From Owenweeksia hongkongensis DSM 17368 (lineage in GTDB: Bacteria; Bacteroidota; Bacteroidia; Flavobacteriales; Schleiferiaceae): a DNA stretch of 64,000 bases. The stretch covers positions 1,116,001 through 1,180,000 of the forward strand of contig NC_016599.1 in NCBI RefSeq assembly GCF_000236705.1. The letters run 5' to 3'. How positions within the stretch are numbered: position 1 is the stretch's first letter; each line of letters opens with the position of its first letter. The notes beneath the pieces are model-generated. The model searched no databases and was not told where the DNA came from. It saw nothing but the letters and a program-made list of their open reading frames with translations. Position numbers and translations under genes: made by a program. Below are positions 1 to 64,000 of this stretch, one piece after another.

Positions 1-1
1 T

Positions 2-1117
2 TCACAAGACGGTTATATTGTAACCAACAATCACGTGATTGACAATGCCAAGACCATTGAAGTAAGCCTGAATAATGAGGAGCAGTACACTGCCAAAGTG
101 GTAGGTACTGACCCAACAACTGACATAGCTTTACTAAAAATAGATGCAGATGTGGATTTACCCTTTCTTACTTTCAGCAACTCTGATGAAATCCGCTTAG
201 GCGAATGGGTTCTTGCTGTTGGTAATCCTTTTAACCTTACCAGCACGGTAACCGCTGGTATTGTGAGTGCAAAAAGCCGTAGCATTGGTATTATAAATGA
301 ACGTACCGCCATCGAGTCTTTTATTCAAACAGATGCAGTGGTAAACCCTGGAAACAGTGGTGGGGCTTTGGTAAACACTCAGGGAAACCTTGTTGGAATC
401 AACAGTGCCATTTCTACACACACAGGTTCATTTGAAGGATATTCATTTGCAGTGCCTTCTAATATTGTACAAAAAGTAGTGAAGGACATTTTGGAATACG
501 GAACTGTGCAGCGTGCTTTTATTGGTGTCAATATTTCAGATATCACACCTCGCCTTAATGAAGAGCTAAAACTTGATTTGAAAAACGGAGTTTATGTAGC
601 CGGGGTTTCTGAAAAAGGAGCGGCATACGAAGCAGGGATCGAATCAGGTGATGTAATTGTAGCTATCGATAGCCGTAAAGTAAATAAGAGCAGTGAACTT
701 CAAGAATTGATAGGCCGCAAGAGACCAGGTGATAAAGTGATTGTTACCGTAAACCGCGATGGCTCTGAAAAGAAGTTTGACGTGGAGTTGAGAAATATGA
801 ACGGGACCACCAACATCGTTCGTAAAGATGATACCAAGTTCAGCAATATGCTGGGTGCTAATTTTTCACCACTATCCTCTTCTGAAATGTCAAAATACGG
901 GGTACACTTTGGCGTAAAGGTGAAAAGCTTGAGCAAAGGAATTTTGCAACAGCAAGGTATTCCCGAAGGCTTTGTAATTACCCACATCAACCGTAAGCAA
1001 ATCGAAAACGAAGATGATATTAACACTGCCGTAAAAGGATTGAGTAAAGACGATCCTGTAGTAATTCAAGGATTTACCAGAGAAGGCCGAGTTAAGTATT
1101 ATGCTTTTGGATACTAA
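2..1117 (+). CDS. HtrA/DegQ-type periplasmic serine protease, 5' end outside the window
   Basis: Trypsin-like serine protease with two PDZ domains, expected in the periplasm for quality control of misfolded envelope proteins. The frame is already open at base 2, reading SQDGYIVTNNHV, so the gene starts before the window. The catalytic triad is visible: His in TNNHV, Asp in TDIALLKI, Ser in GNSGGAL. The first PDZ follows around RAFIGVNISD. A second, more divergent PDZ (GVKVKSLSKG to about HINRKQI) ends the protein. A hairpin terminator at 1198-1226 closes the unit, so the next gene is transcribed separately. Which paralogue it is (DegP, DegQ, DegS) cannot be told without the N-terminus. Confidence 0.93.
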   Translation, partial: SQDGYIVTNNHVIDNAKTIEVSLNNEEQYTAKVVGTDPTTDIALLKIDADVDLPFLTFSNSDEIRLGEWVLAVGNPFNLTSTVTAGIVSAKSRSIGIINERTAIESFIQTDAVVNPGNSGGALVNTQGNLVGINSAISTHTGSFEGYSFAVPSNIVQKVVKDILEYGTVQRAFIGVNISDITPRLNEELKLDLKNGVYVAGVSEKGAAYEAGIESGDVIVAIDSRKVNKSSELQELIGRKRPGDKVIVTVNRDGSEKKFDVELRNMNGTTNIVRKDDTKFSNMLGANFSPLSSSEMSKYGVHFGVKVKSLSKGILQQQGIPEGFVITHINRKQIENEDDINTAVKGLSKDDPVVIQGFTREGRVKYYAFGY

Positions 1118-1119
1118 CA

Positions 1120-1173
1120 AGTCCACAGCTTTCAGTCCGCAGACCATAGATTGAAAACCTTCATCTGTGGACT
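1120..1173. repeat. inverted repeat downstream of the HtrA gene
   Basis: AGTCCACAG at 1120-1128 and its exact complement CTGTGGACT at 1165-1173 flank a 36-base loop that itself contains TTTCA and TGAAA. It sits just behind the stop codon, so it may protect the mRNA end or be a dispersed palindromic repeat. No function is shown. Confidence 0.4.
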
Positions 1174-1197
1174 GTTCGCTATTGACTGTTGACTCAT

Positions 1198-1226
1198 AAA
1201 AAAGCCTCGCTATGAGGCTTTTTTTA
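1198..1226 (+). terminator. Rho-independent terminator of the HtrA gene
   Basis: Perfect 11-bp stem AAAAAAGCCTC / GAGGCTTTTTT around the loop GCTAT, running into a T tract. It lies inside the longest possible upstream extension of the GAPDH frame, which argues for the GAPDH start at 1305. Confidence 0.85.
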
Positions 1227-1240
1227 TTTGACCATCAACA

Positions 1241-1271
1241 TTGTACAACCTTTTTAAAAGGAATATCTTTG
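1241..1271 (+). promoter_or_regulatory. Bacteroidota-type promoter of gap
   Basis: TTG at 1241-1243, 20 bp spacer, then TATCTTTG at 1264-1271, an exact match to the Bacteroidota -7 consensus TAnnTTTG. The start site would be near 1278, giving a leader of about 27 nt before the ATG at 1305. Confidence 0.7.
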
Positions 1272-1304
1272 CCGGAATTTAAAAATTTAACCTCTTCAAA
1301 TATC

Positions 1305-2759
1305 ATGGCTGAAGTATTAGATTATCAAAGCTCGGTTTCTCAGCGTATTGCAAAAGAGAAAGCTGCAGCAGAATTTATCAGCAAAATCAGTGACTTACAC
1401 CTTGACAAAGGGATAGAAACTGTTCTTTTTAGAAATCAATTAATCGATCAGCGCGCTAGTGAAGTATTGAATCTTCACGAATATGCTCGCAAATTTGCCG
1501 GTCAAAACATTACCATCGAAGACACTTTGGGTCTTTTGAGAGAATTGGTAGAGCTTGAAGTTGCTCCTGCACGTATGGACATCGGACGTCTTGCAAGTGA
1601 GTGGATTAAAGAGCAGGCTAACTATGACAGCAAAAAATCTTTCTTGGAAGACAAACTTGCTTCATTCATTGGTCCTGACAATTTAGAGCGCACTACCCCA
1701 AAAGACGTTGTTCTTTATGGATTTGGTCGTATTGGCCGTTTGGTAGCTCGCGAACTTTTGGCCCAAGAAGGTAAAGGTGAGCAGTTGCGTCTTCGCGCTA
1801 TTGTAACCCGTGGCGAAAGTGATCTTACTCTTGAAAAACGTGCTTCTCTTCTTCGCGAGGATTCTGTACACGGACCATTCCCAGGTACTGTAGAAGCCGA
1901 TACCGAAAACAAAACTCTTATCATCAATGGTAGAACTGTGCAAATGATTGCCGCTTCTAACCCTGAAGATATTGACTATACAGCTTATGATATCAATGAT
2001 GCTTTGATTATTGATAACACTGGAGCTTTTAGAGATGATGTAGCTCTTGCTCGTCACCTTAAAGCTAAAGGAGCTGCTAAAGTATTACTTACCGCTCCTG
2101 GTAAAAATGTACCTAACATCGTTCACGGTGTAAACCAAGGACATTTTGACCCTGCAACAGTAGATATTTTCTCTGCTGCATCTTGTACCACAAACGCAAT
2201 CACCCCAGTATTGAAAGTGATTGAAGACAACCTTGGTGTAGTAAAAGGACACATCGAAACTGTACATGCTTACACCAATGACCAAAACTTGGTAGATAAC
2301 ATGCACAGCAAATACCGTAGAGGTAGAGCTGCTGCCCTTAACATGGTTATCACCGAAACTGGTGCTGGAAAAGCTGTGGCGAAGGCACTTCCTGAGTTGG
2401 AAGGAAAGCTTACTTCAAACGCTATCCGTGTGCCAGTTCCAAATGGCTCATTGGCTATTCTAAACCTGGAAGTAGGTAAAGAAACTAGCGTAGAAGCTGT
2501 AAACGAAATCATGCGCAATGCCGCCCTTACCGGTAATTTGGTAGAGCAAATTCGTTTTTCTTTGAGCAACGAACTGGTATCTTCTGATATCGTTGGTAAC
2601 TCTTGCCCATCAGTATTTGATAGCAAAGCAACCATCGTATCTCCTGACGGAAAAAGCCTTGTATTGTACGTATGGTACGATAATGAATATGGTTACACTC
2701 GCCAGGTTATCCGCTTGAGCAAATACATCGCTCAGGTAAGACGCAAGCGTTACTATTAG
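1305..2759 (+). CDS. gap: glyceraldehyde-3-phosphate dehydrogenase, long form with N-terminal extension
   Basis: Glycolytic/gluconeogenic enzyme oxidising glyceraldehyde-3-phosphate with NAD(P)+ and phosphate. The 484 residues comprise an N-terminal extension of about 130 residues without recognisable motifs, then the Rossmann fold (LYGFGRIGRLVA) and the catalytic centre SCTTNAITP with the nucleophilic Cys near residue 294. The usual GAPDH length is about 335; the extended form of about 480 residues is typical for Bacteroidota, so this is not a chance fusion. The start at 1305 is chosen because the terminator of the preceding gene (1198-1226) and a promoter (1241-1271) lie upstream of it; an alternative start at 1212 would fall inside that terminator. 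Confidence 0.93.
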   Translation: MAEVLDYQSSVSQRIAKEKAAAEFISKISDLHLDKGIETVLFRNQLIDQRASEVLNLHEYARKFAGQNITIEDTLGLLRELVELEVAPARMDIGRLASEWIKEQANYDSKKSFLEDKLASFIGPDNLERTTPKDVVLYGFGRIGRLVARELLAQEGKGEQLRLRAIVTRGESDLTLEKRASLLREDSVHGPFPGTVEADTENKTLIINGRTVQMIAASNPEDIDYTAYDINDALIIDNTGAFRDDVALARHLKAKGAAKVLLTAPGKNVPNIVHGVNQGHFDPATVDIFSAASCTTNAITPVLKVIEDNLGVVKGHIETVHAYTNDQNLVDNMHSKYRRGRAAALNMVITETGAGKAVAKALPELEGKLTSNAIRVPVPNGSLAILNLEVGKETSVEAVNEIMRNAALTGNLVEQIRFSLSNELVSSDIVGNSCPSVFDSKATIVSPDGKSLVLYVWYDNEYGYTRQVIRLSKYIAQVRRKRYY

Positions 2760-2786
2760 TAGATAATTGCTTTTAAATATATAATG

Positions 2787-2814
2787 AAAGGCTGCCCATT
2801 GGGTGGCCTTTTCT
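2787..2814 (+). terminator. terminator of gap
   Basis: AAAGGC-TG-CCC / GGG-TG-GCCTTT form an 11-bp stem (two G-T pairs in the middle) with loop ATT, followed by TTCTTTT. Confidence 0.75.
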
Positions 2815-2845
2815 TTTGGTACTAATTCGCTACTGTTTCAAAACA

Positions 2846-2881
2846 AAAAACCCTGATCAACAGTTGCCAATCAGGGTTTTT
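2846..2881 (-). terminator. terminator of gcvT (minus strand), probably bidirectional
   Basis: Perfect 12-bp stem AAAAACCCTGAT / ATCAGGGTTTTT with a 12-base loop. It lies 23 bp beyond the gcvT stop codon and, having A and T tracts on both sides, can act in both directions. Confidence 0.8.
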
Positions 2882-2903
2882 CAATATTTATAAGAAATAA
2901 GAC

Positions 2904-3983
2904 TTACTTCACGAACGGCATTTTCACCACTTTGGCTTTTACCATTTTGTTTCTAATGTCAATATAAATTTCGGTATCAGCAGCCTTGTAAGCTGTATCA
3001 ACATATCCAATACCAATGGCCTGACCCAATGATGGAGCCTGTGTACCAGAAGTTACTCTACCAATCACTTCTCCGCCTTCATTTTTAATGGCATAATCCT
3101 TCCTTGGGATTCCGCGATCGATCATTTCAAAACCAACCAATCTCTTGGAGGCGCCTTCTTCTTTTTGTTTTTTGAAACCTTCACTACCAATAAAGTCTTT
3201 GGTAAACTTGGTAATCCAGCCTAGCCCAGCCTCAATTGGAGAAGTAGTGTCATCAATATCGTTTCCGTAAAGGCAAAACCCTTTTTCTAAACGTAAAGTA
3301 TCACGGGCCGCAAGACCAATTGGCTTAATGTCATGCTCAGCTCCAGCTTCCATGATCTTATCCCAAACTTTTTTAGCATCCTTATTTTTTACATAGATCT
3401 CAAAACCTCCAGAACCTGTATATCCAGTTGCAGAAACAAATACATTATCCACACCAGCAAAAGTTCCTCTATCAAAAGTGTAGTACACCATTTCCTCAAG
3501 GTTGATTTCTGTAAGGCTTTGTAGAGCTTTTACCGCTTCTGGCCCTTGTACAGCAAAAAGACTGTAATCATCAGATTCATCGACCATAAGGGCACCAGTA
3601 TCATTATGGCTACTTAGCCAGTTCCAGTCTTTCTCTATGTTAGAAGCATTTACCACCAACATATATTCTTTTTCAGAAATACGATATACCAAAAGGTCAT
3701 CCACAATACCACCTTTATCATTTGGCATACAGCTGTATTGCACTTTTCCATCAGTAAGCTTACTTACATCATTGGTGGTTACTTTTTGCAAAAAATCAAG
3801 GGCTCCATCGCCACTTACAAAAAATTCTCCCATGTGACTCACGTCAAAAATGCCGACTTTACTGCGAACATGTAAGTGTTCCACATTCAGTCCTTCATAT
3901 TGAAGAGGCATGTTGTAACCAGCAAAAGGCACCATCTTAGCACCAAGCTCAATATGTAGATCGTTTAACTCTATGTTTTTCAT
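2904..3983 (-). CDS. gcvT: aminomethyltransferase, T-protein of the glycine cleavage system
   Basis: GcvT takes the aminomethyl group from the lipoylated H-protein, releases ammonia and makes methylene-tetrahydrofolate. The 359 residues show the family layout: N-terminal folate-binding region (VPFAGYNMPLQY, VGIFDVSHMGEF), the central ATGYTGSGGFEIY, and ARDTLRLEKGFCLYGND near the active site, then the C-terminal barrel with VGRVTSGTQAPSLG. The ATG at 3983 is preferred; an in-frame TTG lies three codons upstream. The gene stands alone: gcvH and gcvP are not next to it. Lipoate genes lipA and lplA elsewhere in the window supply the cofactor of its partner. Confidence 0.96.
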   Translation of the reverse strand: MKNIELNDLHIELGAKMVPFAGYNMPLQYEGLNVEHLHVRSKVGIFDVSHMGEFFVSGDGALDFLQKVTTNDVSKLTDGKVQYSCMPNDKGGIVDDLLVYRISEKEYMLVVNASNIEKDWNWLSSHNDTGALMVDESDDYSLFAVQGPEAVKALQSLTEINLEEMVYYTFDRGTFAGVDNVFVSATGYTGSGGFEIYVKNKDAKKVWDKIMEAGAEHDIKPIGLAARDTLRLEKGFCLYGNDIDDTTSPIEAGLGWITKFTKDFIGSEGFKKQKEEGASKRLVGFEMIDRGIPRKDYAIKNEGGEVIGRVTSGTQAPSLGQAIGIGYVDTAYKAADTEIYIDIRNKMVKAKVVKMPFVK

Positions 3984-4023
3984 CAAATCCAAATTATCAA
4001 TTTAATAATACTCTCGTTTAATA

Positions 4024-4422
4024 TCAACGCTTTATCAAGCGCTCTAAATACTCTTCAGTAATGGGTTTTACAATGTAATCCTCCACATATGCATACTTCA
4101 TCGACCTATTATGATCTCGTTCATCAGTAGATGAGCTTACCAGGTAAATCTTTATTTCTTTGATTAAGCTATTCCTCAAATCCTCATACTCATCCAAAAA
4201 ATCCCAACCATCCATTACCGGCATATTTACATCCAGAAACATTACATCTGGTAAATTATCAGCTTGGTTAGAATTATTCTTTAAATATTCCAGAGCCATT
4301 TCACCATCACCAAAGCTTACTACCTTGATTGGCAAATTTAACATCTGAATGTACTTTTCGGTTGTGAATCGATACACATTATCGTCATCAATCACGCAAA
4401 CCATCCCCACTTTTTCGCCCAT
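4024..4422 (-). CDS. single-domain response regulator (receiver only)
   Basis: CheY-like receiver of 132 residues with no output domain. Visible are the acidic pocket IDDD (residues 11-14), the phospho-acceptor Asp64 in MFLDVNMPVMDG, a Ser in the switch position (LVSSS) and the conserved Lys-Pro in IVKPIT. It begins three bases after the stop of the kinase-like gene 4426-5865 and is therefore almost surely co-transcribed with it. Without an output domain it should act by protein contact or as a phosphate carrier. The partner kinase appears to lack ATP-binding motifs, so the phosphate source is unclear. Confidence 0.9.
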   Translation of the reverse strand: MGEKVGMVCVIDDDNVYRFTTEKYIQMLNLPIKVVSFGDGEMALEYLKNNSNQADNLPDVMFLDVNMPVMDGWDFLDEYEDLRNSLIKEIKIYLVSSSTDERDHNRSMKYAYVEDYIVKPITEEYLERLIKR

Positions 4423-4425
4423 CTG

Positions 4426-5865
4426 TTAAAATATGATTTGAATTAGATCACCTTCAAATTTCAATTTCCCTCCCAAAGCTTCTATTTGCTCTTTAGCCTC
4501 ACAAATTCCTTCAGACTTTTTGTTTAACACATCTTTTAGGCCCTGAGTTTCTTCGCACAATGGCTGTAAAACCTTTGCCTTGATACTTAGCCCTACAACT
4601 TCGTTTTTCATAAAAGATCTCAAAAATACCTCTTGAGTATTTGGCTTACAAAGTTTCAATACATTTTTGAGTATTCTCGTAAAAATGATATCAAATTGGT
4701 GTGTTGGATAAACCACCTCTTTGGCACCAACAAAATCACAGCTTATTGTAATTGAATTAGAATCTAACTGGTTATAATTTTGTTTTACAAAATGCTCTAC
4801 TGCACTTTCAAACCTATTTATTCCCCATTGATCCTGACTGTGAGTAAAAGCAAGCATAGAATTCCCTATTTCAGACGCGGTTTTTTGAAGCAATTTTGCC
4901 ACCTCCCCAATTTTGGAAATATAAGCTTCTCGCTCTTCAGGCTCGGTACTTTTTTCTAAAAGTGAGTAAAGAATATTGAGGTTTGCAGTGGGGCCCAACA
5001 AGTTATGTGAAAGCTTCTTGACAAAATGTTCTAGTCTTGCACTTTTAGTTTTAGTTGCTACGAGGTTTTCCTCTAGTATTTTTTCTAGTTCCTTACGCGA
5101 TGTCACATCCCGCATTACCAGCACCGCACCTTCCACCTCATTTTGACCGGTTTTAAGTGGTCGGGCAGAATTTTCAATATGCATTAGTCTGTCTGAATTT
5201 CGAAACTCAACTTGAGTATCATAGCCATCAAGTCTGGCTCCACGCAGGGCTAAACCAAATGGCAGCTCTTCATTCTTCAACTCGGTTTCACCCGCCTTTT
5301 TTACTATCAGGTTTTCACTAATGTCGTTGAGGCGTTTATGTTCTAAAGACATTCCCAGTAACTTTTCTGCAGCTGGGTTTACAAGAAGTATTTCTCCTTT
5401 TAGGTTTGAAACCATTATACCCTCACCAACAGTATTTATTACCGTTTCAAAAAGTCTTTGCTTACTTTCCAGCTCCTCATCCCGAGCGCTAAGCTCTTCC
5501 TTTACTTCTCTAAGAATAGATACGTTTTGAGAAACCACCATGCCTGCCACCACCTCTTTTTCTTTATCAAAAATGGGAATGAAGTGCTGAATAAAAACTC
5601 CTTCCTCTGTGGTTTGCTCTAGCTTTTGGCGTTTTCCCTTTAAGGTTTCCAAATAGTAAGGAGACATCATCATGGTAACTTCCTGGGGCCATACCTCAAA
5701 AAAGTTACAGCCTATCAGGCTTTCTGAAGTTACACCTAGCTTGCTCACCTCCTCACCCTCAGCAAGTAGGTAGTCAAAATCATGATCAAAAATGTATATC
5801 GAGCAATCGGGAATATTTGCCGCCATTTGACGGTAGAGATCAAAAGTAGATTCGAAATGCCCCAT
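4426..5865 (-). CDS. PAS-domain histidine-kinase-like protein with degenerate ATPase domain
   Basis: 479 residues, cytoplasmic, no membrane segment. PAS domain 1 spans about 1-115, a short coiled coil 116-137, PAS 2 about 138-258, then a HisKA-like helix pair with His287 in KKLSHNLLGP. The C-terminal 110 residues align in layout with an HATPase_c domain but the key motifs are eroded: the N-box reads RILKNVLKLC, the G1 aspartate region reads LSIKAKVL, and the G2 glycines read EGICEAKEQIEALGG. Family knowledge says ATP binding needs these residues, so I infer an inactive or unusual kinase, perhaps a sensor scaffold. It lies 2 bp after miaE and 3 bp before the receiver gene. Confidence 0.8.
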   Translation of the reverse strand: MGHFESTFDLYRQMAANIPDCSIYIFDHDFDYLLAEGEEVSKLGVTSESLIGCNFFEVWPQEVTMMMSPYYLETLKGKRQKLEQTTEEGVFIQHFIPIFDKEKEVVAGMVVSQNVSILREVKEELSARDEELESKQRLFETVINTVGEGIMVSNLKGEILLVNPAAEKLLGMSLEHKRLNDISENLIVKKAGETELKNEELPFGLALRGARLDGYDTQVEFRNSDRLMHIENSARPLKTGQNEVEGAVLVMRDVTSRKELEKILEENLVATKTKSARLEHFVKKLSHNLLGPTANLNILYSLLEKSTEPEEREAYISKIGEVAKLLQKTASEIGNSMLAFTHSQDQWGINRFESAVEHFVKQNYNQLDSNSITISCDFVGAKEVVYPTHQFDIIFTRILKNVLKLCKPNTQEVFLRSFMKNEVVGLSIKAKVLQPLCEETQGLKDVLNKKSEGICEAKEQIEALGGKLKFEGDLIQIIF

Positions 5866-5867
5866 TC

Positions 5868-6449
5868 TTACCCGTGAATAAGTTCCTTATCACCAAAGTC
5901 TTTCATTACTTCGGCTTCAAAATCAAGAAGCTTATCCCACTTTTCATCAACCTCTTCCCTGTTTCCATTATCACGCGCAAGCGTAATAAACATAGTATAA
6001 TGATTTGCCTCGCTTTCCATAAGGTTGGCATAAAATTTTGCAAGTTCCTGATCCGAAATATTCTCTGAAAGCACTTTAAAGCGCTCGCAACTACGAGCTT
6101 CTATCAGCGCTGCAATCAGTAACCTATTGATAAGTCTTTCTTGGCGATCACCTGTTTTTGGAAAAAACTGCGAAATCCTTGCTACGTATTCATCTTTACG
6201 TTCTCGTCCTAAAGTAAGACCTCTATCCAAAATTCGCTGATGCACCATTTCAAAATGACTCATTTCCTCGCGAGCCAAAGCCGCCATTTTGGTCACCAAT
6301 TCAGAATTCTCGGGATAAGTAATCAATAAAGAAATAGCGGTGGACGCTGCTTTTTGCTCACAAAAGGCGTGATCTGTTAGAATTTCTTCAAGATTCTTTT
6401 CAGCAATATTTGCCCAGCGTGGGTCGGTAGGTAATTTTAATCTAAGCAT
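5868..6449 (-). CDS. miaE: tRNA-(ms2io6A37) hydroxylase family, MiaE-like diiron enzyme
   Basis: MiaE hydroxylates the isopentenyl side chain of ms2i6A at position 37 of tRNAs reading UNN codons; it uses a diiron centre and oxygen. 193 residues with the ferritin-like ligand pattern: Glu in CEQKAAS, EEMSHFEMVH (E and H), EARSCERF, and ESEANHYTMF. The start overlaps the end of sulP by 13 bp, so translation is probably coupled. Its position between a transporter with stress protein and a two-component pair is unusual for a tRNA modification gene. Oxygen dependence could link it to sensing, but that is inference. Confidence 0.9.
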   Translation of the reverse strand: MLRLKLPTDPRWANIAEKNLEEILTDHAFCEQKAASTAISLLITYPENSELVTKMAALAREEMSHFEMVHQRILDRGLTLGRERKDEYVARISQFFPKTGDRQERLINRLLIAALIEARSCERFKVLSENISDQELAKFYANLMESEANHYTMFITLARDNGNREEVDEKWDKLLDFEAEVMKDFGDKELIHG

Positions 6450-8650
6450 TCATCGTACAATTTAGAATTGAGAATAGAGGATAATCGGCTGGCAAAACTA
6501 ACTAATTGTTTAATCTCGCTAAGTATGCTCAACCTTTCCTTTTCAAAGATGAGTAAAGCCTTTCCGTTTGATTCAATATGATAGGTTTTGTTGGCTTGCA
6601 AAAAGTCAATCATTTCATCATCCAAAAAGCGAATTACTGCTTTTCGATCCTTTCCTTTTACATTAAAGGTTTTGGAAAAATCAGGATGCATAGCAAAATT
6701 AATATCATCAAACCCAGCAAGGTGCGCCACCTTATCCAAAAGGTTCTCTTTATCCATTACAAAACTTGGAATTTCCACATTCAGCGTAAGCATTACCATG
6801 GTAGAGTGAATAGACTCCCTAGCAATAAATTCACCTTCATGGTAATCTAAATCTGCCATCAAAATATCTATATCCCCCACTTTACCCTGAACTTGATTTC
6901 TTCCTGTATCAATCACTCGAGTTTCAAAATATTTAAAGCTTTCAAACTCTATAGTGTTTTGAAACTTCTGGGAAGCATACCGCCAGTCAAGCTTTTTCGA
7001 AAACAACCTTAAAGCCTTTTGCCTGTGTGAAAGTTGAAGCTGGGAATCCTTTTTGTTTCTTCTTCCAGTAAGCCTTGGCGCCAATGGATGCTTTGTGGTG
7101 GTTCCCATATCGTCCAAACCTATTATCTCCAAATCACCACCTGCGTTTTTAAAATTTTGCTGATAACCCTGCAATTGCTCCATTACAGAGTAATCTACAA
7201 ACTTGGCCAAGCTAAAATCAAGAATCACCTTGCTTGAAAATGGAATGGAATCCAACTTCTTTTTAACTCCTAAGAAATTCAAAAAATTACTGAATGCCTT
7301 TACGCTAAGTAAATACTGGCCGTCAGTTTCACGGTATAATAATGTGTTGGGTCTAAAAGTATATCTCAATAAAACCTGCGCTCTATCAATGGCCCATATT
7401 TGAAAAATAATGGTAGCCAAAATGCCTGCTACAATACCTGAGATAAGATTTGTAAAGATGGTAGTAATCAGGGTGATTAAAAATATGGCCAGTTGTATCC
7501 AACCCACTTTGAGTATTCTTCTAAAAACTGCAGGTGAGGCCAATTTATACCCGGTGTAAACCAAAATGGATGCAAGAGCCGGTAGAGAAATATGCTGCAA
7601 ACCTTGGGTAAACACCAGCAAAAAAACCAGTAAAAATGCACCGTGAAAAAAATTGCTCCATCGTGTTGTAGCTCCATTATTCACATTAACCGAACTTCTT
7701 GCAATAACGCTTACTACATTCAGTCCCCCCAAGGCTCCAGAAGCCATGGTGGCAATACCTAAAGCTCTCAGGTCTTTATTAGCATTTGATCTCCTATGTT
7801 TTGGGTCTAATTTGTCCACAGCTTTTATGCTTAATAAAGACTCCATGCTCGAAATCAGTGTGAGTGTAAATACGGCTACCCAAAAGTCAAAATGACCAAC
7901 TTTCCCAAAGTTTGGAAAGCTAAGGTCATCCCAAAAGTTCTCAGGAATATTTATCAAATACTCACTGGGTAGAGGCTGAAGAATATGCGGATACTTTTGC
8001 GAAAAATATGTAACCCCTATTGCAATGAGTACAATCCACATAGGAGCAGGGATAAGATGTAAAAAACGATTTCTGACAACCGAGTAAAGAATCATTATCA
8101 CCAGAGATAAGGCTCCGATTGCATACGCAAGCATGGGCAATTCTCCCCTGAAAAGGGAAGACAAGGTAGCAGGCAAAGTTGCAAACAGGGCTGCTGTACC
8201 CGATGCTTCTGGGGATACCTCTCCCAGCATTACATGAATTTGCTTTGCCATAATAATAAGGCCAATGGCAGCCAGCATTCCCTGAACTGCGGCTGTTGGG
8301 AAAAAGTCACTTAAAGCTCCAAAACGTAATAGACCAAAGAGATACATAACCACCCCGGAGCAAATTACTGCGGCTAAAGTGTAGAGGTAACCTTCGGCCA
8401 TGTTACCTGCGCCCAATATGGTAACAGCGCTCAATGTGGCCACAACCAAGCCGTTTCCCGGACCAGTGATGGTGATGTGCGAACCTCCAAGAACTGATAC
8501 CAAAATTCCTCCAACCACCGCAGTAATAATTCCGGCTATAGGAGGTACTCCAGAAGCTAATGCCAAACCTAAGGACAGAGGTAAGGCGATAAGTGATACT
8601 ACAAATCCTGGAAATATATTTTCCCTTATGTTTTTAAATATTTGCTGCAA
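6437..8650 (-). CDS. SulP family anion transporter with STAS domain and extra C-terminal domain
   Basis: Inner-membrane transporter of the SLC26/SulP family, which moves sulfate, bicarbonate or other anions. Residues 1 to about 425 hold ten or more hydrophobic segments, with the SulP start FPGFVVSLIALPLSLGLALA and GPGNGLVVATL. A STAS domain follows, about 430-545. About 190 further residues, from roughly 550 to 737, are not part of the standard SulP-STAS layout (typical length 500-600); they contain HSTMVMLTLNVEIPSFVMDK and DFSKTFNVKG and look like a soluble domain I do not recognise. The gene is contiguous with usp upstream (no gap) and overlaps miaE downstream. The substrate cannot be told; bicarbonate is common for Bacteroidota members. 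Confidence 0.88.
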   Translation of the reverse strand: MQQIFKNIRENIFPGFVVSLIALPLSLGLALASGVPPIAGIITAVVGGILVSVLGGSHITITGPGNGLVVATLSAVTILGAGNMAEGYLYTLAAVICSGVVMYLFGLLRFGALSDFFPTAAVQGMLAAIGLIIMAKQIHVMLGEVSPEASGTAALFATLPATLSSLFRGELPMLAYAIGALSLVIMILYSVVRNRFLHLIPAPMWIVLIAIGVTYFSQKYPHILQPLPSEYLINIPENFWDDLSFPNFGKVGHFDFWVAVFTLTLISSMESLLSIKAVDKLDPKHRRSNANKDLRALGIATMASGALGGLNVVSVIARSSVNVNNGATTRWSNFFHGAFLLVFLLVFTQGLQHISLPALASILVYTGYKLASPAVFRRILKVGWIQLAIFLITLITTIFTNLISGIVAGILATIIFQIWAIDRAQVLLRYTFRPNTLLYRETDGQYLLSVKAFSNFLNFLGVKKKLDSIPFSSKVILDFSLAKFVDYSVMEQLQGYQQNFKNAGGDLEIIGLDDMGTTTKHPLAPRLTGRRNKKDSQLQLSHRQKALRLFSKKLDWRYASQKFQNTIEFESFKYFETRVIDTGRNQVQGKVGDIDILMADLDYHEGEFIARESIHSTMVMLTLNVEIPSFVMDKENLLDKVAHLAGFDDINFAMHPDFSKTFNVKGKDRKAVIRFLDDEMIDFLQANKTYHIESNGKALLIFEKERLSILSEIKQLVSFASRLSSILNSKLYDECLD

Positions 8651-9514
8651 CTAGTTTTTGTTTAGTTTACTATGTACGATGAGCAAATCCGAAGGAAGTT
8701 CAGACAATATATATTCTAAATCATGGGTAAACATTCTATCCAAAAATCCAAGTTTGGTATCAGGGCTATTCATAACCAAAAGATCAGCACATTGTGATTC
8801 TGTAAAATGACTAATGGTGTACCCTTTTTTACCAAAAATGCACTTCTGCCCTACTTTAAGGCTTAGCTCAGATTCAATTTCTTTTAATATCCCTTGAATT
8901 CTTTTCTCTTCATTCTTTTCAATATTTTGTTTTGCACGGTTTGCCTTCTTTAGAGATAAGTCATCATCCACCTTTGTTCCTATTTTACTAGGATCTACTT
9001 CTTCTACGATCGTTAATTCTCTAGAGCCTAATCTAGTGGCAACCGATGCTGCAACTTTTATGGTATCAGCTGTTTTTGGATGATCGAGTCCATTTACCAC
9101 CACTTTGCCACAGGTACTTTGTAACTTATTGGGATGCGTAAGGAGCAAAATTGAGCAATCAGCACCTCTTACCAGTCTACGTGCCACGGAGCCCATATAA
9201 TATCTTAGTAGCCCCTCTCTAGGAACTGCACCTGCTATAATTAAATCAACCTGCTTTGATTTAGCTATCTCCAAAATAACACTGGCAGGCTCACCTTCTA
9301 CCCATACCAGTTCCACATTACCGAGCTGAACATCGCTACTTTTGATAATATCATTAAAACTCCTCTCATCTTCATCAGTCCTTTTTCCAACATGTATCAA
9401 AATCAACTTGTCTCCAAGCATAGATGTAATGCGCATCGATTCCAAAATATTGGCTTCTAGGTTAGGTGATTTAGCAATGGCCGTAGCAATTACTTTAAAA
9501 GGTTTACTTAGCAT
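8651..9514 (-). CDS. tandem universal stress protein (two UspA domains)
   Basis: 287 residues with two Usp domains: the first about 1-140, with VDLIIAGAVPREG and GSVARRLVRGADCSILLL, the second about 150-287, ending in ADLLVMNSP and SDLLIVHSKL. Such proteins are cytoplasmic, often bind nucleotides and rise under stress. The stop abuts the sulP start directly, so it is the first gene of a run usp-sulP-miaE-kinase-receiver without gaps. Usp domains with SulP transporters are a recurrent pairing in bacteria, suggesting regulation of anion uptake. Confidence 0.88.
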   Translation of the reverse strand: MLSKPFKVIATAIAKSPNLEANILESMRITSMLGDKLILIHVGKRTDEDERSFNDIIKSSDVQLGNVELVWVEGEPASVILEIAKSKQVDLIIAGAVPREGLLRYYMGSVARRLVRGADCSILLLTHPNKLQSTCGKVVVNGLDHPKTADTIKVAASVATRLGSRELTIVEEVDPSKIGTKVDDDLSLKKANRAKQNIEKNEEKRIQGILKEIESELSLKVGQKCIFGKKGYTISHFTESQCADLLVMNSPDTKLGFLDRMFTHDLEYILSELPSDLLIVHSKLNKN

Positions 9515-9607
9515 TTGAGTGCGTTTCTAAAGGTATAAACAAGGATAGTAAATTCTTTACAAGCACCTGTCAGACTTTTAATACATACTTCAGTTTAAAA
9601 CAAAAAA

Positions 9608-9634
9608 AGTCCCCGCAGCTATGCTACGGGGACT
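9608..9634 (-). terminator. terminator of the secreted beta-propeller gene
   Basis: AGTCCCCG / CGGGGACT 8-bp stem extended by AGC/GCT after one mismatch. On the minus strand it is followed by a run of seven T. It separates 9661-12957 from usp, which must have its own promoter in 9515-9607. Confidence 0.85.
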
Positions 9635-9660
9635 CTAAATATATTGATAACTCGTAAGCC

Positions 9661-12600
9661 CTATTGCTTGATAAACTTACCACTTATCACCTCGCTACCT
9701 TTGCTAAGAGTGATTACATAAGTTCCTTTTGCTAGGTTAGAAACTCCAACCTCAATATTATCTACATCTTTAGAAAGCTTATTGTAAGTAACGTTTTTCA
9801 TCAACTGTCCGCTGATATTTCTTATAGTTACAGTAACATCGGCACGAGACTCCAAAGCAAGGTCGATAAATATTTTATCGGTAGCCGGGTTAGGATAAAC
9901 ATTCAGCATTTTAGTAGCTTCAGCAACTTCTGATGGCTTCACTTCTTTTATGCCTATATAATCCTGTGTGCTTCCTGTTCTAAAAATACCTCTACCGTGA
10001 GTACCAGCATAAATAGCTCCCTCATAAAATCCTTCTTTAAAAGTAGGGTAAAGGTCGTATCTAATGGTTTGCTGCTGAATTAAGTCAAACACAGGAACAT
10101 TCGCCAAACCAGTATTTTCGGCTGTCCATGTAACAGATGCAGCACTAATATCATCTGTAGTATAAACTCCCATTTCAGTACCAATAACTACTTGCTTTCC
10201 TGTAGGATCATTAAAGTTAAAAGTAGACGCATATACAGGGAAGTCAGGCAAACCACTAAGATCTTTTTGAATCAAAACAGGTGCTGCGGCTGTAGCATTT
10301 CCACTGTAGTATACATGATCTGTACTTCCATAGTTACCCAAAGTAACAACAAGTTTATCCTTGTCAAACGGGTGAGTAGCAATGCTTGTAACTGCTCTCC
10401 CTCCTCCAAAATTTCTAATCATTGTTTTTTGCACCACTGAAGTACTAGCACGAGTAGAGTCAGTTCTATAGAAATCATCAATATCAGCGCTTGCAGAATC
10501 GCGGGCGTTACTCAAATTTGAAAATCTATAAACTCTACCACTACTGGTTCCTACATATAACACGTCACCATCACCCGAAACAGCCATACATTGAGGCAAT
10601 TCGCTTTGAGCCAAAGTTCCGATGTGGTACCACTCTGGAGTAGAAACTAAATTCGTCAACACATCTCTTGTCATCCAAATACCACCAGCATCATTAGGAT
10701 TTCCCGTAGGTGTATTTAGGGTGTTTGTTCTAAGACCAACAAAGAAAGCCGATTGCACCGCATCTTGAAAAAGAATTTCAGGATTGGTAACTGAATTTGC
10801 AGCTGAAGGCAAAGAATAGATTAAATCAATATCATTAGTTCTGCTTTTCACAATAATCTTGTCACCAGCATTGTAAGAAATAGGCAATCTAGCAACTACA
10901 TTATCATTTTTAACAATACTATCAAAGGACACTTTGAATTCTACTGTAGGCAAATTATTGTTAGAAGCATCAATGAAGTAATTTATAAAAGACCCACCTT
11001 TTAAAGAAGAGTTAACTCCAGATGCAACTAATTCACCATTTGCATCTACTGTTATACGTCTGCTACCAGCATCTAATGTAAAACCAAGTGAATCCAAAGT
11101 AGCTGTTGTATTAACTACCTCACCGTTTACAGTTGTTTTCTCAAAGCGAGGTGCAACAAAAGATCCTTCAAATACGCTATCACCACCGCCTGATCCGAAA
11201 TCGTTAACTAAGCTATCAGCAGAGAAAATAACACTATCAGTACTAGTAGGGTCATTCAATTTTTCCCAAAGAGTAAATGGCATAATAAAATCCGCAAAAG
11301 CATTACTTCCATTTCCGGCAACGCCATTGGGATCCATTCTATCAAAATCGTAAATTGATTCATAAGAATCTCCTCCATCAGTAGATCTTCCCATTACTCC
11401 ATACTGCATTTCCTTAAACATTACATCTTCATTCAGTTTAGACATGTCAGCATAACCACCGTCTCCATCTCTTACAGATCCGTTAAAGTTGACACCAGGA
11501 GTTCTAACACCTGATTCAGAATAATAATTGGCAGGATCAATAAAGATAGTTCCGTTATCCTGCGTGCCGCCCATTATTTCACCATTTGCTCCAACAGCAA
11601 TAGAGTAAAACTGAGTAGTTACAAAACCTTTAGAGATTGGATCCCAAGTCTCACCATTGTTCTTTGAGCGAAAAACACCACCGTCATTCAACGCAAACAC
11701 AAAATTCGGTTTAGTAGGATGCCATACTACATGGTGCATGTCTGCATGTACGTAGTATGGAAATCCTCCTCCACTACCCCCTATAGAAGCGGCAAGTTCC
11801 CATCCTCCTGAAAGTGTCCATTCCCAAAGAGTAACACCTCCAACCATGATTCGGTCTTTATTAGTTGCATCTACAGTTACAGCATTATCATAAGTACCTT
11901 GACCATTACCTTGAGCGCCATGTGGATTAAGATAAAAGTTTTGCTCACCAATTACAGTCCAATTGGCTCCACCATCAGTAGAACGGTACGCTTTATCAAA
12001 ATTGTTACTCGCAGTTGTTATAACATATACATAATTTGGATCCTGTGGAGAAACGGCAATACGAGAACGTCCACTGGTACGAGGTAATTCGTTTGGCTGT
12101 ATGCCTACCTGACTTTTAGATATCTCTGTAAATCCCCCTACTGTTCCATCAGACTTATAGAATCTATCTCCTATTTTTGCCCATACCCTTCCTTGACTAT
12201 CTATAGTCATATCAAGGGTAGCAGCACCAAAAGTATTTGCGGGATTTGCCCAAGTAACACCACCATCCTCACTAACTTGCACACCTGAATTTGTAGCAGC
12301 GTATACAAGGTTTGGATTATTAGGATCACATACAATTTTACCAATTGAAGCCCACGTAGTAGTTGAGGGTAAAACGGAAAAAGTATTACCACCATCAGTA
12401 CTCTTAAACATACCATCTCCAGCAATACCACCCGTTCCCACACCGTTGGCAAAATAATACATTCCTTCACCTGTACCATAGTAAATATCACCATTAGCTG
12501 CCTGCGCTATTGAAACCACAGCAAGGTTTTCCTGTAAATCGTTTATAGGAGCCCATGATGCACCAGCGTTTATGGTTTTAAATAAACCACCACTCACACC

Positions 12601-12957
12601 TCCAGCAAACATTATATCCGGGTTATCTTTATCAATCAAAAATGCACGTATTCTTCCACCAATATCATTTGGCCCCATATTTTCCCAAGTAAGACCGAGT
12701 GCACTTGTGCTTTTCTTAGAAGCAAATTGCCTTGCCTGAATTCTTGCATTCTCAACATCTTTTGGATCTATCTCACCTGTTTGTGGATTGGCTCTCATTC
12801 GGTGCAACCATTCGGCCGCGCCTTTATACCCATCCTTTGAGGCAGTAACTTCTCGCGGTGTATAATACTCTTTGGCACCTTGATTGGTATACACTGCCAG
12901 TGATAACAATACCAGCCCAAATCCAGCAAGGGAGCTATATAGTATTCCTTTTTTCAT
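9661..12957 (-). CDS. secreted beta-propeller (BNR/VPS10-like) protein with T9SS type A sorting domain
   Basis: 1098-residue exported protein. N-terminus has a signal-peptide-like hydrophobic stretch (LAGFGLVLLSLAVYT). Repeated Asp-box/BNR motifs such as STDGGNTF, SEDGGVTW, STDGGANW and SKNNGETW indicate beta-propellers of the sortilin/sialidase type, about residues 70-540, with a second propeller-like half around 780-980. The C-terminal 80 residues form a T9SS type A domain (LNVYPNPATDKIFIDL, ending GKFIKQ), so the protein should be released or anchored at the surface by the type IX system. No glycosidase catalytic residues can be confirmed; the substrate is unknown. Confidence 0.9.
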   Translation of the reverse strand: MKKGILYSSLAGFGLVLLSLAVYTNQGAKEYYTPREVTASKDGYKGAAEWLHRMRANPQTGEIDPKDVENARIQARQFASKKSTSALGLTWENMGPNDIGGRIRAFLIDKDNPDIMFAGGVSGGLFKTINAGASWAPINDLQENLAVVSIAQAANGDIYYGTGEGMYYFANGVGTGGIAGDGMFKSTDGGNTFSVLPSTTTWASIGKIVCDPNNPNLVYAATNSGVQVSEDGGVTWANPANTFGAATLDMTIDSQGRVWAKIGDRFYKSDGTVGGFTEISKSQVGIQPNELPRTSGRSRIAVSPQDPNYVYVITTASNNFDKAYRSTDGGANWTVIGEQNFYLNPHGAQGNGQGTYDNAVTVDATNKDRIMVGGVTLWEWTLSGGWELAASIGGSGGGFPYYVHADMHHVVWHPTKPNFVFALNDGGVFRSKNNGETWDPISKGFVTTQFYSIAVGANGEIMGGTQDNGTIFIDPANYYSESGVRTPGVNFNGSVRDGDGGYADMSKLNEDVMFKEMQYGVMGRSTDGGDSYESIYDFDRMDPNGVAGNGSNAFADFIMPFTLWEKLNDPTSTDSVIFSADSLVNDFGSGGGDSVFEGSFVAPRFEKTTVNGEVVNTTATLDSLGFTLDAGSRRITVDANGELVASGVNSSLKGGSFINYFIDASNNNLPTVEFKVSFDSIVKNDNVVARLPISYNAGDKIIVKSRTNDIDLIYSLPSAANSVTNPEILFQDAVQSAFFVGLRTNTLNTPTGNPNDAGGIWMTRDVLTNLVSTPEWYHIGTLAQSELPQCMAVSGDGDVLYVGTSSGRVYRFSNLSNARDSASADIDDFYRTDSTRASTSVVQKTMIRNFGGGRAVTSIATHPFDKDKLVVTLGNYGSTDHVYYSGNATAAAPVLIQKDLSGLPDFPVYASTFNFNDPTGKQVVIGTEMGVYTTDDISAASVTWTAENTGLANVPVFDLIQQQTIRYDLYPTFKEGFYEGAIYAGTHGRGIFRTGSTQDYIGIKEVKPSEVAEATKMLNVYPNPATDKIFIDLALESRADVTVTIRNISGQLMKNVTYNKLSKDVDNIEVGVSNLAKGTYVITLSKGSEVISGKFIKQ

Positions 12958-12993
12958 ATTTGATTATTTAAATCCTTGAGTTATCAATTTGTG

Positions 12994-13001
12994 CAAATAT
13001 A
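12994..13001 (-). promoter_or_regulatory. -7 promoter element of the beta-propeller gene
   Basis: On the minus strand TATATTTG, an exact TAnnTTTG match, 36 bp before the ATG at 12957. No convincing -33 TTG is seen, so the call rests on one element. Confidence 0.45.
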
Positions 13002-13028
13002 TCTATCTGCATTTAATTTTACATTAGC

Positions 13029-13907
13029 TTAAAACATATGTCTTTCGGCATGATATGAAGAACGAACCAATGGCCCACTTTCCACATACCTAAAACCCAT
13101 TTCCAAACCTATTTCTTTATATTCTTCAAACTGCTCAGGAGTTACAAATTCCTGAACAGGTAAATGTCCTGGTGTTGGCTGCAGGTATTGACCAAGTGTC
13201 ACAATATCTACATTTGCTTTACGCAAATCCGCCAACGATTCTATTACTTCTTCACGCTTCTCTCCTAGTCCAAGCATTATACCACTTTTAGTTCTTGGTA
13301 CTCCTGCTTCTTTCAAATAGCGCAATACTTCCAAACTTCTATCATACTGAGCCTGAATACGTACTTTACGGGTCAATCTCCGAACAGTTTCCATGTTGTG
13401 GCTTACTATTTCTGGAGCTACCTCTACTATACGATCAATGTTCACTGTCTCTCCTTTAAAATCAGGAATTAATGTTTCCATTGTTGTTCCCGGACTCATA
13501 CGCCTTACAGCCTGAACAGTTTCCTTCCATATAATAGAACCACCGTCTCTTAGGTCATCTCGATCTACAGAGGTAATCACACAATGTTTTACGCTCATCA
13601 ATTTCACCGAACGGGCAACTCTTTCGGGTTCGTCCCAATCTACAGTTTCAGGTCTTCCTGTTTTCACAGAACAAAAACCACAACTGCGCGTACACACATT
13701 TCCTAAAATCATAAAAGTGGCAGTACCCTCACCCCAGCACTCACCCATATTTGGGCAATTTCCGCTTTGGCAAATAGTATGCAAACCATAAGTATCTACC
13801 AGCTTTCTTACATTTCTGTAATTATTTCCGGTAGGTAATTTTACCCTCAGCCATTTAGGCTTTGGTTGTTTTATCTTCACATGGACTTTTTCAGCCGTCT
13901 CTATCAT
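13029..13907 (-). CDS. lipA: lipoyl synthase
   Basis: Radical SAM enzyme inserting two sulfurs into protein-bound octanoyl groups of E2 subunits and GcvH. 292 residues. The auxiliary cluster cysteines are in [12 protein letters not shown], the radical SAM cluster in CTRSCGFC, and the C-terminal Ser ligand of the auxiliary cluster is present in VRSSYHAE. The gene ends a run with the outer-membrane protein 13911-14669, three bases upstream, and ytxJ. LipB is not adjacent; the salvage ligase lplA lies at 57148-58137. Confidence 0.97.
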
Positions 13908-13910
13908 CTC

Positions 13911-14669
13911 TTAATTTTTCCTGAATCCAAAATTGAAGGCTACATAAAACTGGAAAAAACCAGCCCAGTTAATATCTTCACCTCCATCCCTTTCATAAAA
14001 AATAGGCACCTCCCTAAAGTAATAGTCATAAATCACTCCTGCTTCCAGAGCGGTTACCTTCTTTTCAGAAACCTTGTAATCAAAGTTAAAACCCACCTTT
14101 CCATAAACACCTGGATAAAACTTCGTCTCACCGGTTCCCTTAAAAAAATTAGCCTCTCCTTGTACATTAGACTGCAAAGGGTCGCCAGGGTTGTATCGAA
14201 CAATCTCATTTCTTGAAATTGGTGCTGTTTCCGTGGTAACAACCACATAAACAGGCTTTAACAAACCCAACGAAAGTCCCCCACTAGTCACTAATGATAT
14301 GGAAACAGTACCCTTATCTGTCTTGTCAAACAGAATTTTTTCGCGAATATAACCACCTCGCAGAGAGAAAAAAGTATTTATACGATTATATACAAAACCA
14401 CGAGAAGTTCCATAGGATTGATTATTGGGAGTCTTTACTTCCTTTGGGTGTCGAAGTTTGGTTAATTCAATCTCCAACCCCTGCTTGGTATACCCATCAG
14501 TAAAGTTCATAAAACGAGCATTGATTGCATAGCCTCGGCTATGACCTGAAATACCAAAAGTTGTTTCTTTCTTAAAAACCTGCCTCCTAAAATCAGCAGA
14601 AGTTTCCAACTGCGCATAGGCACCGAAGGAAACCACAGAAAGAATTCCTATTAGTAATCGTTTTACCAT
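13911..14669 (-). CDS. predicted outer-membrane beta-barrel protein, unknown function
   Basis: 252 residues with signal peptide (KRLLIGILSVVSFGAYAQ). The rest alternates polar and hydrophobic residues in strands with aromatic belts, and ends in VAFNFGFRKN, typical for an outer-membrane barrel. A stretch rich in KETTFGISGHSRGYAINARF reads like the first strands. It lies between ytxJ (no gap) and lipA (3 bp gap), so it is co-transcribed with them. I do not recognise a family with a defined role. Confidence 0.7.
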   Translation of the reverse strand: MVKRLLIGILSVVSFGAYAQLETSADFRRQVFKKETTFGISGHSRGYAINARFMNFTDGYTKQGLEIELTKLRHPKEVKTPNNQSYGTSRGFVYNRINTFFSLRGGYIREKILFDKTDKGTVSISLVTSGGLSLGLLKPVYVVVTTETAPISRNEIVRYNPGDPLQSNVQGEANFFKGTGETKFYPGVYGKVGFNFDYKVSEKKVTALEAGVIYDYYFREVPIFYERDGGEDINWAGFFQFYVAFNFGFRKN

Positions 14670-15011
14670 TTACTTAATTTGCTCTTGTATATCTAAAGCA
14701 GAAATAGCATTATGTGAAGTGGTATATACACATTTGCCATCCCTTATTAATAAAACCTGCGGAGATTCATGTTGTACTCCAAACTGCTCGCTTACTTTAT
14801 TAGATATCTCGCGATAGCGGATTAAATCTAAGAAATATACAGGTAATGTTTCTTGCTCTACATCCCACCCTCTATTAAAGCGGCTAAGTGCCATGTTACT
14901 GATGGCGCATCGAGTACTATGTTTAAATATCAGAACACCATTCGGCAGTTCTTTAGATTTTTCAACGAGTTCTTCGAGTTGTGACTGTTCCTTTAGATCA
15001 ATATAATTCAT
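14670..15011 (-). CDS. ytxJ: bacillithiol system redox protein YtxJ (monothiol bacilliredoxin, BrxC-like)
   Basis: 113-residue thioredoxin-fold protein of the YtxJ/BrxC family, which removes bacillithiol from mixed disulfides on proteins. The active-site segment reads FKHSTRCAISNMA with a single Cys; the typical family motif is TxCPIS. The cis-Pro segment is HESPQVLLI. Its ATG overlaps the stop of the tiny lipoprotein gene 15011-15136 by one base (TAATG), so the two are translationally coupled. Together with bshB1 and ypdA in this window it indicates a bacillithiol-using organism. Confidence 0.88.
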   Translation of the reverse strand: MNYIDLKEQSQLEELVEKSKELPNGVLIFKHSTRCAISNMALSRFNRGWDVEQETLPVYFLDLIRYREISNKVSEQFGVQHESPQVLLIRDGKCVYTTSHNAISALDIQEQIK

Positions 15012-15136
15012 TACCCATTTGAGGCAGCTGCATCAGCAGTATTATATGAATATGCAGGACACTTTTCAGATCCACCACATGATTGAGCCAATACTCCTAC
15101 CGCTACAAGCGTTAATACTGCAATTACCTTTTTCAT
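15011..15136 (-). CDS. 41-residue lipoprotein, unknown function
   Basis: A short gene of 41 codons. It starts MKKVIAVLTLVAVG, has a lipobox VLAQSC with lipidated Cys20, and a mature part of only 22 residues containing CGGSEKCPAYSYNTAD. The mature peptide keeps a second Cys in a CPAY context. The stop shares its last base with the ytxJ start. Small CxxxxxCPA lipoproteins of this kind occur in Bacteroidota, but I know no assigned role. Coupling to ytxJ suggests a thiol-related function; that is inference. Confidence 0.8.
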   Translation of the reverse strand: MKKVIAVLTLVAVGVLAQSCGGSEKCPAYSYNTADAAASNG

Positions 15137-15170
15137 TATTATAATTTACTTAATGTTGACTATAAGCTTA

Positions 15171-15199
15171 CAAAGTTACTTATTTTGCTGGGTTTCAAA
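15171..15199 (-). promoter_or_regulatory. promoter of the lipoprotein-ytxJ unit
   Basis: On the minus strand the -7 element TAACTTTG (plus-strand 15171-15178) matches TAnnTTTG exactly; a TTTG (plus-strand CAAA 15196-15199) lies 17 bp upstream of it, slightly closer than the usual 19-21 bp. Confidence 0.55.
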
Positions 15200-15249
15200 C
15201 TTACCCTTACGCCCTAATATTAAAACCCTAAATAAAAGGAATTATTTTA

Positions 15250-15930
15250 ATGCCTAGTAAACAACCTGAAATACACGCCAGCTGGTATGATCAGCTCTCC
15301 AATGAATTCAACTCCGATTACTTTACTGAACTGAAGAGTTTTTTGATTTCAGAAAAGGCGGAACAAACCGTTTACCCACCTGGTTCAAAAATATTCTCTG
15401 CCTTCAACCATACTCCATTTACTTCTGTAAAAGTGGTTATACTAGGGCAAGATCCGTACCATGGTCCAGGACAAGCCAATGGGCTTTCTTTTTCTGTGTC
15501 TCCAGGTATTAAGTTACCACCTTCCTTAAAAAACATTTACAAAGAATTAGAGCAAGACTTAAAGCTACCATTACCCAACACTGGAGATCTCAGCAAATGG
15601 GCTGATCAAGGGGTATTACTTCTTAATGCAGTTCTTACTGTAAGACATAAACAGCCGAGCTCGCATCAGAAACGCGGATGGGAAACGTTTACAGATGCAG
15701 TGATCAAAAAAATATCTGACGAAAAAAAGGGGGTAGTGTTTCTTCTTTGGGGCAATTTTGCTCGTTCCAAAAAAGCCTTAATTGACAGCGGCAAACATCA
15801 TATTTTGGAGGCACCTCACCCCTCTCCTTTTTCGGCTCATACAGGTTTTTTTGGTTGTGGCCATTTCTCAAAAACCAATGAAATATTGGAAAAGCAAGGA
15901 CAAAAACCCATTGACTGGAAAGTTGACTAA
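15250..15930 (+). CDS. ung: uracil-DNA glycosylase, family 1
   Basis: Excises uracil from DNA to start base excision repair. 226 residues, normal for family 1. Motifs are complete: GQDPYHGPGQANGLSFSV with the catalytic Asp and the uracil-stacking region, LLLNAVLTV with the uracil-binding Asn, LLWGNFA, and the minor-groove loop HPSPFSAHTGFFGCGHFS with catalytic His. It reads away from the lipoprotein/ytxJ unit. Its 3' end overlaps the start region of the outer-membrane protein gene 15878-17599. Confidence 0.97.
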   Translation: MPSKQPEIHASWYDQLSNEFNSDYFTELKSFLISEKAEQTVYPPGSKIFSAFNHTPFTSVKVVILGQDPYHGPGQANGLSFSVSPGIKLPPSLKNIYKELEQDLKLPLPNTGDLSKWADQGVLLLNAVLTVRHKQPSSHQKRGWETFTDAVIKKISDEKKGVVFLLWGNFARSKKALIDSGKHHILEAPHPSPFSAHTGFFGCGHFSKTNEILEKQGQKPIDWKVD

Positions 15931-17599
15931 AATCCTTTTATACATACTATTCTTCTTTGGAGTTTACTGTGCACATGCGCAGCAACTTCGTATTTCATTT
16001 ACAGAAAAACCTCAGCCTGAAATAGCAAAAACTCTTCAAAATCTAGAAGGAAAATACCGGGATACTTTAGAACTTACTGGCAAAATACGGTCAGCGCAAG
16101 CATCGCTTTACTCTGCTGGTTATTTATTTTCGGAAAGTAAACTGAGCCGTAAAGACACTTTGGTTTTACTCACCATAAACCCCGGCCCGAGGACTATTCA
16201 AGCACAACCAGTACTTAAGCTGCCCAAAGGCTTCGCAATACCCGAACTCATCAATGCCAAGCTCAACTCTTTTGCAGCAAATGAAAAAAACCTAGAAACA
16301 CTAGTAGAGTATTATCTCACTTATTTGGAAAACAACGGGTACCCTTTTGCCTCTCTTAATTTTGAAGATTATTACATAGAAAATGACACCTTAAAAGGGA
16401 ATATTGCCGTTACCCCCGGGCCGCAAATTGTACTGGATAGCCTTGTAATAAAAGGTTTTGACAAATTCTCAAAAAACGTAATCCGTTATGATTTAGGTTA
16501 TAAAGAAGGTATGCTTTACAGCGAAAGCTTTTTGCGAAAGCTACCTGAACGCACCCAGCAGGTAGAATACCTGAATATGGTAAACCCACCAGCAGTAGCT
16601 TTTACTAAAGATGAAAACATTTTATTCCTCTACTTCGAGGAAGTAAAAAGCAATCAGATTGATGGTGTGATTGGTTTGAATACTGAAGAAAATGGCGATG
16701 TTAACCTCAATGGCGATATTCAGCTGCGCCTTCTTCATGTATTTAAAAAGGGAGAAGAATTTAACCTGCGCTGGCGCAGACCAGATGAAAGTGTTCAGAC
16801 TTTAAACTTTGACATGGAAATTCCATACCTCCTTAAAACGCCATTTTGGCTGGAAGCCAATCTTTCTATTTTCAGGCAGGACAGCAGCTTTGTAAATACA
16901 GATGTACAAGGATTGCTAAAATACCTCCTTGAAAGTGGTAGTTTTGTGAGTGGGGGTATTAATTATAAATCTTCAAATGTGCTCCAGGCTCTTTCTTCAG
17001 GGCAAAGCACTGGCGATTTTGGCTCTTTCAACACCGTGTTTTACAAACTTGGGTTAGAACTCAATAAAACCAATCGAGCACTTATTCCTACCAAAGGTTT
17101 TAAAGTGAAAACCTATGGCCTTACCGGAAAAAGAAAAACCAGTGAAACGCAGCAAAGACAATATAGCTGGCAAGTTTTCGGAAACTATTATTGGCCTCTA
17201 TTTTCCACAAAACACATTCTTAAAACAGGACTACAAACGCAAGCGCTTTTTGGTGAAAACCTATTTGTAAACGAACTCTATCGTATTGGTGGACTCAAGA
17301 CTTTGCGCGGCTTCAACGAACAAAGCATATATGCATCATCTTATGGAATTGGTACCTTGGAATATAGATACATGATAGGCAAATATGATTATCTCACTCT
17401 GTTTGGTGATTTTGCTTACGCAGAAAATAGAGCTGGGGACGCCTTTACCAGCAATTGGTTTACAGGACTTGGCGCAGGCATAAACTTTGAAACACGGGGT
17501 GGTATTTTCTCTTTATTTTACGCTATTGGCAAGGATGACCAAAACCCTTTTGACGTACGAACTTCTAAAATTCACTTTGGATACGTCAACCGTTTCTAG
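15878..17599 (+). CDS. Omp85/TamA-like outer-membrane protein (bacterial surface antigen)
   Basis: 573 residues if started at ATG 15878. A signal peptide (KILLYILFFFGVYCAHAQ) lies at about residues 18-35, so a TTG at 15923, just at the ung stop, is a credible alternative start. POTRA-like domains follow (for example AQASLYSAGYLF, YLENNGYPFASLNFED, VIKGFDKFSKNVI). The C-terminal half is a 16-strand barrel with the Omp85 signature GGLKTLRGFNEQSIYAS and ends in a Phe (HFGYVNRF). The role is likely insertion or export of outer-membrane proteins or lipids; the exact substrate is unknown. Confidence 0.85.
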   Translation: MKYWKSKDKNPLTGKLTKILLYILFFFGVYCAHAQQLRISFTEKPQPEIAKTLQNLEGKYRDTLELTGKIRSAQASLYSAGYLFSESKLSRKDTLVLLTINPGPRTIQAQPVLKLPKGFAIPELINAKLNSFAANEKNLETLVEYYLTYLENNGYPFASLNFEDYYIENDTLKGNIAVTPGPQIVLDSLVIKGFDKFSKNVIRYDLGYKEGMLYSESFLRKLPERTQQVEYLNMVNPPAVAFTKDENILFLYFEEVKSNQIDGVIGLNTEENGDVNLNGDIQLRLLHVFKKGEEFNLRWRRPDESVQTLNFDMEIPYLLKTPFWLEANLSIFRQDSSFVNTDVQGLLKYLLESGSFVSGGINYKSSNVLQALSSGQSTGDFGSFNTVFYKLGLELNKTNRALIPTKGFKVKTYGLTGKRKTSETQQRQYSWQVFGNYYWPLFSTKHILKTGLQTQALFGENLFVNELYRIGGLKTLRGFNEQSIYASSYGIGTLEYRYMIGKYDYLTLFGDFAYAENRAGDAFTSNWFTGLGAGINFETRGGIFSLFYAIGKDDQNPFDVRTSKIHFGYVNRF

Positions 17600-17684
17600 G
17601 CTTTCAACGTCCTTAATACTAGGACTCTTAGCTTTTCGTTGTTAATTTTTATCTTGTTGAATAAAGAATACCATTTGATTTCCG

Positions 17685-17713
17685 TTGCAAATGCAAGTCA
17701 TCCTTTAACTTTG
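17685..17713 (+). promoter_or_regulatory. promoter of the GWxTD lipoprotein gene
   Basis: TTG at 17685-17687 and TAACTTTG (exact TAnnTTTG) at 17706-17713 with an 18-bp spacer. The start site would be near 17720, about 40 nt before the ATG at 17761. Confidence 0.65.
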
Positions 17714-17760
17714 TACTCTGAGCTGAAATCATTTTTGATGAAACAGTAAAACTCTTTTTG

Positions 17761-19110
17761 ATGCAACTATTTAGAACAACTTTATTATTTCTTTTGGCGC
17801 TGGCGCTGATGGTTGGCTGTAGATCAAAAGAAGGATTTCAAGCTACAAATACAGCCTACGTATACGATAGCAAAGAATTGGCCCCTAGGCCCGAGTTTGT
17901 AATTCACCATTTATCGCCTGAAGTAAGCCGTGTATATTATCGCATTAGTAGCACCGATTTACTCTACATGCGTCAGACCGAATCAAAAACCTACAAAGCT
18001 AATTTTAGCGTTGCTTTTAACCTTGTTGCGAGCTTTGAGTTAACTCAATCTCTGGATAGCGGTTTGGTTAATATTGTTGATGAAGCCCCCGCTCCACCTC
18101 AAAAAGCACTTACTGGTTATTTTGACATTAATACTACACAGCAAACTCCTGATAAAAAATACGTCCTCACCTTAAGAATGGTAGATTTAAACCGTCAGGT
18201 GGAGTTTGACAATTTTGTAAGAATTGACAAAAGCAACCCCAATACAGCAGAAAACTTCTTGATGACGGATACCGCTGGTAATGTTATTTACAAAAACCAT
18301 ATCCCGGTAAATGTCCCTTTCCTTCTGGATTACACGCCAAAGTCTGTGGCCGAATATATAGTCAGCTACTACAATCGTGATTTCCCGCTTGCTTTGCCGC
18401 CCTACTCCAGCGTAAATACTCCAGCTTTTGAGCTTGAAGCCGACAGCACATTTACCGTTAGGGCCGACCAAGAAATAAGCTTTAGCCAACATGGATTTTA
18501 CCATTTTCGATTAGACACTAATCAGTGGGATGGATTTACGCTTTTTTCCTTTTATGACGAATTTCCCTTTATCGCTAAAAAAGAACATTTAGGAGAGCCC
18601 CTGCGCTACCTTACTACAAAAAGTGAATATCAAGAATTAGCTGCAACTTTTGGAAATGCCGCTGAAACAAAAGCTGTAGTGGATAAATTTTGGCAAGAAA
18701 GAGCGGGAAGCCTAGAGCGTTCTAAAATTCTAATAGAAGCTTTTTATAATCGAGTGCAACTCGCTAACATCTTCTTCAGTTCCTACCTCGAAGGATGGAA
18801 ATCTGACCGCGGAATTATTTACATAATATATGGGCCGCCAAACCGTGTATATAGCTCAACGGCTGGTGAGGCCTGGGTTTACGGTGATGAAGCCTCTTCC
18901 CTATCTTACTATTTCAATTTTGTGAGAGTGAGTAATCCATTTACAGATAATGACTATTCTCTGGAGCGAATGAACAGCTACCGATATGGCTGGGGACAAG
19001 CAATAGAGGCTTGGCGAAACGGACATATTTACAATAGCAAAGACATTAAAAGAGAACAGGATGAACAACAGCAAAGCCAATACAGGCAACGGTCTCCTTA
19101 TTGGTACTAG
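17761..19110 (+). CDS. GWxTD domain lipoprotein
   Basis: 449 residues. Lipobox near the N-terminus (ALALMVGC). The C-terminal domain has the family signature: SYLEGWKSDRGIIYIIYGPPNRVY, followed by GEAWVYG and the Tyr/Asn-rich end. The GWxTD family is widespread in Bacteroidota and related phyla and has no defined function; members are often near peptidases or transport genes. An in-frame TTG precedes the ATG by one codon. The last 50 bp overlap the start of rlmB, which suggests co-transcription. Confidence 0.85.
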   Translation: MQLFRTTLLFLLALALMVGCRSKEGFQATNTAYVYDSKELAPRPEFVIHHLSPEVSRVYYRISSTDLLYMRQTESKTYKANFSVAFNLVASFELTQSLDSGLVNIVDEAPAPPQKALTGYFDINTTQQTPDKKYVLTLRMVDLNRQVEFDNFVRIDKSNPNTAENFLMTDTAGNVIYKNHIPVNVPFLLDYTPKSVAEYIVSYYNRDFPLALPPYSSVNTPAFELEADSTFTVRADQEISFSQHGFYHFRLDTNQWDGFTLFSFYDEFPFIAKKEHLGEPLRYLTTKSEYQELAATFGNAAETKAVVDKFWQERAGSLERSKILIEAFYNRVQLANIFFSSYLEGWKSDRGIIYIIYGPPNRVYSSTAGEAWVYGDEASSLSYYFNFVRVSNPFTDNDYSLERMNSYRYGWGQAIEAWRNGHIYNSKDIKREQDEQQQSQYRQRSPYWY

Positions 19111-19816
19111 GCCCATTTTAGAAGCCCTTGAGTCCGGGAAAGAAATGGACAAAATCATGATTCAAAAAGGACTGAAGAGCCCAACCTTTCAGGAACTTTG
19201 GCATGTTATCAAAAAGTATGACGCTCCGTTTCAGTATGTTCCTATCGAAAAACTGAACCGCATTACCCGCAAAAATCATCAGGGTGTAATTGCCTTTACT
19301 GCAGCTGTTGAGTTTCAAAATATAGAAGAGGTAATTGCTCGCTGCTATGAAAATGGCGAGGACCCTCTCATTCTTCTTTTAGACCGTGTAACTGACGTAA
19401 GAAACTTTGGCGCCATTAGCCGTACGGCAGAATGCACAGGCGTTCATGGGATTATAATCCCAACGCGAAATAGCGCCCCTGTAAACTATGATGCTCTTAA
19501 AACCTCAGCTGGAGCTTTGAGCCACATTCCCGTTTGCCGGGAAATGAACTTAAAAGAAACGATCAAGTTTTTGAAAGAAAGCGGACTAAAAGTGGTAGGC
19601 TGTACAGAAAAAACAGAAACACTTTTATACGATGCAGAACTGAGCGGTCCTACTTGTATCATCATGGGATCAGAAGAAGATGGTATTTCACCTGAGTATC
19701 TCAAACTGTGCGATGCCACAGTAAAGCTCCCCATGTTTGGGAAAATTGGTTCACTGAATGTTTCAGTGGCTACCGGAGCTTTACTTTATGAAGTGATTCG
19801 TCAGCGTAGGTCTTAA
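19061..19816 (+). CDS. rlmB: 23S rRNA 2'-O-methyltransferase RlmB / TrmH family
   Basis: SPOUT-class SAM-dependent RNA ribose methyltransferase; the RlmB type modifies a guanosine in the peptidyl transferase loop of 23S rRNA. 251 residues with the N-terminal substrate-binding domain (LLIGTRPILEALESG) and the knot motifs NFGAISRTAECTG, IIMGSEEDGIS and LPMFGKIGSLNVSVATGALLYE. The start lies 50 bp inside the preceding GWxTD gene in another frame; the next ATG in frame would remove LLIGTRPILEAL, so the overlap is real. The RlmB assignment rests on length and N-terminal domain. Confidence 0.9.
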   Translation: MNNSKANTGNGLLIGTRPILEALESGKEMDKIMIQKGLKSPTFQELWHVIKKYDAPFQYVPIEKLNRITRKNHQGVIAFTAAVEFQNIEEVIARCYENGEDPLILLLDRVTDVRNFGAISRTAECTGVHGIIIPTRNSAPVNYDALKTSAGALSHIPVCREMNLKETIKFLKESGLKVVGCTEKTETLLYDAELSGPTCIIMGSEEDGISPEYLKLCDATVKLPMFGKIGSLNVSVATGALLYEVIRQRRS

Positions 19817-19834
19817 TTTTTTAACTTCCCTTTT

Positions 19835-22195
19835 ATGAAGAAATTTATATTCTCCGCTTGCCTAGCCATGTGGACAGTTTTGTCATGGTCCCAATTTAGC
19901 TGCCAGGAAATAAAATCTACCGGTATACAAAGTGCCGCTCCATCCATAGATTATAAAGCCAAATCGGATACCATAGATATTTTGCACTACAGCATAAATC
20001 TGGATTTAACGGAAGTGCAGCAACGTATCATCAAAGGGTATTGTGATATCACCTTCACACCAAAGATGAGCAATGTAAATTCTATTCGTTTAGATTTATT
20101 GATGCTTCCTATTGACTCCATTCTGGTAGATGGACAAACGGCAAATTATACTTACAACGACACTATAATAAAACTAAATTTAGGTGCAAACCTAAGCTCG
20201 ACAGACACCGGACTAATTAAAGTTTACTACCAAGGTTCACCACAAGGTGATGGTAGCAATTGGGGCGGCTGGCATTCACAAAGTGGATATTATTACAATT
20301 TGGGAGTTGGCTTTGCTGCCAATCCTCATACCTATGGCCGTGCCTGGTTTCCATGCTTCGATAATTTTGTAGAAAAATCAACTTATGATTTTACTTTCAA
20401 AACTGTATTGCCACTGCGCCCTTACGCCAATGGAATACGCATTTCTGAAACTCCCTTAAGTGGAGATACCATATCTACCTTTTGGCAAATGACGGACCAA
20501 ATCCCTACTTACCTGACCAGCGTTGCTGCAAGCAATTATGCTGAAATTAATGATACTGTAAATGCTATGAATGGCGTTTTGCCCATCCAGTTAATGGCTA
20601 AGCCAACTGACTCCTTAAAACTTGTTAATTCCTTTGTAAACCTAAAGCCAACATTCCACAGTTATGAATCTGCTTTTGGCCCGTATGAATGGCAAAAAGT
20701 AGGTTATGCAGTGACAACCGTTGGCGCCATGGAACACGCTACGAGCATTCATTATCCAGTGAATTTGGTAAACGGAAACCTTGGCGGTGAAGATATAATG
20801 GCGCACGAGCTAGCGCATCACTGGTGGGGAAATTTGGTAACCTGCGAAACCGATGCCGATATGTGGATAAACGAAGGCATGGCCGAATTTAGCAGTCATC
20901 TCTACGCAGAAGATGTTTATGGTAGAGAAGAATATTTAGACATCGTTCAAGCGAATGCCTTTACCGTGCTAAGTACTGCACATATCAACGATGATGGTTT
21001 TAAACCTATCCAAGGTTTGGATCATGAATATGTATACGGCACACATGTGTATCAAAAAGGTGCAATGGTGGGACACAATCTTCGTGCTTATTTAGGTGAC
21101 AACCTTTTCTTTAGCGGATTGACCACCTTGCTTCAAAACAATAAATATGGGAATCTTAACAGCAATCAATTTCGTGATCAACTGGCACAAATTACCGGGA
21201 AAAACCTAAATCACTTTTTTGACAACTGGGTCTTTAACCCCGGGTTCCCGCAATTCTCAATAGATTCTATGTGGGTTTATGGAAATAGTGCCGACCTTAC
21301 AGTAACGCAGCGTACCCGTCAGGCTCCATCAAGGTTTGTTCTTATTCCTATTCATATTACTTTTTTCTCAGCTACAGGCGATACCACTTCTCGAAAAATG
21401 GTACATACGGGTGGAAAAATGCCAACTACTTTTACTAGCCTTCCTTTTTCCCCAGCATTTGCTCTTGTGGGGTATGATGGTTTTCAGCTTAGTGGTAACA
21501 CTTATGACGAGCATGTAATAAACCGTGCCGGAAATTTTGCCGCATCACAATCCTACATGCGTATCACCGCAAACAGCATTCAAGATTCTGCCAAACTCAT
21601 TGTGATGCACAATTGGGCCGCTCCAGGCGGAAAAATCCCCGCTAGTAAAGATTATCGCCTTTCGCCACAGCATTATTGGACTATTCAAGGAATTGACCTT
21701 AACAACGCAGATCTTACGGGAAGAATTACCATTAGTCCAGCAGCTACAAGTTTAGATACAGAACTTCTAAAAAATGGATCTGATAGCTTGGTGGTGCTTT
21801 ACCGCAAGGATGCCACCGAGCCATGGGAGCTTTACGTAAATCAGCAAAAAACACAAATTTCAATTACCGGATATATTGACCTTAACAACTTACAAGCGGG
21901 AGATTATACTTTGGCCAACAGCGGAGAAAAAGTAGGCCTAGAGGAAAATGATAAGCAACACGGAAAAATTGATATTTACCCAAACCCTGCCAAAGACAAG
22001 GTTTTTATAAAGTTTGATGAAGCGGCCAAAACCTATGATATTACTATGACAGACGCTGCGGGTAAATTGCTTTATTCAAATGAAGTTACTTCTTCATCAC
22101 ACTCTCCGTTAGAAATATCACTAAAAAACGTATCCACAAGTTTTGTAATTGTTAGTGTGAATGGCATTGGTAGTAAGGTTAGTTTGATCGATTAA
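19835..22195 (+). CDS. secreted M1-family metallo-aminopeptidase with T9SS type A sorting domain
   Basis: 786 residues, signal peptide at the N-terminus. Gluzincin peptidase of family M1: zinc motif HELAHHWW at 324-331 and the third ligand Glu347 in WINEGMAEF; the exopeptidase motif reads VGAMEHAT, where GAMEN is usual, so the last residue is His. The region after about 460 carries a beta-rich domain. The last 80 residues are a type A sorting domain (IDIYPNPAKDKVFIKF) ending in SLID. The enzyme should act outside the cell in peptide degradation. Confidence 0.93.
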   Translation: MKKFIFSACLAMWTVLSWSQFSCQEIKSTGIQSAAPSIDYKAKSDTIDILHYSINLDLTEVQQRIIKGYCDITFTPKMSNVNSIRLDLLMLPIDSILVDGQTANYTYNDTIIKLNLGANLSSTDTGLIKVYYQGSPQGDGSNWGGWHSQSGYYYNLGVGFAANPHTYGRAWFPCFDNFVEKSTYDFTFKTVLPLRPYANGIRISETPLSGDTISTFWQMTDQIPTYLTSVAASNYAEINDTVNAMNGVLPIQLMAKPTDSLKLVNSFVNLKPTFHSYESAFGPYEWQKVGYAVTTVGAMEHATSIHYPVNLVNGNLGGEDIMAHELAHHWWGNLVTCETDADMWINEGMAEFSSHLYAEDVYGREEYLDIVQANAFTVLSTAHINDDGFKPIQGLDHEYVYGTHVYQKGAMVGHNLRAYLGDNLFFSGLTTLLQNNKYGNLNSNQFRDQLAQITGKNLNHFFDNWVFNPGFPQFSIDSMWVYGNSADLTVTQRTRQAPSRFVLIPIHITFFSATGDTTSRKMVHTGGKMPTTFTSLPFSPAFALVGYDGFQLSGNTYDEHVINRAGNFAASQSYMRITANSIQDSAKLIVMHNWAAPGGKIPASKDYRLSPQHYWTIQGIDLNNADLTGRITISPAATSLDTELLKNGSDSLVVLYRKDATEPWELYVNQQKTQISITGYIDLNNLQAGDYTLANSGEKVGLEENDKQHGKIDIYPNPAKDKVFIKFDEAAKTYDITMTDAAGKLLYSNEVTSSSHSPLEISLKNVSTSFVIVSVNGIGSKVSLID

Positions 22196-22210
22196 TAAGG
22201 TTTAAACTTT

Positions 22211-22348
22211 ATGCCCTCAGCAAAGCAAAAAGAGATAATACGAAAAGTGATGATTGTGATAATTGCCCTCCTCATTTCGGCTTTGATACTTTTTCTTTTA
22301 ACAAAATTGATAAAATGGAGGGCAGAAGATTTGGAACGGATTAGTTAG
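22211..22348 (+). CDS. 45-residue single-span membrane protein
   Basis: Short open frame of 45 codons starting 15 bp after the M1 peptidase stop. N-terminal part is basic (SAKQKEIIRKV), then one membrane helix (MIVIIALLISALILFLL) and a basic tail (KLIKWRAEDL). Its layout resembles the C-terminal half of the frameshifted protein encoded at 24384-24741 (acidic/basic helix with KDRLEIR, then KKIILVVISIAI). I do not recognise a function. Confidence 0.6.
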   Translation: MPSAKQKEIIRKVMIVIIALLISALILFLLTKLIKWRAEDLERIS

Positions 22349-22475
22349 TTATAATCCTAACTAAGATTATGATTGACAGTTTTCTCAGCTCGATGAAAAG
22401 TTAATTCCGGCTAAGATTTTCTTACATAATTTTCCTTACAACATGTAGTTATTAAATTCCTTTTGGAACAATTCC

Positions 22476-24323
22476 TTAGCGCAACAATGTTAAAGTTCCC
22501 TTTTGCTCAGTGGTATTGTTTTCACTATTCGTGTAAGAAATCACCCAAAAGTAAACTCCATTTCCGCATTCTTGACCATTACTTTTGCCATCCCAGCCCT
22601 GCTCCAAATTATTAGATTCAAATATTAAAACTCCCCATCTGTCATAAATCTGAAGCTCTGCTTGTTTAATTTCATCCATTAGTATTGGTGCAAACACATC
22701 ATTTACCCCATCACTATTTGGCGTAAATATATTGGGCATTTCTATTTTACCACTGCAGCTTTTAGTTTTCACATATACTGTATCGGACATACTGCACCCA
22801 TTCAAATTTACTGTTACCCAATAAGCTCCCGATACTTTTACTTCTATTTCAGAATTAGTTGATTGGGTGTTCCAGAAATATTTTCCATTTGGCCATTCAG
22901 CGTTCAGGATTACGGTAGGATTTTCACAACTACCTACAATAGTATCTCCACCCAAATCAACCTCGGGAAAAGACCCCACATAAAAAACCTTACTCACGGT
23001 ATCACTCCAATCTCCATAATAAGCCCTTACAGTAACCTCATAATGGCCAGTATCATTATAAATATGAGATGGACTTAGCAAGTTTGAAATATTATTAGAG
23101 CCACTTGGAGGATCTCCAAAATTCCAATATACAGAATCGGCAAAACCAATGGTCGGAATAAAATCTAACTTGACACTCACGCATGAGTCTTGAACCTCAA
23201 AGTCCAAACTAAAATTATTTTGATTAAAATTTAAAAAAGTTGGGAGCCCATATAGGGATGTTCCATGAGTTAAAAAAACACCGTTTTTAGAATAGTTACT
23301 AGCCCCCCCTGCATTCTCCGGTGAATTTATTACCCCTAAAGAATCGCTACCAACAAAGGCCATATAAATTTTATCATTGCTTCCTATTTGCAAAGCCCCA
23401 CCCTGCTTAATACTTGTACTATCCAATACAGCTCTGGATCTGTTAATTGCTTCTTCAGTAGAGTCTGATAAGTCAAACTGAGTTAAAATATTTGTGGTAA
23501 AACCACTGGTATATAAATACTTCTCACTTGGAGAAAACTCTACCCCATACGGCTTTACCCCAGCAGGAAAACTCAATTTTCGTGCATTATAAAGATGTCC
23601 TGTACTGTTATCAAAATCAAATAGCTCCACCAAATCTAAATTGGTAAACGCAGAAGCTATTTTTGTTCCAGTCCGTGACGCTTTGAGGTATCCCAAAGTT
23701 TGCAAGCCCCCTGTTACAGTGGCGATACCGCTGCTCACCACAGGTATATTTGAAATTCCGTTTTCATCTAACAAATAACTGTGATATTTATTTGAAGGAT
23801 ATAACCTAGTTACTATCCAGTATCCCCTACCGTTGGAGTGATTAATAGCTGCTATTTTTTCACAAACTGGAGAGACTACAGGGATGTTTTTATTTGAATT
23901 TACATTTCCAAAACCATTTTCTAGGGACATATCCACCTCTGAATATGTTAAGCCCCAACTGCCTCCCATCCTATCAACGGTAAAAATCAAGTATACAGGA
24001 TTGACTCCTGGCTTCTTTACAATCACGGCACTTTGTGTGCTTGACGAATGTCCCTTCAAACTGTCCCCGTTTGGCATTTTTGTATTCTGTCTATTCCACA
24101 CAGAAACGCCATCTGTATAAAATAAAAGATTACCGTTAAAATCGCAGATGGAAGCACAGCCTTCACCTGTGTTCATAGAACTGTTATTAATCGACACAGG
24201 TAATCCTGAACTAAAGTCTAAGCCGGCATACCTTCCAAAGTACCAAATATTCGATTCACCTTGCGCGAACATTCCTATACTTAAAAAAGCAAAAAAACAG
24301 ATTTTGATAATGTATTTCACCAC
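22476..24323 (-). CDS. secreted protein with PKD domain and T9SS type B (gliding-motility-type) sorting domain
   Basis: 615 residues. Signal peptide (KICFFAFLSIGMFAQ), then a propeller-like region of about 350 residues opening NIWYFGRYAGLDF, a PKD domain with VYWNFGDP and YEVTVRAYYG, a short Ig-like segment with four Cys (VGSCENPT, NGCSMSDTVYVKTKSC), and a type B sorting domain from PNIFTPNSDGVNDVF to GTLTLLR. The start is GTG (24323 or 24320). It runs opposite to all its neighbours and lies between two small membrane-protein genes, one of them frameshifted, so it may have been inserted there. Confidence 0.88.
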   Translation of the reverse strand: MVKYIIKICFFAFLSIGMFAQGESNIWYFGRYAGLDFSSGLPVSINNSSMNTGEGCASICDFNGNLLFYTDGVSVWNRQNTKMPNGDSLKGHSSSTQSAVIVKKPGVNPVYLIFTVDRMGGSWGLTYSEVDMSLENGFGNVNSNKNIPVVSPVCEKIAAINHSNGRGYWIVTRLYPSNKYHSYLLDENGISNIPVVSSGIATVTGGLQTLGYLKASRTGTKIASAFTNLDLVELFDFDNSTGHLYNARKLSFPAGVKPYGVEFSPSEKYLYTSGFTTNILTQFDLSDSTEEAINRSRAVLDSTSIKQGGALQIGSNDKIYMAFVGSDSLGVINSPENAGGASNYSKNGVFLTHGTSLYGLPTFLNFNQNNFSLDFEVQDSCVSVKLDFIPTIGFADSVYWNFGDPPSGSNNISNLLSPSHIYNDTGHYEVTVRAYYGDWSDTVSKVFYVGSFPEVDLGGDTIVGSCENPTVILNAEWPNGKYFWNTQSTNSEIEVKVSGAYWVTVNLNGCSMSDTVYVKTKSCSGKIEMPNIFTPNSDGVNDVFAPILMDEIKQAELQIYDRWGVLIFESNNLEQGWDGKSNGQECGNGVYFWVISYTNSENNTTEQKGTLTLLR

Positions 24324-24337
24324 TATTTTATATGTTT

Positions 24338-24345
24338 CAAATTTA
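24338..24345 (-). promoter_or_regulatory. -7 element of the type B secreted protein gene
   Basis: On the minus strand TAAATTTG, an exact TAnnTTTG match only 15 bp from the GTG start, which would leave a very short 5' leader. Confidence 0.35.
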
Positions 24346-24383
24346 AATATATAAATTACTACCCCATAGCTTAATTAGATTGT

Positions 24384-24741
24384 ATGTATAAATTCCATCC
24401 GTAGACTCCCAGGAAGAGCAAAACTTTTTATAGACAGCTGGTATATTGGAGCAGGCAATAAGCCTTCGGTAATAAGACAAACTCCCAATAAAGCTTTTGT
24501 CAAAATACGCGAAGCTTACAAGGAAAAAGCTGGTACCAAATATGGTATTACACGAGATAATTTCAAGGTATCATTTACGGAAAAAGATCGCCTGGAAATT
24601 CGGCATACCATTGCCAAACAGTACAAGCAACAATTCTTTAAGAAAATTATTCTCGTAGTTATTTCAATAGCAATCACCACTCTTGCTTTGGCACTTTTGG
24701 CTTTCCTGCTGAAGCCCCACATTAAAAGCCTACCTATTTAA
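24384..24741 (+). pseudogene. small membrane-protein gene with an apparent one-base frameshift at its start
   Basis: An open frame runs from 24379 to the TAA at 24739-24741 but has no ATG, GTG or TTG in its first 80 codons. An ATG at 24384 is in the next frame and hits a stop after six codons. Removing one A from the AAA at 24390-24392 would join them to MYNSIRRLPGRAKLFIDSW and give a protein of about 119 residues. It would have a hydrophilic N-terminal half, a charged helix (TEKDRLEIRHTI) and one membrane helix (KIILVVISIAITTLALALL). This can be a genuine recent frameshift, programmed slippage, or a sequencing error. Function unknown. Confidence 0.55.
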
Positions 24742-24833
24742 CCTTTTCTTTTCTGGCTTAATCCAGCTCACATTTTACCTAAAAATGTAACTTAGATACT
24801 TTCTTGAAAATTTCTTTTAAAACCTTTAAAACC

Positions 24834-25307
24834 ATGCAAAAACCACTATTTAAAACTGTATTTTTCACTTTTTGTATTGCTCTATTTAGCTTGCTATCAT
24901 GTTCAGATGATAAGGAAGATGACAATCCATCGGGTGATGAAAATGCCGCACAAAGCATTCAAAACAACATACAGGAAGGAACCTGGAAAGTTTCAAGGTT
25001 TATTGATTCGGGTGATGATGAAACTTCAGACTATGATGGCTATAATTTTACTTTTGGACGAGATGGTGTACTTACCGTCACCAATGGTACTCAATCCTAC
25101 TCGGGCAACTGGAGCATTACTTTTAGCAGTAATAATGATGACAGTCCCTATGATTTAGACTTTAACATCATTTTTAATTTGGCCAATGATTTTGAAGATC
25201 TGGATGATGATTGGGACATTAAAGCCTACAGTACTACAAAACTTGAATTGTTTGATGTAAGCGGTGGAAGTGGCGATACCGACTACCTGACTTTTGAGAA
25301 AAACTAA
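24834..25307 (+). CDS. acidic lipocalin-like lipoprotein, unknown function
   Basis: 157 residues from ATG 24834 (a TTG ten codons upstream is less likely). Signal peptide with lipobox FSLLSC, then a strongly acidic linker (SDDKEDDNPSGDEN). The mature domain has the pattern of small lipocalin-like proteins of Bacteroidota: GTWKVSRFIDSG, YNFTFGRDGVLTVTNG, SYSGNWSI, ending with KLELFDVSGG and DYLTFEKN. Ligand and role are unknown. Confidence 0.75.
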   Translation: MQKPLFKTVFFTFCIALFSLLSCSDDKEDDNPSGDENAAQSIQNNIQEGTWKVSRFIDSGDDETSDYDGYNFTFGRDGVLTVTNGTQSYSGNWSITFSSNNDDSPYDLDFNIIFNLANDFEDLDDDWDIKAYSTTKLELFDVSGGSGDTDYLTFEKN

Positions 25308-25370
25308 TGATTAGTAAATCGGTACATTAAAACTATTTGGTTTCTTTACCTTTCAATCAACCATTCATAA

Positions 25371-26504
25371 ATGCGCTCAATATCTCTCATTGTCCTTTTC
25401 TTTTTAGGCTTTGGTTCTGTAATTTTCGCACAGTCTGATAGCACCCAAAGTGAAGGAAAGGAACCTTCAAAGTTTGATCAATTCAACCAAAAAGCAGAAA
25501 AGCTTTTTAAGATAATCCCCGTTCCACTATACTCCTACTCTACCGAAGCCGGACACATCGTAGGTTTGGCTAAGTACAACCTAATTGACATGGATAAGCG
25601 AGATACTATTTCGCAACCATCACGTATTGCTGAGGTTATTTCTTTTTCTACCGAAGGGCGCATAAACATGTCTGTTTCTACAGATTTCATTTGGAATGAA
25701 AATAAGTATATGGTACTTGGCTTTATAAACTACCGAAAGCAAAATGAATATGTATTTGGCATAGGAAATGACGTCATAGCCGAAGATCTAGAGCAATATG
25801 GATTCAGCCGCTTTAGGTTTGTTAATACCGGATATCTAATGGTTGCAAAAGACCTCTATGTAGGTTTAGGATTTGATATTTCAGACTACACGGATCTTGA
25901 ATATGATACTACCGGAATTTTGGTTCAAGATGATGCAGTTGGCCTTACTCCCAATACAAATTTTGGCATAAACCTAGCTACTCGCTATGATAGTAGAGAT
26001 AATCGCTACAATCCTTTTGCAGGAGAGTATGCAAGTTTGAGCTACACTTTTTACCCAGAGTTCATCGGCAGTCAATATCAGTATTCAAAATTCAATCTTG
26101 ATTTAAGAAAATACTACAACCCTTGGTACAAACATGTAATTGCCATGCAGGCCACCACAACGTTTTGTACCGGTGAAGTACCTTTTTATGATTTAGCCCT
26201 GATGGGTGGAGAAAACACCATGCGAGGCTATTATCAAGGAGCATTACGCGATAGAGTTTTGGTAGATACTCAAGTAGAATACCGTATGCCTATCTGGAGC
26301 ATTTTTGGACTTACCACTTGGGTAGGTACTGGCCGCGTGGCTCACTCTTATGAAGATCTGTCACTTGATGGTTTTTGGATTTCCTATGGTGTAGGTCTTC
26401 GCCTAATGGTGGATAGCGAACACCAAACCAATCTTCGTTTTGACTGGGGTTTTGGCCAAAACCGTATTAAAGGATTCTACATCAATTTTGCTGAGGCTTT
26501 TTAG
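25371..26504 (+). CDS. surface-antigen (Omp85 C-terminal type) outer-membrane protein without POTRA
   Basis: 377 residues. Signal peptide (LIVLFFLGFGSVIFAQ), no room for POTRA domains, then a barrel with YSTEAGHIVGLAKYNLI, SRDNRYNPFAGEYASL, and the Omp85-like MGGENTMRGYYQGALRDR, closing with FYINFAEAF. It is a paralogue of 37343-38485, with which it shares the pattern GG(E)xxMRGxYxGxxRD and the same C-terminal EAF. POTRA-less barrels of this sort are common in Bacteroidota, with unknown cargo. Confidence 0.8.
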   Translation: MRSISLIVLFFLGFGSVIFAQSDSTQSEGKEPSKFDQFNQKAEKLFKIIPVPLYSYSTEAGHIVGLAKYNLIDMDKRDTISQPSRIAEVISFSTEGRINMSVSTDFIWNENKYMVLGFINYRKQNEYVFGIGNDVIAEDLEQYGFSRFRFVNTGYLMVAKDLYVGLGFDISDYTDLEYDTTGILVQDDAVGLTPNTNFGINLATRYDSRDNRYNPFAGEYASLSYTFYPEFIGSQYQYSKFNLDLRKYYNPWYKHVIAMQATTTFCTGEVPFYDLALMGGENTMRGYYQGALRDRVLVDTQVEYRMPIWSIFGLTTWVGTGRVAHSYEDLSLDGFWISYGVGLRLMVDSEHQTNLRFDWGFGQNRIKGFYINFAEAF

Positions 26505-26575
26505 TAAATCAATATTTTTAACCTACCTACATTCAGGCAGCTTTTACACTACATTAAATACCTAATTATCAATAA

Positions 26576-26601
26576 ATTAAACCAAGTAAATATGGTTTAA
26601 T
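26576..26601. repeat. inverted repeat ATTAAACCA / TGGTTTAAT upstream of 26643
   Basis: Perfect 9-bp arms around AGTAAATA. A second palindrome follows at 26611-26637. Together they place two copies of GGTTTAAT 23 bp apart, as expected for tandem regulator sites. Confidence 0.45.
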
Positions 26602-26610
26602 TTCCCTACA

Positions 26611-26637
26611 TTTAAGGTTTAATAACCAAACCTTAAA
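26611..26637. promoter_or_regulatory. palindrome directly before the start codon of 26643 (operator or mRNA hairpin)
   Basis: TTTAAGGTTT and AAACCTTAAA, perfect 10-bp arms around AATAACC, end five bases before the ATG at 26643. It could bind a dimeric regulator or fold in the mRNA and cover the ribosome site. Confidence 0.45.
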
Positions 26638-26642
26638 TTATA

Positions 26643-27365
26643 ATGAGAAAGTTAACCAACCTTTTGGTGGGCGTATTCTGTTTACCCCTACTTATGATGG
26701 GGCAACAAGAAGCTCTAAAATCCACAATAGTATCAATAGAGTACATTAAAGTGAAGCCCGGCATGGAAGCGAAATTTGAAGCTGCCGTAAAATCTCACAA
26801 CAATACTTTTCACAAAGACGGTGCATACGTGTCCAGTCTCTTTTACATCACCGTAGGCGATGAGGCCGGTTGGTATGTATGGACAATGGGACCATTTAGT
26901 TATACCCAGCTAGATGGAGCACCTGGTGAAGGAGCACATGCTGACGATTGGAGAAAAAAGATTGCTACTTATGTAGCAGAATATGGGCGGTCAGAGTTTT
27001 GGCGACATAACAATGAATTATCGGTAAATGATGGAGATAATGAATCCATGCAAACCACTTGGGTAGTAGATGTGAAAAGAGGCGAATGGTACCGCTTTGA
27101 AGCCTTTATGGAAAAAGTAGCCGCCATTCACAAAAAGAAAAATGAAGAGTTTCACATGTGGACAAATGAATATCACTCTAATGATGGCCGTGATGTAGCC
27201 CTTACCTGGCCTTTTGACAAATGGGCTGAAATGGACGAGAATGACTGGAAAATGAAAGAAGAGTATGATGCCGAGTATGGCGAAGGCTCGTGGGATAACG
27301 CTCTAGAGGAGTGGGAAGATATTGTTGTAGATATTACCCAGAAAGTGTGGAGAAGAGTAGAATAA
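26643..27365 (+). CDS. exported protein, two ferredoxin-like (dimeric alpha-beta barrel) repeats, unknown function
   Basis: 240 residues, signal peptide (TNLLVGVFCLPLLMMGQ). The start of the mature part (IVSIEYIKVKPGMEAKFEAAVKSHN) has the typical first strand and helix of antibiotic-biosynthesis-monooxygenase-like domains. A second copy begins around TTWVVDVKRGEWYRFEAFMEKV. Very rich in Trp (14 by my count). No cofactor motif is visible. Two palindromes just upstream suggest specific regulation. Confidence 0.65.
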   Translation: MRKLTNLLVGVFCLPLLMMGQQEALKSTIVSIEYIKVKPGMEAKFEAAVKSHNNTFHKDGAYVSSLFYITVGDEAGWYVWTMGPFSYTQLDGAPGEGAHADDWRKKIATYVAEYGRSEFWRHNNELSVNDGDNESMQTTWVVDVKRGEWYRFEAFMEKVAAIHKKKNEEFHMWTNEYHSNDGRDVALTWPFDKWAEMDENDWKMKEEYDAEYGEGSWDNALEEWEDIVVDITQKVWRRVE

Positions 27366-27392
27366 TTTTTGTTTGACTCCAACCAAATGAAA

Positions 27393-27426
27393 AAGCCCCG
27401 CTCCGAAATATTTCAGGGCGGGGCTT
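27393..27426. terminator. bidirectional terminator between 26643-27365 and valS
   Basis: Perfect stem AAGCCCCGC / GCGGGGCTT with an inner GAAATATTTC palindrome in the loop, A tract on the left and T tract on the right; serves two convergent genes. Confidence 0.85.
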
Positions 27427-27447
27427 AATTTTTTATATCAAACTGGC

Positions 27448-30072
27448 TTAGCTCATCGCTGCCAATCGCTCTTCCAAAGCTTTAATCTTAGCTTCTGCAT
27501 CAGCTTGTTTTTTACGCTCTCCATCAACCACGGCTGCAGGTGCACCGCTCACAAAGCGCTCATTAGAAAGCTTTTTGGATACTGATTTTAAGAAACCTTG
27601 CTGATATTCCAAATCAGCACGAAGTTTTTCCTTTTCGGCTTCCACATCAATTGCATCACCGGCAGGGATAAGCATTTCATATTTACCGGCAAGGAAGGTA
27701 AAACCAGGTCCATCGCCTGCACCTTCTGTAGCAATGCTGCTCAGGTTCCCCAGCTTCACAATTAGCTTTTCAAAAGCCGTAGGGATGGCATCAGCGGCCG
27801 GAGCCACCAGTTCTATTTGGTCCTTGAAGGAAATATTTTTACTCGCTCTGATGTTTCTAATTCCGTTTACCACAGCTGCAGCCTGATCAAAGTCAGAAAG
27901 CAAAGCTTCATCACTTTCAGCAGCTTCTGGCCATGCTTGCAAACACAGCGTTTCCCCTTCTTTACGCTCCTTTATTAAGTGCCAAATTTCTTCACTAATG
28001 AAAGGCATGAAGGGATGAAGAATTACTGTGATTCTTTCAAAATAATCTAAAGTAACTTCTAAAGTCTTTCTATCAATCGGCTCACCAAAGGCAGGCTTAA
28101 TCGCTTCCAAGTACCAGCTACAGAAATCATCCCACACAAATTTATAGGTGCTCATCAGAGCTTCTGAAATACGATACTTTTCGAAAGACTCATCAATAGA
28201 AACCATTGTTTTCTTAAAGCGCTCATCCAGCCATTTTATGGCCGAGGCAGCAGCTTCAGTTGGTTCGCCATCAGCTACCTCCCATCCTTTTACCAAGCGA
28301 AGGGCATTCCAGATTTTATTAGAGAAATTTCTTCCCTGTACACAAAGGTCTTCATCAAAAGGCAAGTCATTACCAGCAGGGGAAGTAAGCAACATACCCA
28401 CACGAACACCGTCCGTACTGTATTTTTCCATCAAGCTGATTGGGTCAGGAGAATTACCCAAAGATTTTGACATTTTACGTCCTTGCTTATCGCGAACGAT
28501 TCCCGTAAGGTAAACATTGCTAAAAGGACGCTCTTTGCGGTACTCATAACCCGCCATCACCATACGCCCCACCCAGAAAAATAAAATCTCTGGTGCTGTA
28601 ATCAAATCTTGTGTTGGGTAGTAATAATTTATCTCTTCATTATCTGGATTACGAATTCCATCAAATACAGAAATTGGCCATAGCCACGAAGAAAACCACG
28701 TATCTAGAGCGTCTTTGTCCTGAGAAAGGTCTTCTGCGGTAAGGGCCTTTCCTGTTTTCTCTTGTGCTAATTTTAATGCCTCATCAGCATTTTCAGCTAC
28801 CACAAAATCTTCTTTTCCGTTTCCGTAAAACCAAGCAGGAATTTGGTGTCCCCACCAAAGCTGGCGGCTAATGTTCCAATCATGAACATTCTCCATCCAG
28901 TGGCGATACGTGTTCTTAAACTTTTCAGGAATAAGCTGCACCTCATCACTCATCACAGAGTCCAAGGCTGGCTTTGCAATTTCCTTCATTTTCAAGAACC
29001 ATTGATCCGAAAGACGTGGCTCAATCACTGCTCCTGTTCTTTCACTGGTTCCTACCGAAGTATTATAGTCTTCCACTTTCGCCAAAAGATCTTTTTCCTC
29101 AAGCTCTTTGAAAATTTCTTTACGAACTACAAAACGATCTTTGCCTGCATAATGCATGGCGTGGTCATTCAAAGTACCGTCATCATTAAGTGAGTCAATC
29201 ACATTTAAATTGTGACGATCACCAATGGCTTTATCATTAATATCATGAGCTGGAGTGATTTTCAAGCAACCGGTACCAAACTCAAGATCTACATAATCAT
29301 CTTCAATAATAGGAACCGCTCTGTTGGCTATAGGTACAATTACCTTTTTCCCTTTGAGGTGAGAATAACGCTCATCAGCAGGGTTTATGCAAACAGCAGT
29401 ATCTCCAAAAATAGTTTCAGGACGTGTAGTTGCAACGGTTATAAATTCTTCAGAACCTTCAATTTTATACTTCAGATAATAAAGCTTGGCGTTCACATCT
29501 TTGTGAATCACCTCTTCGTCAGAAAGTGTGGTTTTTGCCTCAGGATCCCAGTTTACCATACGGTAACCGCGATAAATAAGACCTTTATTATAAAGATCCA
29601 CAAAAACCTTAATCACAGACTCGCTACGGATTTCATCCATAGTGAAAGCCTCCCTACTCCAATCACAAGATGCTCCTAAACGCTTCAACTGATCGAGGAT
29701 TATTCCGCCATGTTTATGCGTCCACTCCCAAGCGTGTTCCAAAAATTCGTCACGAGTAAGGCTATCTTTATTAATACCTTCAGCTTTAAGCTTTGCTACA
29801 ACTTTAGCTTCGGTAGCAATTGATGCATGGTCAGTACCAGGAACCCAGCAAGCATTGTAGCCGCGCATGCGCGCTCTTCGAATAATTACATCCTGCAAAG
29901 TATTATTGAGCATATGCCCCATGTGCAATACTCCCGTAACATTTGGTGGAGGAATGACAATAGTATAAGGCTTTCGCTCATCAGGAGTCGATTCAAAAAA
30001 TTTATTCTCTAGCCAATACTGGTACCACTTTTGCTCGGCTTCTTTATATTCGAAATTAGCGCTAATGCTCAT
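27448..30072 (-). CDS. valS: valyl-tRNA synthetase
   Basis: Class I aminoacyl-tRNA synthetase charging tRNA-Val. 874 residues. Nucleotide-binding motifs [15 protein letters not shown] (HIGH) and [12 protein letters not shown] (KMSKS), an editing domain between them ([13 protein letters not shown]), and the C-terminal anticodon domain with the coiled-coil arm ([16 protein letters not shown] to the end). Stop codon lies 21 bp past the shared terminator. Stands alone as a transcription unit. Confidence 0.98.
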
Positions 30073-30231
30073 TAAGTCTATGTTTTACAAGGAAAAATAA
30101 CAATGGCGCCAAAGGTATAAATTGTACTTAGCTACCGTCAAAAAATCTTGGCACATTTTTAGCGCACTCATTATGTGTTTTTAAAATATGACATTAACCA
30201 TTATGTTTGTCCAACAAAAAAGAAAATTACC

Positions 30232-30678
30232 ATGAAGAAGCTACTATTAGCACTTGCATTTATTGCAACCGGAACTTTTGCGTTTGCGCAAGAATCTAAC
30301 CCCAATTCACCAGAAATTTCGTTTGAAACCGAAACTATTGACTACGGTACCATCGATCAAGGTGCTGACGGAAAAAGAGAATTTGTATTTACCAACACCG
30401 GTAAGGAGCCTCTTATTATTTCGAATGCCCAAGGATCATGTGGATGTACTGTTCCTACTTGGCCACGTGAGCCTATCGCTCCAGGCGAAAAAGCGGCTAT
30501 CAAAGTAAAGTATGACACTAAGCGTGTAGGACCTTTTACCAAAAGTGTAACTATTCACTCTAATGCGGCTACCTCTACTAAAGTTATTCGCATTAAAGGG
30601 AATGTAAAGAAGCCTGAGCAGGTAAAAACTACTCCTGAAAAAGCCGACAAAACCTCTATGATGGAAGAGTCGAAATAA
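30232..30678 (+). CDS. exported DUF1573 (ASPM-SPD-2-Hydin-like) protein
   Basis: 148 residues from ATG 30232; earlier starts would place charged residues before the signal peptide KKLLLALAFIATGTFAFAQ. One Ig-like DUF1573 domain follows, with the signature FVFTNTGKEPLIISNAQGSCGCTVPTWP and IKVKYDTKRVGPFTKSV. The CGC motif is constant in the family. These periplasmic proteins are abundant in Bacteroidota; the function is unknown. A Lys/Thr/Glu-rich tail ends the protein. Confidence 0.85.
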   Translation: MKKLLLALAFIATGTFAFAQESNPNSPEISFETETIDYGTIDQGADGKREFVFTNTGKEPLIISNAQGSCGCTVPTWPREPIAPGEKAAIKVKYDTKRVGPFTKSVTIHSNAATSTKVIRIKGNVKKPEQVKTTPEKADKTSMMEESK

Positions 30679-30701
30679 CGATTTATAAAAATTACATTTG
30701 C

Positions 30702-30726
30702 ACCCTCTTAGCTCTGCTAAGGGGGT
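30702..30726 (+). terminator. terminator of the DUF1573 gene
   Basis: CCCTCTTAGC / GCTAAGGGGG stem (one G-T pair), loop TCT, followed by TTTTGTTTTTT. Confidence 0.8.
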
Positions 30727-30763
30727 TTTGTTTTTTATATAAATCTGATAAGCATACCAGTAA

Positions 30764-31969
30764 ATGCCAGCAATATCAATTAAAGGGCTAACCATGCCCG
30801 AATCACCAATTCGTAAGCTCGTTCCTTTTGCTGAAGGAGCCAAAGCCAAAGGCCGCGAAGTGTATCACCTCAATATTGGTCAGCCTGATATTGAAACTCC
30901 GCCAGCTGCTTTTGATGCCATAAAGAATTCAAGTTTAAAAGTATTAGAGTACAGTCATTCGGCTGGTTTTCCATCTTACAGATTAGGCTTAGTAGATTAT
31001 TACGCAAAAGTGGGGATTGACATCACCGAGGATGACCTTATAGTTACCACAGGTGGTTCAGAAGCCATACTTTTTGCATTAAATAGTATTGCCGATCCTG
31101 ATGACGAAATTATTATTCCAGAGCCTTTTTATGCTAATTACAATGGTTTTGGAATTTCAGCAGGGGTTAGTGTTGTTCCTGTAACTTCTCGCTTGGTGGA
31201 TGAGTTTGCCTTGCCTCCCATCGCTGATTTTGAAAGCCTGATTACTGATCGCACCAAAGCGATTATGATTTGCAACCCAGGTAATCCAACCGGATACTTA
31301 TATACCCGTGAAGAACTTGAACAGCTGAAAGAGCTTGCCCTAAAGCATGACCTTTACCTTATTGCTGACGAAGTTTATCGTGAATTTGCTTACGATGATG
31401 CTGAGCATATTTCTATTCTTAGCCTTGACGGCTTAGAAGAACACGCTATCGTGATTGACTCTGTGTCTAAACGATACAGCATGTGCGGAGCTCGTATTGG
31501 CGCCATTGTATCGCGCAACAAGCAAGTAATGGCTACCGCTATGAAATTTGCGCAAGCAAGATTGAGCCCTCCTACTTTGGCCCAAATAGCTTCCGAAGCT
31601 GCTTTGACTACCGGACCTGAGTACTTTACCAATGTTCGCGAAGAGTATGTGAAGAGACGGGACATTTTAGTTGATGGACTGAACAGCATTGAGGGAGTTT
31701 ATTGCCCAAAACCAAAAGGAGCATTTTATGCAGTAGCATCACTACCTGTAGATAGTGCTGAGCGGTTTGCACAATGGCTTCTTTCTACTTTCGAAAAAGA
31801 TGGTCACACTGTAATGATTGCTCCTGCTGAAGGCTTTTACGCCACTCCAGGCATGGGACTAAATCAAGTGCGATTGGCTTATGTATTAAATCAAGATGCA
31901 CTAAAAGCTTCAGTAGAAATTATTAGAGAAGCACTTAGAGAATACCCAGGATCTTTATTACATGAATGA
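30764..31969 (+). CDS. PLP-dependent class I aminotransferase (aspartate aminotransferase type)
   Basis: Fold-type I aminotransferase of 401 residues. Visible: LNIGQPDIETP (substrate lid), TTGGSEAI, NPGNPTGYLYT (PLP contact), ADEVYREF (Asp binding the pyridine nitrogen), SVSKRYSMCGARIGA with the Schiff-base Lys, and the C-terminal Arg region NQVRLAY. Likely interconverts aspartate or another amino acid with its keto acid; the exact substrate is not readable. It overlaps murB by 8 bp. Confidence 0.9.
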   Translation: MPAISIKGLTMPESPIRKLVPFAEGAKAKGREVYHLNIGQPDIETPPAAFDAIKNSSLKVLEYSHSAGFPSYRLGLVDYYAKVGIDITEDDLIVTTGGSEAILFALNSIADPDDEIIIPEPFYANYNGFGISAGVSVVPVTSRLVDEFALPPIADFESLITDRTKAIMICNPGNPTGYLYTREELEQLKELALKHDLYLIADEVYREFAYDDAEHISILSLDGLEEHAIVIDSVSKRYSMCGARIGAIVSRNKQVMATAMKFAQARLSPPTLAQIASEAALTTGPEYFTNVREEYVKRRDILVDGLNSIEGVYCPKPKGAFYAVASLPVDSAERFAQWLLSTFEKDGHTVMIAPAEGFYATPGMGLNQVRLAYVLNQDALKASVEIIREALREYPGSLLHE

Positions 31970-32984
31970 AAAAAGGATACTAAAGGATCTCTCACTAAAG
32001 GGATTTAACACCTTTGGTGTAGAGGCTCGAGCCAAATATTTTTTTGAAGCCATCACCGTAGATGACCTTCTCTGGATTATCCATCAGGAGGAATTTAAAG
32101 GAAAGAAAATGATTTTGGGTGGAGGAAGCAATATGCTCCTCACCCAAGATTTTGATGGTCTTATCATTAAAATTTCCTTTAAGGAAAAATGGATCGAGAA
32201 AAGTCATGATGACTATACTTTAGTATCGGTAATGGCGGGTGAAAACTGGCACCAGTTTGTGCAGTGGACCATCGAGCAAGGCTTAGGCGGGTTAGAAAAT
32301 CTATCGCTAATTCCTGGTAATGTTGGCACCGCTCCTGTTCAAAATATTGGAGCCTATGGCGTGGAGGTGAAGGACACTTTCCACCACCTGGAAGCTCTAA
32401 ATATGGAGACCGGGGAGTTTGAAATTTTTAGAGCAGAGGATTGCAATTTTGGCTATCGCCAATCTTATTTTAAAGAAGGAGGAAAAAATAAGTACATCAT
32501 TATTAGAGTCTTCTTTTGCCTCACTCATACTAATCATGTACTTAATACCAAGTATGGCGCTATAGAGGCTGAATTGGAAAGAATGGGCGAAGAGCCTAGT
32601 ATTCAATCTATTTCAAAAGCAGTGTGCAACATTCGCAGCAGCAAGCTACCAGACCCAGTTTTACTTGGAAATAGTGGTAGTTTTTTCAAAAACCCAGTGG
32701 TGCCAAATGCTGCTTATGAAAAATTGAAAGCTGAATTTCCTGATATAGTGGCATACCCTGCCGGAAACGGATATACCAAACTGGCAGCTGGTTGGTTAAT
32801 TGAAAAAGCTGGTTGGAAAGGCTTTAGACGTGGAGACGCAGCTGTACATGAAAAGCAAGCCTTGGTTTTAGTGAATCACGGCAAGGCTTCTGGCAAGGAA
32901 ATTGAAGCTTTGGCTACAGAGATAAAAGAATCAATAAAACGTACCTTTGCGGTAAATTTGGAAGAGGAGATTAACTTGATTTAA
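31962..32984 (+). CDS. murB: UDP-N-acetylenolpyruvoylglucosamine reductase
   Basis: FAD- and NADPH-dependent enzyme of peptidoglycan precursor synthesis, giving UDP-MurNAc. 340 residues, type I (E. coli-like) length. FAD site GGGSNMLL, then LSLIPGNVGTAPVQNIGAYG, the Tyr-containing insertion FGYRQSYFK, the proton-donor Ser in GNSGSFFKNP, and a C-terminal Glu region. It begins inside the end of the aminotransferase gene, indicating one transcript. Confidence 0.96.
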   Translation: MNEKRILKDLSLKGFNTFGVEARAKYFFEAITVDDLLWIIHQEEFKGKKMILGGGSNMLLTQDFDGLIIKISFKEKWIEKSHDDYTLVSVMAGENWHQFVQWTIEQGLGGLENLSLIPGNVGTAPVQNIGAYGVEVKDTFHHLEALNMETGEFEIFRAEDCNFGYRQSYFKEGGKNKYIIIRVFFCLTHTNHVLNTKYGAIEAELERMGEEPSIQSISKAVCNIRSSKLPDPVLLGNSGSFFKNPVVPNAAYEKLKAEFPDIVAYPAGNGYTKLAAGWLIEKAGWKGFRRGDAAVHEKQALVLVNHGKASGKEIEALATEIKESIKRTFAVNLEEEINLI

Positions 32985-33020
32985 TACCTCAATTTCAACT
33001 TCAAGATAAATTACATTACA

Positions 33021-33236
33021 ATGCAAGTTTTTATAATCGCTTTAGTTTTACTCGGTCTTGGATTTGCTGGTATTGCCATAAAAATATGGGCAAAGAAAGA
33101 TGGTGAGTTTTCAGGAACCTGTGCTAGCAACAGCCCATTTTTGAATGAAGAAGGTGAGCCATGCAGTTTTTGTGGAGCATCGCCTGAAGAAAAGTGTAAA
33201 AGCCCTGAAAAGCAAGACGGTACTCAGGCTGCTTAA
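33021..33236 (+). CDS. small Cys-containing membrane protein
   Basis: 71 residues: one N-terminal membrane helix (FIIALVLLGLGFAGIAIKIW) and a short soluble tail with four Cys (GTCASNSPFL, CSFCGAS, KCKSP), which could bind a metal. Conserved small proteins with this layout occur in Bacteroidota after murB or near cytochrome genes; I know no function. 36 bp behind murB, so probably co-transcribed. Confidence 0.7.
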   Translation: MQVFIIALVLLGLGFAGIAIKIWAKKDGEFSGTCASNSPFLNEEGEPCSFCGASPEEKCKSPEKQDGTQAA

Positions 33237-33243
33237 AACACCT

Positions 33244-33873
33244 CTACTCTCTTAGCCATTCGTTTTCACGTCCCCAATTTATAAGCTGCACCACATTATT
33301 GGTGTGTGCTTTATTCATTAGGTTTTTTCGGTGAGTTTCTACAGTGTGGGGGCTTATAAACAGGTTTTCAGAAATTTGATTTGTAGTAAAGCCTTTGGCT
33401 ATTTGCTCCAATATTTCAATTTCCCTTTCGGTAAGTTCCAGCTCGCCATTATTCTTACGCTGCATTTTCTCTACTATCTTCTGCTTTACTTCTTCTCCAA
33501 AGTAATCAGTACCCATTGCCACTGAGCGTACGGCAGCCAATAGCTCCTTCTTACCTGCATCTTTTAGAATATAACCATGCACTCCAATCTTCATGAGTTT
33601 TTCTATTATCATGCTTTTCTTAAACATGCTCACAATTAAGATTTTCACCTCTGGATATTCTTCTACAATCTTTGACGCGCTTTCAATACCATCCATGTTT
33701 GGCATATTAATATCCAAAACAATAACGTCTGGCTGATTCGTTTTCAGCAATTCCATTAATTCAACACCATCTGATGCCTGTCCTAGAATTTTAAATCCTT
33801 CTTCATGGCTCAAAATAGAATAAAGACCTTCCAAAAACATTTTATGATCATCCGCTAGTAGTACTCTTATCAT
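33244..33873 (-). CDS. NarL/FixJ-type response regulator
   Basis: 209 residues. Receiver domain with acidic pair LADDHK, phospho-acceptor Asp in IVLDINMPNMDG and Lys in ILKDAG; C-terminal LuxR-type HTH (ELTEREIEILEQIAKGF, FISPHTVETHRKNL). It overlaps the 3' end of its kinase gene 33848-35500 by 26 bp. The target genes are unknown; the unknown gene 35501-36205 heads the same run. Confidence 0.93.
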   Translation of the reverse strand: MIRVLLADDHKMFLEGLYSILSHEEGFKILGQASDGVELMELLKTNQPDVIVLDINMPNMDGIESASKIVEEYPEVKILIVSMFKKSMIIEKLMKIGVHGYILKDAGKKELLAAVRSVAMGTDYFGEEVKQKIVEKMQRKNNGELELTEREIEILEQIAKGFTTNQISENLFISPHTVETHRKNLMNKAHTNNVVQLINWGRENEWLRE

Positions 33874-35500
33874 GATCTATTGGTATTTCTATTATCACTG
33901 TCATTCCGTAGCCAGGTGTAGAATCTATATGGAGTTTACCACTTAATCGCTTAACCCGGTTCTCTATATTATCCAGCCCCATCCCTCTTTTTACTTTAGA
34001 TAGGTCAAATCCCTTTCCATTATCCTCATACATCAGATTGAGTTCATCCTCTTGCTGGCCTATTTGAAGAGTAATCTTTGTAGCTCCTGAATACTTAATG
34101 GTATTTGAAACCAATTCCTGAACCACCCTATAGAGGTTCATTTCTGATTCGTAAGGCAAGCGGCCTGTTAATCCCGATGTGATAAACTGAACCTGTAAAC
34201 CTGCTGAATCACTAAGCGTTTCCTGTAATTGCTCTAGAGCAGCCTTAAGGCCAAATTTCATCAAAACCCCTGAATAAAGGTCATGAGAAATACGTCTTAC
34301 CTCACCGCAAGCCTCATTCAGTAAAACTTCGGCTTTTATATACTGCTCTCTACCTCTGCTGCTGCCGGTATCAATAACATCTTCCACATGCCCAAAATGA
34401 AGCTTTACAGTGGCAAGCATGCTTCCTAATGTATCATGAAGCTCTTCTGCAATTCGCCTCCGCTCATTATCCTGCCCCTCAAGCATAGCCTGTGTAGAAG
34501 CTATCTCCTGATCTTTTAAAAGTTCATTAACCTGTTGATTTTTAATTTGTAATTTTTGATATGCAATTTTTCGCTTTTGTTGAATAGTGCGCCACACCAG
34601 CATTAATAAAGCTACAACACCAGCCAGAGCTCCAGAAAGTCCCCATATCCATGTTTCCTTCTTTTTATTCTGAACATGAAGTATACTATTCAACTCCGCA
34701 ATCTGCTCATTTGCACCAATCATATAAAATTGATCATTTAACGTATCTGCATATCTTAGGGTAAGATTGTAGTACACCAACGCGCTATCATAAATACCTT
34801 CTTCTCGGTACAAATCTGCTACTGAGTTATATACCTCTACAATATTCTTTCGAGGATAGAAACCGATTAGCCCTTTTAGCTTGCTAAAAACTTCCGAATT
34901 TCTGTCTCTCTCATAATCCATTAGATATTTCCTTCGTAAAGCACTGGCAACAAACTCTTCAACCTCTTCATTTGTTTGAAGTTCGAGCAACTTGTCTATA
35001 TACTCCTCCGCTCTTTCTTCATCTTCCATATTGCTGAATAAAAGCGATTGATTGTAATAGTTTTTTACTAAGGCATTAGTGTCATCTGGGTAAGCCTCAC
35101 AAAATGCTCTGTTATACCAAAACAATGCACTGTCATATTCCTCAAGATAAGTATAGGGCGCTGCAATATTTACAACGATAGCTTCACATGAATAATCATA
35201 ACCATTTGATTCGGCCAAGACCAAGGCCTTCTTATAAAGTTGAATCGCCCTCTTGTAATCAGTAAGTTCATTAGCACAATCTCCAATAAACCGTAACAAA
35301 TAGGTTTGCTGTAAAGTATAGCCCTTTTGTTCTGCGATAAAAAGAAGCTCTCTATACTTTCGCTCTTTTGTAAACCAATCGTCATCACCATCTCGCACCA
35401 CCACCATTGTGCTATCAAGCTGATAGGGAGTTTGACTATATACAGAAGCAAGGCTTCCGAATAGAACTAAAAATATTATTTGAAATTTTCGAAACTTCAT
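33848..35500 (-). CDS. TPR-containing sensor histidine kinase (HisKA_3 type)
   Basis: 550 residues. Signal peptide (IIFLVLFGSLASVYSQ), a periplasmic TPR region about 30-270, one membrane helix near 285-300 (IWGLSGALAGVVALLMLVW), a coiled coil, the HisKA_3 box EELHDTLGSMLATVKLHFG, and an intact HATPase domain with NTIKYSGAT, DNGKGFDL and GMGLDNIENR. Such kinases pair with LuxR-type regulators, here the overlapping 33244-33873. Its ATG follows directly on the stop of 35501-36205. The signal sensed by the TPR domain is unknown. Confidence 0.92.
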   Translation of the reverse strand: MKFRKFQIIFLVLFGSLASVYSQTPYQLDSTMVVVRDGDDDWFTKERKYRELLFIAEQKGYTLQQTYLLRFIGDCANELTDYKRAIQLYKKALVLAESNGYDYSCEAIVVNIAAPYTYLEEYDSALFWYNRAFCEAYPDDTNALVKNYYNQSLLFSNMEDEERAEEYIDKLLELQTNEEVEEFVASALRRKYLMDYERDRNSEVFSKLKGLIGFYPRKNIVEVYNSVADLYREEGIYDSALVYYNLTLRYADTLNDQFYMIGANEQIAELNSILHVQNKKKETWIWGLSGALAGVVALLMLVWRTIQQKRKIAYQKLQIKNQQVNELLKDQEIASTQAMLEGQDNERRRIAEELHDTLGSMLATVKLHFGHVEDVIDTGSSRGREQYIKAEVLLNEACGEVRRISHDLYSGVLMKFGLKAALEQLQETLSDSAGLQVQFITSGLTGRLPYESEMNLYRVVQELVSNTIKYSGATKITLQIGQQEDELNLMYEDNGKGFDLSKVKRGMGLDNIENRVKRLSGKLHIDSTPGYGMTVIIEIPIDHDKSTTSG

Positions 35501-36205
35501 TTATTGTTCTATCCATAGCAAAGCATCTGATTGATGCACGTCATTTACATCAGTGCCTTTTGCATAAAACAATATAGGTAAGCCCACTTCAGCATCTACA
35601 CTAGAAAAGTCAAACTGAAAAACATTATCTACATCTACTGTTTTATCTTCCTCAATTTCAAATGCCCATGTATGCACAGGGCCACTACCCGTTTCTATAA
35701 TGTGCTCCATATTTCCTACAATTCTATAGCCTGTCGGTTCTCCATTTATATTTTCGGTCGTAATGGTAACTTGAGTATCACCCCCAGTTCTTTGCATAAT
35801 AACGGTTTTTATTCGCGCACCATAGTCATCAAGAGACCCTAGCACGCCCACTAACTCTTCAGTTGGCGCTCCTGGAGGTGGACAATTATTCCCTCTTATT
35901 TTTCCATGCGATTTTTTTGAGGCAGATGCACCCGAAGTCAAATCCAAAAATTTAAAGTTTACTGCATTTTGCCAATCTGGGTTTGGCGATGGAGCATCTA
36001 ATTCAGCAGAAAAGCTGATTTCACCATTTAAACTATCGCTACCTGAGTCACTAAAACTAACATCAAATTCATTGTAAGATGGCTGACTGGATCCTGAAAC
36101 CACCAAATCTCCAGATGACTGAAAGGTCGCATGAATGCTGTAAACGTCATCACTTTTATACGAAAATGTGAGATTGGAAAACTTAATATTGTTAATATCC
36201 GACAT
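35501..36205 (-). CDS. unknown soluble protein coupled to the two-component pair
   Basis: 234 residues, no signal peptide or membrane helix. Predominantly beta in character: KFSNLTFSYKSDDVYSIHATF, FDVSFSDSGSDSLNGEISF, TQVTITTENING. A Pro/Cys patch NNCPPPGAP is in the middle. I do not recognise a family. Its stop codon is followed at once by the ATG of the kinase gene (TAAATG), so it is the first gene of a three-gene unit. It could be a signal-binding or target protein of that system; this is inference from position only. Confidence 0.65.
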   Translation of the reverse strand: MSDINNIKFSNLTFSYKSDDVYSIHATFQSSGDLVVSGSSQPSYNEFDVSFSDSGSDSLNGEISFSAELDAPSPNPDWQNAVNFKFLDLTSGASASKKSHGKIRGNNCPPPGAPTEELVGVLGSLDDYGARIKTVIMQRTGGDTQVTITTENINGEPTGYRIVGNMEHIIETGSGPVHTWAFEIEEDKTVDVDNVFQFDFSSVDAEVGLPILFYAKGTDVNDVHQSDALLWIEQ

Positions 36206-36314
36206 AGCTTAAAATTTGGTTGATGTTAAACTTTGAAAAATCAAGCCTTGAAACTATGAATAATATATCTCAATTTAAGTTTTTCTCCTTTAATATAAAT
36301 AATACAAGTACTCC

Positions 36315-37316
36315 TTAATTAAGGATAAATGCTTCAAAACCCTTGGTGAAATTTACCTTCCAATCTCCGTTTTCATCGGTGGAAATAAAATAAGCCTCTA
36401 CTCCATCCTTTCCTTCAATATAAGATTGTGCAGCCTGCATTCCCATTACCATGCAAGTGGTTGCATAAGCATCTGCATCTATACATTTATCAGCAATAAT
36501 GCTCACACTCAAAAGTTGATTTCTTGCCGGAAATCCAGTTTTAGGGTTTATGGTGTGGGCGTATTTTATTCCCGTTTCACTGTCTACCCAATACTTGCGA
36601 TAGTTTCCAGAAGTAGCTAATGACTTATCTCTAAGCTCTACTATCATTTGAAACCTATCTTCTGGATCAATTTCATCTGCAGGTTTGTCTACCCCAATTT
36701 TCCAATAATGGTCTTTACTATTTTTTCCTTTTGCTCTAACTTCGCCACCTACTTCTACCATGTACTGATTCACTCCGTTATCTTCCAGAAATCGAGCAAC
36801 TACATCCACTGTATAACCTTGGGCGATAGAATTAAAATCAATTTTAAAACCTTGAGGAACCTTTACCGAATTATTCTGTACCACTATTTGCTTGTAGCCA
36901 ATTAAGCTTTTAGCAGAATCTACTTTGGAGCTATCGATGTCAATATTTTTGGTTTTACCAAAACCCCAAAGTTCTACCAATGGACCAACGGTTACATCAA
37001 ACAAACCATCCGATTCCCTTGAAATTTCAGATGACCTTTTTAAAACTTCCATAAACAAGTGATCTACTTCTACAAGGGTATCACCGCTATTGATAAGTGA
37101 AATCAATGACTCATCCTTATAAGTACTCATAGATTGGTCGATATATTCGAAAATACTATCAAACTGAGCCGTCCAGTCTTGCTGGGATTCAGTTATATAT
37201 TTTATTTGATAAGTACTTCCCTGAGCGTAACCTACAGACTCATTTTCATAAATTATAGTCTCTGCACGACAACCTACCAAAGCAAGGCCAATGATGGCCA
37301 ATACGATTTTTTTCAT
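36315..37316 (-). CDS. apbE: FAD:protein FMN transferase, ApbE family lipoprotein
   Basis: Transfers FMN from FAD to Thr/Ser of flavoproteins such as NqrC/RnfG outside the inner membrane. 333 residues with signal peptide and lipobox LALVGC. Family motifs: GSTYQIKYI, MSTYKDESLISLINSG, DVTVGPLVELWGFG, DFNSIAQGYTVDVVA, VEVGGEVRAKG, YAHTINPKTGFPA and the Mg-binding DADAYATTCMVMG. Function should serve Na+-NQR, which is typical for marine Bacteroidota but lies elsewhere. Confidence 0.95.
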   Translation of the reverse strand: MKKIVLAIIGLALVGCRAETIIYENESVGYAQGSTYQIKYITESQQDWTAQFDSIFEYIDQSMSTYKDESLISLINSGDTLVEVDHLFMEVLKRSSEISRESDGLFDVTVGPLVELWGFGKTKNIDIDSSKVDSAKSLIGYKQIVVQNNSVKVPQGFKIDFNSIAQGYTVDVVARFLEDNGVNQYMVEVGGEVRAKGKNSKDHYWKIGVDKPADEIDPEDRFQMIVELRDKSLATSGNYRKYWVDSETGIKYAHTINPKTGFPARNQLLSVSIIADKCIDADAYATTCMVMGMQAAQSYIEGKDGVEAYFISTDENGDWKVNFTKGFEAFILN

Positions 37317-37342
37317 GGGTGCAATTTAGCAAGATTAGCGTG

Positions 37343-38485
37343 TTAAAATGCCTCTCCAAAGGTGATGTAATATTTAAAAGTGCCTTGCGGTGAATAGCCC
37401 ACATCTGCTCGAATATTCAGCTTGCGATCCTTACTTATTTTAAAACGGACACCTCCACCAAATACCTGCTTAGTAACTGACCAATCATATTCCGATATGC
37501 CATGCGCTACATTGCCAAACGCGCCAAAGGCTGCTACCCCCCATCGCGACAAAAACATCCATCGGTATTCTGCTTGAAAAATCCAAGCTGTGTTATCCCT
37601 AAAGCGTCCTTTATACAAGCCACGCATCCTTCGCTCACCGCCCAGCTGGGCCATTTGATGAAAAGGCACTTCGCCTGTGTTGAGCTCACCATAAAGATTA
37701 GTGGCTAATATGTGATTTTTATAAAAAGCCCAATAATTCACCACATCCACTGTATATTTTGCAAAAGTATATTCGCTGCCAATAGCTTTAAAGTTCCATA
37801 TGGCTGAAGCCTCAGCATACCATCCTTTGGTTGGATATAGCTGATTATCTCGTGTGTCATAGTTTATGGCCGGTCCTATTCCCGAAGCTCGCCCTCCTTC
37901 CTTTCCTAATATATTGGCGGTATCTAAAATTCCATCTTCTTCTACTTCAAATACATCAAAGCCGTCAAACCAATAGCGAGCACCTACATACAAGCCTGGT
38001 AAGGTTTGCCTCATGGTATTTATCCTGACTCTTGGCAGCAAAAAGCTAAAATCCTCCTCGTCATCGAGGGTATTATACGGGCCGTTTCCGTAATATTTAT
38101 AAATGTATTTGTAGTAACCTAGTTCGCCATAGGATAGCCAGTCATCATCTGACCAAAATATGCGGTATGATAAAAAAGAAAGAAGCTGATTTTCTAAAGT
38201 ATAGGAAACCCCAACTTGGGATTGGCTCAAAGTGCTCTTGTCACCTTTAAACTGAAATGTGGAAAAGGCACCGGCCCCAAAGGCTAAACTTGTTTCGGGT
38301 GAGTAAAACCCTACCGGAAGGACATTGATGGAAAAAAGATCTTCATCAGCGGTATCCGTTTCAGGCTTTTGTTGAGCAAATAAAAAATTTGCGCAAAGCA
38401 ACAGTGAGGTCACTAAGTACGAATGTTTAAAAATGCTCAATCTATTGTTTTTGTAAGAAAATGGTAATCCTCCTTCATGCTTCAA
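37343..38485 (-). CDS. surface-antigen (Omp85 C-terminal type) outer-membrane protein, paralogue of 25371-26504
   Basis: Up to 380 residues. The frame has no ATG near its start: TTG at 38485 or TTG at 38440, which would begin just before the signal peptide (SYLVTSLLLCANFLFAQQ); the latter gives 365 residues. The mature part is a barrel with SPETSLAFGAGAF, YDTRDNQLYPTKGWYAEA, LGGERRMRGLYKGRFRDN and the C-terminal YYITFGEAF. It is POTRA-less like its paralogue. The gene lies 26 bp upstream of apbE in the same direction. Confidence 0.8.
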   Translation of the reverse strand: MKHEGGLPFSYKNNRLSIFKHSYLVTSLLLCANFLFAQQKPETDTADEDLFSINVLPVGFYSPETSLAFGAGAFSTFQFKGDKSTLSQSQVGVSYTLENQLLSFLSYRIFWSDDDWLSYGELGYYKYIYKYYGNGPYNTLDDEEDFSFLLPRVRINTMRQTLPGLYVGARYWFDGFDVFEVEEDGILDTANILGKEGGRASGIGPAINYDTRDNQLYPTKGWYAEASAIWNFKAIGSEYTFAKYTVDVVNYWAFYKNHILATNLYGELNTGEVPFHQMAQLGGERRMRGLYKGRFRDNTAWIFQAEYRWMFLSRWGVAAFGAFGNVAHGISEYDWSVTKQVFGGGVRFKISKDRKLNIRADVGYSPQGTFKYYITFGEAF

Positions 38486-38562
38486 TCCTTAAGCTAGTTT
38501 AATCAATACTTGATAAATAAAACGTGTGCTGCGATAAACGTAATATATGCAGGTTTGGAATA

Positions 38563-38570
38563 TAGTTTTG
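38563..38570 (+). promoter_or_regulatory. -7 element upstream of ypdA
   Basis: TAGTTTTG matches TAnnTTTG exactly, 38 bp before the ATG at 38609. A -33 TTG at the proper distance is not seen. Confidence 0.35.
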
Positions 38571-38608
38571 ACTTTAAACTTTACATTGTGACATACGAAA
38601 AATTCAAA

Positions 38609-39595
38609 ATGTTAGACGTACTTATAATTGGAGCGGGCCCTATCGGTCTGGCCTGCGGCATAGAAGCAACAAAACACAAACTCAACTACCTTATATTAGA
38701 AAAGGGTGTTTTGGTAAATTCACTGTACCACTACCCTGATAATATGACCTTCTTTTCTACCAGCGAAAAACTGGAAATAGGTGGTGTTCCCTTTGTATCA
38801 AACAACCCGAAACCAAGAAAACATGAAGCTCTTGAATACTACAGGCGAGTGGCCGAAAAATTTCAGCTTAATATCAATTTTTATGAGTCTGTAAAAGGGA
38901 TAGCAAAAGGGGGAGATCATTTTGTAGTAAATACTTCAAAAGGGATTTACAAAACCAAGTCTTTAGTGATAGCCACAGGATTTTACGATTTGCCTAATAA
39001 ACTCAATATCCCAGGAGAAGAGTTATCAAAAGTGAAACATTATTATACCGATCCTCACCCCTACTACAGACAAAAAGTGGTGGTAATTGGTGCCCAAAAT
39101 TCAGCTGTAGATGCCGCACTTGAATGCTGGCGTAAGGGTGCAGAAGTAACAATGATTGTTAGAGGGCCTGAAATTGCTAACCGTGTAAAATACTGGGTTC
39201 GCCCAGATATTGAAAATCGAATAGAAGAAGGCTCTATCAAAGCTCACTTTAATGCAAATGTGACCAAGGTGGAAGAACATTCCCTTACATTTATGAAGGA
39301 CAATAAAGAACATACCATCCCAAATGACTTTGTACTTGCCCTTACAGGCTATCAACCAGGATATGACCTTTTAAAAATGGCTGGGGTGAATATTTCTAAT
39401 GAAAAGACCATGAGACCAAGCTATAATGAAGCCAATATGGAGAGTAACATTAGACAACTTTACTTAGCTGGAGTAGTAGTTGGCGGAATGGAAACTGCTA
39501 AGTGGTTTATCGAAAATTCACGGATTCATGCTGATCTTATTATGAACGACATTATGCAAAAAATCAAAGGTGAAAGCCAGTCAAATTCAAAATAA
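38609..39595 (+). CDS. ypdA: YpdA-type bacillithiol disulfide reductase
   Basis: FAD- and NADPH-dependent reductase that regenerates bacillithiol from its disulfide. 328 residues from ATG 38609, which places the FAD motif IIGAGPIGLACGIEA at the N-terminus; the frame stays open 33 codons further upstream, but that part lacks any domain. Further motifs: MTFFSTSEKLEIGG, the NADPH site VVIGAQNSAVDAALE, and LAGVVVGGMET near the end. Length and motifs are those of the family (about 325). The partner genes bshB1 and ytxJ lie at 48300 and 14670. The gene reads divergently from the surface-antigen protein. Confidence 0.92.
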   Translation: MLDVLIIGAGPIGLACGIEATKHKLNYLILEKGVLVNSLYHYPDNMTFFSTSEKLEIGGVPFVSNNPKPRKHEALEYYRRVAEKFQLNINFYESVKGIAKGGDHFVVNTSKGIYKTKSLVIATGFYDLPNKLNIPGEELSKVKHYYTDPHPYYRQKVVVIGAQNSAVDAALECWRKGAEVTMIVRGPEIANRVKYWVRPDIENRIEEGSIKAHFNANVTKVEEHSLTFMKDNKEHTIPNDFVLALTGYQPGYDLLKMAGVNISNEKTMRPSYNEANMESNIRQLYLAGVVVGGMETAKWFIENSRIHADLIMNDIMQKIKGESQSNSK

Positions 39596-39924
39596 TGTAC
39601 TTCATCGAAATTTTTAAAAACCATCTTATCGCTCAACTACATTTGTCCCAGAATTTAGCAAGATAAGTACTCGTGGAAGGTATTTTAATAGCTCCTTCGA
39701 ACAACTAAAAACAACGCTAACACAGTAAGATGGGATGTTCCGTTGAACTCAACTATTTGTAGAAAAATTATTTATGCATCCCTATTTACTATTTAAAAAA
39801 TAACCAGTTTCTCAACTGGTTAGGTTTGGTTGGAGTGTGAAAAATCCCCGGAACTTGTTTCTGTGGGATTTTTCTTTTTCTCAGAAATCTAGAGCTTAGT
39901 CCTGTAAAGTGTAAAGAGGTTTCC
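39596..39924. other. 329-bp gene-free region with two hairpins
   Basis: No credible open frame. AACCAGT / ACTGGTT forms a small hairpin at 39802-39821. AAAAATCCC / GGGATTTTT forms a larger one at 39840-39873, followed by CTTTTT. The second probably terminates ypdA and perhaps also the convergent gene. The first 200 bp show nothing I can name. Confidence 0.5.
39840..39873. terminator. terminator-like hairpin between ypdA and the App1 gene
   Basis: Nine-bp stem AAAAATCCC / GGGATTTTT around a 16-base loop, T-rich on the right; two convergent genes end on either side. Confidence 0.6.
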
Positions 39925-40992
39925 CTAATTAATAATACCTATACTTTTTGCGTGTTGCTCAGCCTCAATACTCTTTCTAAACTGCAATGCTTCCACACCA
40001 TTATATTCTATTTCTCTCATCACCAAATCTACCTTTTTACGGTTAGAACTCTTTACCCCACGGATATAAACAGCCTTAATACGATCGGGATAATCCTTCA
40101 CAATTGAAAGATAAATGTATGGGTCATGCTGCCCGTTATCACCAAGCAAAACAAACTTTTTATCAGGATGAAAACTTAGAATACGTTCAATTTTCACACG
40201 TTTATGATCGTGATTACTAAAACTTCCCTTTTTGAAAAAGTCGCGCCACTTATCTTTCAATTCCTTAAGTTGAAGCACACCTTTGGGCATCTTATGAAAC
40301 TGCATAAAGTTTATTAAAAAATCATACAGGTTCCATTCGCTACTTGATACATAGAAAAAAGGATTAGTTGCAGGCGTTACTCCTTTACTTAAGCTTGTAT
40401 AAAAAGATACTACTCCTTTAAATGGCTTTCTGGATTCTGCATTTTTAGTTAGTAAAATGTACAACTTACGCCAAAATTTAGTGACATGAGAAACTAAGAA
40501 AGTATCATCTATATCAGAAATTAATCCATACTCAAAATCATCCTCAATTAATACTTCTGGCTCTAAACATACTTGCTCCTGCCCTTCCACCAGTTCATCT
40601 TGAAGCTCAACAAACACCCTATGCCAACCTTTTGGCAATTCATGGTTTTCTATTTCAAACTCAAAAAAACCATCTTCTCTTGTAGAAATATTAAATTTCT
40701 TATCACCTAAAATTAGGTTGACTTGTGCATCAGGGACAGTACGCACTAAAAACATTTTGATAAGTGCAACAAAATTCTTCCAGGCCGTGTTATGCCTTTT
40801 TGGTTTAGTCATTGCCATTCCTCTAAATACGTGACCTTGAAGAATAAATTTATCTCTATTTCCATAACCTCTATAAGCCAAAAGAAATGGATAATCCACA
40901 TAGCGAAAACGGCTTTTAATCCAGCGTTTGAGCCAGTTCCCTTTTATTGGAGCTTGTCGGTAATCCGACCATTCTGGAGGTGATGAAATCAT
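39925..40992 (-). CDS. App1-type phosphatidate phosphatase family protein (DUF2183)
   Basis: 355 residues. Family members carry a HAD-like domain with the DxDxT motif, here ISDIDDTFLVSHV; this chemistry removes phosphate from phosphatidic acid to give diacylglycerol. Other family features: YRGYGNRDKFILQGHVFRG near the N-terminus, VSSSEWNLYDFL, FHPDKKFVLLGDNGQHDPYIY, and RAV-like IKAVYIRGV. No signal peptide. It is transcribed divergently from a diacylglycerol kinase gene 34 bp away, which performs the reverse reaction. Substrate identity is family inference. Confidence 0.85.
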   Translation of the reverse strand: MISSPPEWSDYRQAPIKGNWLKRWIKSRFRYVDYPFLLAYRGYGNRDKFILQGHVFRGMAMTKPKRHNTAWKNFVALIKMFLVRTVPDAQVNLILGDKKFNISTREDGFFEFEIENHELPKGWHRVFVELQDELVEGQEQVCLEPEVLIEDDFEYGLISDIDDTFLVSHVTKFWRKLYILLTKNAESRKPFKGVVSFYTSLSKGVTPATNPFFYVSSSEWNLYDFLINFMQFHKMPKGVLQLKELKDKWRDFFKKGSFSNHDHKRVKIERILSFHPDKKFVLLGDNGQHDPYIYLSIVKDYPDRIKAVYIRGVKSSNRKKVDLVMREIEYNGVEALQFRKSIEAEQHAKSIGIIN

Positions 40993-40993
40993 C

Positions 40994-41001
40994 TAAATTT
41001 G
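40994..41001 (+). promoter_or_regulatory. -7 element of the diacylglycerol kinase gene
   Basis: TAAATTTG, an exact TAnnTTTG match, 25 bp before the ATG at 41027 in the divergent spacer. A -33 TTG is not obvious. Confidence 0.4.
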
Positions 41002-41026
41002 TAAAACTCTTTTTATTAATAAACCT

Positions 41027-41911
41027 ATGAGCGGCCTAACACTCTTTGTTGTAAACCCAATATCCGGGGATAATGATAAGTCTTCTATTACTAAAACAAT
41101 CAAAAGCTGGAGTCAAAGTTCAGGCGAAAGCATAGAAATTTGGGAAACCTCGGGCAAAAATGATAAAGAAAATCTAGAACAAAAGATAAAAGAAATTGCA
41201 CCTGCCAAAGTAGTTGCAGTAGGCGGTGACGGCACCGTTTTACTGTGTGCTTCCATTTTGATGAATTCCAAAGTTCCGCTTGGGATCCTCCCCATGGGAT
41301 CTGCTAATGGCATGAGTGCTGAGTTGCATATTCCTCAGAATATAAAGGATGCCCTTGATGTGGTGCATCGAGGTTATAGCAGAAAATCCGATATGCTGCT
41401 TTTTAACGATAAAGATTTAGGAATGCACATTAGTGATATCGGCTTAAATGCAGGATTAGTGAAGCAGTTTGAAGAAGGGCCCCGTAGAGGTTTTTTAGGT
41501 TATGCAAAAGGGATTGTTGGTGAACTATCTGATCTTAATCCATTTAAAATAAAAATTGAAACCGACACAGATACCAGGGAAACCAAAGGATACATGGTTG
41601 CTTTTGGAAATGCCAAACGATATGGCACGGGTGCATTATTAAATAATGTAGGTAAAATCAATGATGGCTTGCTCGAGCTTTCTATTCTTAATTACTTCGA
41701 TATTACCGCCATTGCAGGCCACTTCTTTGATATCATAAATGATGAATCGGAGCACATGAAAACCATTCAGTGCAAAAAGGCCACTATATATACAGATCGA
41801 AAAGTACCTTTTCAAATTGATGGTGAGCTACAGCCTGATACAAATCAGGTGAAAGTTGAAGTTTTGCCTGATTGTATAAGTTTTGTCGTTCCCCAATCAA
41901 GAGTCCTTTAA
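41027..41911 (+). CDS. diacylglycerol kinase family lipid kinase (DagK/YegS type)
   Basis: 294 residues. ATP-dependent phosphorylation of diacylglycerol or related lipids. Motifs: VVNPISGDNDKS at the N-terminus, VAVGGDGTVLLCA (nucleotide site), GILPMGSANGMSAEL, GLNAGLVKQFEEGPRRG and the C-terminal QIDGELQ. The bacterial catalytic Asp/Glu region is present in the DGLLELSIL segment. Paired with an App1-type phosphatase on the other strand, it suggests a local control of phosphatidate/diacylglycerol balance. Confidence 0.9.
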   Translation: MSGLTLFVVNPISGDNDKSSITKTIKSWSQSSGESIEIWETSGKNDKENLEQKIKEIAPAKVVAVGGDGTVLLCASILMNSKVPLGILPMGSANGMSAELHIPQNIKDALDVVHRGYSRKSDMLLFNDKDLGMHISDIGLNAGLVKQFEEGPRRGFLGYAKGIVGELSDLNPFKIKIETDTDTRETKGYMVAFGNAKRYGTGALLNNVGKINDGLLELSILNYFDITAIAGHFFDIINDESEHMKTIQCKKATIYTDRKVPFQIDGELQPDTNQVKVEVLPDCISFVVPQSRVL

Positions 41912-42038
41912 AACACTTTGACAGATTTATACTACACCACTAAAAAGCAGAAGCGCATTGCTATGTCTGAATAATAAATTGATTATTTGTAAATTTGTTG
42001 GCTGTTCTAAGAATTTTCTGATAAAGCACACCCTATTT

Positions 42039-42323
42039 ATGAATGTTATTGACAATACTGAAATGCGCCACTTTGAGGTGGTAGAAGGAGATAGATTGGC
42101 AACCATCGAATACCAAATTCAAGAAAAGAAGTATTTTTTAACTCGCGTAGAATTCCCACCTAAATTTGAAGAGTCTGGCAAAGGCGAAGAAATGCTGAAA
42201 CTCACATTGGATATGATTGAGGAAACTGGCATGCGTGTGGTTCCTATGACCAAATTCGTGAAACAATATTTTAAGAATCACCGCGAGCGCAAGCATATGC
42301 TTCCCGTAGGTATTCATCTATAA
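42039..42323 (+). CDS. YjdJ-type small GNAT N-acetyltransferase
   Basis: 94 residues from ATG 42039; the longer frame from 41958 adds a Cys/Lys-rich stretch without family match. The small COG2388 GNAT pattern is visible: RHFEVVEGDRLATIEYQI, FLTRVEFPPKFEESGKGEEML (acetyl-CoA loop), and ETGMRVVPMTKFVKQYF. Family members are about 95 residues. The substrate is unknown. Its terminator overlaps the 3' end of the convergent DAHP synthase gene. Confidence 0.8.
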   Translation: MNVIDNTEMRHFEVVEGDRLATIEYQIQEKKYFLTRVEFPPKFEESGKGEEMLKLTLDMIEETGMRVVPMTKFVKQYFKNHRERKHMLPVGIHL

Positions 42324-42347
42324 TTGACTTGATTTTTTTTTGAGATT

Positions 42348-42371
42348 GCTGCCGGCCTACTTGGCCGCAGC
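42348..42371 (+). terminator. terminator of the GNAT gene, inside the 3' end of the DAHP synthase gene
   Basis: GCTGC-C-GGCC / GGCC-GCAGC stem with a single bulge and loop TACTT, followed by TTTTG. The right arm codes for the last residues (AAAK) of the opposite gene. Confidence 0.6.
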
Positions 42372-43481
42372 TTTTGTATTCATCACTTCCGTTTGTTGAC
42401 GGATTGATTCATCATGGATTTGCATGTAAAGCCCTTTTACAAAAGTAGGACTCAATTCCAGATTTACAGCATCTTCAAGTGACCTTCTCAAAATTGCCTC
42501 CCAGCGGCTTGGCTGAAAGATTGTAACGTTATTCTCTTTCTTATACACGCCTATTTCGCGCACCAAATTCATTCTATTTGAAAATTGATTGAGAACATTT
42601 CTATCTATCTCATCAATCTTTTGACGTAGGGCCTCCATCATATTTTCAAACTCAGGATTATCTGCCGTTGGAGAACGCAGAATAAGACCATCAATGAGCT
42701 TCTTTAAACTCGAAGGAGTTATTTGTTGCTTAGCATCGCTTAATGCTTTTTCCGGTGTAATGTGTGTTTCCACCATCAAGCCTTGCATATTTAGATCCAT
42801 GGCTTTTTGAGCCACTGATGGAATAAGCTGAGGTTTGCCACTGATGTGACTCACATCACAAATCATAGGCAGATTGGTATACTGCCCCATCATTTCCAGT
42901 GGCATTTCCCATCTCGGCAAGTTGCGGTAAGGTTCACTATTGTGAAAATGAAAACCGCGGTGGATGGCACCTAATTTTTTAACACCAGCCTGATTTATTC
43001 GTTCCAAAGCACCCATCCAAAGTTGGATATCAGGAACTATCGGGTTTTTTATAAAAACGGTGATATCCACACCTTGTAAAGCATCGGCTATGGCCTGAAC
43101 AGAAAACGGGTTTACCGTAGTTCTTGCCCCCACCCAAAGCACGTCTACTCCTGCCTTTAGGCAAGCTTCCACATGATGAGCATCGGCAACCTCAGTAGAT
43201 ATTTTTAAGCCGGTTTCTTGCTTTACTGATTTAAGCCAATCTAAACCTTGCTCACCTGCACCTTCAAAATTATTGGGGCGAGTACGTGGTTTCCAAATAC
43301 CTGCACGATAAGTTGCATTGGGATATTCAGCGGCAATTTGCTTTGCCGTTTCCATCGTTTGTTCTGGAGACTCAGCACTACACGGACCAAAAATATAATA
43401 CGGCTTTTGATCCTTGTTTAGCCATTCCTCTTTGGGCAATATATCCAGATGGTTTTGCATAGTATTGAAATGATGACTCAT
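42357..43481 (-). CDS. bifunctional DAHP synthase / chorismate mutase
   Basis: 374 residues. N-terminal domain: type I KDPG-like DAHP synthase condensing phosphoenolpyruvate and erythrose-4-phosphate (YIFGPCSAES, GIWKPRTRPNNFEG, ICDVSHISGKPQLI, MVETHITPEKALSDAKQQ). The C-terminal 90 residues form a chorismate mutase type II domain (LRQKIDEIDRNVLNQFSNRM, REIGVYKKENNVTIFQPSRWE). This order, synthase first and mutase last, is usual for Bacteroidota. The mutase may provide feedback control by prephenate or chorismate as in relatives. No other aro gene is adjacent. Confidence 0.94.
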   Translation of the reverse strand: MSHHFNTMQNHLDILPKEEWLNKDQKPYYIFGPCSAESPEQTMETAKQIAAEYPNATYRAGIWKPRTRPNNFEGAGEQGLDWLKSVKQETGLKISTEVADAHHVEACLKAGVDVLWVGARTTVNPFSVQAIADALQGVDITVFIKNPIVPDIQLWMGALERINQAGVKKLGAIHRGFHFHNSEPYRNLPRWEMPLEMMGQYTNLPMICDVSHISGKPQLIPSVAQKAMDLNMQGLMVETHITPEKALSDAKQQITPSSLKKLIDGLILRSPTADNPEFENMMEALRQKIDEIDRNVLNQFSNRMNLVREIGVYKKENNVTIFQPSRWEAILRRSLEDAVNLELSPTFVKGLYMQIHDESIRQQTEVMNTKAAAK

Positions 43482-43579
43482 TGCTGAATCTCAAAGATGA
43501 GTGAAAATTATTAGCCTAATAAACTTGAGGCTATATTATTCTTCAATTACTAATTATGGATAACCAATAAAGGGAAATA

Positions 43580-44335
43580 TCAGCGGCCTTCTTCATTGAA
43601 GAAACCTGTAGCCATATTGGTCACTTTTACAATAATGTAATAAGCGATGGCAGCAATTAAGGCATTGAGCCAAAACCCTTGAATAAGGGCAAATTCTCCG
43701 GTCTCAATATAATTTCCGATAAGAACAAAGGCATAAAAAGTAACAAATACCCAAAGGATTCCTGCTTTCTCTTTATACAATACCTTCTTAATACTAAAAG
43801 GTAGTTTAGGGCTTTTCCAGTTTTTAAAACTTGGAATAAATGCAGGTGCCGTTTCAGCCCAATCGGTATAAACCGCTCCAAATTTCTTTCTCAAAAATTG
43901 CTCTTCGGCATACATAATGCGCTCATAATATACCCAGTACAAAAAGGTAAAAGCCATACAAAACCAAAAATCTTGTGTAAGCATGCCAATACCTAACCAC
44001 ATAAAAAAGTTACCTACATAAAGTGGGTGCCTTACGGCAGAATAAATTCCCGTAGTGTTTACTTCATCCGCTACCTGACCTTCAGAAGTATTACGGCCAG
44101 AGGTATTTTTGGGTGTGTGACCCACAGTATACATTCTAATAAGAAGTCCAAAAATGCAAACTCCAAAACAGATAAAATAGTAGTTTTCTTCCCATCCCAT
44201 TTCAGAAAGAGGAGTGCCTCCGTACTTATTGAAAATAAACACGGCTAAGCCAAAAACTAAAATAATCAAAGGAAGTACGCCTCTGTATCTGAATAGAAAG
44301 TTACCCTGAACTTCCATTTCTTCCTGTAATGCCAT
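43580..44335 (-). CDS. isoprenylcysteine carboxyl methyltransferase-family membrane methyltransferase
   Basis: 251 residues, about six membrane helices. The ICMT/PEMT signature is in SAVRHPLYVGNFFMWLG and the cofactor-binding ERIMYAEEQFLRKKFG..YTDW. Family members methylate lipids or prenyl-cysteine with SAM; a lipid A phosphate methyltransferase from Leptospira belongs to the same fold, so a role in envelope lipid methylation is possible. Substrate unproven. Confidence 0.8.
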   Translation of the reverse strand: MALQEEMEVQGNFLFRYRGVLPLIILVFGLAVFIFNKYGGTPLSEMGWEENYYFICFGVCIFGLLIRMYTVGHTPKNTSGRNTSEGQVADEVNTTGIYSAVRHPLYVGNFFMWLGIGMLTQDFWFCMAFTFLYWVYYERIMYAEEQFLRKKFGAVYTDWAETAPAFIPSFKNWKSPKLPFSIKKVLYKEKAGILWVFVTFYAFVLIGNYIETGEFALIQGFWLNALIAAIAYYIIVKVTNMATGFFNEEGR

Positions 44336-44454
44336 AGGAAATGCTGTAATTATTAAAGTGGGCGAAGATATAAACTATTTGTGTAGCGATATGACCAATT
44401 GCCAAGCCGATTCCTTAATTTGTGAACCACACCATTTGAAGATAAGTTTTACCC

Positions 44455-45186
44455 ATGTTTTACGACTACATACAATCACCCACTGGCACCTTAAAGGTAG
44501 AAGCCAATGAAAGTAAAATCACCTCTATTGAGTTTCTATTTGAAAAGCCAAACCAAGAGACAAACCCAAATTATCTTACCGATGAGGCTACTTTTCAACT
44601 CAAGCAATATTTTAATAATCATTTAAAGAAATTTGATTTACCTCTCAATCAAATAGGCACTCCATTTCAGTTGGAAGTTTGGAAAACTTTGGAAGAAATT
44701 CCTTTTGGGCATACCTGGAGCTATGGACAGCTAGCTTTCGCCTTGGGTGACAAAAAAAAGGTGAGAGCAGTGGGTGCAGCTAATGGTAAAAACCCTTTTG
44801 CCATAGTGGTGCCCTGCCACAGGGTTATTGGCCAATCTGGTGAATTGGTAGGATATGCTGGAGGCATCAAAAGAAAGCAATGGCTCCTTAGGTTTGAGCG
44901 CAGCCTTATCAGCGGGCAAACTGAGCTCTTCTATAAAAAAAAGCCGCCAGAAAAACTCCTGACGGCCTCAATAAATTTCAATTTCACTTATATACTTTCC
45001 GGAAGACTAACTTTTCTTCCTGCATTTTCTTTTTCCAGCCATTTCATCAATGGAGCAAAATATTCCAAAATAGCTTTGGCACTAATTTCTTCACCTAAGT
45101 TATCTTCGAGATTGATTCTCCAATCTTGGGTTGCTCCAGGAGCCATTAATGAATTTAAAAACGCCCCTGTTTCCTTACTACCATAA
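44455..45186 (+). CDS. ogt: O6-methylguanine-DNA methyltransferase with extended C-terminus
   Basis: Suicide repair protein removing alkyl groups from O6-guanine. The first 155 residues are complete: FQLEVWKTLEEIPFGHTWSYGQLA, NGKNPFAIVVPCHRVIG with the acceptor Cys, and GELVGYAGGIKRKQWLLRFE. Family proteins normally stop soon after. Here the frame runs on for about 85 residues without family match, reading through the minus-strand terminator at 44943-44966 and 199 bp into the convergent M2 peptidase gene. The natural stop was probably lost by an indel around 44895-44942; TGA and TAA lie there in other frames. Confidence 0.85.
   Translation: MFYDYIQSPTGTLKVEANESKITSIEFLFEKPNQETNPNYLTDEATFQLKQYFNNHLKKFDLPLNQIGTPFQLEVWKTLEEIPFGHTWSYGQLAFALGDKKKVRAVGAANGKNPFAIVVPCHRVIGQSGELVGYAGGIKRKQWLLRFERSLISGQTELFYKKKPPEKLLTASINFNFTYILSGRLTFLPAFSFSSHFINGAKYSKIALALISSPKLSSRLILQSWVAPGAINEFKNAPVSLLP
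44943..44966 (-). terminator. terminator of the M2 peptidase gene, inside the ogt frame
   Basis: GCCG-C-CAG / CTG-A-CGGC stem with an 8-base loop; on the minus strand followed by eight T (plus-strand A run 44935-44942). Confidence 0.75.
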
Positions 45187-46814
45187 TAATTGGTGTTATG
45201 CGGGTTTTGCTTCAAAATATCCTTGGCAATGTGCATGTGAAATTGAAACAAAAGCACATTTGCCAAAGCATAATCATAGTATTGAGCCGCATCATTGTTA
45301 ATGTGCGTTTTTGAAGCCGCATCACAAAACTCCTCTCCCCTTTCGGTTGGAGGAACAATTCCCTGATACTTCTTTTTAAGCTCCCACCAAGTTTTGTTGA
45401 ATTCATCTTTCGATAAGTTTTCAGAGTAAAGTTGATTCTCAAAATCAGTCATTACACCACTTGCCCAAGGCATAACTACGATGTAATCCAAAGCTTCTTT
45501 TAGCAAACCTTTTATGGTGTCAACTTCCAGGTTTTCATCTACCAAACCTTGCTGCACCAAGAATGGCTTTTGCATACTCGCCAAACCAATCAAAGTACCG
45601 ATAGCTTCGTGGTATGCACGATTTGCCCCGCCTCTTAAAATAACAGGAACCTGAGGCGTGCTGTATGCCTGGTAATAATAAATATGTCCAAGCTCATGAA
45701 GTACAGTATTCCACCAGCGGGTGTTTGGTTCAATACTCATCAATGAACGAACATCCTGCTTAAGATCCATGTGCCAGGCGCTCGCATGATTATTCTTTTT
45801 ATAGTCAGCATCAGCTGGTGCCGGATACAAACTAGACAAGGTGTAAAATGATTCCGGTAAAGGATCAAAACCAAGACTCACATAAAAGTCTTCACCTTGT
45901 TTTGTAATCCACTCCGCACCTTTAGCTTCGAGAGCTTTGTCAAAGTTGAGTCCTTCCACATTTACCATACTACTCCACTCCTGCCCCCAGCGATTTGGCA
46001 GCCAATGCGCGGGTAGCATTTCAGGCACGGGTTGCTTATATTTTTTAGCTAATTCATAACGAGCCCATGTATGAAGTTCGCGGTAAAGTGGCCAAATGTC
46101 TTTAATAGCTTGTTGGTTCAAGTCCATCATTTCCTGGGTTGTCATTCCATATTCGGAAACCTGAAACTGGAAATAATCATCGTAGCCTAAAGCCTGTACA
46201 CTCTTGTTTCTAAGATCGCGCAAGTTTACCAAGCCGCCTTTCAGTTCTTTACCTACTTCTTTACTGGCTTCCCACGCCTTTAGCCTTTCAGGCAAATTAG
46301 TGGACGATTCCAAAACACCATCGATGTCATTTGTGGAAACGGACTTGCCATCAATTTTAAAATCATAACCAAACAAAGTTTTCGTTTGCTCCATTTCGGC
46401 CTTTATCTTTTGGCTCACAATATCAGCCGCCACCGCTGGATTAGCACCAGCTGCATATAATATCGCCTCAAGCTGCTTCACTTGCAAATGAGTAAGCTTG
46501 TCCTTTGCCTTCAAAAATTCACGAGCCGCGTTGATGTTATTTTCACTACCGGTAAAAGCCGCATAAGCCTCACCTGCCTCCTCTGCTTTTTGCGAAGTCA
46601 AAGTATCACCTTCTACAATGTGTGTGTTCAGCTCCCACTCTGCTTTTGCTGAAGTATAATATAGCTGTTGATACTCATTGGTGTAAACCGTGATAAATGA
46701 ATCCGCCTTGGCTTGCAAAGCCGAATTATCTTCAATCTTTTCAGCACTTGTACCTTCATTATTACAAGCCGAAAGCATGGCTAATACCGATAGACTAAGT
46801 ATTACTTTTTTCAT
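44988..46814 (-). CDS. M2-family (ACE-like) zinc dipeptidyl carboxypeptidase, lipoprotein
   Basis: 608 residues from ATG 46814 (an upstream ATG adds 15 residues that break the signal peptide). Lipobox LAMLSAC gives a lipid-anchored periplasmic or outer-membrane protein. The gluzincin site is WWNTVLHELGHIYYYQAY, and the third zinc ligand is in ANRAYHEAIGTLIGL, both matching angiotensin-converting-enzyme-type M2 enzymes; FHMHIAKD near the end matches the substrate-binding region. Likely removes dipeptides from the C-terminus of oligopeptides. Confidence 0.92.
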   Translation of the reverse strand: MKKVILSLSVLAMLSACNNEGTSAEKIEDNSALQAKADSFITVYTNEYQQLYYTSAKAEWELNTHIVEGDTLTSQKAEEAGEAYAAFTGSENNINAAREFLKAKDKLTHLQVKQLEAILYAAGANPAVAADIVSQKIKAEMEQTKTLFGYDFKIDGKSVSTNDIDGVLESSTNLPERLKAWEASKEVGKELKGGLVNLRDLRNKSVQALGYDDYFQFQVSEYGMTTQEMMDLNQQAIKDIWPLYRELHTWARYELAKKYKQPVPEMLPAHWLPNRWGQEWSSMVNVEGLNFDKALEAKGAEWITKQGEDFYVSLGFDPLPESFYTLSSLYPAPADADYKKNNHASAWHMDLKQDVRSLMSIEPNTRWWNTVLHELGHIYYYQAYSTPQVPVILRGGANRAYHEAIGTLIGLASMQKPFLVQQGLVDENLEVDTIKGLLKEALDYIVVMPWASGVMTDFENQLYSENLSKDEFNKTWWELKKKYQGIVPPTERGEEFCDAASKTHINNDAAQYYDYALANVLLFQFHMHIAKDILKQNPHNTNYYGSKETGAFLNSLMAPGATQDWRINLEDNLGEEISAKAILEYFAPLMKWLEKENAGRKVSLPESI

Positions 46815-46927
46815 GTGACTAGATTTTAAGGCGTGAAGATATTCATAAATTTTCTCCACTAAAATTGAGTATTCTACACTTTCGCCAAAAAGCCTCTTTC
46901 ACTTTAGTTTATACATTTCTTATGCGC

Positions 46928-46935
46928 TACTTTTG
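46928..46935 (+). promoter_or_regulatory. -7 element directly before the glycosyltransferase start
   Basis: TACTTTTG (exact TAnnTTTG) ends six bases before the ATG at 46941, so a transcript from it would be almost leaderless. No -33 TTG is seen. Confidence 0.3.
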
Positions 46936-46940
46936 AGGCA

Positions 46941-48062
46941 ATGAACAACCCTAATATTCTCTTCCTCCCAAGTTGGTATCCTTCCAGGCAACACGCTACC
47001 ATTGGTAATTTTGTGCAACGCCATGCTTTGGCTGTAGCCCAATTAATCCCGGTTACCGTTGTTGCAGCATTTGAGGCTTCAGAGCCAAATGTGGAAATAA
47101 TAGAAGAAGGAAACTTATTGGAGATTCGAGTTTACTTTAAGAAGAAGCTTCCTCTTTTTAGCTACCAAAAAGCCATGGCTAAAGGCATTGAAAAAGCCAT
47201 GGAGCTTAAAGGTAAGTTTGACTTAGCCCATGTTCATGTAGCTTACCCTGCCGGAATTTTGGCTTACCAGATGGAAATCCCGTATGTGGTAACCGAGCAC
47301 TTTTCCGGGTATCACAAACAATCGGGTCATAAATGGGGTGTGGGACGAAAGCGAATTACCAAGCGCATTCTTAATGGTGCTGAAAAAATACTTCCCGTAT
47401 CTGATCACCTTGGGCGAGCTATTGTAAAATTTGGGTGCACAACTCCCTATAAGAAGGTTTCAAATGTGGTGGATACAGAACATTTTTATCCATCCGACTC
47501 AAAGCCTGAGCGATTTACTTTTCTACATATCTCTACGTTAGAAGAGCGCTCCAAAAACATTACAGGAATCCTTAAAGGCTTTAAAACCTTACAGGACGGA
47601 GGCACTGATTTTCTATTGAAAATTGGTGGAGACGGAGATATTAAAGAATTTAAATCAAAAATTGAAGTGGCAGGATTGAAACCCGAAAACGTGAGAATTT
47701 TTGGTGAAAAATCGATTCAGGAAATATCAGAGCTGATGCGCTCAGCACATGCCTTGGTAATGTTTAGTCATTTTGAAAATCAGCCTTGCACCATTTTAGA
47801 AGCTCTATGCAGCGGTGTTCCTGTTGTCACGTCTGATGTTGGCGGTATTCCCGAAGTAATCACAGAGGATAACGGCATTTTGGTAGAAGCCGAAAATGAA
47901 GCAGCTTTTGCCGTAGCCTTGCAAAAAATGGCGGCTAATTATTCATACTACGAGACAAAAAAAATAGCCGAAGAGGCTTCGGCTATCTATAGCAATACTG
48001 CGGTGGCTCATCAGTTAAAAGATATTTATCACGATGTGCTTTCGCAAATGACAAATACCTGA
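46941..48062 (+). CDS. family 4 glycosyltransferase
   Basis: 373 residues, GT-B fold. The N-terminus (LFLPSWYPSRQHATIGNFVQ) and VTEHFSGYHK belong to the acceptor domain. The retaining-GT4 signature EALCSGVPVVTSDVGGIPEVI, preceded by MFSHFENQPCTILE, binds the nucleotide sugar. It is not BshA by motif, although bshB1 lies 240 bp away on the other strand. Probable role in exopolysaccharide or glycan synthesis; the sugar is unknown. Confidence 0.88.
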   Translation: MNNPNILFLPSWYPSRQHATIGNFVQRHALAVAQLIPVTVVAAFEASEPNVEIIEEGNLLEIRVYFKKKLPLFSYQKAMAKGIEKAMELKGKFDLAHVHVAYPAGILAYQMEIPYVVTEHFSGYHKQSGHKWGVGRKRITKRILNGAEKILPVSDHLGRAIVKFGCTTPYKKVSNVVDTEHFYPSDSKPERFTFLHISTLEERSKNITGILKGFKTLQDGGTDFLLKIGGDGDIKEFKSKIEVAGLKPENVRIFGEKSIQEISELMRSAHALVMFSHFENQPCTILEALCSGVPVVTSDVGGIPEVITEDNGILVEAENEAAFAVALQKMAANYSYYETKKIAEEASAIYSNTAVAHQLKDIYHDVLSQMTNT

Positions 48063-48069
48063 TAGATGA

Positions 48070-48084
48070 GACCCCGCTGGGGTC
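48070..48084. repeat. REP-like palindrome 1
   Basis: GACCCC GCT GGGGTC: perfect 6-bp stem with a 3-base loop, first of four short palindromes in the gap between the glycosyltransferase and bshB1. Confidence 0.6.
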
Positions 48085-48119
48085 GTGAGGCATTTTTACA
48101 AATAACTCTATTGACATTT

Positions 48120-48134
48120 GACCTCTCTGAGGTC
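48120..48134. repeat. REP-like palindrome 2
   Basis: GACCTC TCT GAGGTC: perfect stem; its reverse complement is nearly repeated as palindrome 4. Confidence 0.6.
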
Positions 48135-48203
48135 ATACACCCTCAAAATTCGAAATGGAAAAAACTGAGGTCTAAATTCTAAGTAAGCTAGGCTGCAAGC
48201 GAT

Positions 48204-48220
48204 CAACCCTAGCAGGGTTG
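48204..48220. repeat. REP-like palindrome 3
   Basis: CAACCCT AGC AGGGTTG: perfect 7-bp stem with a 3-base loop. Confidence 0.6.
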
Positions 48221-48254
48221 TATATGAATAGACATATTAAGTCTAAAACCAAAA

Positions 48255-48273
48255 GCGACCTCAGAGAGGCCGC
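48255..48273. repeat. REP-like palindrome 4
   Basis: GCG-A-CCTC AGA GAGG-C-CGC: stem with one mismatch; the core is the reverse complement of palindrome 2. Confidence 0.55.
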
Positions 48274-48299
48274 ATATTTTCATACCAAAAAGCTAACTT

Positions 48300-49025
48300 C
48301 TAACGTACTGAAGTAAGATTCATCAAATCTTTGATACCAATGTTTTGAGCACTGATGAAGCCTTCGCCATTAGCCGCTCCTATCAATCTGCCCATATCCT
48401 GTGAACGATAACGAATGCTATCCGTAAAGTTTTTGCTACTGATAACAGTTACCGGCTCCTTTGAATTTGGATTATAAAACTGCGACTCATACGCTCCTAT
48501 CGCCTCCATCTTTGTTTCCACGAAATCACCAATATCCATGATGATATCTGGTGTCAAACTTTGAAACTGTATATAATGCAGCACCAAAGCCGGGCGGTAA
48601 GCTTCCTGAGGTCTACCATCTAAAGAGGTTTCAATCTTTTTTAGTCCAGCTAAAAAGGCTGCAATCTTTACCAAATCACCACCTTTTCCGTGGTCAGGAT
48701 GACGATCCGTTGGTGCATTTGCCAACACAATTTCCGGACGGTATTTACGAATCATCTTCACCGCTTCTAGTTGGTGTGCCTCATCATTAATAAAGAAACC
48801 ATCACGGAAACCAAGGTTCTCTCGAACCTCAACATTCAAAATTTCTCCTGCGCGCTTGGCTTCAGCATCTCTGATTTCAGGAGTACCCCGGGTACCTAGT
48901 TCTCCACGGGTAAGATCCACTATGCCACATTTGTAACCCAATGAAGCTTGTAAGGCCAAAGTTCCACCAGCACTTATTTCCACATCATCAGGATGCGCAC
49001 CAAAAGCAAGAATATCCAATTTCAT
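48300..49025 (-). CDS. bshB1: bacillithiol biosynthesis deacetylase BshB1
   Basis: Zinc hydrolase that deacetylates N-acetylglucosaminyl-malate, the second step of bacillithiol synthesis. 241 residues, PIG-L/LmbE fold. Zinc ligands are in AFGAHPDDVEIS and PTDRHPDHGKG. BshB1-type signatures include DLTRGELGTRGTPEIR and NLGFRDGFF. bshA and bshC are not in the window. With ypdA and ytxJ it documents the thiol system of the organism. Confidence 0.95.
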   Translation of the reverse strand: MKLDILAFGAHPDDVEISAGGTLALQASLGYKCGIVDLTRGELGTRGTPEIRDAEAKRAGEILNVEVRENLGFRDGFFINDEAHQLEAVKMIRKYRPEIVLANAPTDRHPDHGKGGDLVKIAAFLAGLKKIETSLDGRPQEAYRPALVLHYIQFQSLTPDIIMDIGDFVETKMEAIGAYESQFYNPNSKEPVTVISSKNFTDSIRYRSQDMGRLIGAANGEGFISAQNIGIKDLMNLTSVR

Positions 49026-49058
49026 ATTTCAAATTTTGAGCTGACAAAAGTCCATAAA

Positions 49059-49086
49059 AAAACCCCGGAAGACAATTCCGAGGTTT
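49059..49086 (-). terminator. terminator of the lipoprotein gene 49120-49929
   Basis: AAAACC-C-CGGAA / TTCCG-A-GGTTTT stem with loop GACAA, T tract on the minus strand. Confidence 0.75.
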
Positions 49087-49119
49087 TATATCGATTGCCA
49101 TAATAGGCAAATTCAATTT

Positions 49120-49929
49120 TTACATTTTGTACATACCATCGATGGTAATATCAGTACCACTACCACCAGTAGTAACAGTAGCCTCAGTTACATGCATAAT
49201 GTAAACATCAGTACCGGTCATGGTAGCTAATACCACATCATAAGTACCGCTTTGAGTTACAGAAATACCTTCGTAAGTAGTAATTGGAGTTGCTGCGGTA
49301 ATAGCCGCTGCAAGATCTTCTTTAGTAGTAATACTAGTCCAAGCAGAAGCAGGAAGCTCAACAAACACAGTAGCAGCATCCTCAGCAATAATTGCAGAAG
49401 TAGATGAGTTACTTGTCCATTTCAACCCAAATTGAGCCAAACCAGTTCCGGCAGAACCACCCATACGCTCCCAAGTAAAAGATTGCTCAGCTGAAAGTGG
49501 AGTAGTTCCTGGATCAATAGTCACTTCAATATCTACTGAAGATGTCTCTCCATCTCTATCAGTTACTTTGAAAGTATAAACTCCCGCACTTGTAGCAAAC
49601 TTAACTCCATCCTGGTAACTTTCATTGTCAGAGCTTTTGATGTTATCATCTAAATCATTGCCGTTTTCGGTAATTACACTAAATGGTGGTTGGCCATCTT
49701 TACTTATTTCAAAAGTTTCCAACTTAGCATCACCTGCGCGAGTATCCCATTTGAAATAAAGAGAATCAGCACTTGTATTCACTTTTCCATCAACAACCCC
49801 CGCAGCTGAGTTTTCTTCAGTAACTGTAAGGGATGGTCCTACTGCTGGATCTTCATCATCATCTGCACAAGAAGTCATCATCATACTAGCACCAATAAGA
49901 CCTAGTGCGAACAATTTCATTTTTTTCAT
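49120..49929 (-). CDS. lipoprotein with Ig-like region, unknown function
   Basis: 269 residues from ATG 49929 (an ATG nine codons upstream would precede the signal peptide by a polar stretch). Lipobox ASMMMTSC, then acidic ADDDEDP. The sequence is Thr/Ser/Asp-rich and beta-like: TLSVT-type strands, GVYTFKVTDRDGETSSVDIEVTI resembles a cadherin/PKD-like strand pair. No catalytic motif. Probably surface-exposed through the outer membrane. Confidence 0.75.
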   Translation of the reverse strand: MKKMKLFALGLIGASMMMTSCADDDEDPAVGPSLTVTEENSAAGVVDGKVNTSADSLYFKWDTRAGDAKLETFEISKDGQPPFSVITENGNDLDDNIKSSDNESYQDGVKFATSAGVYTFKVTDRDGETSSVDIEVTIDPGTTPLSAEQSFTWERMGGSAGTGLAQFGLKWTSNSSTSAIIAEDAATVFVELPASAWTSITTKEDLAAAITAATPITTYEGISVTQSGTYDVVLATMTGTDVYIMHVTEATVTTGGSGTDITIDGMYKM

Positions 49930-50015
49930 AAGTGTTTTTTGTTTGTTATTATACATTAGACGTTAAGTAATCTAAAAACGTTGGGTATAACGGTTAGTTT
50001 ACCACAATGTTTGCA

Positions 50016-50023
50016 CAAATTTA
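50016..50023 (-). promoter_or_regulatory. -7 element upstream of the lipoprotein gene
   Basis: On the minus strand TAAATTTG, an exact TAnnTTTG match about 87 bp before the ATG at 49929; no clear -33 TTG. Confidence 0.35.
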
Positions 50024-50130
50024 TACAGATTTCCACATTGGCCTAATATTTTGCAAAATGATTAGCTCTGCGGGGCAATAAATTTTTAATTTCGCGGCCG
50101 ATTTAGAATCCTCATTATTAAAAGATTATT

Positions 50131-50550
50131 ATGGTCACTAACAGAACTTTTACCATGCTTAAGCCTGACGCTGTTGAAGCAGGGCACATTGGAGCAATTT
50201 TAGAAAAAATCAATGGTGCTGGTTTCCGCATCGTTTCTATGGAAATGACTCAGCTTTCTCGCAAGGATGCTCAGAAATTTTACGAAGTACACAGCGAAAG
50301 ACCATTTTATGGCGAACTTGTAGACTATATGTCTTCTGGTCCTATCGTGGCTGCTATCTTAGAAAAAGACAATGCTGTAGCTGACTTCCGTACCTTAATC
50401 GGTGCTACAAACCCAGCCGAAGCTGCAGAAGGAACTATCCGTAAGTTGTATGCTACTTCTATCGCGGCAAACGCTATTCACGGAAGTGACTCTGACGAAA
50501 ACGCAGAAATTGAAGGCTCTTTCTTCTTTGCAAAAAGAGCTCAGTACTAA
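50131..50550 (+). CDS. ndk: nucleoside diphosphate kinase
   Basis: Balances nucleoside triphosphate pools by phosphotransfer through a His. 139 residues, normal length. [16 protein letters not shown] at the N-terminus, [28 protein letters not shown], and the active-site [15 protein letters not shown] with the phospho-His in the NxxHGSDS motif. Single-gene unit ended by a strong terminator. Confidence 0.97.
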
Positions 50551-50572
50551 GAACTGATTTAGAATAAATGTG

Positions 50573-50602
50573 AAAGCCCTCTTGGAAATCCAAGAGGGCT
50601 TT
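50573..50602 (+). terminator. terminator of ndk
   Basis: Perfect 13-bp stem AAAGCCCTCTTGG / CCAAGAGGGCTTT with loop AAAT, then TTTG. Confidence 0.9.
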
Positions 50603-50620
50603 TTTGCTTTATAAGCTTAG

Positions 50621-50720
50621 GCTTCGATACACCGCTCATTCTTCGCGCCACTCAGCCTGACAAATCGTAAGGTCACCCTGAGTGATTCTGACGATAGGAA
50701 GAATTGTATCGAAGGGTGTG
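50621..50720. repeat. dispersed palindromic element, copy 1
   Basis: Two half-units in inverted arrangement. The left one starts CTTCGATACACCGC and ends CACTCAGCCTGACAA. The right one starts TCACCCTGAGTGATTCTGACG and ends GTATCGAAGGGTG. Both recur, in exchanged order and on the other strand, at 58493-58610. The family resembles the intergenic CTGAG...TATCGAAG repeats of many bacteria. Confidence 0.7.
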
Positions 50721-50776
50721 TCGTATCCTCATATTTGTTTTCGGGCTTCACCTCATTCCGCGAGAGGCTATAAAAT

Positions 50777-51070
50777 CTACTTAATCTGAATCCCCTTCAA
50801 ATTACCCTTTCCACGTAGCTTCAGGTTTACTCTTTCGAGTAACTCACTTCTGCGCAAGCTCAGCTCATTGCGCACAACGCTAGAGTTAACATAAACCGTG
50901 AGGATACCCTTTTCCACTTTCACCTTATTGGTTTTTAGGTTTATGGCATTTCCTGCCAACTCTTCCCATCGGGCATAGATTTCCGTTTCAAGCAATTTTT
51001 CATCCAACTCATTGGTTTTCAAAAATGCCTGAATGGCGTCACCCAAGCTCATTTCATTGCTTTTCTTCAT
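50777..51070 (-). CDS. DUF721 (DciA-like) protein
   Basis: 97 residues. Short DUF721 domain: SLGDAIQAFLKTN, YARWEELAGNAINLKTNKVKV, LTVYVNSSVVRNELSLRRSELLE. Longer members (DciA) load the replicative helicase in bacteria without DnaC; the family often follows recF, as here, where it overlaps recF by 17 bp. A role in replication is inferred from family and neighbour. Confidence 0.85.
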   Translation of the reverse strand: MKKSNEMSLGDAIQAFLKTNELDEKLLETEIYARWEELAGNAINLKTNKVKVEKGILTVYVNSSVVRNELSLRRSELLERVNLKLRGKGNLKGIQIK

Positions 51071-52166
51071 GCTCTATTTTTGCGTTTTGTATGGTAAATA
51101 CATTGGCCTTGTCGTCTACATTTTTTACCAAATGTGCCGTACGGTTGGCGTGTGTGTCGGTTATAAATATCTGTCCAAAATTTTCGTCATGCACCAGCCT
51201 AACCAGCTGCTCTACGCGCACCTCATCTAGTTTATCAAAAATATCATCCAATAGCAAAAGTGGTTTTACACCTTGCTTGGTATAAAGGAAATCATATTGC
51301 GCCAACTTGAGCGCTATCAAAAAAGATTTTTGCTGTCCCTGCGATCCAAACTTCTTGACCTTGCGGCCGTCAATACTAAATTGCAAATCGTCCTTGTGAA
51401 TACCCGCTCCCGAATATTGGTTGATACGATCTTTGTCTCTGTACTTTTCTAGTAGATCACTAAAATTACTGTCGTGCAACTGCGATTGATAAGTAATAGC
51501 TGGAGCTTCCTGTCCATCAGCAATTATATTATAGTAATATGAAAGCTTTGGTTCCAGTTGCTCTAAAAACTCTTTGCGTTTTTCATACACAGGCACTCCC
51601 CTTTCCTGCATTTGCTCATCATATACTTCCAGGCCTGCTTTGTCAAAAGTATGATTGGCAGCAAAAAACTTTAACAAGGCATTGCGCTGCTGCACAGCTT
51701 TGTTGTAACGCACCAAATTGTCCAAGTAAATAGGATCGGACTGGCTAATCACGTTATCCATAAACTTGCGCCTAATCTCAGAACCTTCAGTGATCAAATC
51801 CCTATCATAAGGAGAAATAATTACTGATGGATATCTGCCTATGTGGTCAGCCAGTTTATCGTAGCTCTTTTTGTTTTTCTTAAAAACCTTTTTCTCACCA
51901 CGCTTCAACCCGCAGTATATATGGCTTTCGGCTTCATCTTTTTCAAAATCACCCTCAACCACAAAAAATCCTTCATCATCTTTTATGTTTTGACTATCGA
52001 TGGTATTAAAATAACTTTTGCACACCGACAGGTAGTGGATGGCGTCCAGAAGATTGGTTTTACCACTTCCGTTGGATCCCACAAAGCAGTTGAGTTTGGG
52101 GGCAAAATCAAAACTTGCCTGTTCCCAATTTTTAAAATTTACGAGATGGAGATTCTTTAAATACAT
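51054..52166 (-). CDS. recF: DNA replication and repair protein RecF
   Basis: SMC-like ATPase of the RecFOR pathway, loading RecA at gaps. 370 residues. Walker A GSNGSGKTNLLDAIHYL; the ABC signature in KKFGSQGQQKSFLIALKLAQ; Walker B KPLLLLDDIFDKLDE; D-loop region FITDTH. The N-terminus (YLKNLHLVNFKNWEQA) is typical. It forms one unit with the DUF721 gene and reads divergently from the TPR protein. Confidence 0.97.
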   Translation of the reverse strand: MYLKNLHLVNFKNWEQASFDFAPKLNCFVGSNGSGKTNLLDAIHYLSVCKSYFNTIDSQNIKDDEGFFVVEGDFEKDEAESHIYCGLKRGEKKVFKKNKKSYDKLADHIGRYPSVIISPYDRDLITEGSEIRRKFMDNVISQSDPIYLDNLVRYNKAVQQRNALLKFFAANHTFDKAGLEVYDEQMQERGVPVYEKRKEFLEQLEPKLSYYYNIIADGQEAPAITYQSQLHDSNFSDLLEKYRDKDRINQYSGAGIHKDDLQFSIDGRKVKKFGSQGQQKSFLIALKLAQYDFLYTKQGVKPLLLLDDIFDKLDEVRVEQLVRLVHDENFGQIFITDTHANRTAHLVKNVDDKANVFTIQNAKIEHEEKQ

Positions 52167-52265
52167 AGAATCGTCAAAATTAATAGGAATAGTTAAGGAA
52201 GAACTGCTTTCTCCTATTGAAAAAATATTATTTTCGCACCTCTTAAAGAAAAACGCTGATTGTAA

Positions 52266-52961
52266 ATGTCAAAGCAAAAGAAAGATCACTCGGAAGAGGA
52301 AGTATTAGTAGATGTAGGCCAGAGTTTAAGCAAGGCTGAACATTTTTTTGAAGAAAATCGCAAGAGCATCACCTTTATCGCAGTTGCGTTATTTGTGATT
52401 GTTGGTGGATATTTCGCTTACTTACATCTTTACCAAACCCCTCGTGAGGTAGAAGCTCAGGATTCTATCTTTTCTGCACAAAACTATTTTGAGCAAGACT
52501 CACTAAGGCTTGCCCTTAACGGTGATGGACAGAACTACGGGTTTATTGACGTAGCTGAAGAATATAGCGGTACCAAAGCTGGAAACCTTGCAAACTACTA
52601 TGCAGGAATTAGCTACCTAAACTCTGGTGATTACAAAAATGCTATTGAGTATTTAGATCGTTTTGACAGTGATGACGAGATCCTTTCAGTAATTGCTACT
52701 GGTGCTATTGGCGATGCTTTTGTAGAGCTAAACCAGCCAAAAGAAGCTTTGGATTATTACGAAAGAGCTACCAGCGGAGAAAGCAACGAATTTGTAGTTC
52801 CTTTTTACCTAAAGAAAGCTGGCCTTATTGCCGAAGAGCAAGGTGACTTTAAAAAAGCTGCAAAATTTTATAACCGTATCAAAAAGGATTTCGGCAAGTC
52901 TCAAGAAGCTAGCGACATCGATAAGTATATCGCTCGTGCTGAAACCAAAATGAACAAGTAA
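52266..52961 (+). CDS. YfgM-like membrane-anchored TPR protein
   Basis: 231 residues: cytoplasmic N-terminus, one membrane helix about 37-55 (ITFIAVALFVIVGGYFAYL), then TPR repeats (AGNLANYYAGISYLNSGDYKNAIEYLD, EALDYYERATSG, AEEQGDFKKAAKFYNRI). In gamma-proteobacteria YfgM helps Sec-translocon-linked chaperones; in Bacteroidota the gene is regularly found between recF and ribH, as here. Function in this phylum is inferred. Confidence 0.85.
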   Translation: MSKQKKDHSEEEVLVDVGQSLSKAEHFFEENRKSITFIAVALFVIVGGYFAYLHLYQTPREVEAQDSIFSAQNYFEQDSLRLALNGDGQNYGFIDVAEEYSGTKAGNLANYYAGISYLNSGDYKNAIEYLDRFDSDDEILSVIATGAIGDAFVELNQPKEALDYYERATSGESNEFVVPFYLKKAGLIAEEQGDFKKAAKFYNRIKKDFGKSQEASDIDKYIARAETKMNK

Positions 52962-52972
52962 ACCATATTTCA

Positions 52973-53464
52973 ATGGCCACAGCTGGAGTAGATTTATCTG
53001 CCTTCAACAAAGAAGAACTTCCTGACACCTCAGGAATGAGATTTGGAATTGTAGTGGCCGAATGGAATGAAAAAATAACAGAAGCTCTCTATCAGGGAGC
53101 TTTTGACACTTTTATAGCTACCGGTACTCCCGAAAGACAAATTACCCGCATCAATGTACCAGGCACTTTTGAGCTGGTATATGGCGCCAAGCAACTTTGC
53201 GAAAAAGACATTTTTGATGCGGTTATCGTAATCGGTAATGTTATTCAAGGAGAGACCCGCCACTTCGACTTTGTATGTGAAGGTGTAACACAAGGTGTAG
53301 TTGACCTAAACGTTCGTTACGACACGCCTGTGATCTTCTGCGTACTTACCGACAACAACATTGAGCAAAGCCGTGCTCGCTCAGGTGGTAAGCATGGCAA
53401 CAAAGGTGTGGAATGTGCTGTTGCCGCTGTAAAGATGGCCGCACTTCGTAGAGTGGTGCATTAA
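52973..53464 (+). CDS. ribH: 6,7-dimethyl-8-ribityllumazine synthase
   Basis: Penultimate step of riboflavin synthesis, condensing the ribityl-uracil with a 4-carbon phosphate. 163 residues. GIVVAEWNEKITEALYQGA, VPGTFELVYGAKQL, VIGNVIQGETRHFDFVCEGV with the catalytic His, and ARSGGKHGNKGVECA. It follows the TPR gene by 11 bp; no FMN riboswitch is seen upstream, which agrees with an operon-internal position. Confidence 0.97.
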   Translation: MATAGVDLSAFNKEELPDTSGMRFGIVVAEWNEKITEALYQGAFDTFIATGTPERQITRINVPGTFELVYGAKQLCEKDIFDAVIVIGNVIQGETRHFDFVCEGVTQGVVDLNVRYDTPVIFCVLTDNNIEQSRARSGGKHGNKGVECAVAAVKMAALRRVVH

Positions 53465-53499
53465 TAGGCTCCACACCTCTTCTCTAAAATCTTATTGTT

Positions 53500-53883
53500 A
53501 TGGATTTAGCTCAACGCATACAAGCTGCGGAAACCAATATTTTTAAAGCGGTTTTCCCAAATACCACCAATCATTACGATACACTTTTTGGGGGCACAGC
53601 AATGCAGCTAATGGACGAGGTAGCCTTTATTACCGCTACCCGCTTTGCGCGAAAACGTGTGGTTACCGTATCTTCTGATAAGATTGACTTTACACAGCCA
53701 ATCCCTGCCGGAACCATCATTGAGCTTATTGGCAAAATTGAAGATATTGGCCGTACAAGTCTTAAGGTGAGTGTAGAAATCTATATTGAAGAAATGTACT
53801 CTGACAAAAGAGAAAAGGCCATTTCCGGTACGTTTACCTTCGTGGCTCTTGATGAGAATAAGAAGCCGACTTCGGTTTTATAG
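53500..53883 (+). CDS. acyl-CoA thioesterase, hotdog fold (YciA type)
   Basis: 127 residues. Hydrolyses acyl-CoA esters. Hotdog motif NHYDTLFGGTAMQLMDEVAFITA with the catalytic Asp/Glu, and IDFTQPIPAGTIIELIGKIEDIG. Co-directional with ribH, 35 bp downstream; chain-length specificity unknown. Confidence 0.9.
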   Translation: MDLAQRIQAAETNIFKAVFPNTTNHYDTLFGGTAMQLMDEVAFITATRFARKRVVTVSSDKIDFTQPIPAGTIIELIGKIEDIGRTSLKVSVEIYIEEMYSDKREKAISGTFTFVALDENKKPTSVL

Positions 53884-53896
53884 AGGATCTTTTTAC

Positions 53897-53980
53897 TTCA
53901 ACACAGAGGCGATGAGAGCGCAAAGCTGCGGAGAGAAGGGCTCAGCGAAACTCTGCTACCTTAGCGGCTCTGCGTTGAAG
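53897..53980. repeat. palindromic intergenic repeat (CTTCAACACAGAG ... CTCTGCGTTGAAG)
   Basis: Thirteen-base ends with one mismatch enclose a 58-base centre (CGCAAAGCTGCGGAG and AGCGAAACTCTG). The type resembles the CACAGAG repeats widespread in bacterial intergenic regions. No open frame. Confidence 0.55.
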
Positions 53981-54053
53981 AAATCACATAAAAGGAAATC
54001 ATAGTCAAACGTGATGGGCAAGAGCGGGACGATCGCGCTAGCATTGAAAAAGT

Positions 54054-55184
54054 TTAATAAAGATTATATATTAAACCTAGTCTAAAACTTTCAGGATTTA
54101 TTCCGGTGCCAATTCGTGGATTGGCTTTATAATAGTAATCAAGATTAAAACTTGCGTCCCAATTTTTGTTAATGGCATATCTTAAATCTAAACCAACTCC
54201 CTTGTTTTCATAAACCCAGAATTTTCCATCTGTTGTTCCTACACTATCAATTTGATCCATCAGTATAGATGATTTATCTAAATTCCATAAGTGGTGGACA
54301 CCTAATTTGAATAAATGCTTCTGTTTAATATTAAGGTGATAACTCACACCCAGGTAATTAAGTTGGTTGGTGAAGCTGAAATTTCTATCCCAGGCTTCAA
54401 TATTTAACCATATAGATCGTTTGGCATAAACAGACAGGTTTATTGGCTCAATTAAATATTCAATTCCAAGACTTGGCATTACTTTACCTGCGGGTTTTGA
54501 AGCGGTTTCATTCGCTAAGTAGTTCCCACTTACCATCATACCTAAATTTATACTAAATGGACCTTTAGGAGGGGGTGTATTATTGTCTTTTTTAAGCGGC
54601 ATTTTCTTTGTGATACGAAAGTTCCATTGCTCATCAATGGGTTCCATATCGATGCCTACGTTTTTATAAAATCTTACTACTTGATCCTTTCGTATGTCAA
54701 AGGCAAATCCATTGGTTTCGTAGCCTACTTTAATCCCGAGGCCACTTTTGATATTAAATGTGGTTTGGTTACTATTAGGTGGCTGTGCAAAACTTGCAGA
54801 ATGTCTTTCATTAATAAGTGAGTAGTTGATGCCAGTCCTGAATTTTCCTAGAATCACATTATAATCACCCGAAAATACTGACTTCGAGTACACAATGTCA
54901 TTAGCTTTATCAGCTGCTGCTACATAAGAAATATAGTAGCTTAATTCAATTTCAGATTTTATTTTTGGAATACGGTATCCTAAAGCAAGTGTAGGTGCAG
55001 AGTTAACTGTTCCAAAATATTTAGGGTCATCTTCATTAATAAAAAATGAACCTTCATATAGATAATTGTGATTTGTAATCCCAAAACTCCAGTAGAGGCC
55101 ATTTTCCTGCGCGTTTGTGTAATAGGAATTGACAATAAAAAAAACAGCAATTACTGCTGTCCTTGTGGTAATTAGCTTCTGCAT
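54054..55184 (-). CDS. predicted outer-membrane barrel protein, unknown function
   Basis: 376 residues with signal peptide (AVIAVFFIVNSYYTNAQ). Alternating strands throughout (APTLALGYRIP, NLGMMVSGNYLA, LNYLGVSYHLNI) and an aromatic C-terminus (FRLGLIYNLY) show an outer-membrane barrel. The pattern is faintly like PorP/SprF proteins but lacks enough signature to call it. It lies next to a recombination-scarred region (55.3-58.8 kb). Confidence 0.65.
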   Translation of the reverse strand: MQKLITTRTAVIAVFFIVNSYYTNAQENGLYWSFGITNHNYLYEGSFFINEDDPKYFGTVNSAPTLALGYRIPKIKSEIELSYYISYVAAADKANDIVYSKSVFSGDYNVILGKFRTGINYSLINERHSASFAQPPNSNQTTFNIKSGLGIKVGYETNGFAFDIRKDQVVRFYKNVGIDMEPIDEQWNFRITKKMPLKKDNNTPPPKGPFSINLGMMVSGNYLANETASKPAGKVMPSLGIEYLIEPINLSVYAKRSIWLNIEAWDRNFSFTNQLNYLGVSYHLNIKQKHLFKLGVHHLWNLDKSSILMDQIDSVGTTDGKFWVYENKGVGLDLRYAINKNWDASFNLDYYYKANPRIGTGINPESFRLGLIYNLY

Positions 55185-55337
55185 TATATGTTTTTCGTAG
55201 AGAGTTTGTAAAAGTATTTTACAAGCCGCTAAGAAACATTTTTTTTATACAGTTTATTTTTTTTACCCTAGAAATGCAACGTTGTTCAACAACTTGGCTT
55301 GCCTCGTCATCGAGCCTCCCCACATCTTATAAACAAA

Positions 55338-55370
55338 AAAGGCTGTCTCAATCTTCTTGAAACAGCCTTT
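55338..55370 (-). terminator. terminator copy behind the rimO remnant
   Basis: AAAGGCTGT-C-TCAA / TTGA-A-ACAGCCTTT, loop TCTTC, with a T run on the minus strand. Nearly the same hairpin is behind the intact rimO at 58431-58463. Confidence 0.75.
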
Positions 55371-55393
55371 GCATTTGCAATGCTAAATATCAC

Positions 55394-55516
55394 TTAGTCC
55401 ACCACGTCACCGTAAAGGTCGTAGTCGGTAGCGCTTTCAATTTTTACATTGTAGAAATCACCTACCTTTAGGTAATCGGCATCGATAAGAACTTCATTGT
55501 CCACGTCTGGTGAGTC
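55394..55516 (-). pseudogene. 3' remnant of a rimO gene
   Basis: Forty codons plus stop that match the last 40 codons of the intact rimO (58630-58752) in the same orientation: DSPDVDNEVLIDADYLK, then V instead of A, then GDFYNVKIESATDYDLYG and VV with N/V to D changes. By my comparison 15 codons differ and 12 of these are synonymous. The fragment therefore diverged while it was part of a working gene. Upstream of it the similarity stops at 55517. It retains its own terminator. Confidence 0.9.
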
Positions 55517-55748
55517 AATACTATTTTACACAGAGCTTAACCTAATGGAAGCCCAAGTTGCAAATCTGCACCATCTGGATCCATATAATAAAGAAGCTCT
55601 CAGTATTGGGTGGGTCTGCTTTTAAAAAACAATATGCTTGGCAACACCATATACAGTAAATAGGCGTCTTGGGATAAATTAAGCATGGCAGGTAATAAAA
55701 TTTTGGATTTTAAATAATTTTAGTAATATAGCAGTCACAGAAAAGAAC
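55517..55748. other. gene-free, AT-rich region between the rimO remnant and the asnA leader
   Basis: No credible gene. On the minus strand 55548-55598 reads YYMDPDGADLQLGLPLG before a stop, which resembles the C-terminus of a glyoxalase/VOC protein, but upstream of it every frame is broken. It may be a decayed gene. Confidence 0.3.
55701..55731 (+). promoter_or_regulatory. possible promoter of the asnA leader transcript
   Basis: TTTTG at 55701-55705 and TAATATAG at 55724-55731, spaced 18 bp; the second is only a partial match to TAnnTTTG. The start would be near 55738, shortly before the first leader ATG. Confidence 0.3.
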
Positions 55749-55826
55749 ATGACCCAAAATCTAAATAATAATTTTTTCAATAATTCGAATAATAATTTAT
55801 TCGGAAATGGGAAGATTATGTTTTAG
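55749..55826 (+). CDS. Asn-rich leader peptide 1 of asnA
   Basis: Open frame of 25 codons, start ATG 55749, stop TAG 55824-55826. Ten codons are AAT (positions 4, 6-8, 11, 12, 14-16, 20); the peptide begins MTQNLNNNFFNNSNNN. The density of Asn codons upstream of an asparagine synthetase and a terminator is the hallmark of a control peptide for attenuation. The end of the frame overlaps the left arm of the antiterminator (GGAAGA 55810-55815 and TTTTAGAT 55821-55828). Confidence 0.75.
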   Translation: MTQNLNNNFFNNSNNNLFGNGKIMF

Positions 55827-55864
55827 ATATTAAAATACTTTAATACCAATCTAAAAGGTCTTCC
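55810..55864 (+). promoter_or_regulatory. antiterminator hairpin of attenuator 1
   Basis: GGAAGA (55810-55815) pairs with TCTTCC (55859-55864), TTTTAGAT (55821-55828) with ATCTAAAA (55849-55856), and ATTAAA (55829-55834) with TTTAAT (55839-55844). Twenty pairs in all, with small bulges. It uses bases 55853-55864 of the terminator's left arm, so the two structures exclude each other. Confidence 0.6.
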
Positions 55865-55888
55865 GAATATCGGGAGACCTTTTTTTTT
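55853..55888 (+). terminator. attenuator 1 terminator before asnA
   Basis: Fourteen-bp stem AAAAGGTCTTCCGA / TCGGGAGACCTTTT (one G-T pair), loop ATA, T run to 55888. It lies 27 nt after the stop of leader peptide 1 and about 130 nt before asnA. Confidence 0.85.
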
Positions 55889-55904
55889 GCTTTTTATTTT
55901 CAAA

Positions 55905-55973
55905 ATGAAACAAAGACAAACAAATAATAACAATAAATCACCCCCTGGACCAGACTTCAAATCACTTATATGA
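55905..55973 (+). CDS. Asn-rich leader peptide 2 of asnA
   Basis: Open frame of 22 codons, start ATG 55905, stop TGA 55971-55973. The peptide begins MKQRQTNNNNKSPPGP; four consecutive Asn codons (AAT AAT AAC AAT) lie at positions 7-10. It begins 16 nt after the T run of the first terminator. Its stop codon ends on the first base of the second terminator stem. Confidence 0.65.
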   Translation: MKQRQTNNNNKSPPGPDFKSLI

Positions 55974-55979
55974 GGCCTG
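55951..55979 (+). promoter_or_regulatory. possible antiterminator of attenuator 2
   Basis: CAGACTTCA (55951-55959) can pair with TGAGGCCTG (55971-55979), eight of nine positions including one G-T pair, loop of 11 bases. It would occupy the complete left arm of terminator 2. A ribosome held at the Asn codons would leave both strands free. Confidence 0.45.
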
Positions 55980-55999
55980 AATGACAGGCCTTTTTTTTT
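55973..55999 (+). terminator. attenuator 2 terminator before asnA
   Basis: AGGCCTG / CAGGCCT, seven-bp perfect stem, loop AATGA, then nine T. It ends 19 nt before the asnA ATG. Confidence 0.85.
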
Positions 56000-56018
56000 A
56001 CTCAAAATTTAAAAAACA

Positions 56019-57023
56019 ATGAAAAAAGAAATACTAAGAACAGAAGAAGCAATAAGCTTTACAAAAGAAATTTTTGAATCCGAATTAAAACAAAAACTGG
56101 CCTTAACAAAAATTTCTTCGCCCATAGCGATACTCAATGGAACCGGAATAAATGATGACCTAAACGGCATTGAACGCGTAGTCGCTTTTCCAATTAAGGC
56201 TTTATCTGATAAGGAGGCGGTTGTTGTAAACTCTTTATCAAAATGGAAAAGGTTAAGGTTACAAGAGTTGGATATTGAAGAGGGAAAAGGAATTATAACG
56301 GATATGAGAGCAATAAGGCCTGACGAAGATTATAGCTCCATCCATTCCATTTATGTAGACCAATGGGATTGGGAGAAAAGAATATCTAAAGAATCACGTA
56401 ACATCACATTTTTAAAGGAGGAAGTAACCAAAATATATAAAGCGCTAAGAGAAACTGAAATAAAGATTAGTGAAAAATATGACTCTATTCAACCAGTACT
56501 ACCTCAAAACATAAAATTTATACATACCGAAGAATTACTTCAAAAATATCCCACACTAACTCCTAAAGAGCGTGAATCAGAGATCACAAAGGAGTATGGT
56601 GCGGTATTTTTAATAGGAATTGGCGGAAACCTCAGTAGTGAAAAACCTCATGATGGGAGAGCTCCTGATTATGATGATTGGAGTTCTGAAAATGAAGATG
56701 GGTATTTCGGGTTAAATGGTGATATATTATTGTGGCATCCTATTTTAAAAGAAAGTTTTGAAATTTCTTCAATGGGAATCAGAGTTGATAAACTTGCTCT
56801 GTTAGATCAATTAAACAAAACTGGACAAAACGATAGGAAAGAACTTCAATTTCATAAGCTGTTACTAAATGAAATTCTCCCGGAAAGTATTGGAGGAGGA
56901 ATAGGACAGTCTCGAGTTTGCATGTTTATGTTAAGGAAAAAACATATTGGAGAAGTACAAGTGGGTATTTGGCCAGATTCCGTAAAAGAAAAATCTAAAG
57001 AAGAAGGAATTATGCTTTTGTGA
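56019..57023 (+). CDS. asnA: aspartate-ammonia ligase (asparagine synthetase A)
   Basis: Makes asparagine from aspartate, ammonia and ATP; related to class II aspartyl-tRNA synthetases. 334 residues, close to the E. coli length of 330. Clear motifs: VVNSLSKWKRLRLQEL, DMRAIRPDEDYSSIHSIYVDQWDWE, YGAVFLIGIGGNLSSEKPHD, GRAPDYDDWSSENEDGYFGLNGDILLW, SSMGIRVDKLALL and GGGIGQSRVCMFML. No glutamine amidotransferase domain, so ammonia is the nitrogen donor. Two tandem leader-peptide/terminator modules precede it. The gene is A-rich to the eye compared with neighbours and lies in a block bounded by rimO copies, so it may have been acquired. Confidence 0.96.
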   Translation: MKKEILRTEEAISFTKEIFESELKQKLALTKISSPIAILNGTGINDDLNGIERVVAFPIKALSDKEAVVVNSLSKWKRLRLQELDIEEGKGIITDMRAIRPDEDYSSIHSIYVDQWDWEKRISKESRNITFLKEEVTKIYKALRETEIKISEKYDSIQPVLPQNIKFIHTEELLQKYPTLTPKERESEITKEYGAVFLIGIGGNLSSEKPHDGRAPDYDDWSSENEDGYFGLNGDILLWHPILKESFEISSMGIRVDKLALLDQLNKTGQNDRKELQFHKLLLNEILPESIGGGIGQSRVCMFMLRKKHIGEVQVGIWPDSVKEKSKEEGIMLL

Positions 57024-57043
57024 TACGGGACCACTAAAATGCA

Positions 57044-57077
57044 AAAACGGTTTGAGACTAGTCTCAAACCGTTTTTC
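57044..57077. terminator. bidirectional terminator between asnA and lplA
   Basis: Perfect 34-base palindrome: AAAAACGGTTTGAGACT followed directly by its complement. Serves two convergent genes. Confidence 0.9.
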
Positions 57078-57147
57078 GTTCTAATTATGTATCACTTAAT
57101 TATTATAAAGAGAATTGCATTTATCACTACTTCTCTTACACTAGTCG

Positions 57148-58137
57148 TTAGAAAAACGCCTCCACTAATTCATCTCCAGAAATATTATTGAAATAGGCAC
57201 TACTTTGTAGCTCCTTTAGTTTTTGCAATACAACTTCTTCGCGGTGCTCCACTCCTTTCAATCCTTCTACTAATGGCTCAATGTCTTTATTTACAAAGAA
57301 ATCGCCAAAAATGTCAAGATCGGTAATCAGTCCTTTATCAACATTAAGATGAACCTCAACGTGACCGCCTAGAGTTTTCACTCCTTTTTTAAGACCATAC
57401 TTGGGTGAATAACCAAAGTTCCAATGCCACTGGCTATACTTTTCATCAGCAAGCTTTTGTATTTCTCTCTTATCGGTTTCGGTAAGAGTATATGGTTCAG
57501 CATCCGGGTATAGTTTAGTAATGTGCATCATCACTTCCTGTCGAAAAGCTTCCACCCCAATATCATCCTTTAAGTGAGAAGAGATATTGGTAACCCGGCT
57601 TACCACAGATTTTCGGGCTTTACCCTCAAACTTTAGCGGATTTACTTTTAGTGCATCCGAAATGTCTTTAACATTGGAAGCATAAAGTAAAGTACCATGA
57701 TGCAAAACCCTTTGCTTTTGATGGTAAATATGCTCCGCATTACCTGAAAACTTTTGATCATCAATCAAAATATCGTTGCGCCCGGAAAAATGAGCTTTTA
57801 CCCCCAAGCCAGCCAACACATCAATTATCGGTTGGTTATATTTTTTAAAATCCACCTTGGCTCCTTCCTCCCCATATCCCATGATAAAGGTATAGTTCAG
57901 ATTCCCAAGATCGTGAAACACAGCGCCTCCGCCTGTCAGCCTTCGTACTACTTTAATGTCACGCTCTTTAACATTCTCCACATTTATTTCCGCCAAAGTG
58001 TTCTGGTGTTTTCCTACTATGATGGCATTGTCATTCCGCCAAAGCATAAAAATGTTTTCGTCAGAATTTTTGAGGAAATACTCTTCTACCGCTTGATTGA
58101 AATACGGCTCTATATATGGATTGTCAATGCACAGCAT
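57148..58137 (-). CDS. lplA: lipoate-protein ligase A
   Basis: ATP-dependent attachment of free lipoate to E2 and GcvH proteins. 329 residues with the cofactor-transferase signature VVRRLTGGGAVFHDLGNLNY, the Lys/Gly region DQKFSGNAEHIYHQKQRVLHHG, and a C-terminal accessory domain (GLKKGVKTLGGHVEVHL). Length equals bacterial LplA with accessory domain. Together with lipA it gives both salvage and synthesis of lipoate. It lies between the rimO copies, convergent with asnA. Confidence 0.94.
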   Translation of the reverse strand: MLCIDNPYIEPYFNQAVEEYFLKNSDENIFMLWRNDNAIIVGKHQNTLAEINVENVKERDIKVVRRLTGGGAVFHDLGNLNYTFIMGYGEEGAKVDFKKYNQPIIDVLAGLGVKAHFSGRNDILIDDQKFSGNAEHIYHQKQRVLHHGTLLYASNVKDISDALKVNPLKFEGKARKSVVSRVTNISSHLKDDIGVEAFRQEVMMHITKLYPDAEPYTLTETDKREIQKLADEKYSQWHWNFGYSPKYGLKKGVKTLGGHVEVHLNVDKGLITDLDIFGDFFVNKDIEPLVEGLKGVEHREEVVLQKLKELQSSAYFNNISGDELVEAFF

Positions 58138-58430
58138 ACCTTAAATTTTGGTATGCTAAAGTATGATTTAGGCTTTACAATACGATGATGACATTGGATG
58201 AAAGAAGTATGTAAAAAACAAAAATATTAGAGTAACTAGCTCGAGAATTTCGCGATAGCTCTAGATGTGTTCTCCAACGGGTCATTTTTATACGCTGGAA
58301 TCCTGAGTCTGGTTTTGCTTAAGGTACTAAGGCGTGCTGTAAACTTGTATTACACCTTTTCTATGGTAAACAGCTCCCACTGGTTCTGTTCCTATGTAAA
58401 AGTGCGCTGCCTCACATGTCCCAAAACAAA

Positions 58431-58463
58431 AAAGGCTGCCTCAATCCCCTTGAAGCAGCCTTT
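58431..58463 (-). terminator. terminator of rimO
   Basis: AAAGGCTGC-C-TCAA / TTGA-A-GCAGCCTTT, loop TCCCC, T-rich on the minus strand. It lies 166 nt past the rimO stop because a repeat element sits in between; the remnant copy has only 23 nt. Confidence 0.8.
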
Positions 58464-58492
58464 GTATTTTTATCTGATTAATCTTATATCGA

Positions 58493-58610
58493 TTGTCAGT
58501 CTGAGTGGTGGGAACCCCGAAAGCCTTCGGGGGTGCGGTGTATCGAAGACGATAAGTATTCCAACACCCTTCGATACGATTCTTCCTCCGTCAGAATCAC
58601 TCAGGATGAC
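58493..58610. repeat. dispersed palindromic element, copy 2
   Basis: Starts TTGTCAGTCTGAGTGG, runs through an inner CCCCGAAAGCCTTCGGGG hairpin to GCGGTGTATCGAAG, then continues CACCCTTCGATACGATTC to CACTCAGGATGACA. The same half-units as at 50621-50720 in exchanged order on the opposite strand. Confidence 0.7.
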
Positions 58611-58629
58611 ATTTGTTTTGTAATTGAAA

Positions 58630-59931
58630 TTAATTCACCACTACACCATAAAGATCATAATCCGTAGCGCTTTCAATTTTCACATTGTAAAAATCACCAG
58701 CTTTTAGGTAATCGGCATCTATCAACACTTCATTGTCCACATCTGGTGAGTCAAACTCGGTACGGCCTACAAAGAAGTTTCCTTCTTTGCGATCTATCAA
58801 CACGCGGAAAGTCTCCCCTACTTTTTCGGCATTTAGCTCTTCAGAAATAATTTGCTGCACGGCCATAATTTCTTCGGCACGCTGCTGCTTCACTTCTTCG
58901 GGTACATCGTCTTCTAAATTGTAAGCATGGGTATTTTCTTCGTGGCTGTAGGTAAAGCAACCTAGCCTTTCGAAGCGCATATCCTGCACCCATTGTTTCA
59001 GGGTTTGAAAGTCTTCTTCGGTTTCTCCCGGGTAACCGGTAATCAAAGTAGTACGGATAGCCATGCTTGGTACCTTCTCACGCATCAAGTCCAAAATGCG
59101 GTTGGTCTTAGCCATGGTAGTTCCTCTGCGCATAGATTTTAGAACAGGGTCGCTAATATGCTGCAATGGAATGTCAATGTAGTTACACACCTTTGGTTCT
59201 TCACGAATCACGTCAAGCACATCTTCCGGGAAACCCGCAGGAAAAAGGTAATGCAGACGAATCCACTCAATCCCTTCCACTTTTACAAGCTCTTTTAACA
59301 AATCTGCCAAAGCGCGTTTTTTATAAATATCAAGACCGTAATAGGTCAAATCCTGAGCGATAAGAATCAACTCACGAACACCTTTAGCGGCAAGCTTTTG
59401 TGCTTCCGTCACCAAGTCTTCGATAGGTGTAGACTTGTGTCCACCGCGCATCAAAGGAATAGCACAAAACGAACAAGGGCGATCACAACCTTCAGAAATC
59501 TTAATGTAGGCATAGTGCTGAGGCGTGGTCATCAAGCGCTCACCCACCAATTCTTTTTTATAATCTGCACGAAGTGCCTTTAGCAACTTTGGCAGTTCAC
59601 GGGTTCCGAAATACTGATCCACATCCGGAATTTCTTTTTCCAAATCTGGCTTGTAGCGCTCACTCAGGCAACCGGTCACAAATACTTTGTCCACCTCGCC
59701 TTGCTGCTTCTTATCTACAAAGTTCAAAATGGTGTCAATAGATTCTTGCTTGGCATTATCAATAAACCCGCAAGTATTGATTACCACAATATTTCCATCG
59801 TCTTCTTCATGGGCTACATTCTTGCCATTGGCCTGCAGTTGCCCCATCAGTATTTCAGAATCGTAAGTATTCTTGGAGCATCCAAGGGTTACGATGTTGA
59901 TTTTATTTTTCTTTAATGTTTTAGTGCGCAT
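58630..59931 (-). CDS. rimO: ribosomal protein S12 methylthiotransferase
   Basis: Radical SAM enzyme adding a methylthio group to Asp of ribosomal protein S12. 433 residues: N-terminal UPF0004 domain with three Cys (VTLGCSKNTYDSE, VINTCGFID, VTGCLSERY), radical SAM motif CDRPCSFCAIP, and a C-terminal TRAM domain (GETFRVLIDRKEGNFFVG to the end). The last 40 codons are duplicated at 55394-55516. The start MRTKTLKKNKINIV gives the usual family length. A 12-bp gap separates it from the preceding gene. Confidence 0.97.
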   Translation of the reverse strand: MRTKTLKKNKINIVTLGCSKNTYDSEILMGQLQANGKNVAHEEDDGNIVVINTCGFIDNAKQESIDTILNFVDKKQQGEVDKVFVTGCLSERYKPDLEKEIPDVDQYFGTRELPKLLKALRADYKKELVGERLMTTPQHYAYIKISEGCDRPCSFCAIPLMRGGHKSTPIEDLVTEAQKLAAKGVRELILIAQDLTYYGLDIYKKRALADLLKELVKVEGIEWIRLHYLFPAGFPEDVLDVIREEPKVCNYIDIPLQHISDPVLKSMRRGTTMAKTNRILDLMREKVPSMAIRTTLITGYPGETEEDFQTLKQWVQDMRFERLGCFTYSHEENTHAYNLEDDVPEEVKQQRAEEIMAVQQIISEELNAEKVGETFRVLIDRKEGNFFVGRTEFDSPDVDNEVLIDADYLKAGDFYNVKIESATDYDLYGVVVN

Positions 59932-59943
59932 ATTTTCCTTCTT

Positions 59944-61095
59944 CTAATATCCCAGCAACTTTAGCTGCTGTTTCTTTCTATCACTTGATGTAAAACCATA
60001 TAGCAGTCTTAAGCTAATAGCGTTACCGCTTAATTCATTGTCAATGTGGTTACTAAAATCCAAAAAGCTATATCTAACATCTACTCCCAAATAATCTTTG
60101 TAATCAAAATAGTAGCGGTATTGAAATCCAAAATTGACATTTAAAGTACCCGTACTTACATTATCCACATTGTCACCTTCGTCCGTGGGTACAATAGTAA
60201 TCTCATCATAACCTACACCTGTTGTCAAACTTAGGTCATTCCTAAGGTTTTTAAGTATAGAATAATAGCCCTGCACTCCTATAGTAACACTTGTAAAATG
60301 ATTGTCCTGATACACGGAGTCCTTATCTCTAATACTATAGTTTACCGGTGAATTAACAAACCTAAAACCTAGTAACAGCTCTGCTCCGTACCTTCCCTCA
60401 AACCCACCCAGAGTAAATCCTAGCTCAGGTTTGTTCCCGAGCTTAGATAAATTCTCAGTAGGTGACCACATTCCTCCATACAAGGTTAAAAAGTAACCAC
60501 TATCGTAGGTAAGGTCAGCGATCATTTGATTATAATTTTCTTGCAATTTTCCTTCATACTGTTCTTGCTTGAGCCCAGTTATAAGTGATTCAGGATTCCC
60601 AGAAAAGAAGGTTAAAATATCCCTCTCTATTTTTTTCCTTTCTGTTCCATCTTGCAATAATCTCGTAGAGTAACTCCCTGTAAAATTGTGATACTCCAAA
60701 TTCGCTTTTAACATGCTTGACTGGCTAGGGTGCACATACAAGCCTTCATACTTATATGTTTCTATATAATCCTGAGTGGATTTACAAGTCAACATTATTT
60801 GCAAAAGGTTTCCATACTTATCTTCATGAAAACGATCGTTAGCAATATCAAACAATATCCTGCCAAAAATCATTTCATCGCTCCGATCACATTGCTGCTC
60901 CCAATATTCCAATACGGCTTCTGCACTATCTAAATTTCCTTCTGTATAAAACCGACTGATGATTTTTTGGGAATTAATGGATACATCATAGCAATCTGGT
61001 ACAATTTCATTTATCCTTTTTACCAAAGACTCAGTGAGCTGGGCATAGGAAGCCAGTGAGAATATTATGAGAAATGCAGAAAGTAGAAATTTCAT
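59944..61095 (-). CDS. exported protein with C-terminal barrel-like region, unknown function
   Basis: 383 residues with signal peptide (FLLSAFLIIFSLASYAQ). Residues 20 to about 200 are helical, with two conserved-looking Cys (VPDCYDVSI, EQQCDRSDE). The rest forms strands of an outer-membrane barrel type (SGYFLTLYGGMWSP, GYYSILKNLRNDLSL, YFDYKDYLGVDVRYSF) ending in KLLGY. Its ATG overlaps the ftsY stop (TAATG), so it is translated with ftsY. No family recognised. Confidence 0.7.
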   Translation of the reverse strand: MKFLLSAFLIIFSLASYAQLTESLVKRINEIVPDCYDVSINSQKIISRFYTEGNLDSAEAVLEYWEQQCDRSDEMIFGRILFDIANDRFHEDKYGNLLQIMLTCKSTQDYIETYKYEGLYVHPSQSSMLKANLEYHNFTGSYSTRLLQDGTERKKIERDILTFFSGNPESLITGLKQEQYEGKLQENYNQMIADLTYDSGYFLTLYGGMWSPTENLSKLGNKPELGFTLGGFEGRYGAELLLGFRFVNSPVNYSIRDKDSVYQDNHFTSVTIGVQGYYSILKNLRNDLSLTTGVGYDEITIVPTDEGDNVDNVSTGTLNVNFGFQYRYYFDYKDYLGVDVRYSFLDFSNHIDNELSGNAISLRLLYGFTSSDRKKQQLKLLGY

Positions 61096-62063
61096 TAACC
61101 CAAGTTTTTCTCCCCAAAAAAACTATCTACAAACTCGTGCTTATTAAACACCTGCAGATCATCTATTCCTTCGCCTACTCCTATATATTTTACGGGTATC
61201 TGGAATTGGTCAGAAACGCCAATTACCACACCGCCTTTTGCGGTACCATCCAATTTGGTTAAAGCTAATGCTGATACATCTGTTGCTTTGGTAAACTGCT
61301 TGGCTTGTTCTATTGCATTTTGCCCGGTAGAGGCATCCAGCACCAACAATACTTCGTGCGGAGCATCGGGAATCACTTTTTGCATAACGCGCTTAATCTT
61401 TCCAAGCTCGTTCATCAAATTTATTTTATTGTGAAGTCGACCGGCAGTGTCTATCAATACCACATCCGCATTTTGAGCCACCGCAGATTGTAGGGTATCA
61501 AAAGCTACTGAAGCTGGATCAGAACCCATACCTTGTTTTACGATAGGCACGCCCACGCGCTCACTCCATATAGTAAGTTGATCTACCGCTGCTGCGCGAA
61601 AAGTATCAGCAGCACCGAGAACCACTTTTAGTCCTTTACGGTTGAATTGAGCAGCAAGCTTACCAATGGTTGTGGTTTTTCCCACACCATTCACACCCAC
61701 CACCATTATTACATGCGGTTTATTTCCTGCTGGCAGGGTAAATTCTGTAGCATCCTCCGTTTCGTTTTCTGAAAGTAAATTCGCTATTTCTTCCCTCAGT
61801 ATTTTATTAAGCTCCCCGGTGCCCACATATTTATCTCTGGCCACACGCTCTTCAATGCGTTCAATTATTTTTACCGTGGTAGTAATGCCTACATCAGAGG
61901 CTACCAATATTTCTTCAAGATCATCAAGAACCTCTTCGTCCACTTTACTCTTTCCCGCTACAGCACGCGAAAGTTTGGAAAACATATTTTCCTTAGACTT
62001 TTCTAATCCTTGATCTAATTTTTCTTTTTTCTCTTTAGAGAAAAACTTGCCAAAAATACCCAT
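61095..62063 (-). CDS. ftsY: signal recognition particle receptor FtsY
   Basis: GTPase docking SRP-ribosome complexes to the membrane. 322 residues from ATG 62063 (MGIFGKFFSKEKK), a typical start; the frame is open for 15 more codons upstream, but these carry no conserved features. NG domain: VVGVNGVGKTTTIGKLA (G1), DTFRAAAVDQL, DTAGRLHNK (G3), TKLDGTAKGGVVIG (G4/G5). The acidic A domain found in E. coli is absent, as in many Bacteroidota. The stop overlaps the start of 59944-61095. Confidence 0.95.
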   Translation of the reverse strand: MGIFGKFFSKEKKEKLDQGLEKSKENMFSKLSRAVAGKSKVDEEVLDDLEEILVASDVGITTTVKIIERIEERVARDKYVGTGELNKILREEIANLLSENETEDATEFTLPAGNKPHVIMVVGVNGVGKTTTIGKLAAQFNRKGLKVVLGAADTFRAAAVDQLTIWSERVGVPIVKQGMGSDPASVAFDTLQSAVAQNADVVLIDTAGRLHNKINLMNELGKIKRVMQKVIPDAPHEVLLVLDASTGQNAIEQAKQFTKATDVSALALTKLDGTAKGGVVIGVSDQFQIPVKYIGVGEGIDDLQVFNKHEFVDSFFGEKNLG

Positions 62064-62158
62064 GTTCAAATTTTTGCGAGTGCAAATATCCGAAATCCAA
62101 TCGACCAAGAGAGGTTTTAAAAAATATTGTTATCCTTGCAGCAACCTGAACGAACGAT

Positions 62159-64000
62159 ATGAAATTAAAAGCTGCGCTGCTGATATGCTTAGGCATTAGC
62201 CTTCAAGCATATGCTCAAGATTGGAACTATTATAAACCTATCCAATCTGAAGGGATCATACCATCTGATTTTACCGAAGCTTATACCAATAAATATGAAC
62301 GTGAACGCGAACATATTGGTGCTGATGTAAAAGGTAAAGACAGAAAAAGACAAGATAACTTTCATCTTAGGAGTGAATACTTTGTAGATGAATTGCTCAT
62401 GGGTGGTGATGTGATATTTGGAGACACCATTTCAGATTATTGTAATCGTATTTTGGACCACCTGCTAAAAGATGACCCTGGCCTGCGACATAAGCTTAGA
62501 ATATATGTAGTAAAAAGTCCGGATGTGAATGCTTATGCTACGGGCAATGGTATCATATTTATAAACCTTGGGCTTATTGCTCAAGTAGAAAACGAAGCTC
62601 AACTTGCTTATGTAATTGCGCATGAAGTAATTCACTACAAAAATGAGCACGTTCTCAATCAATACATTGAAGAAGAGAAAATAAAAGATGGTGAAGATTT
62701 ATACCGCAAAAGTAATCGCGCTGAGCAAGTACATGCCCTAAGCACCTACTCCAAATCGCAAGAGCTTGAAGCTGATGCAGACGGCTTTCGTTTGTTTTTC
62801 AAAAATTCGGGGTACACACACCGAGCGCCAGTATATGTAATGGATGTACTTCAGTACTCCTACCTTCCTTTTGATGAAATTCCTTTTGATTCGACTTTCC
62901 TTTCTACAGAAGGTATGAAGTTACCTTCTGGTTATTTACTAAAAAATACGGCCCCTATTACTGCAGAGGCCGACTATGATGATTCGGAAAGTTCACATCC
63001 AAATATTAAAACCAGGAAGCTTGAAATACTGAAGCGCCTAAACCCTAAGGACACTGGCGTAGCATACCTTATTTCCAAGCCCATCTTTGATCACTGCCAA
63101 CGCTTGGCTCGATATGAAATAAGCCGACTATACCTTATTTCAGGTAGATATGGCCAAGCCATTTACCACACCTTTTTGTTAGAACAGAAATATGGAACAG
63201 ACCGTTATCAAAAACTTACAGTTGCTAAAGCTTTGAATGCAGCTACGGTGTATCGAAATAATGGAGTACTGTACAAAATGATAACTGAGTGGAAGGAGGT
63301 AGAGGGTGAAAGTCAACAGGTATTTCACATTTTTGATGAATTTGACAGAGAGGACTTAAATACACTCACCGTAGCTTATACCTACGAAGCTTATAAAAAC
63401 TATCCTAATGATATAGCCTTCAAAAAGCTCTTTACTAAGTCATTTCATGAATTGGTTTTTGAAAATGACCTAAAACCAAACGACTATAGATCTGCACCGC
63501 AGGACACTATAAAACATGATTTATTCTCACTACTTGATAGTGCCGATTTGCCTTCAGGCGGAAGGAGAAGTAGTAAGATTAGCAATATCCAGCGTAAAAA
63601 GAAAGAGCAGGAAACTATGGAATTGTCTGAAGAGGATTATTACAAAACTGCCTTTACCCCCTATTGGAGCGACTCTCTTTTTATGACCACATTTGAAGAT
63701 GCTGTGGATGAATATAACAGCACCAGCTACCGAGATAGAAAAGGTTACAAATCCAGAAGAAAACGAAAAAAATATGACGCAAACTATTCACTGGGTATAG
63801 ACTCTATCGTAATAATAAGCCCTGATTATGCTAAGCTTGATGAGCGTCAAAAAGATGGAATAAAATACCTTACCACCGCTGAAAAATTAGATGAGTACAA
63901 AGCTGAATTGATGAACATATCTGATGATATAAACCTCAATTCTCAAATGCTTGATTACAAAAACATAGAATCATCAGATGTGGATGTGTTTAACGATTTA
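62159..64000 (+). CDS. exported M48-type metallopeptidase, 3' end outside the window
   Basis: Open frame of 614 codons without a stop before the window ends. Signal peptide (ALLICLGISLQAYAQ). Zinc motif AYVIAHEVIHYKNEH with HExxH and the third ligand in SQELEADADGF about 50 residues on, as in M48 (Ste24/BepA-like) peptidases. Behind the peptidase part follows a long region rich in charged residues (SRRKRKKYD, NIQRKKKEQE) of unknown fold. Likely periplasmic, with a role in envelope protein turnover by analogy to BepA. Confidence 0.88.
   Translation, partial: MKLKAALLICLGISLQAYAQDWNYYKPIQSEGIIPSDFTEAYTNKYEREREHIGADVKGKDRKRQDNFHLRSEYFVDELLMGGDVIFGDTISDYCNRILDHLLKDDPGLRHKLRIYVVKSPDVNAYATGNGIIFINLGLIAQVENEAQLAYVIAHEVIHYKNEHVLNQYIEEEKIKDGEDLYRKSNRAEQVHALSTYSKSQELEADADGFRLFFKNSGYTHRAPVYVMDVLQYSYLPFDEIPFDSTFLSTEGMKLPSGYLLKNTAPITAEADYDDSESSHPNIKTRKLEILKRLNPKDTGVAYLISKPIFDHCQRLARYEISRLYLISGRYGQAIYHTFLLEQKYGTDRYQKLTVAKALNAATVYRNNGVLYKMITEWKEVEGESQQVFHIFDEFDREDLNTLTVAYTYEAYKNYPNDIAFKKLFTKSFHELVFENDLKPNDYRSAPQDTIKHDLFSLLDSADLPSGGRRSSKISNIQRKKKEQETMELSEEDYYKTAFTPYWSDSLFMTTFEDAVDEYNSTSYRDRKGYKSRRKRKKYDANYSLGIDSIVIISPDYAKLDERQKDGIKYLTTAEKLDEYKAELMNISDDINLNSQMLDYKNIESSDVDVFNDL

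Follow-up and report, generated by a model that had tools for sequence, protein, structure and literature searches.

The window analyzed here is a 64,000 nt stretch of the genome of Owenweeksia hongkongensis DSM 17368 (contig NC_016599.1, positions 1,116,001 to 1,180,000), and positions below are those of the window unless stated otherwise. It contains asnA, coding for an aspartate--ammonia ligase, preceded on the same strand by two short Asn-rich reading frames, each followed by a hairpin with a run of nine T. The features of the region are as follows.

55702-55731, plus strand: promoter-like site, TTTG N18 TAATATAG, 17 nt 5' of leader 1
55749-55826, plus strand: leader peptide 1 (type 1), ATG frame, MTQNLNNNFFNNSNNNLFGNGKIMF, 25 codons, 10 of them Asn
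55853-55888, plus strand: intrinsic terminator 1, stem 55853-55883, 14 pairs, nine T
55905-55973, plus strand: leader peptide 2 (type 2), ATG frame, MKQRQTNNNNKSPPGPDFKSLI, 22 codons
55972-55999, plus strand: intrinsic terminator 2, stem 55972-55992, 8 pairs, nine T
56019-57023, plus strand: asnA, aspartate--ammonia ligase, 410.4 bits against TIGR00669 (cut-off 292.8), also PF03590

The frames, hairpins and T runs were located to the base where the preliminary description had placed them, with the same Asn counts (10 in the 25 codons of leader 1, a run of four in the 22 of leader 2), and the profile score bears out its identification of the downstream gene as an asparagine synthetase. The Asn run of leader 2 (NNNN) is followed by KSPPGP. 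In the list of open reading frames this frame also extends upstream to an in-frame TTG, and terminator 2 starts within the leader 2 stop codon, which ends at 55973. Judged by this layout, asnA is probably the gene under the control of both modules.

The leader region has a G+C content of 26% and intergenic terminators are common, and AAT runs of AT-rich intergenic DNA next to ordinary insulating terminators might thus resemble such modules by chance. The fold of 55740-56020 has an energy of -65.1 kcal/mol, as compared to -36.8 ± 3.7 kcal/mol in 200 shuffles (7.6 standard deviations better), and two terminators are present in the leader region where 0.2 are expected from shuffles. In 20,000 shuffled versions of 55700-56018 with dinucleotide content preserved, an ATG frame 8-40 amino acids long with at least eight Asn was obtained 20 times and one with NNNN 10 times; both kinds of leader together were never obtained.

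The gene is sporadic in this lineage, being present in one of the four genomes of the genus and one of the 88 of the family. As asnA is missing from the rest of the family (87 genomes), which thus offers no close relatives for alignment, the comparison was widened past the family. The gene was found in 8 of 395 genomes of an order sample, 23 of 395 of a class sample, 30 of 397 of a Flavobacteriaceae-type family (f3) and 50 of 120 of a Hymenobacter-type genus, that of genome G589; it is taken to be Hymenobacter because two of its upstream sequences match those of named Hymenobacter records exactly. A total of 190 asnA loci was collected, of which 186 were assessable; L008, L017, L180 and L188 were excluded, the match falling short of the gene start or less than 50 nt lying upstream, and L064 and L082 offered just 135 and 187 nt of upstream sequence. 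The asnA-like stretch of L008 contains two in-frame TAG codons and is matched over residues 89-312 only. A module was called where a terminator-like hairpin had a short Asn-dense frame ahead of it.

At least one Asn-rich leader with terminator was found at 75 of the 186 assessable loci. One of these, L096, is counted in this total and lies outside the statistics on controls, pairing, spacing, codons, Pro-Pro and the tree; of the remaining 74, 60 have one module alone, as does L096. Fourteen of the 186 loci have two modules; they belong to the genera coded g1, g37, g129, g141, g292, g308, g331 and g470, together with L015 (an uncultured Mesonia) and L024 (a Bacteroidales genome from a metagenome). 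All 50 asnA genes of the Hymenobacter-type genus, from the 120 genomes searched, are preceded by a module. The share of module-bearing loci was 3 of 8 in the order sample, 7 of 24 in the class sample (L096 included), 10 of 30 in family f3, and 7 of 80 and 3 of 5 in two wider lists; these lists overlap, some loci standing in two of them, and two pairs of upstream sequences are duplicates. The loci of Prevotella and Bacteroides, a large part of the sample, have no modules, and no Asn leader with terminator was found among 30 loci of asnB-family genes, 26 of which were viewed at the true gene start. In a tree of 143 asnA proteins most genes with a module stand together in one part, the others in two small groups apart from it; with 53 of its 139 inner branches open, the tree supports no claim of a single origin.

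Controls gave few calls under the same definition: one in 744 dinucleotide shuffles, one in 186 reverse strands, five in 1,096 stretches elsewhere in the asnA loci and five in 848 tiles of the window. Three of the five positive tiles are the asnA leader itself, and the other two are minus-strand tiles at 47.7-48.3 kb, apparently over coding sequence. Codon choice points in the same direction. The 48 leaders of the Hymenobacter type (L112-L159) contain 295 AAT and 89 AAC, whereas all 99 Asn codons in 29 asnA genes from that genus are AAC and none is AAT, so the Asn runs of the leaders are not a product of background composition. The preference for AAT could reflect slow decoding of this codon or a need for A+U-rich strands. 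Given the rarity of matches in shuffles of the same composition, these codon counts and the conservation, the chance explanation is scarcely credible.

The modules are of two types, of which 71 were assigned to type 1 and 17 to type 2, L095 being placed in type 2 only tentatively. Type 1 leaders have the consensus NNxFFNNSNNNLFRxRKA and type 2 leaders the consensus M....NNNNNN.SPP, the Asn runs being the constant part of the latter. Type 1 occurs alone in Hymenobacter-type genomes, G310 and G1203, and type 2 occurs alone in G1200 and G1004; L002 and L164 are one-module loci of type 1, and L168 and L171 of type 2. Since each type is found by itself, the tandem is not a simple duplication. The initial view of two successive modules thus stands as regards successive leader and terminator units, which are however of two different kinds and not copies of one another. 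The tandem arrangement itself recurs, at the 14 loci named above.

Within each module a strand at or near the end of the leader frame can pair with the 5' arm of the terminator, and in module 1 the same strand can also pair with the Asn codons. The pairing elements in the window are as follows.

55768-55819, plus strand: 1:2 helix of module 1, 55768-55779 with 55808-55819, in the minimum-energy fold
55810-55817, plus strand: antiterminator strand 2 of module 1, GGAAGATT, pairing with 55857-55864 (GGTCTTCC)
55951-55958, plus strand: antiterminator strand 2 of module 2, CAGACTTC, pairing with 55972-55979 (GAGGCCTG), one mismatch

Pairing, the ribosome model and promoters were tested on 33 of the 71 type 1 modules, 38 near-copies of the Hymenobacter type being omitted, and on all 17 of type 2. 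At p ≤ 0.05, the pairing of strand 2 with the terminator 5' arm surpassed that of dinucleotide shuffles in 31 of the 33 modules of type 1 and in 12 of the 17 of type 2, and it is absent or poor in the type 2 modules of L095, L165 and L170. Taken alone the window antiterminators are borderline, with p values of 0.050 (module 1) and 0.060 (module 2). Only one of 32 foreign terminators pairs equally well with strand 2 of window module 1, and one of 16 with that of module 2. The mean antiterminator energy is -14.4 kcal/mol with the own terminator as compared to -11.5 kcal/mol with terminators of other loci for type 1, and -10.8 kcal/mol as compared to -7.8 kcal/mol for type 2. Strands 2, 3 and 4 covary across taxa, the variants AGCCTTCC, AGCCTCTC, GCCTTTCT and AATCTTTC each being matched on both other strands. 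The comparison of upstream regions that had been proposed at the outset has thus shown that Asn-rich leaders, terminators and antiterminator pairing recur before asnA in diverse Bacteroidota, with compensatory changes.

An alignment of 30 Hymenobacter-type loci (A1), chosen for orientation and leaving out L137 as a duplicate of L009, has all 240 of its 240 antiterminator cells paired. Its RNAalifold consensus, obtained unprompted, comprises the terminator and a helix of the early Asn codons with strand 2. In this 1:2 helix 94.6% of the cells are paired and eight cells are changed on both sides, a figure that none of 500 shuffles reached; the number of pairs with two-sided change is unexceptional, being reached by 52 of 500 shuffles. 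For type 1, the 1:2 pairing was better than in shuffles at 19 of 33 loci, and for type 2 at 2 of 17. Module 1 therefore looks like a full classical attenuator as far as pairing potential goes, while a 1:2 helix in module 2 is not supported. No covariation was seen in a small hairpin considered for the last Asn codons of leader 1, which was rejected as unproven.

A stalled ribosome covers 12 nt ahead of the first base of the A site, and this figure was used for the spacing. As plain counts, the distance to strand 2 from the last Asn codon ahead of it is 12-21 nt for 61 of the 71 modules of type 1 and 12-19 nt for all 17 of type 2. Such spacing suits a ribosome stalled at the last Asn codon, whose front edge would lie just short of strand 2. 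The effect of ribosome position was modelled by partition-function folding with the ribosome footprint masked. Mean antiterminator formation in type 1 was 0.67 with no ribosome, 0.90 with the ribosome at the Asn codons and 0.15 at the stop codon, and in type 2 it was 0.42, 0.83 and 0.00, values that are partly circular since strand 2 had been picked as the best duplex. A stop codon precedes the terminator in 32 of the type 1 loci modelled, and five of these deviate, as a ribosome at the stop codon would leave strand 2 free (0.85-0.99). For module 1 of the window the model gave 0.02 with no ribosome, 0.76-0.81 at nine of the Asn codons, 0.00 at the tenth and 0.00 at the stop codon; for module 2 it gave 0.99 with no ribosome, so that an untranslated leader 2 would be read through, 0.99 at the Asn codons and 0.00 at the stop codon. 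The proposal that stalling at Asn codons allows read-through is consistent with spacing, alternative pairings and model, with the exception of the tenth Asn codon of leader 1, which lies 2 nt from strand 2, so that a ribosome stalled there would block the strand and not free it.

From these data we consider it highly probable that asnA is controlled by two ribosome-mediated transcription attenuators in series, both reading the supply of charged tRNA-Asn. This reading is built on frames, terminators, alternative pairings, spacing and conservation, all of them present in the sequences. Regulation by asparagine fits the logic of the gene, whose own product is the amino acid that abounds in the leaders. 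RNA polymerase would start 5' of leader 1, and a ribosome would translate leader 1 behind it. With no ribosome on module 1, the strand of the Asn codons would sequester strand 2 in the 1:2 helix. When Asn-tRNA is scarce, the ribosome would halt on the Asn codons of leader 1 and open this helix, and the freed strand 2 could pair with the 5' arm of terminator 1, allowing the polymerase to continue; when Asn-tRNA is ample, the ribosome would advance onto strand 2 and terminator 1 would form. Leader 2 would present a second decision with a simpler layout that lacks a conserved 1:2 helix, in which a ribosome on the Pro-Pro or the stop codon would cover strand 2. Only transcripts clearing both gates would reach asnA. 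Translation of the leaders, termination at the hairpins and the response to asparagine are in this scheme predicted steps, and any gain from having two gates, such as the steeper response or wider range suggested in the preliminary description, would be an additional expectation.

Transcription presumably starts upstream of leader 1. The promoter pattern of Bacteroidota consists of TTTG, a spacer of about 19 nt and TAnnTTTG. A promoter-like match lies 5-42 nt 5' of leader 1 in all 33 type 1 loci tested, with a mean score of 7.85 against 6.08, and each match outscores the average for mononucleotide shuffles of its locus. The site at 55702-55731 in the window is weak, with four of six positions in the second box and a score of 7.2, and a promoter-like site within leader 1 (55796-55824) scores 7.4. 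A start at the latter would bypass the first sensor, and it bears on the unlikely alternative that just one module is a working Asn sensor and the other terminator a relic or a constitutive damper. The frequency of one-module loci and the weaker antiterminators of type 2 modules would fit that alternative as well. It is opposed by the two-module loci, from eight coded genera plus L015 and L024, which keep intact frames and terminators of both types, and by the existence of one-module loci for both types, from which each module seems to be self-sufficient.

Uncharged tRNA-Asn might also be bound by the leader RNA directly, as in a T-box or a T-box-like element, and asparagine-specific T-boxes are described for Firmicutes in PMC2494555. 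That paper lists no T-boxes in seven genomes of Bacteroidetes and Chlorobi. At the gathering scores of Rfam 15 there was no match in the window, and in 12 relatives one tRNA gene was the only match; the 17 matches at weak scores include no T-box either. Conserved frames with several Asn codons are, moreover, foreign to T-boxes. A T-box identity was rejected for want of a covariance-model match at gathering or weak scores, and direct tRNA binding is considered very improbable.

With two attenuators in series as the preferred reading, the Pro codons set leader 2 apart. Of the 17 type 2 leaders, 11 carry Pro-Pro or Pro-Pro-Pro after the Asn run, a motif missing from all 71 of type 1 (Fisher p 3e-7, computed for the 17 and the thinned 33), and its Pro codons vary in their third position. 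With the codon following Pro-Pro in the A site, the footprint of a ribosome would begin anywhere from 6 nt ahead of the start of strand 2 to 1 nt beyond it, and would cover all of strand 2 in 10 of the 11 loci and part of it in one. At L169, L170 and L175, all of genus g308, the leader 2 frame has no stop codon ahead of the terminator and stays open across it, and the motif is PPPGG. The motif may act as a brake holding the ribosome in the off position. Tentatively, and with somewhat less than even confidence, we suggest that leader 2 may be a compact attenuator of a new kind, in which a Pro-Pro pause is the off position, covers the antiterminator strand and forces termination once the Asn run has been cleared. 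The brake would seem to replace the stop codon in the three loci of g308, and together with the classical gate it would form a two-stage Asn gate, conserved and spread with asnA across the Bacteroidota, with attenuation depending on EF-P.

The same motif could mean that leader 2 senses proline or the state of EF-P, instead of or besides asparagine, in the manner of the Pro-rich mgtP leader, which responds to proline; the tandem attenuators of mgtCBR, to which mgtP belongs, answer different signals according to PMC3641672. We regard this as rather improbable. A ribosome halted at Pro-Pro would cover strand 2, so that a shortage of proline should strengthen termination, and six type 2 leaders have no Pro-Pro, the constant part being the Asn runs.

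The closest homologues of the asnA gene found are those of family f3, L164 and L165, with 77% and 74% identity, and the comparison suggests that the gene may have been acquired horizontally together with its leader. The segment with asnA and lplA is flanked, at 55331-55518 and 58424-58754, by a 125-base duplicate of a rimO-like gene's 3' end (85% identical) and by a 46-base hairpin repeat (89%). The arrangement has the look of an insertion of this segment at the end of the rimO-like gene. Two genes of the asnB family occur elsewhere in the genome, at genome positions 3712477-3714039 (L217) and 3778597-3780282 (L195). Both score above the TIGR01536 cut-off and, over the matched stretches only, below those of PRK09431 and eps_aminotran_1; their best score is with an exopolysaccharide-type amidotransferase model, below its cut-off. 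Thus asnA need not be the only asparagine synthetase of the genome. In the three other genomes of the genus nothing of the asnB family scores above the TIGR01536 cut-off.

The Bacteroid-trp RNA is a leader of Bacteroidetes with Trp codons before trp genes; it differs in its amino acid, tryptophan, and has no Rfam match in the window. To our knowledge the textbook list of amino acids for leader-peptide attenuation omits asparagine, and we know of no attenuators in series for one amino acid. Classical attenuators of the trp, his, leu, thr, phe and ilv type share with the asnA leader a leader frame with cognate codons, the 1:2, 2:3 and 3:4 pairings and an intrinsic terminator before a biosynthetic gene. 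The asnA leader differs from them in the amino acid, the single-gene target and the two unlike modules in series, the second of which is compact and usually has Pro-Pro. It thus appears to be a conserved, asparagine-specific form of a known mechanism, arranged in tandem; what would be new is that the signal is asparagine, that two non-identical gates stand in series and that the second is compact, with Pro-Pro.

The open-access papers searched yielded no asparagine leader-peptide attenuator, and a comparative study of attenuation by Lopatovskaya and others might hold predictions for asparagine. In this respect the preliminary description, which knew of no asparagine case, agrees with the papers searched; leader-peptide attenuation itself had already been suggested for flavobacteria, from clues before amino acid operons of Flavobacterium psychrophilum (PMC9723704), in the main text of which asparagine and asn genes do not occur. 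That proposal concerns the same phylum and the same general mechanism. Leader-peptide-like short frames are mentioned for Bacteroides in PMC7366714. According to PMC2965389, leader peptides outside Proteobacteria and Actinobacteria were then known only from its own case in Firmicutes, and the passages considered from PMC1262725 contain no asparagine case. The leader RNA of Salmonella mgtCBR resembles that of asnA in its pair of leader frames, each coupled to an attenuator of its own, and no homology is claimed; its signals, as given in PMC3641672, are ATP and proline-charged tRNA and thus different, whereas in both asnA leaders the abundant codons are those for the amino acid made by one and the same gene. 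The Asn T-boxes of Firmicutes, as presented in PMC2494555, would share tRNA-Asn charging as the signal and have the same outcome, and differ by direct binding of tRNA to RNA without a leader peptide.

A family of such leaders before some forty percent of the assessed asnA loci would make the Bacteroidota, in which few such systems are understood in detail, a testing ground for leader-peptide attenuation. With natural loci having one module of either type and others having two, what a second gate for the same signal buys becomes testable. The Pro-Pro brake, if true, would tie attenuation to EF-P.
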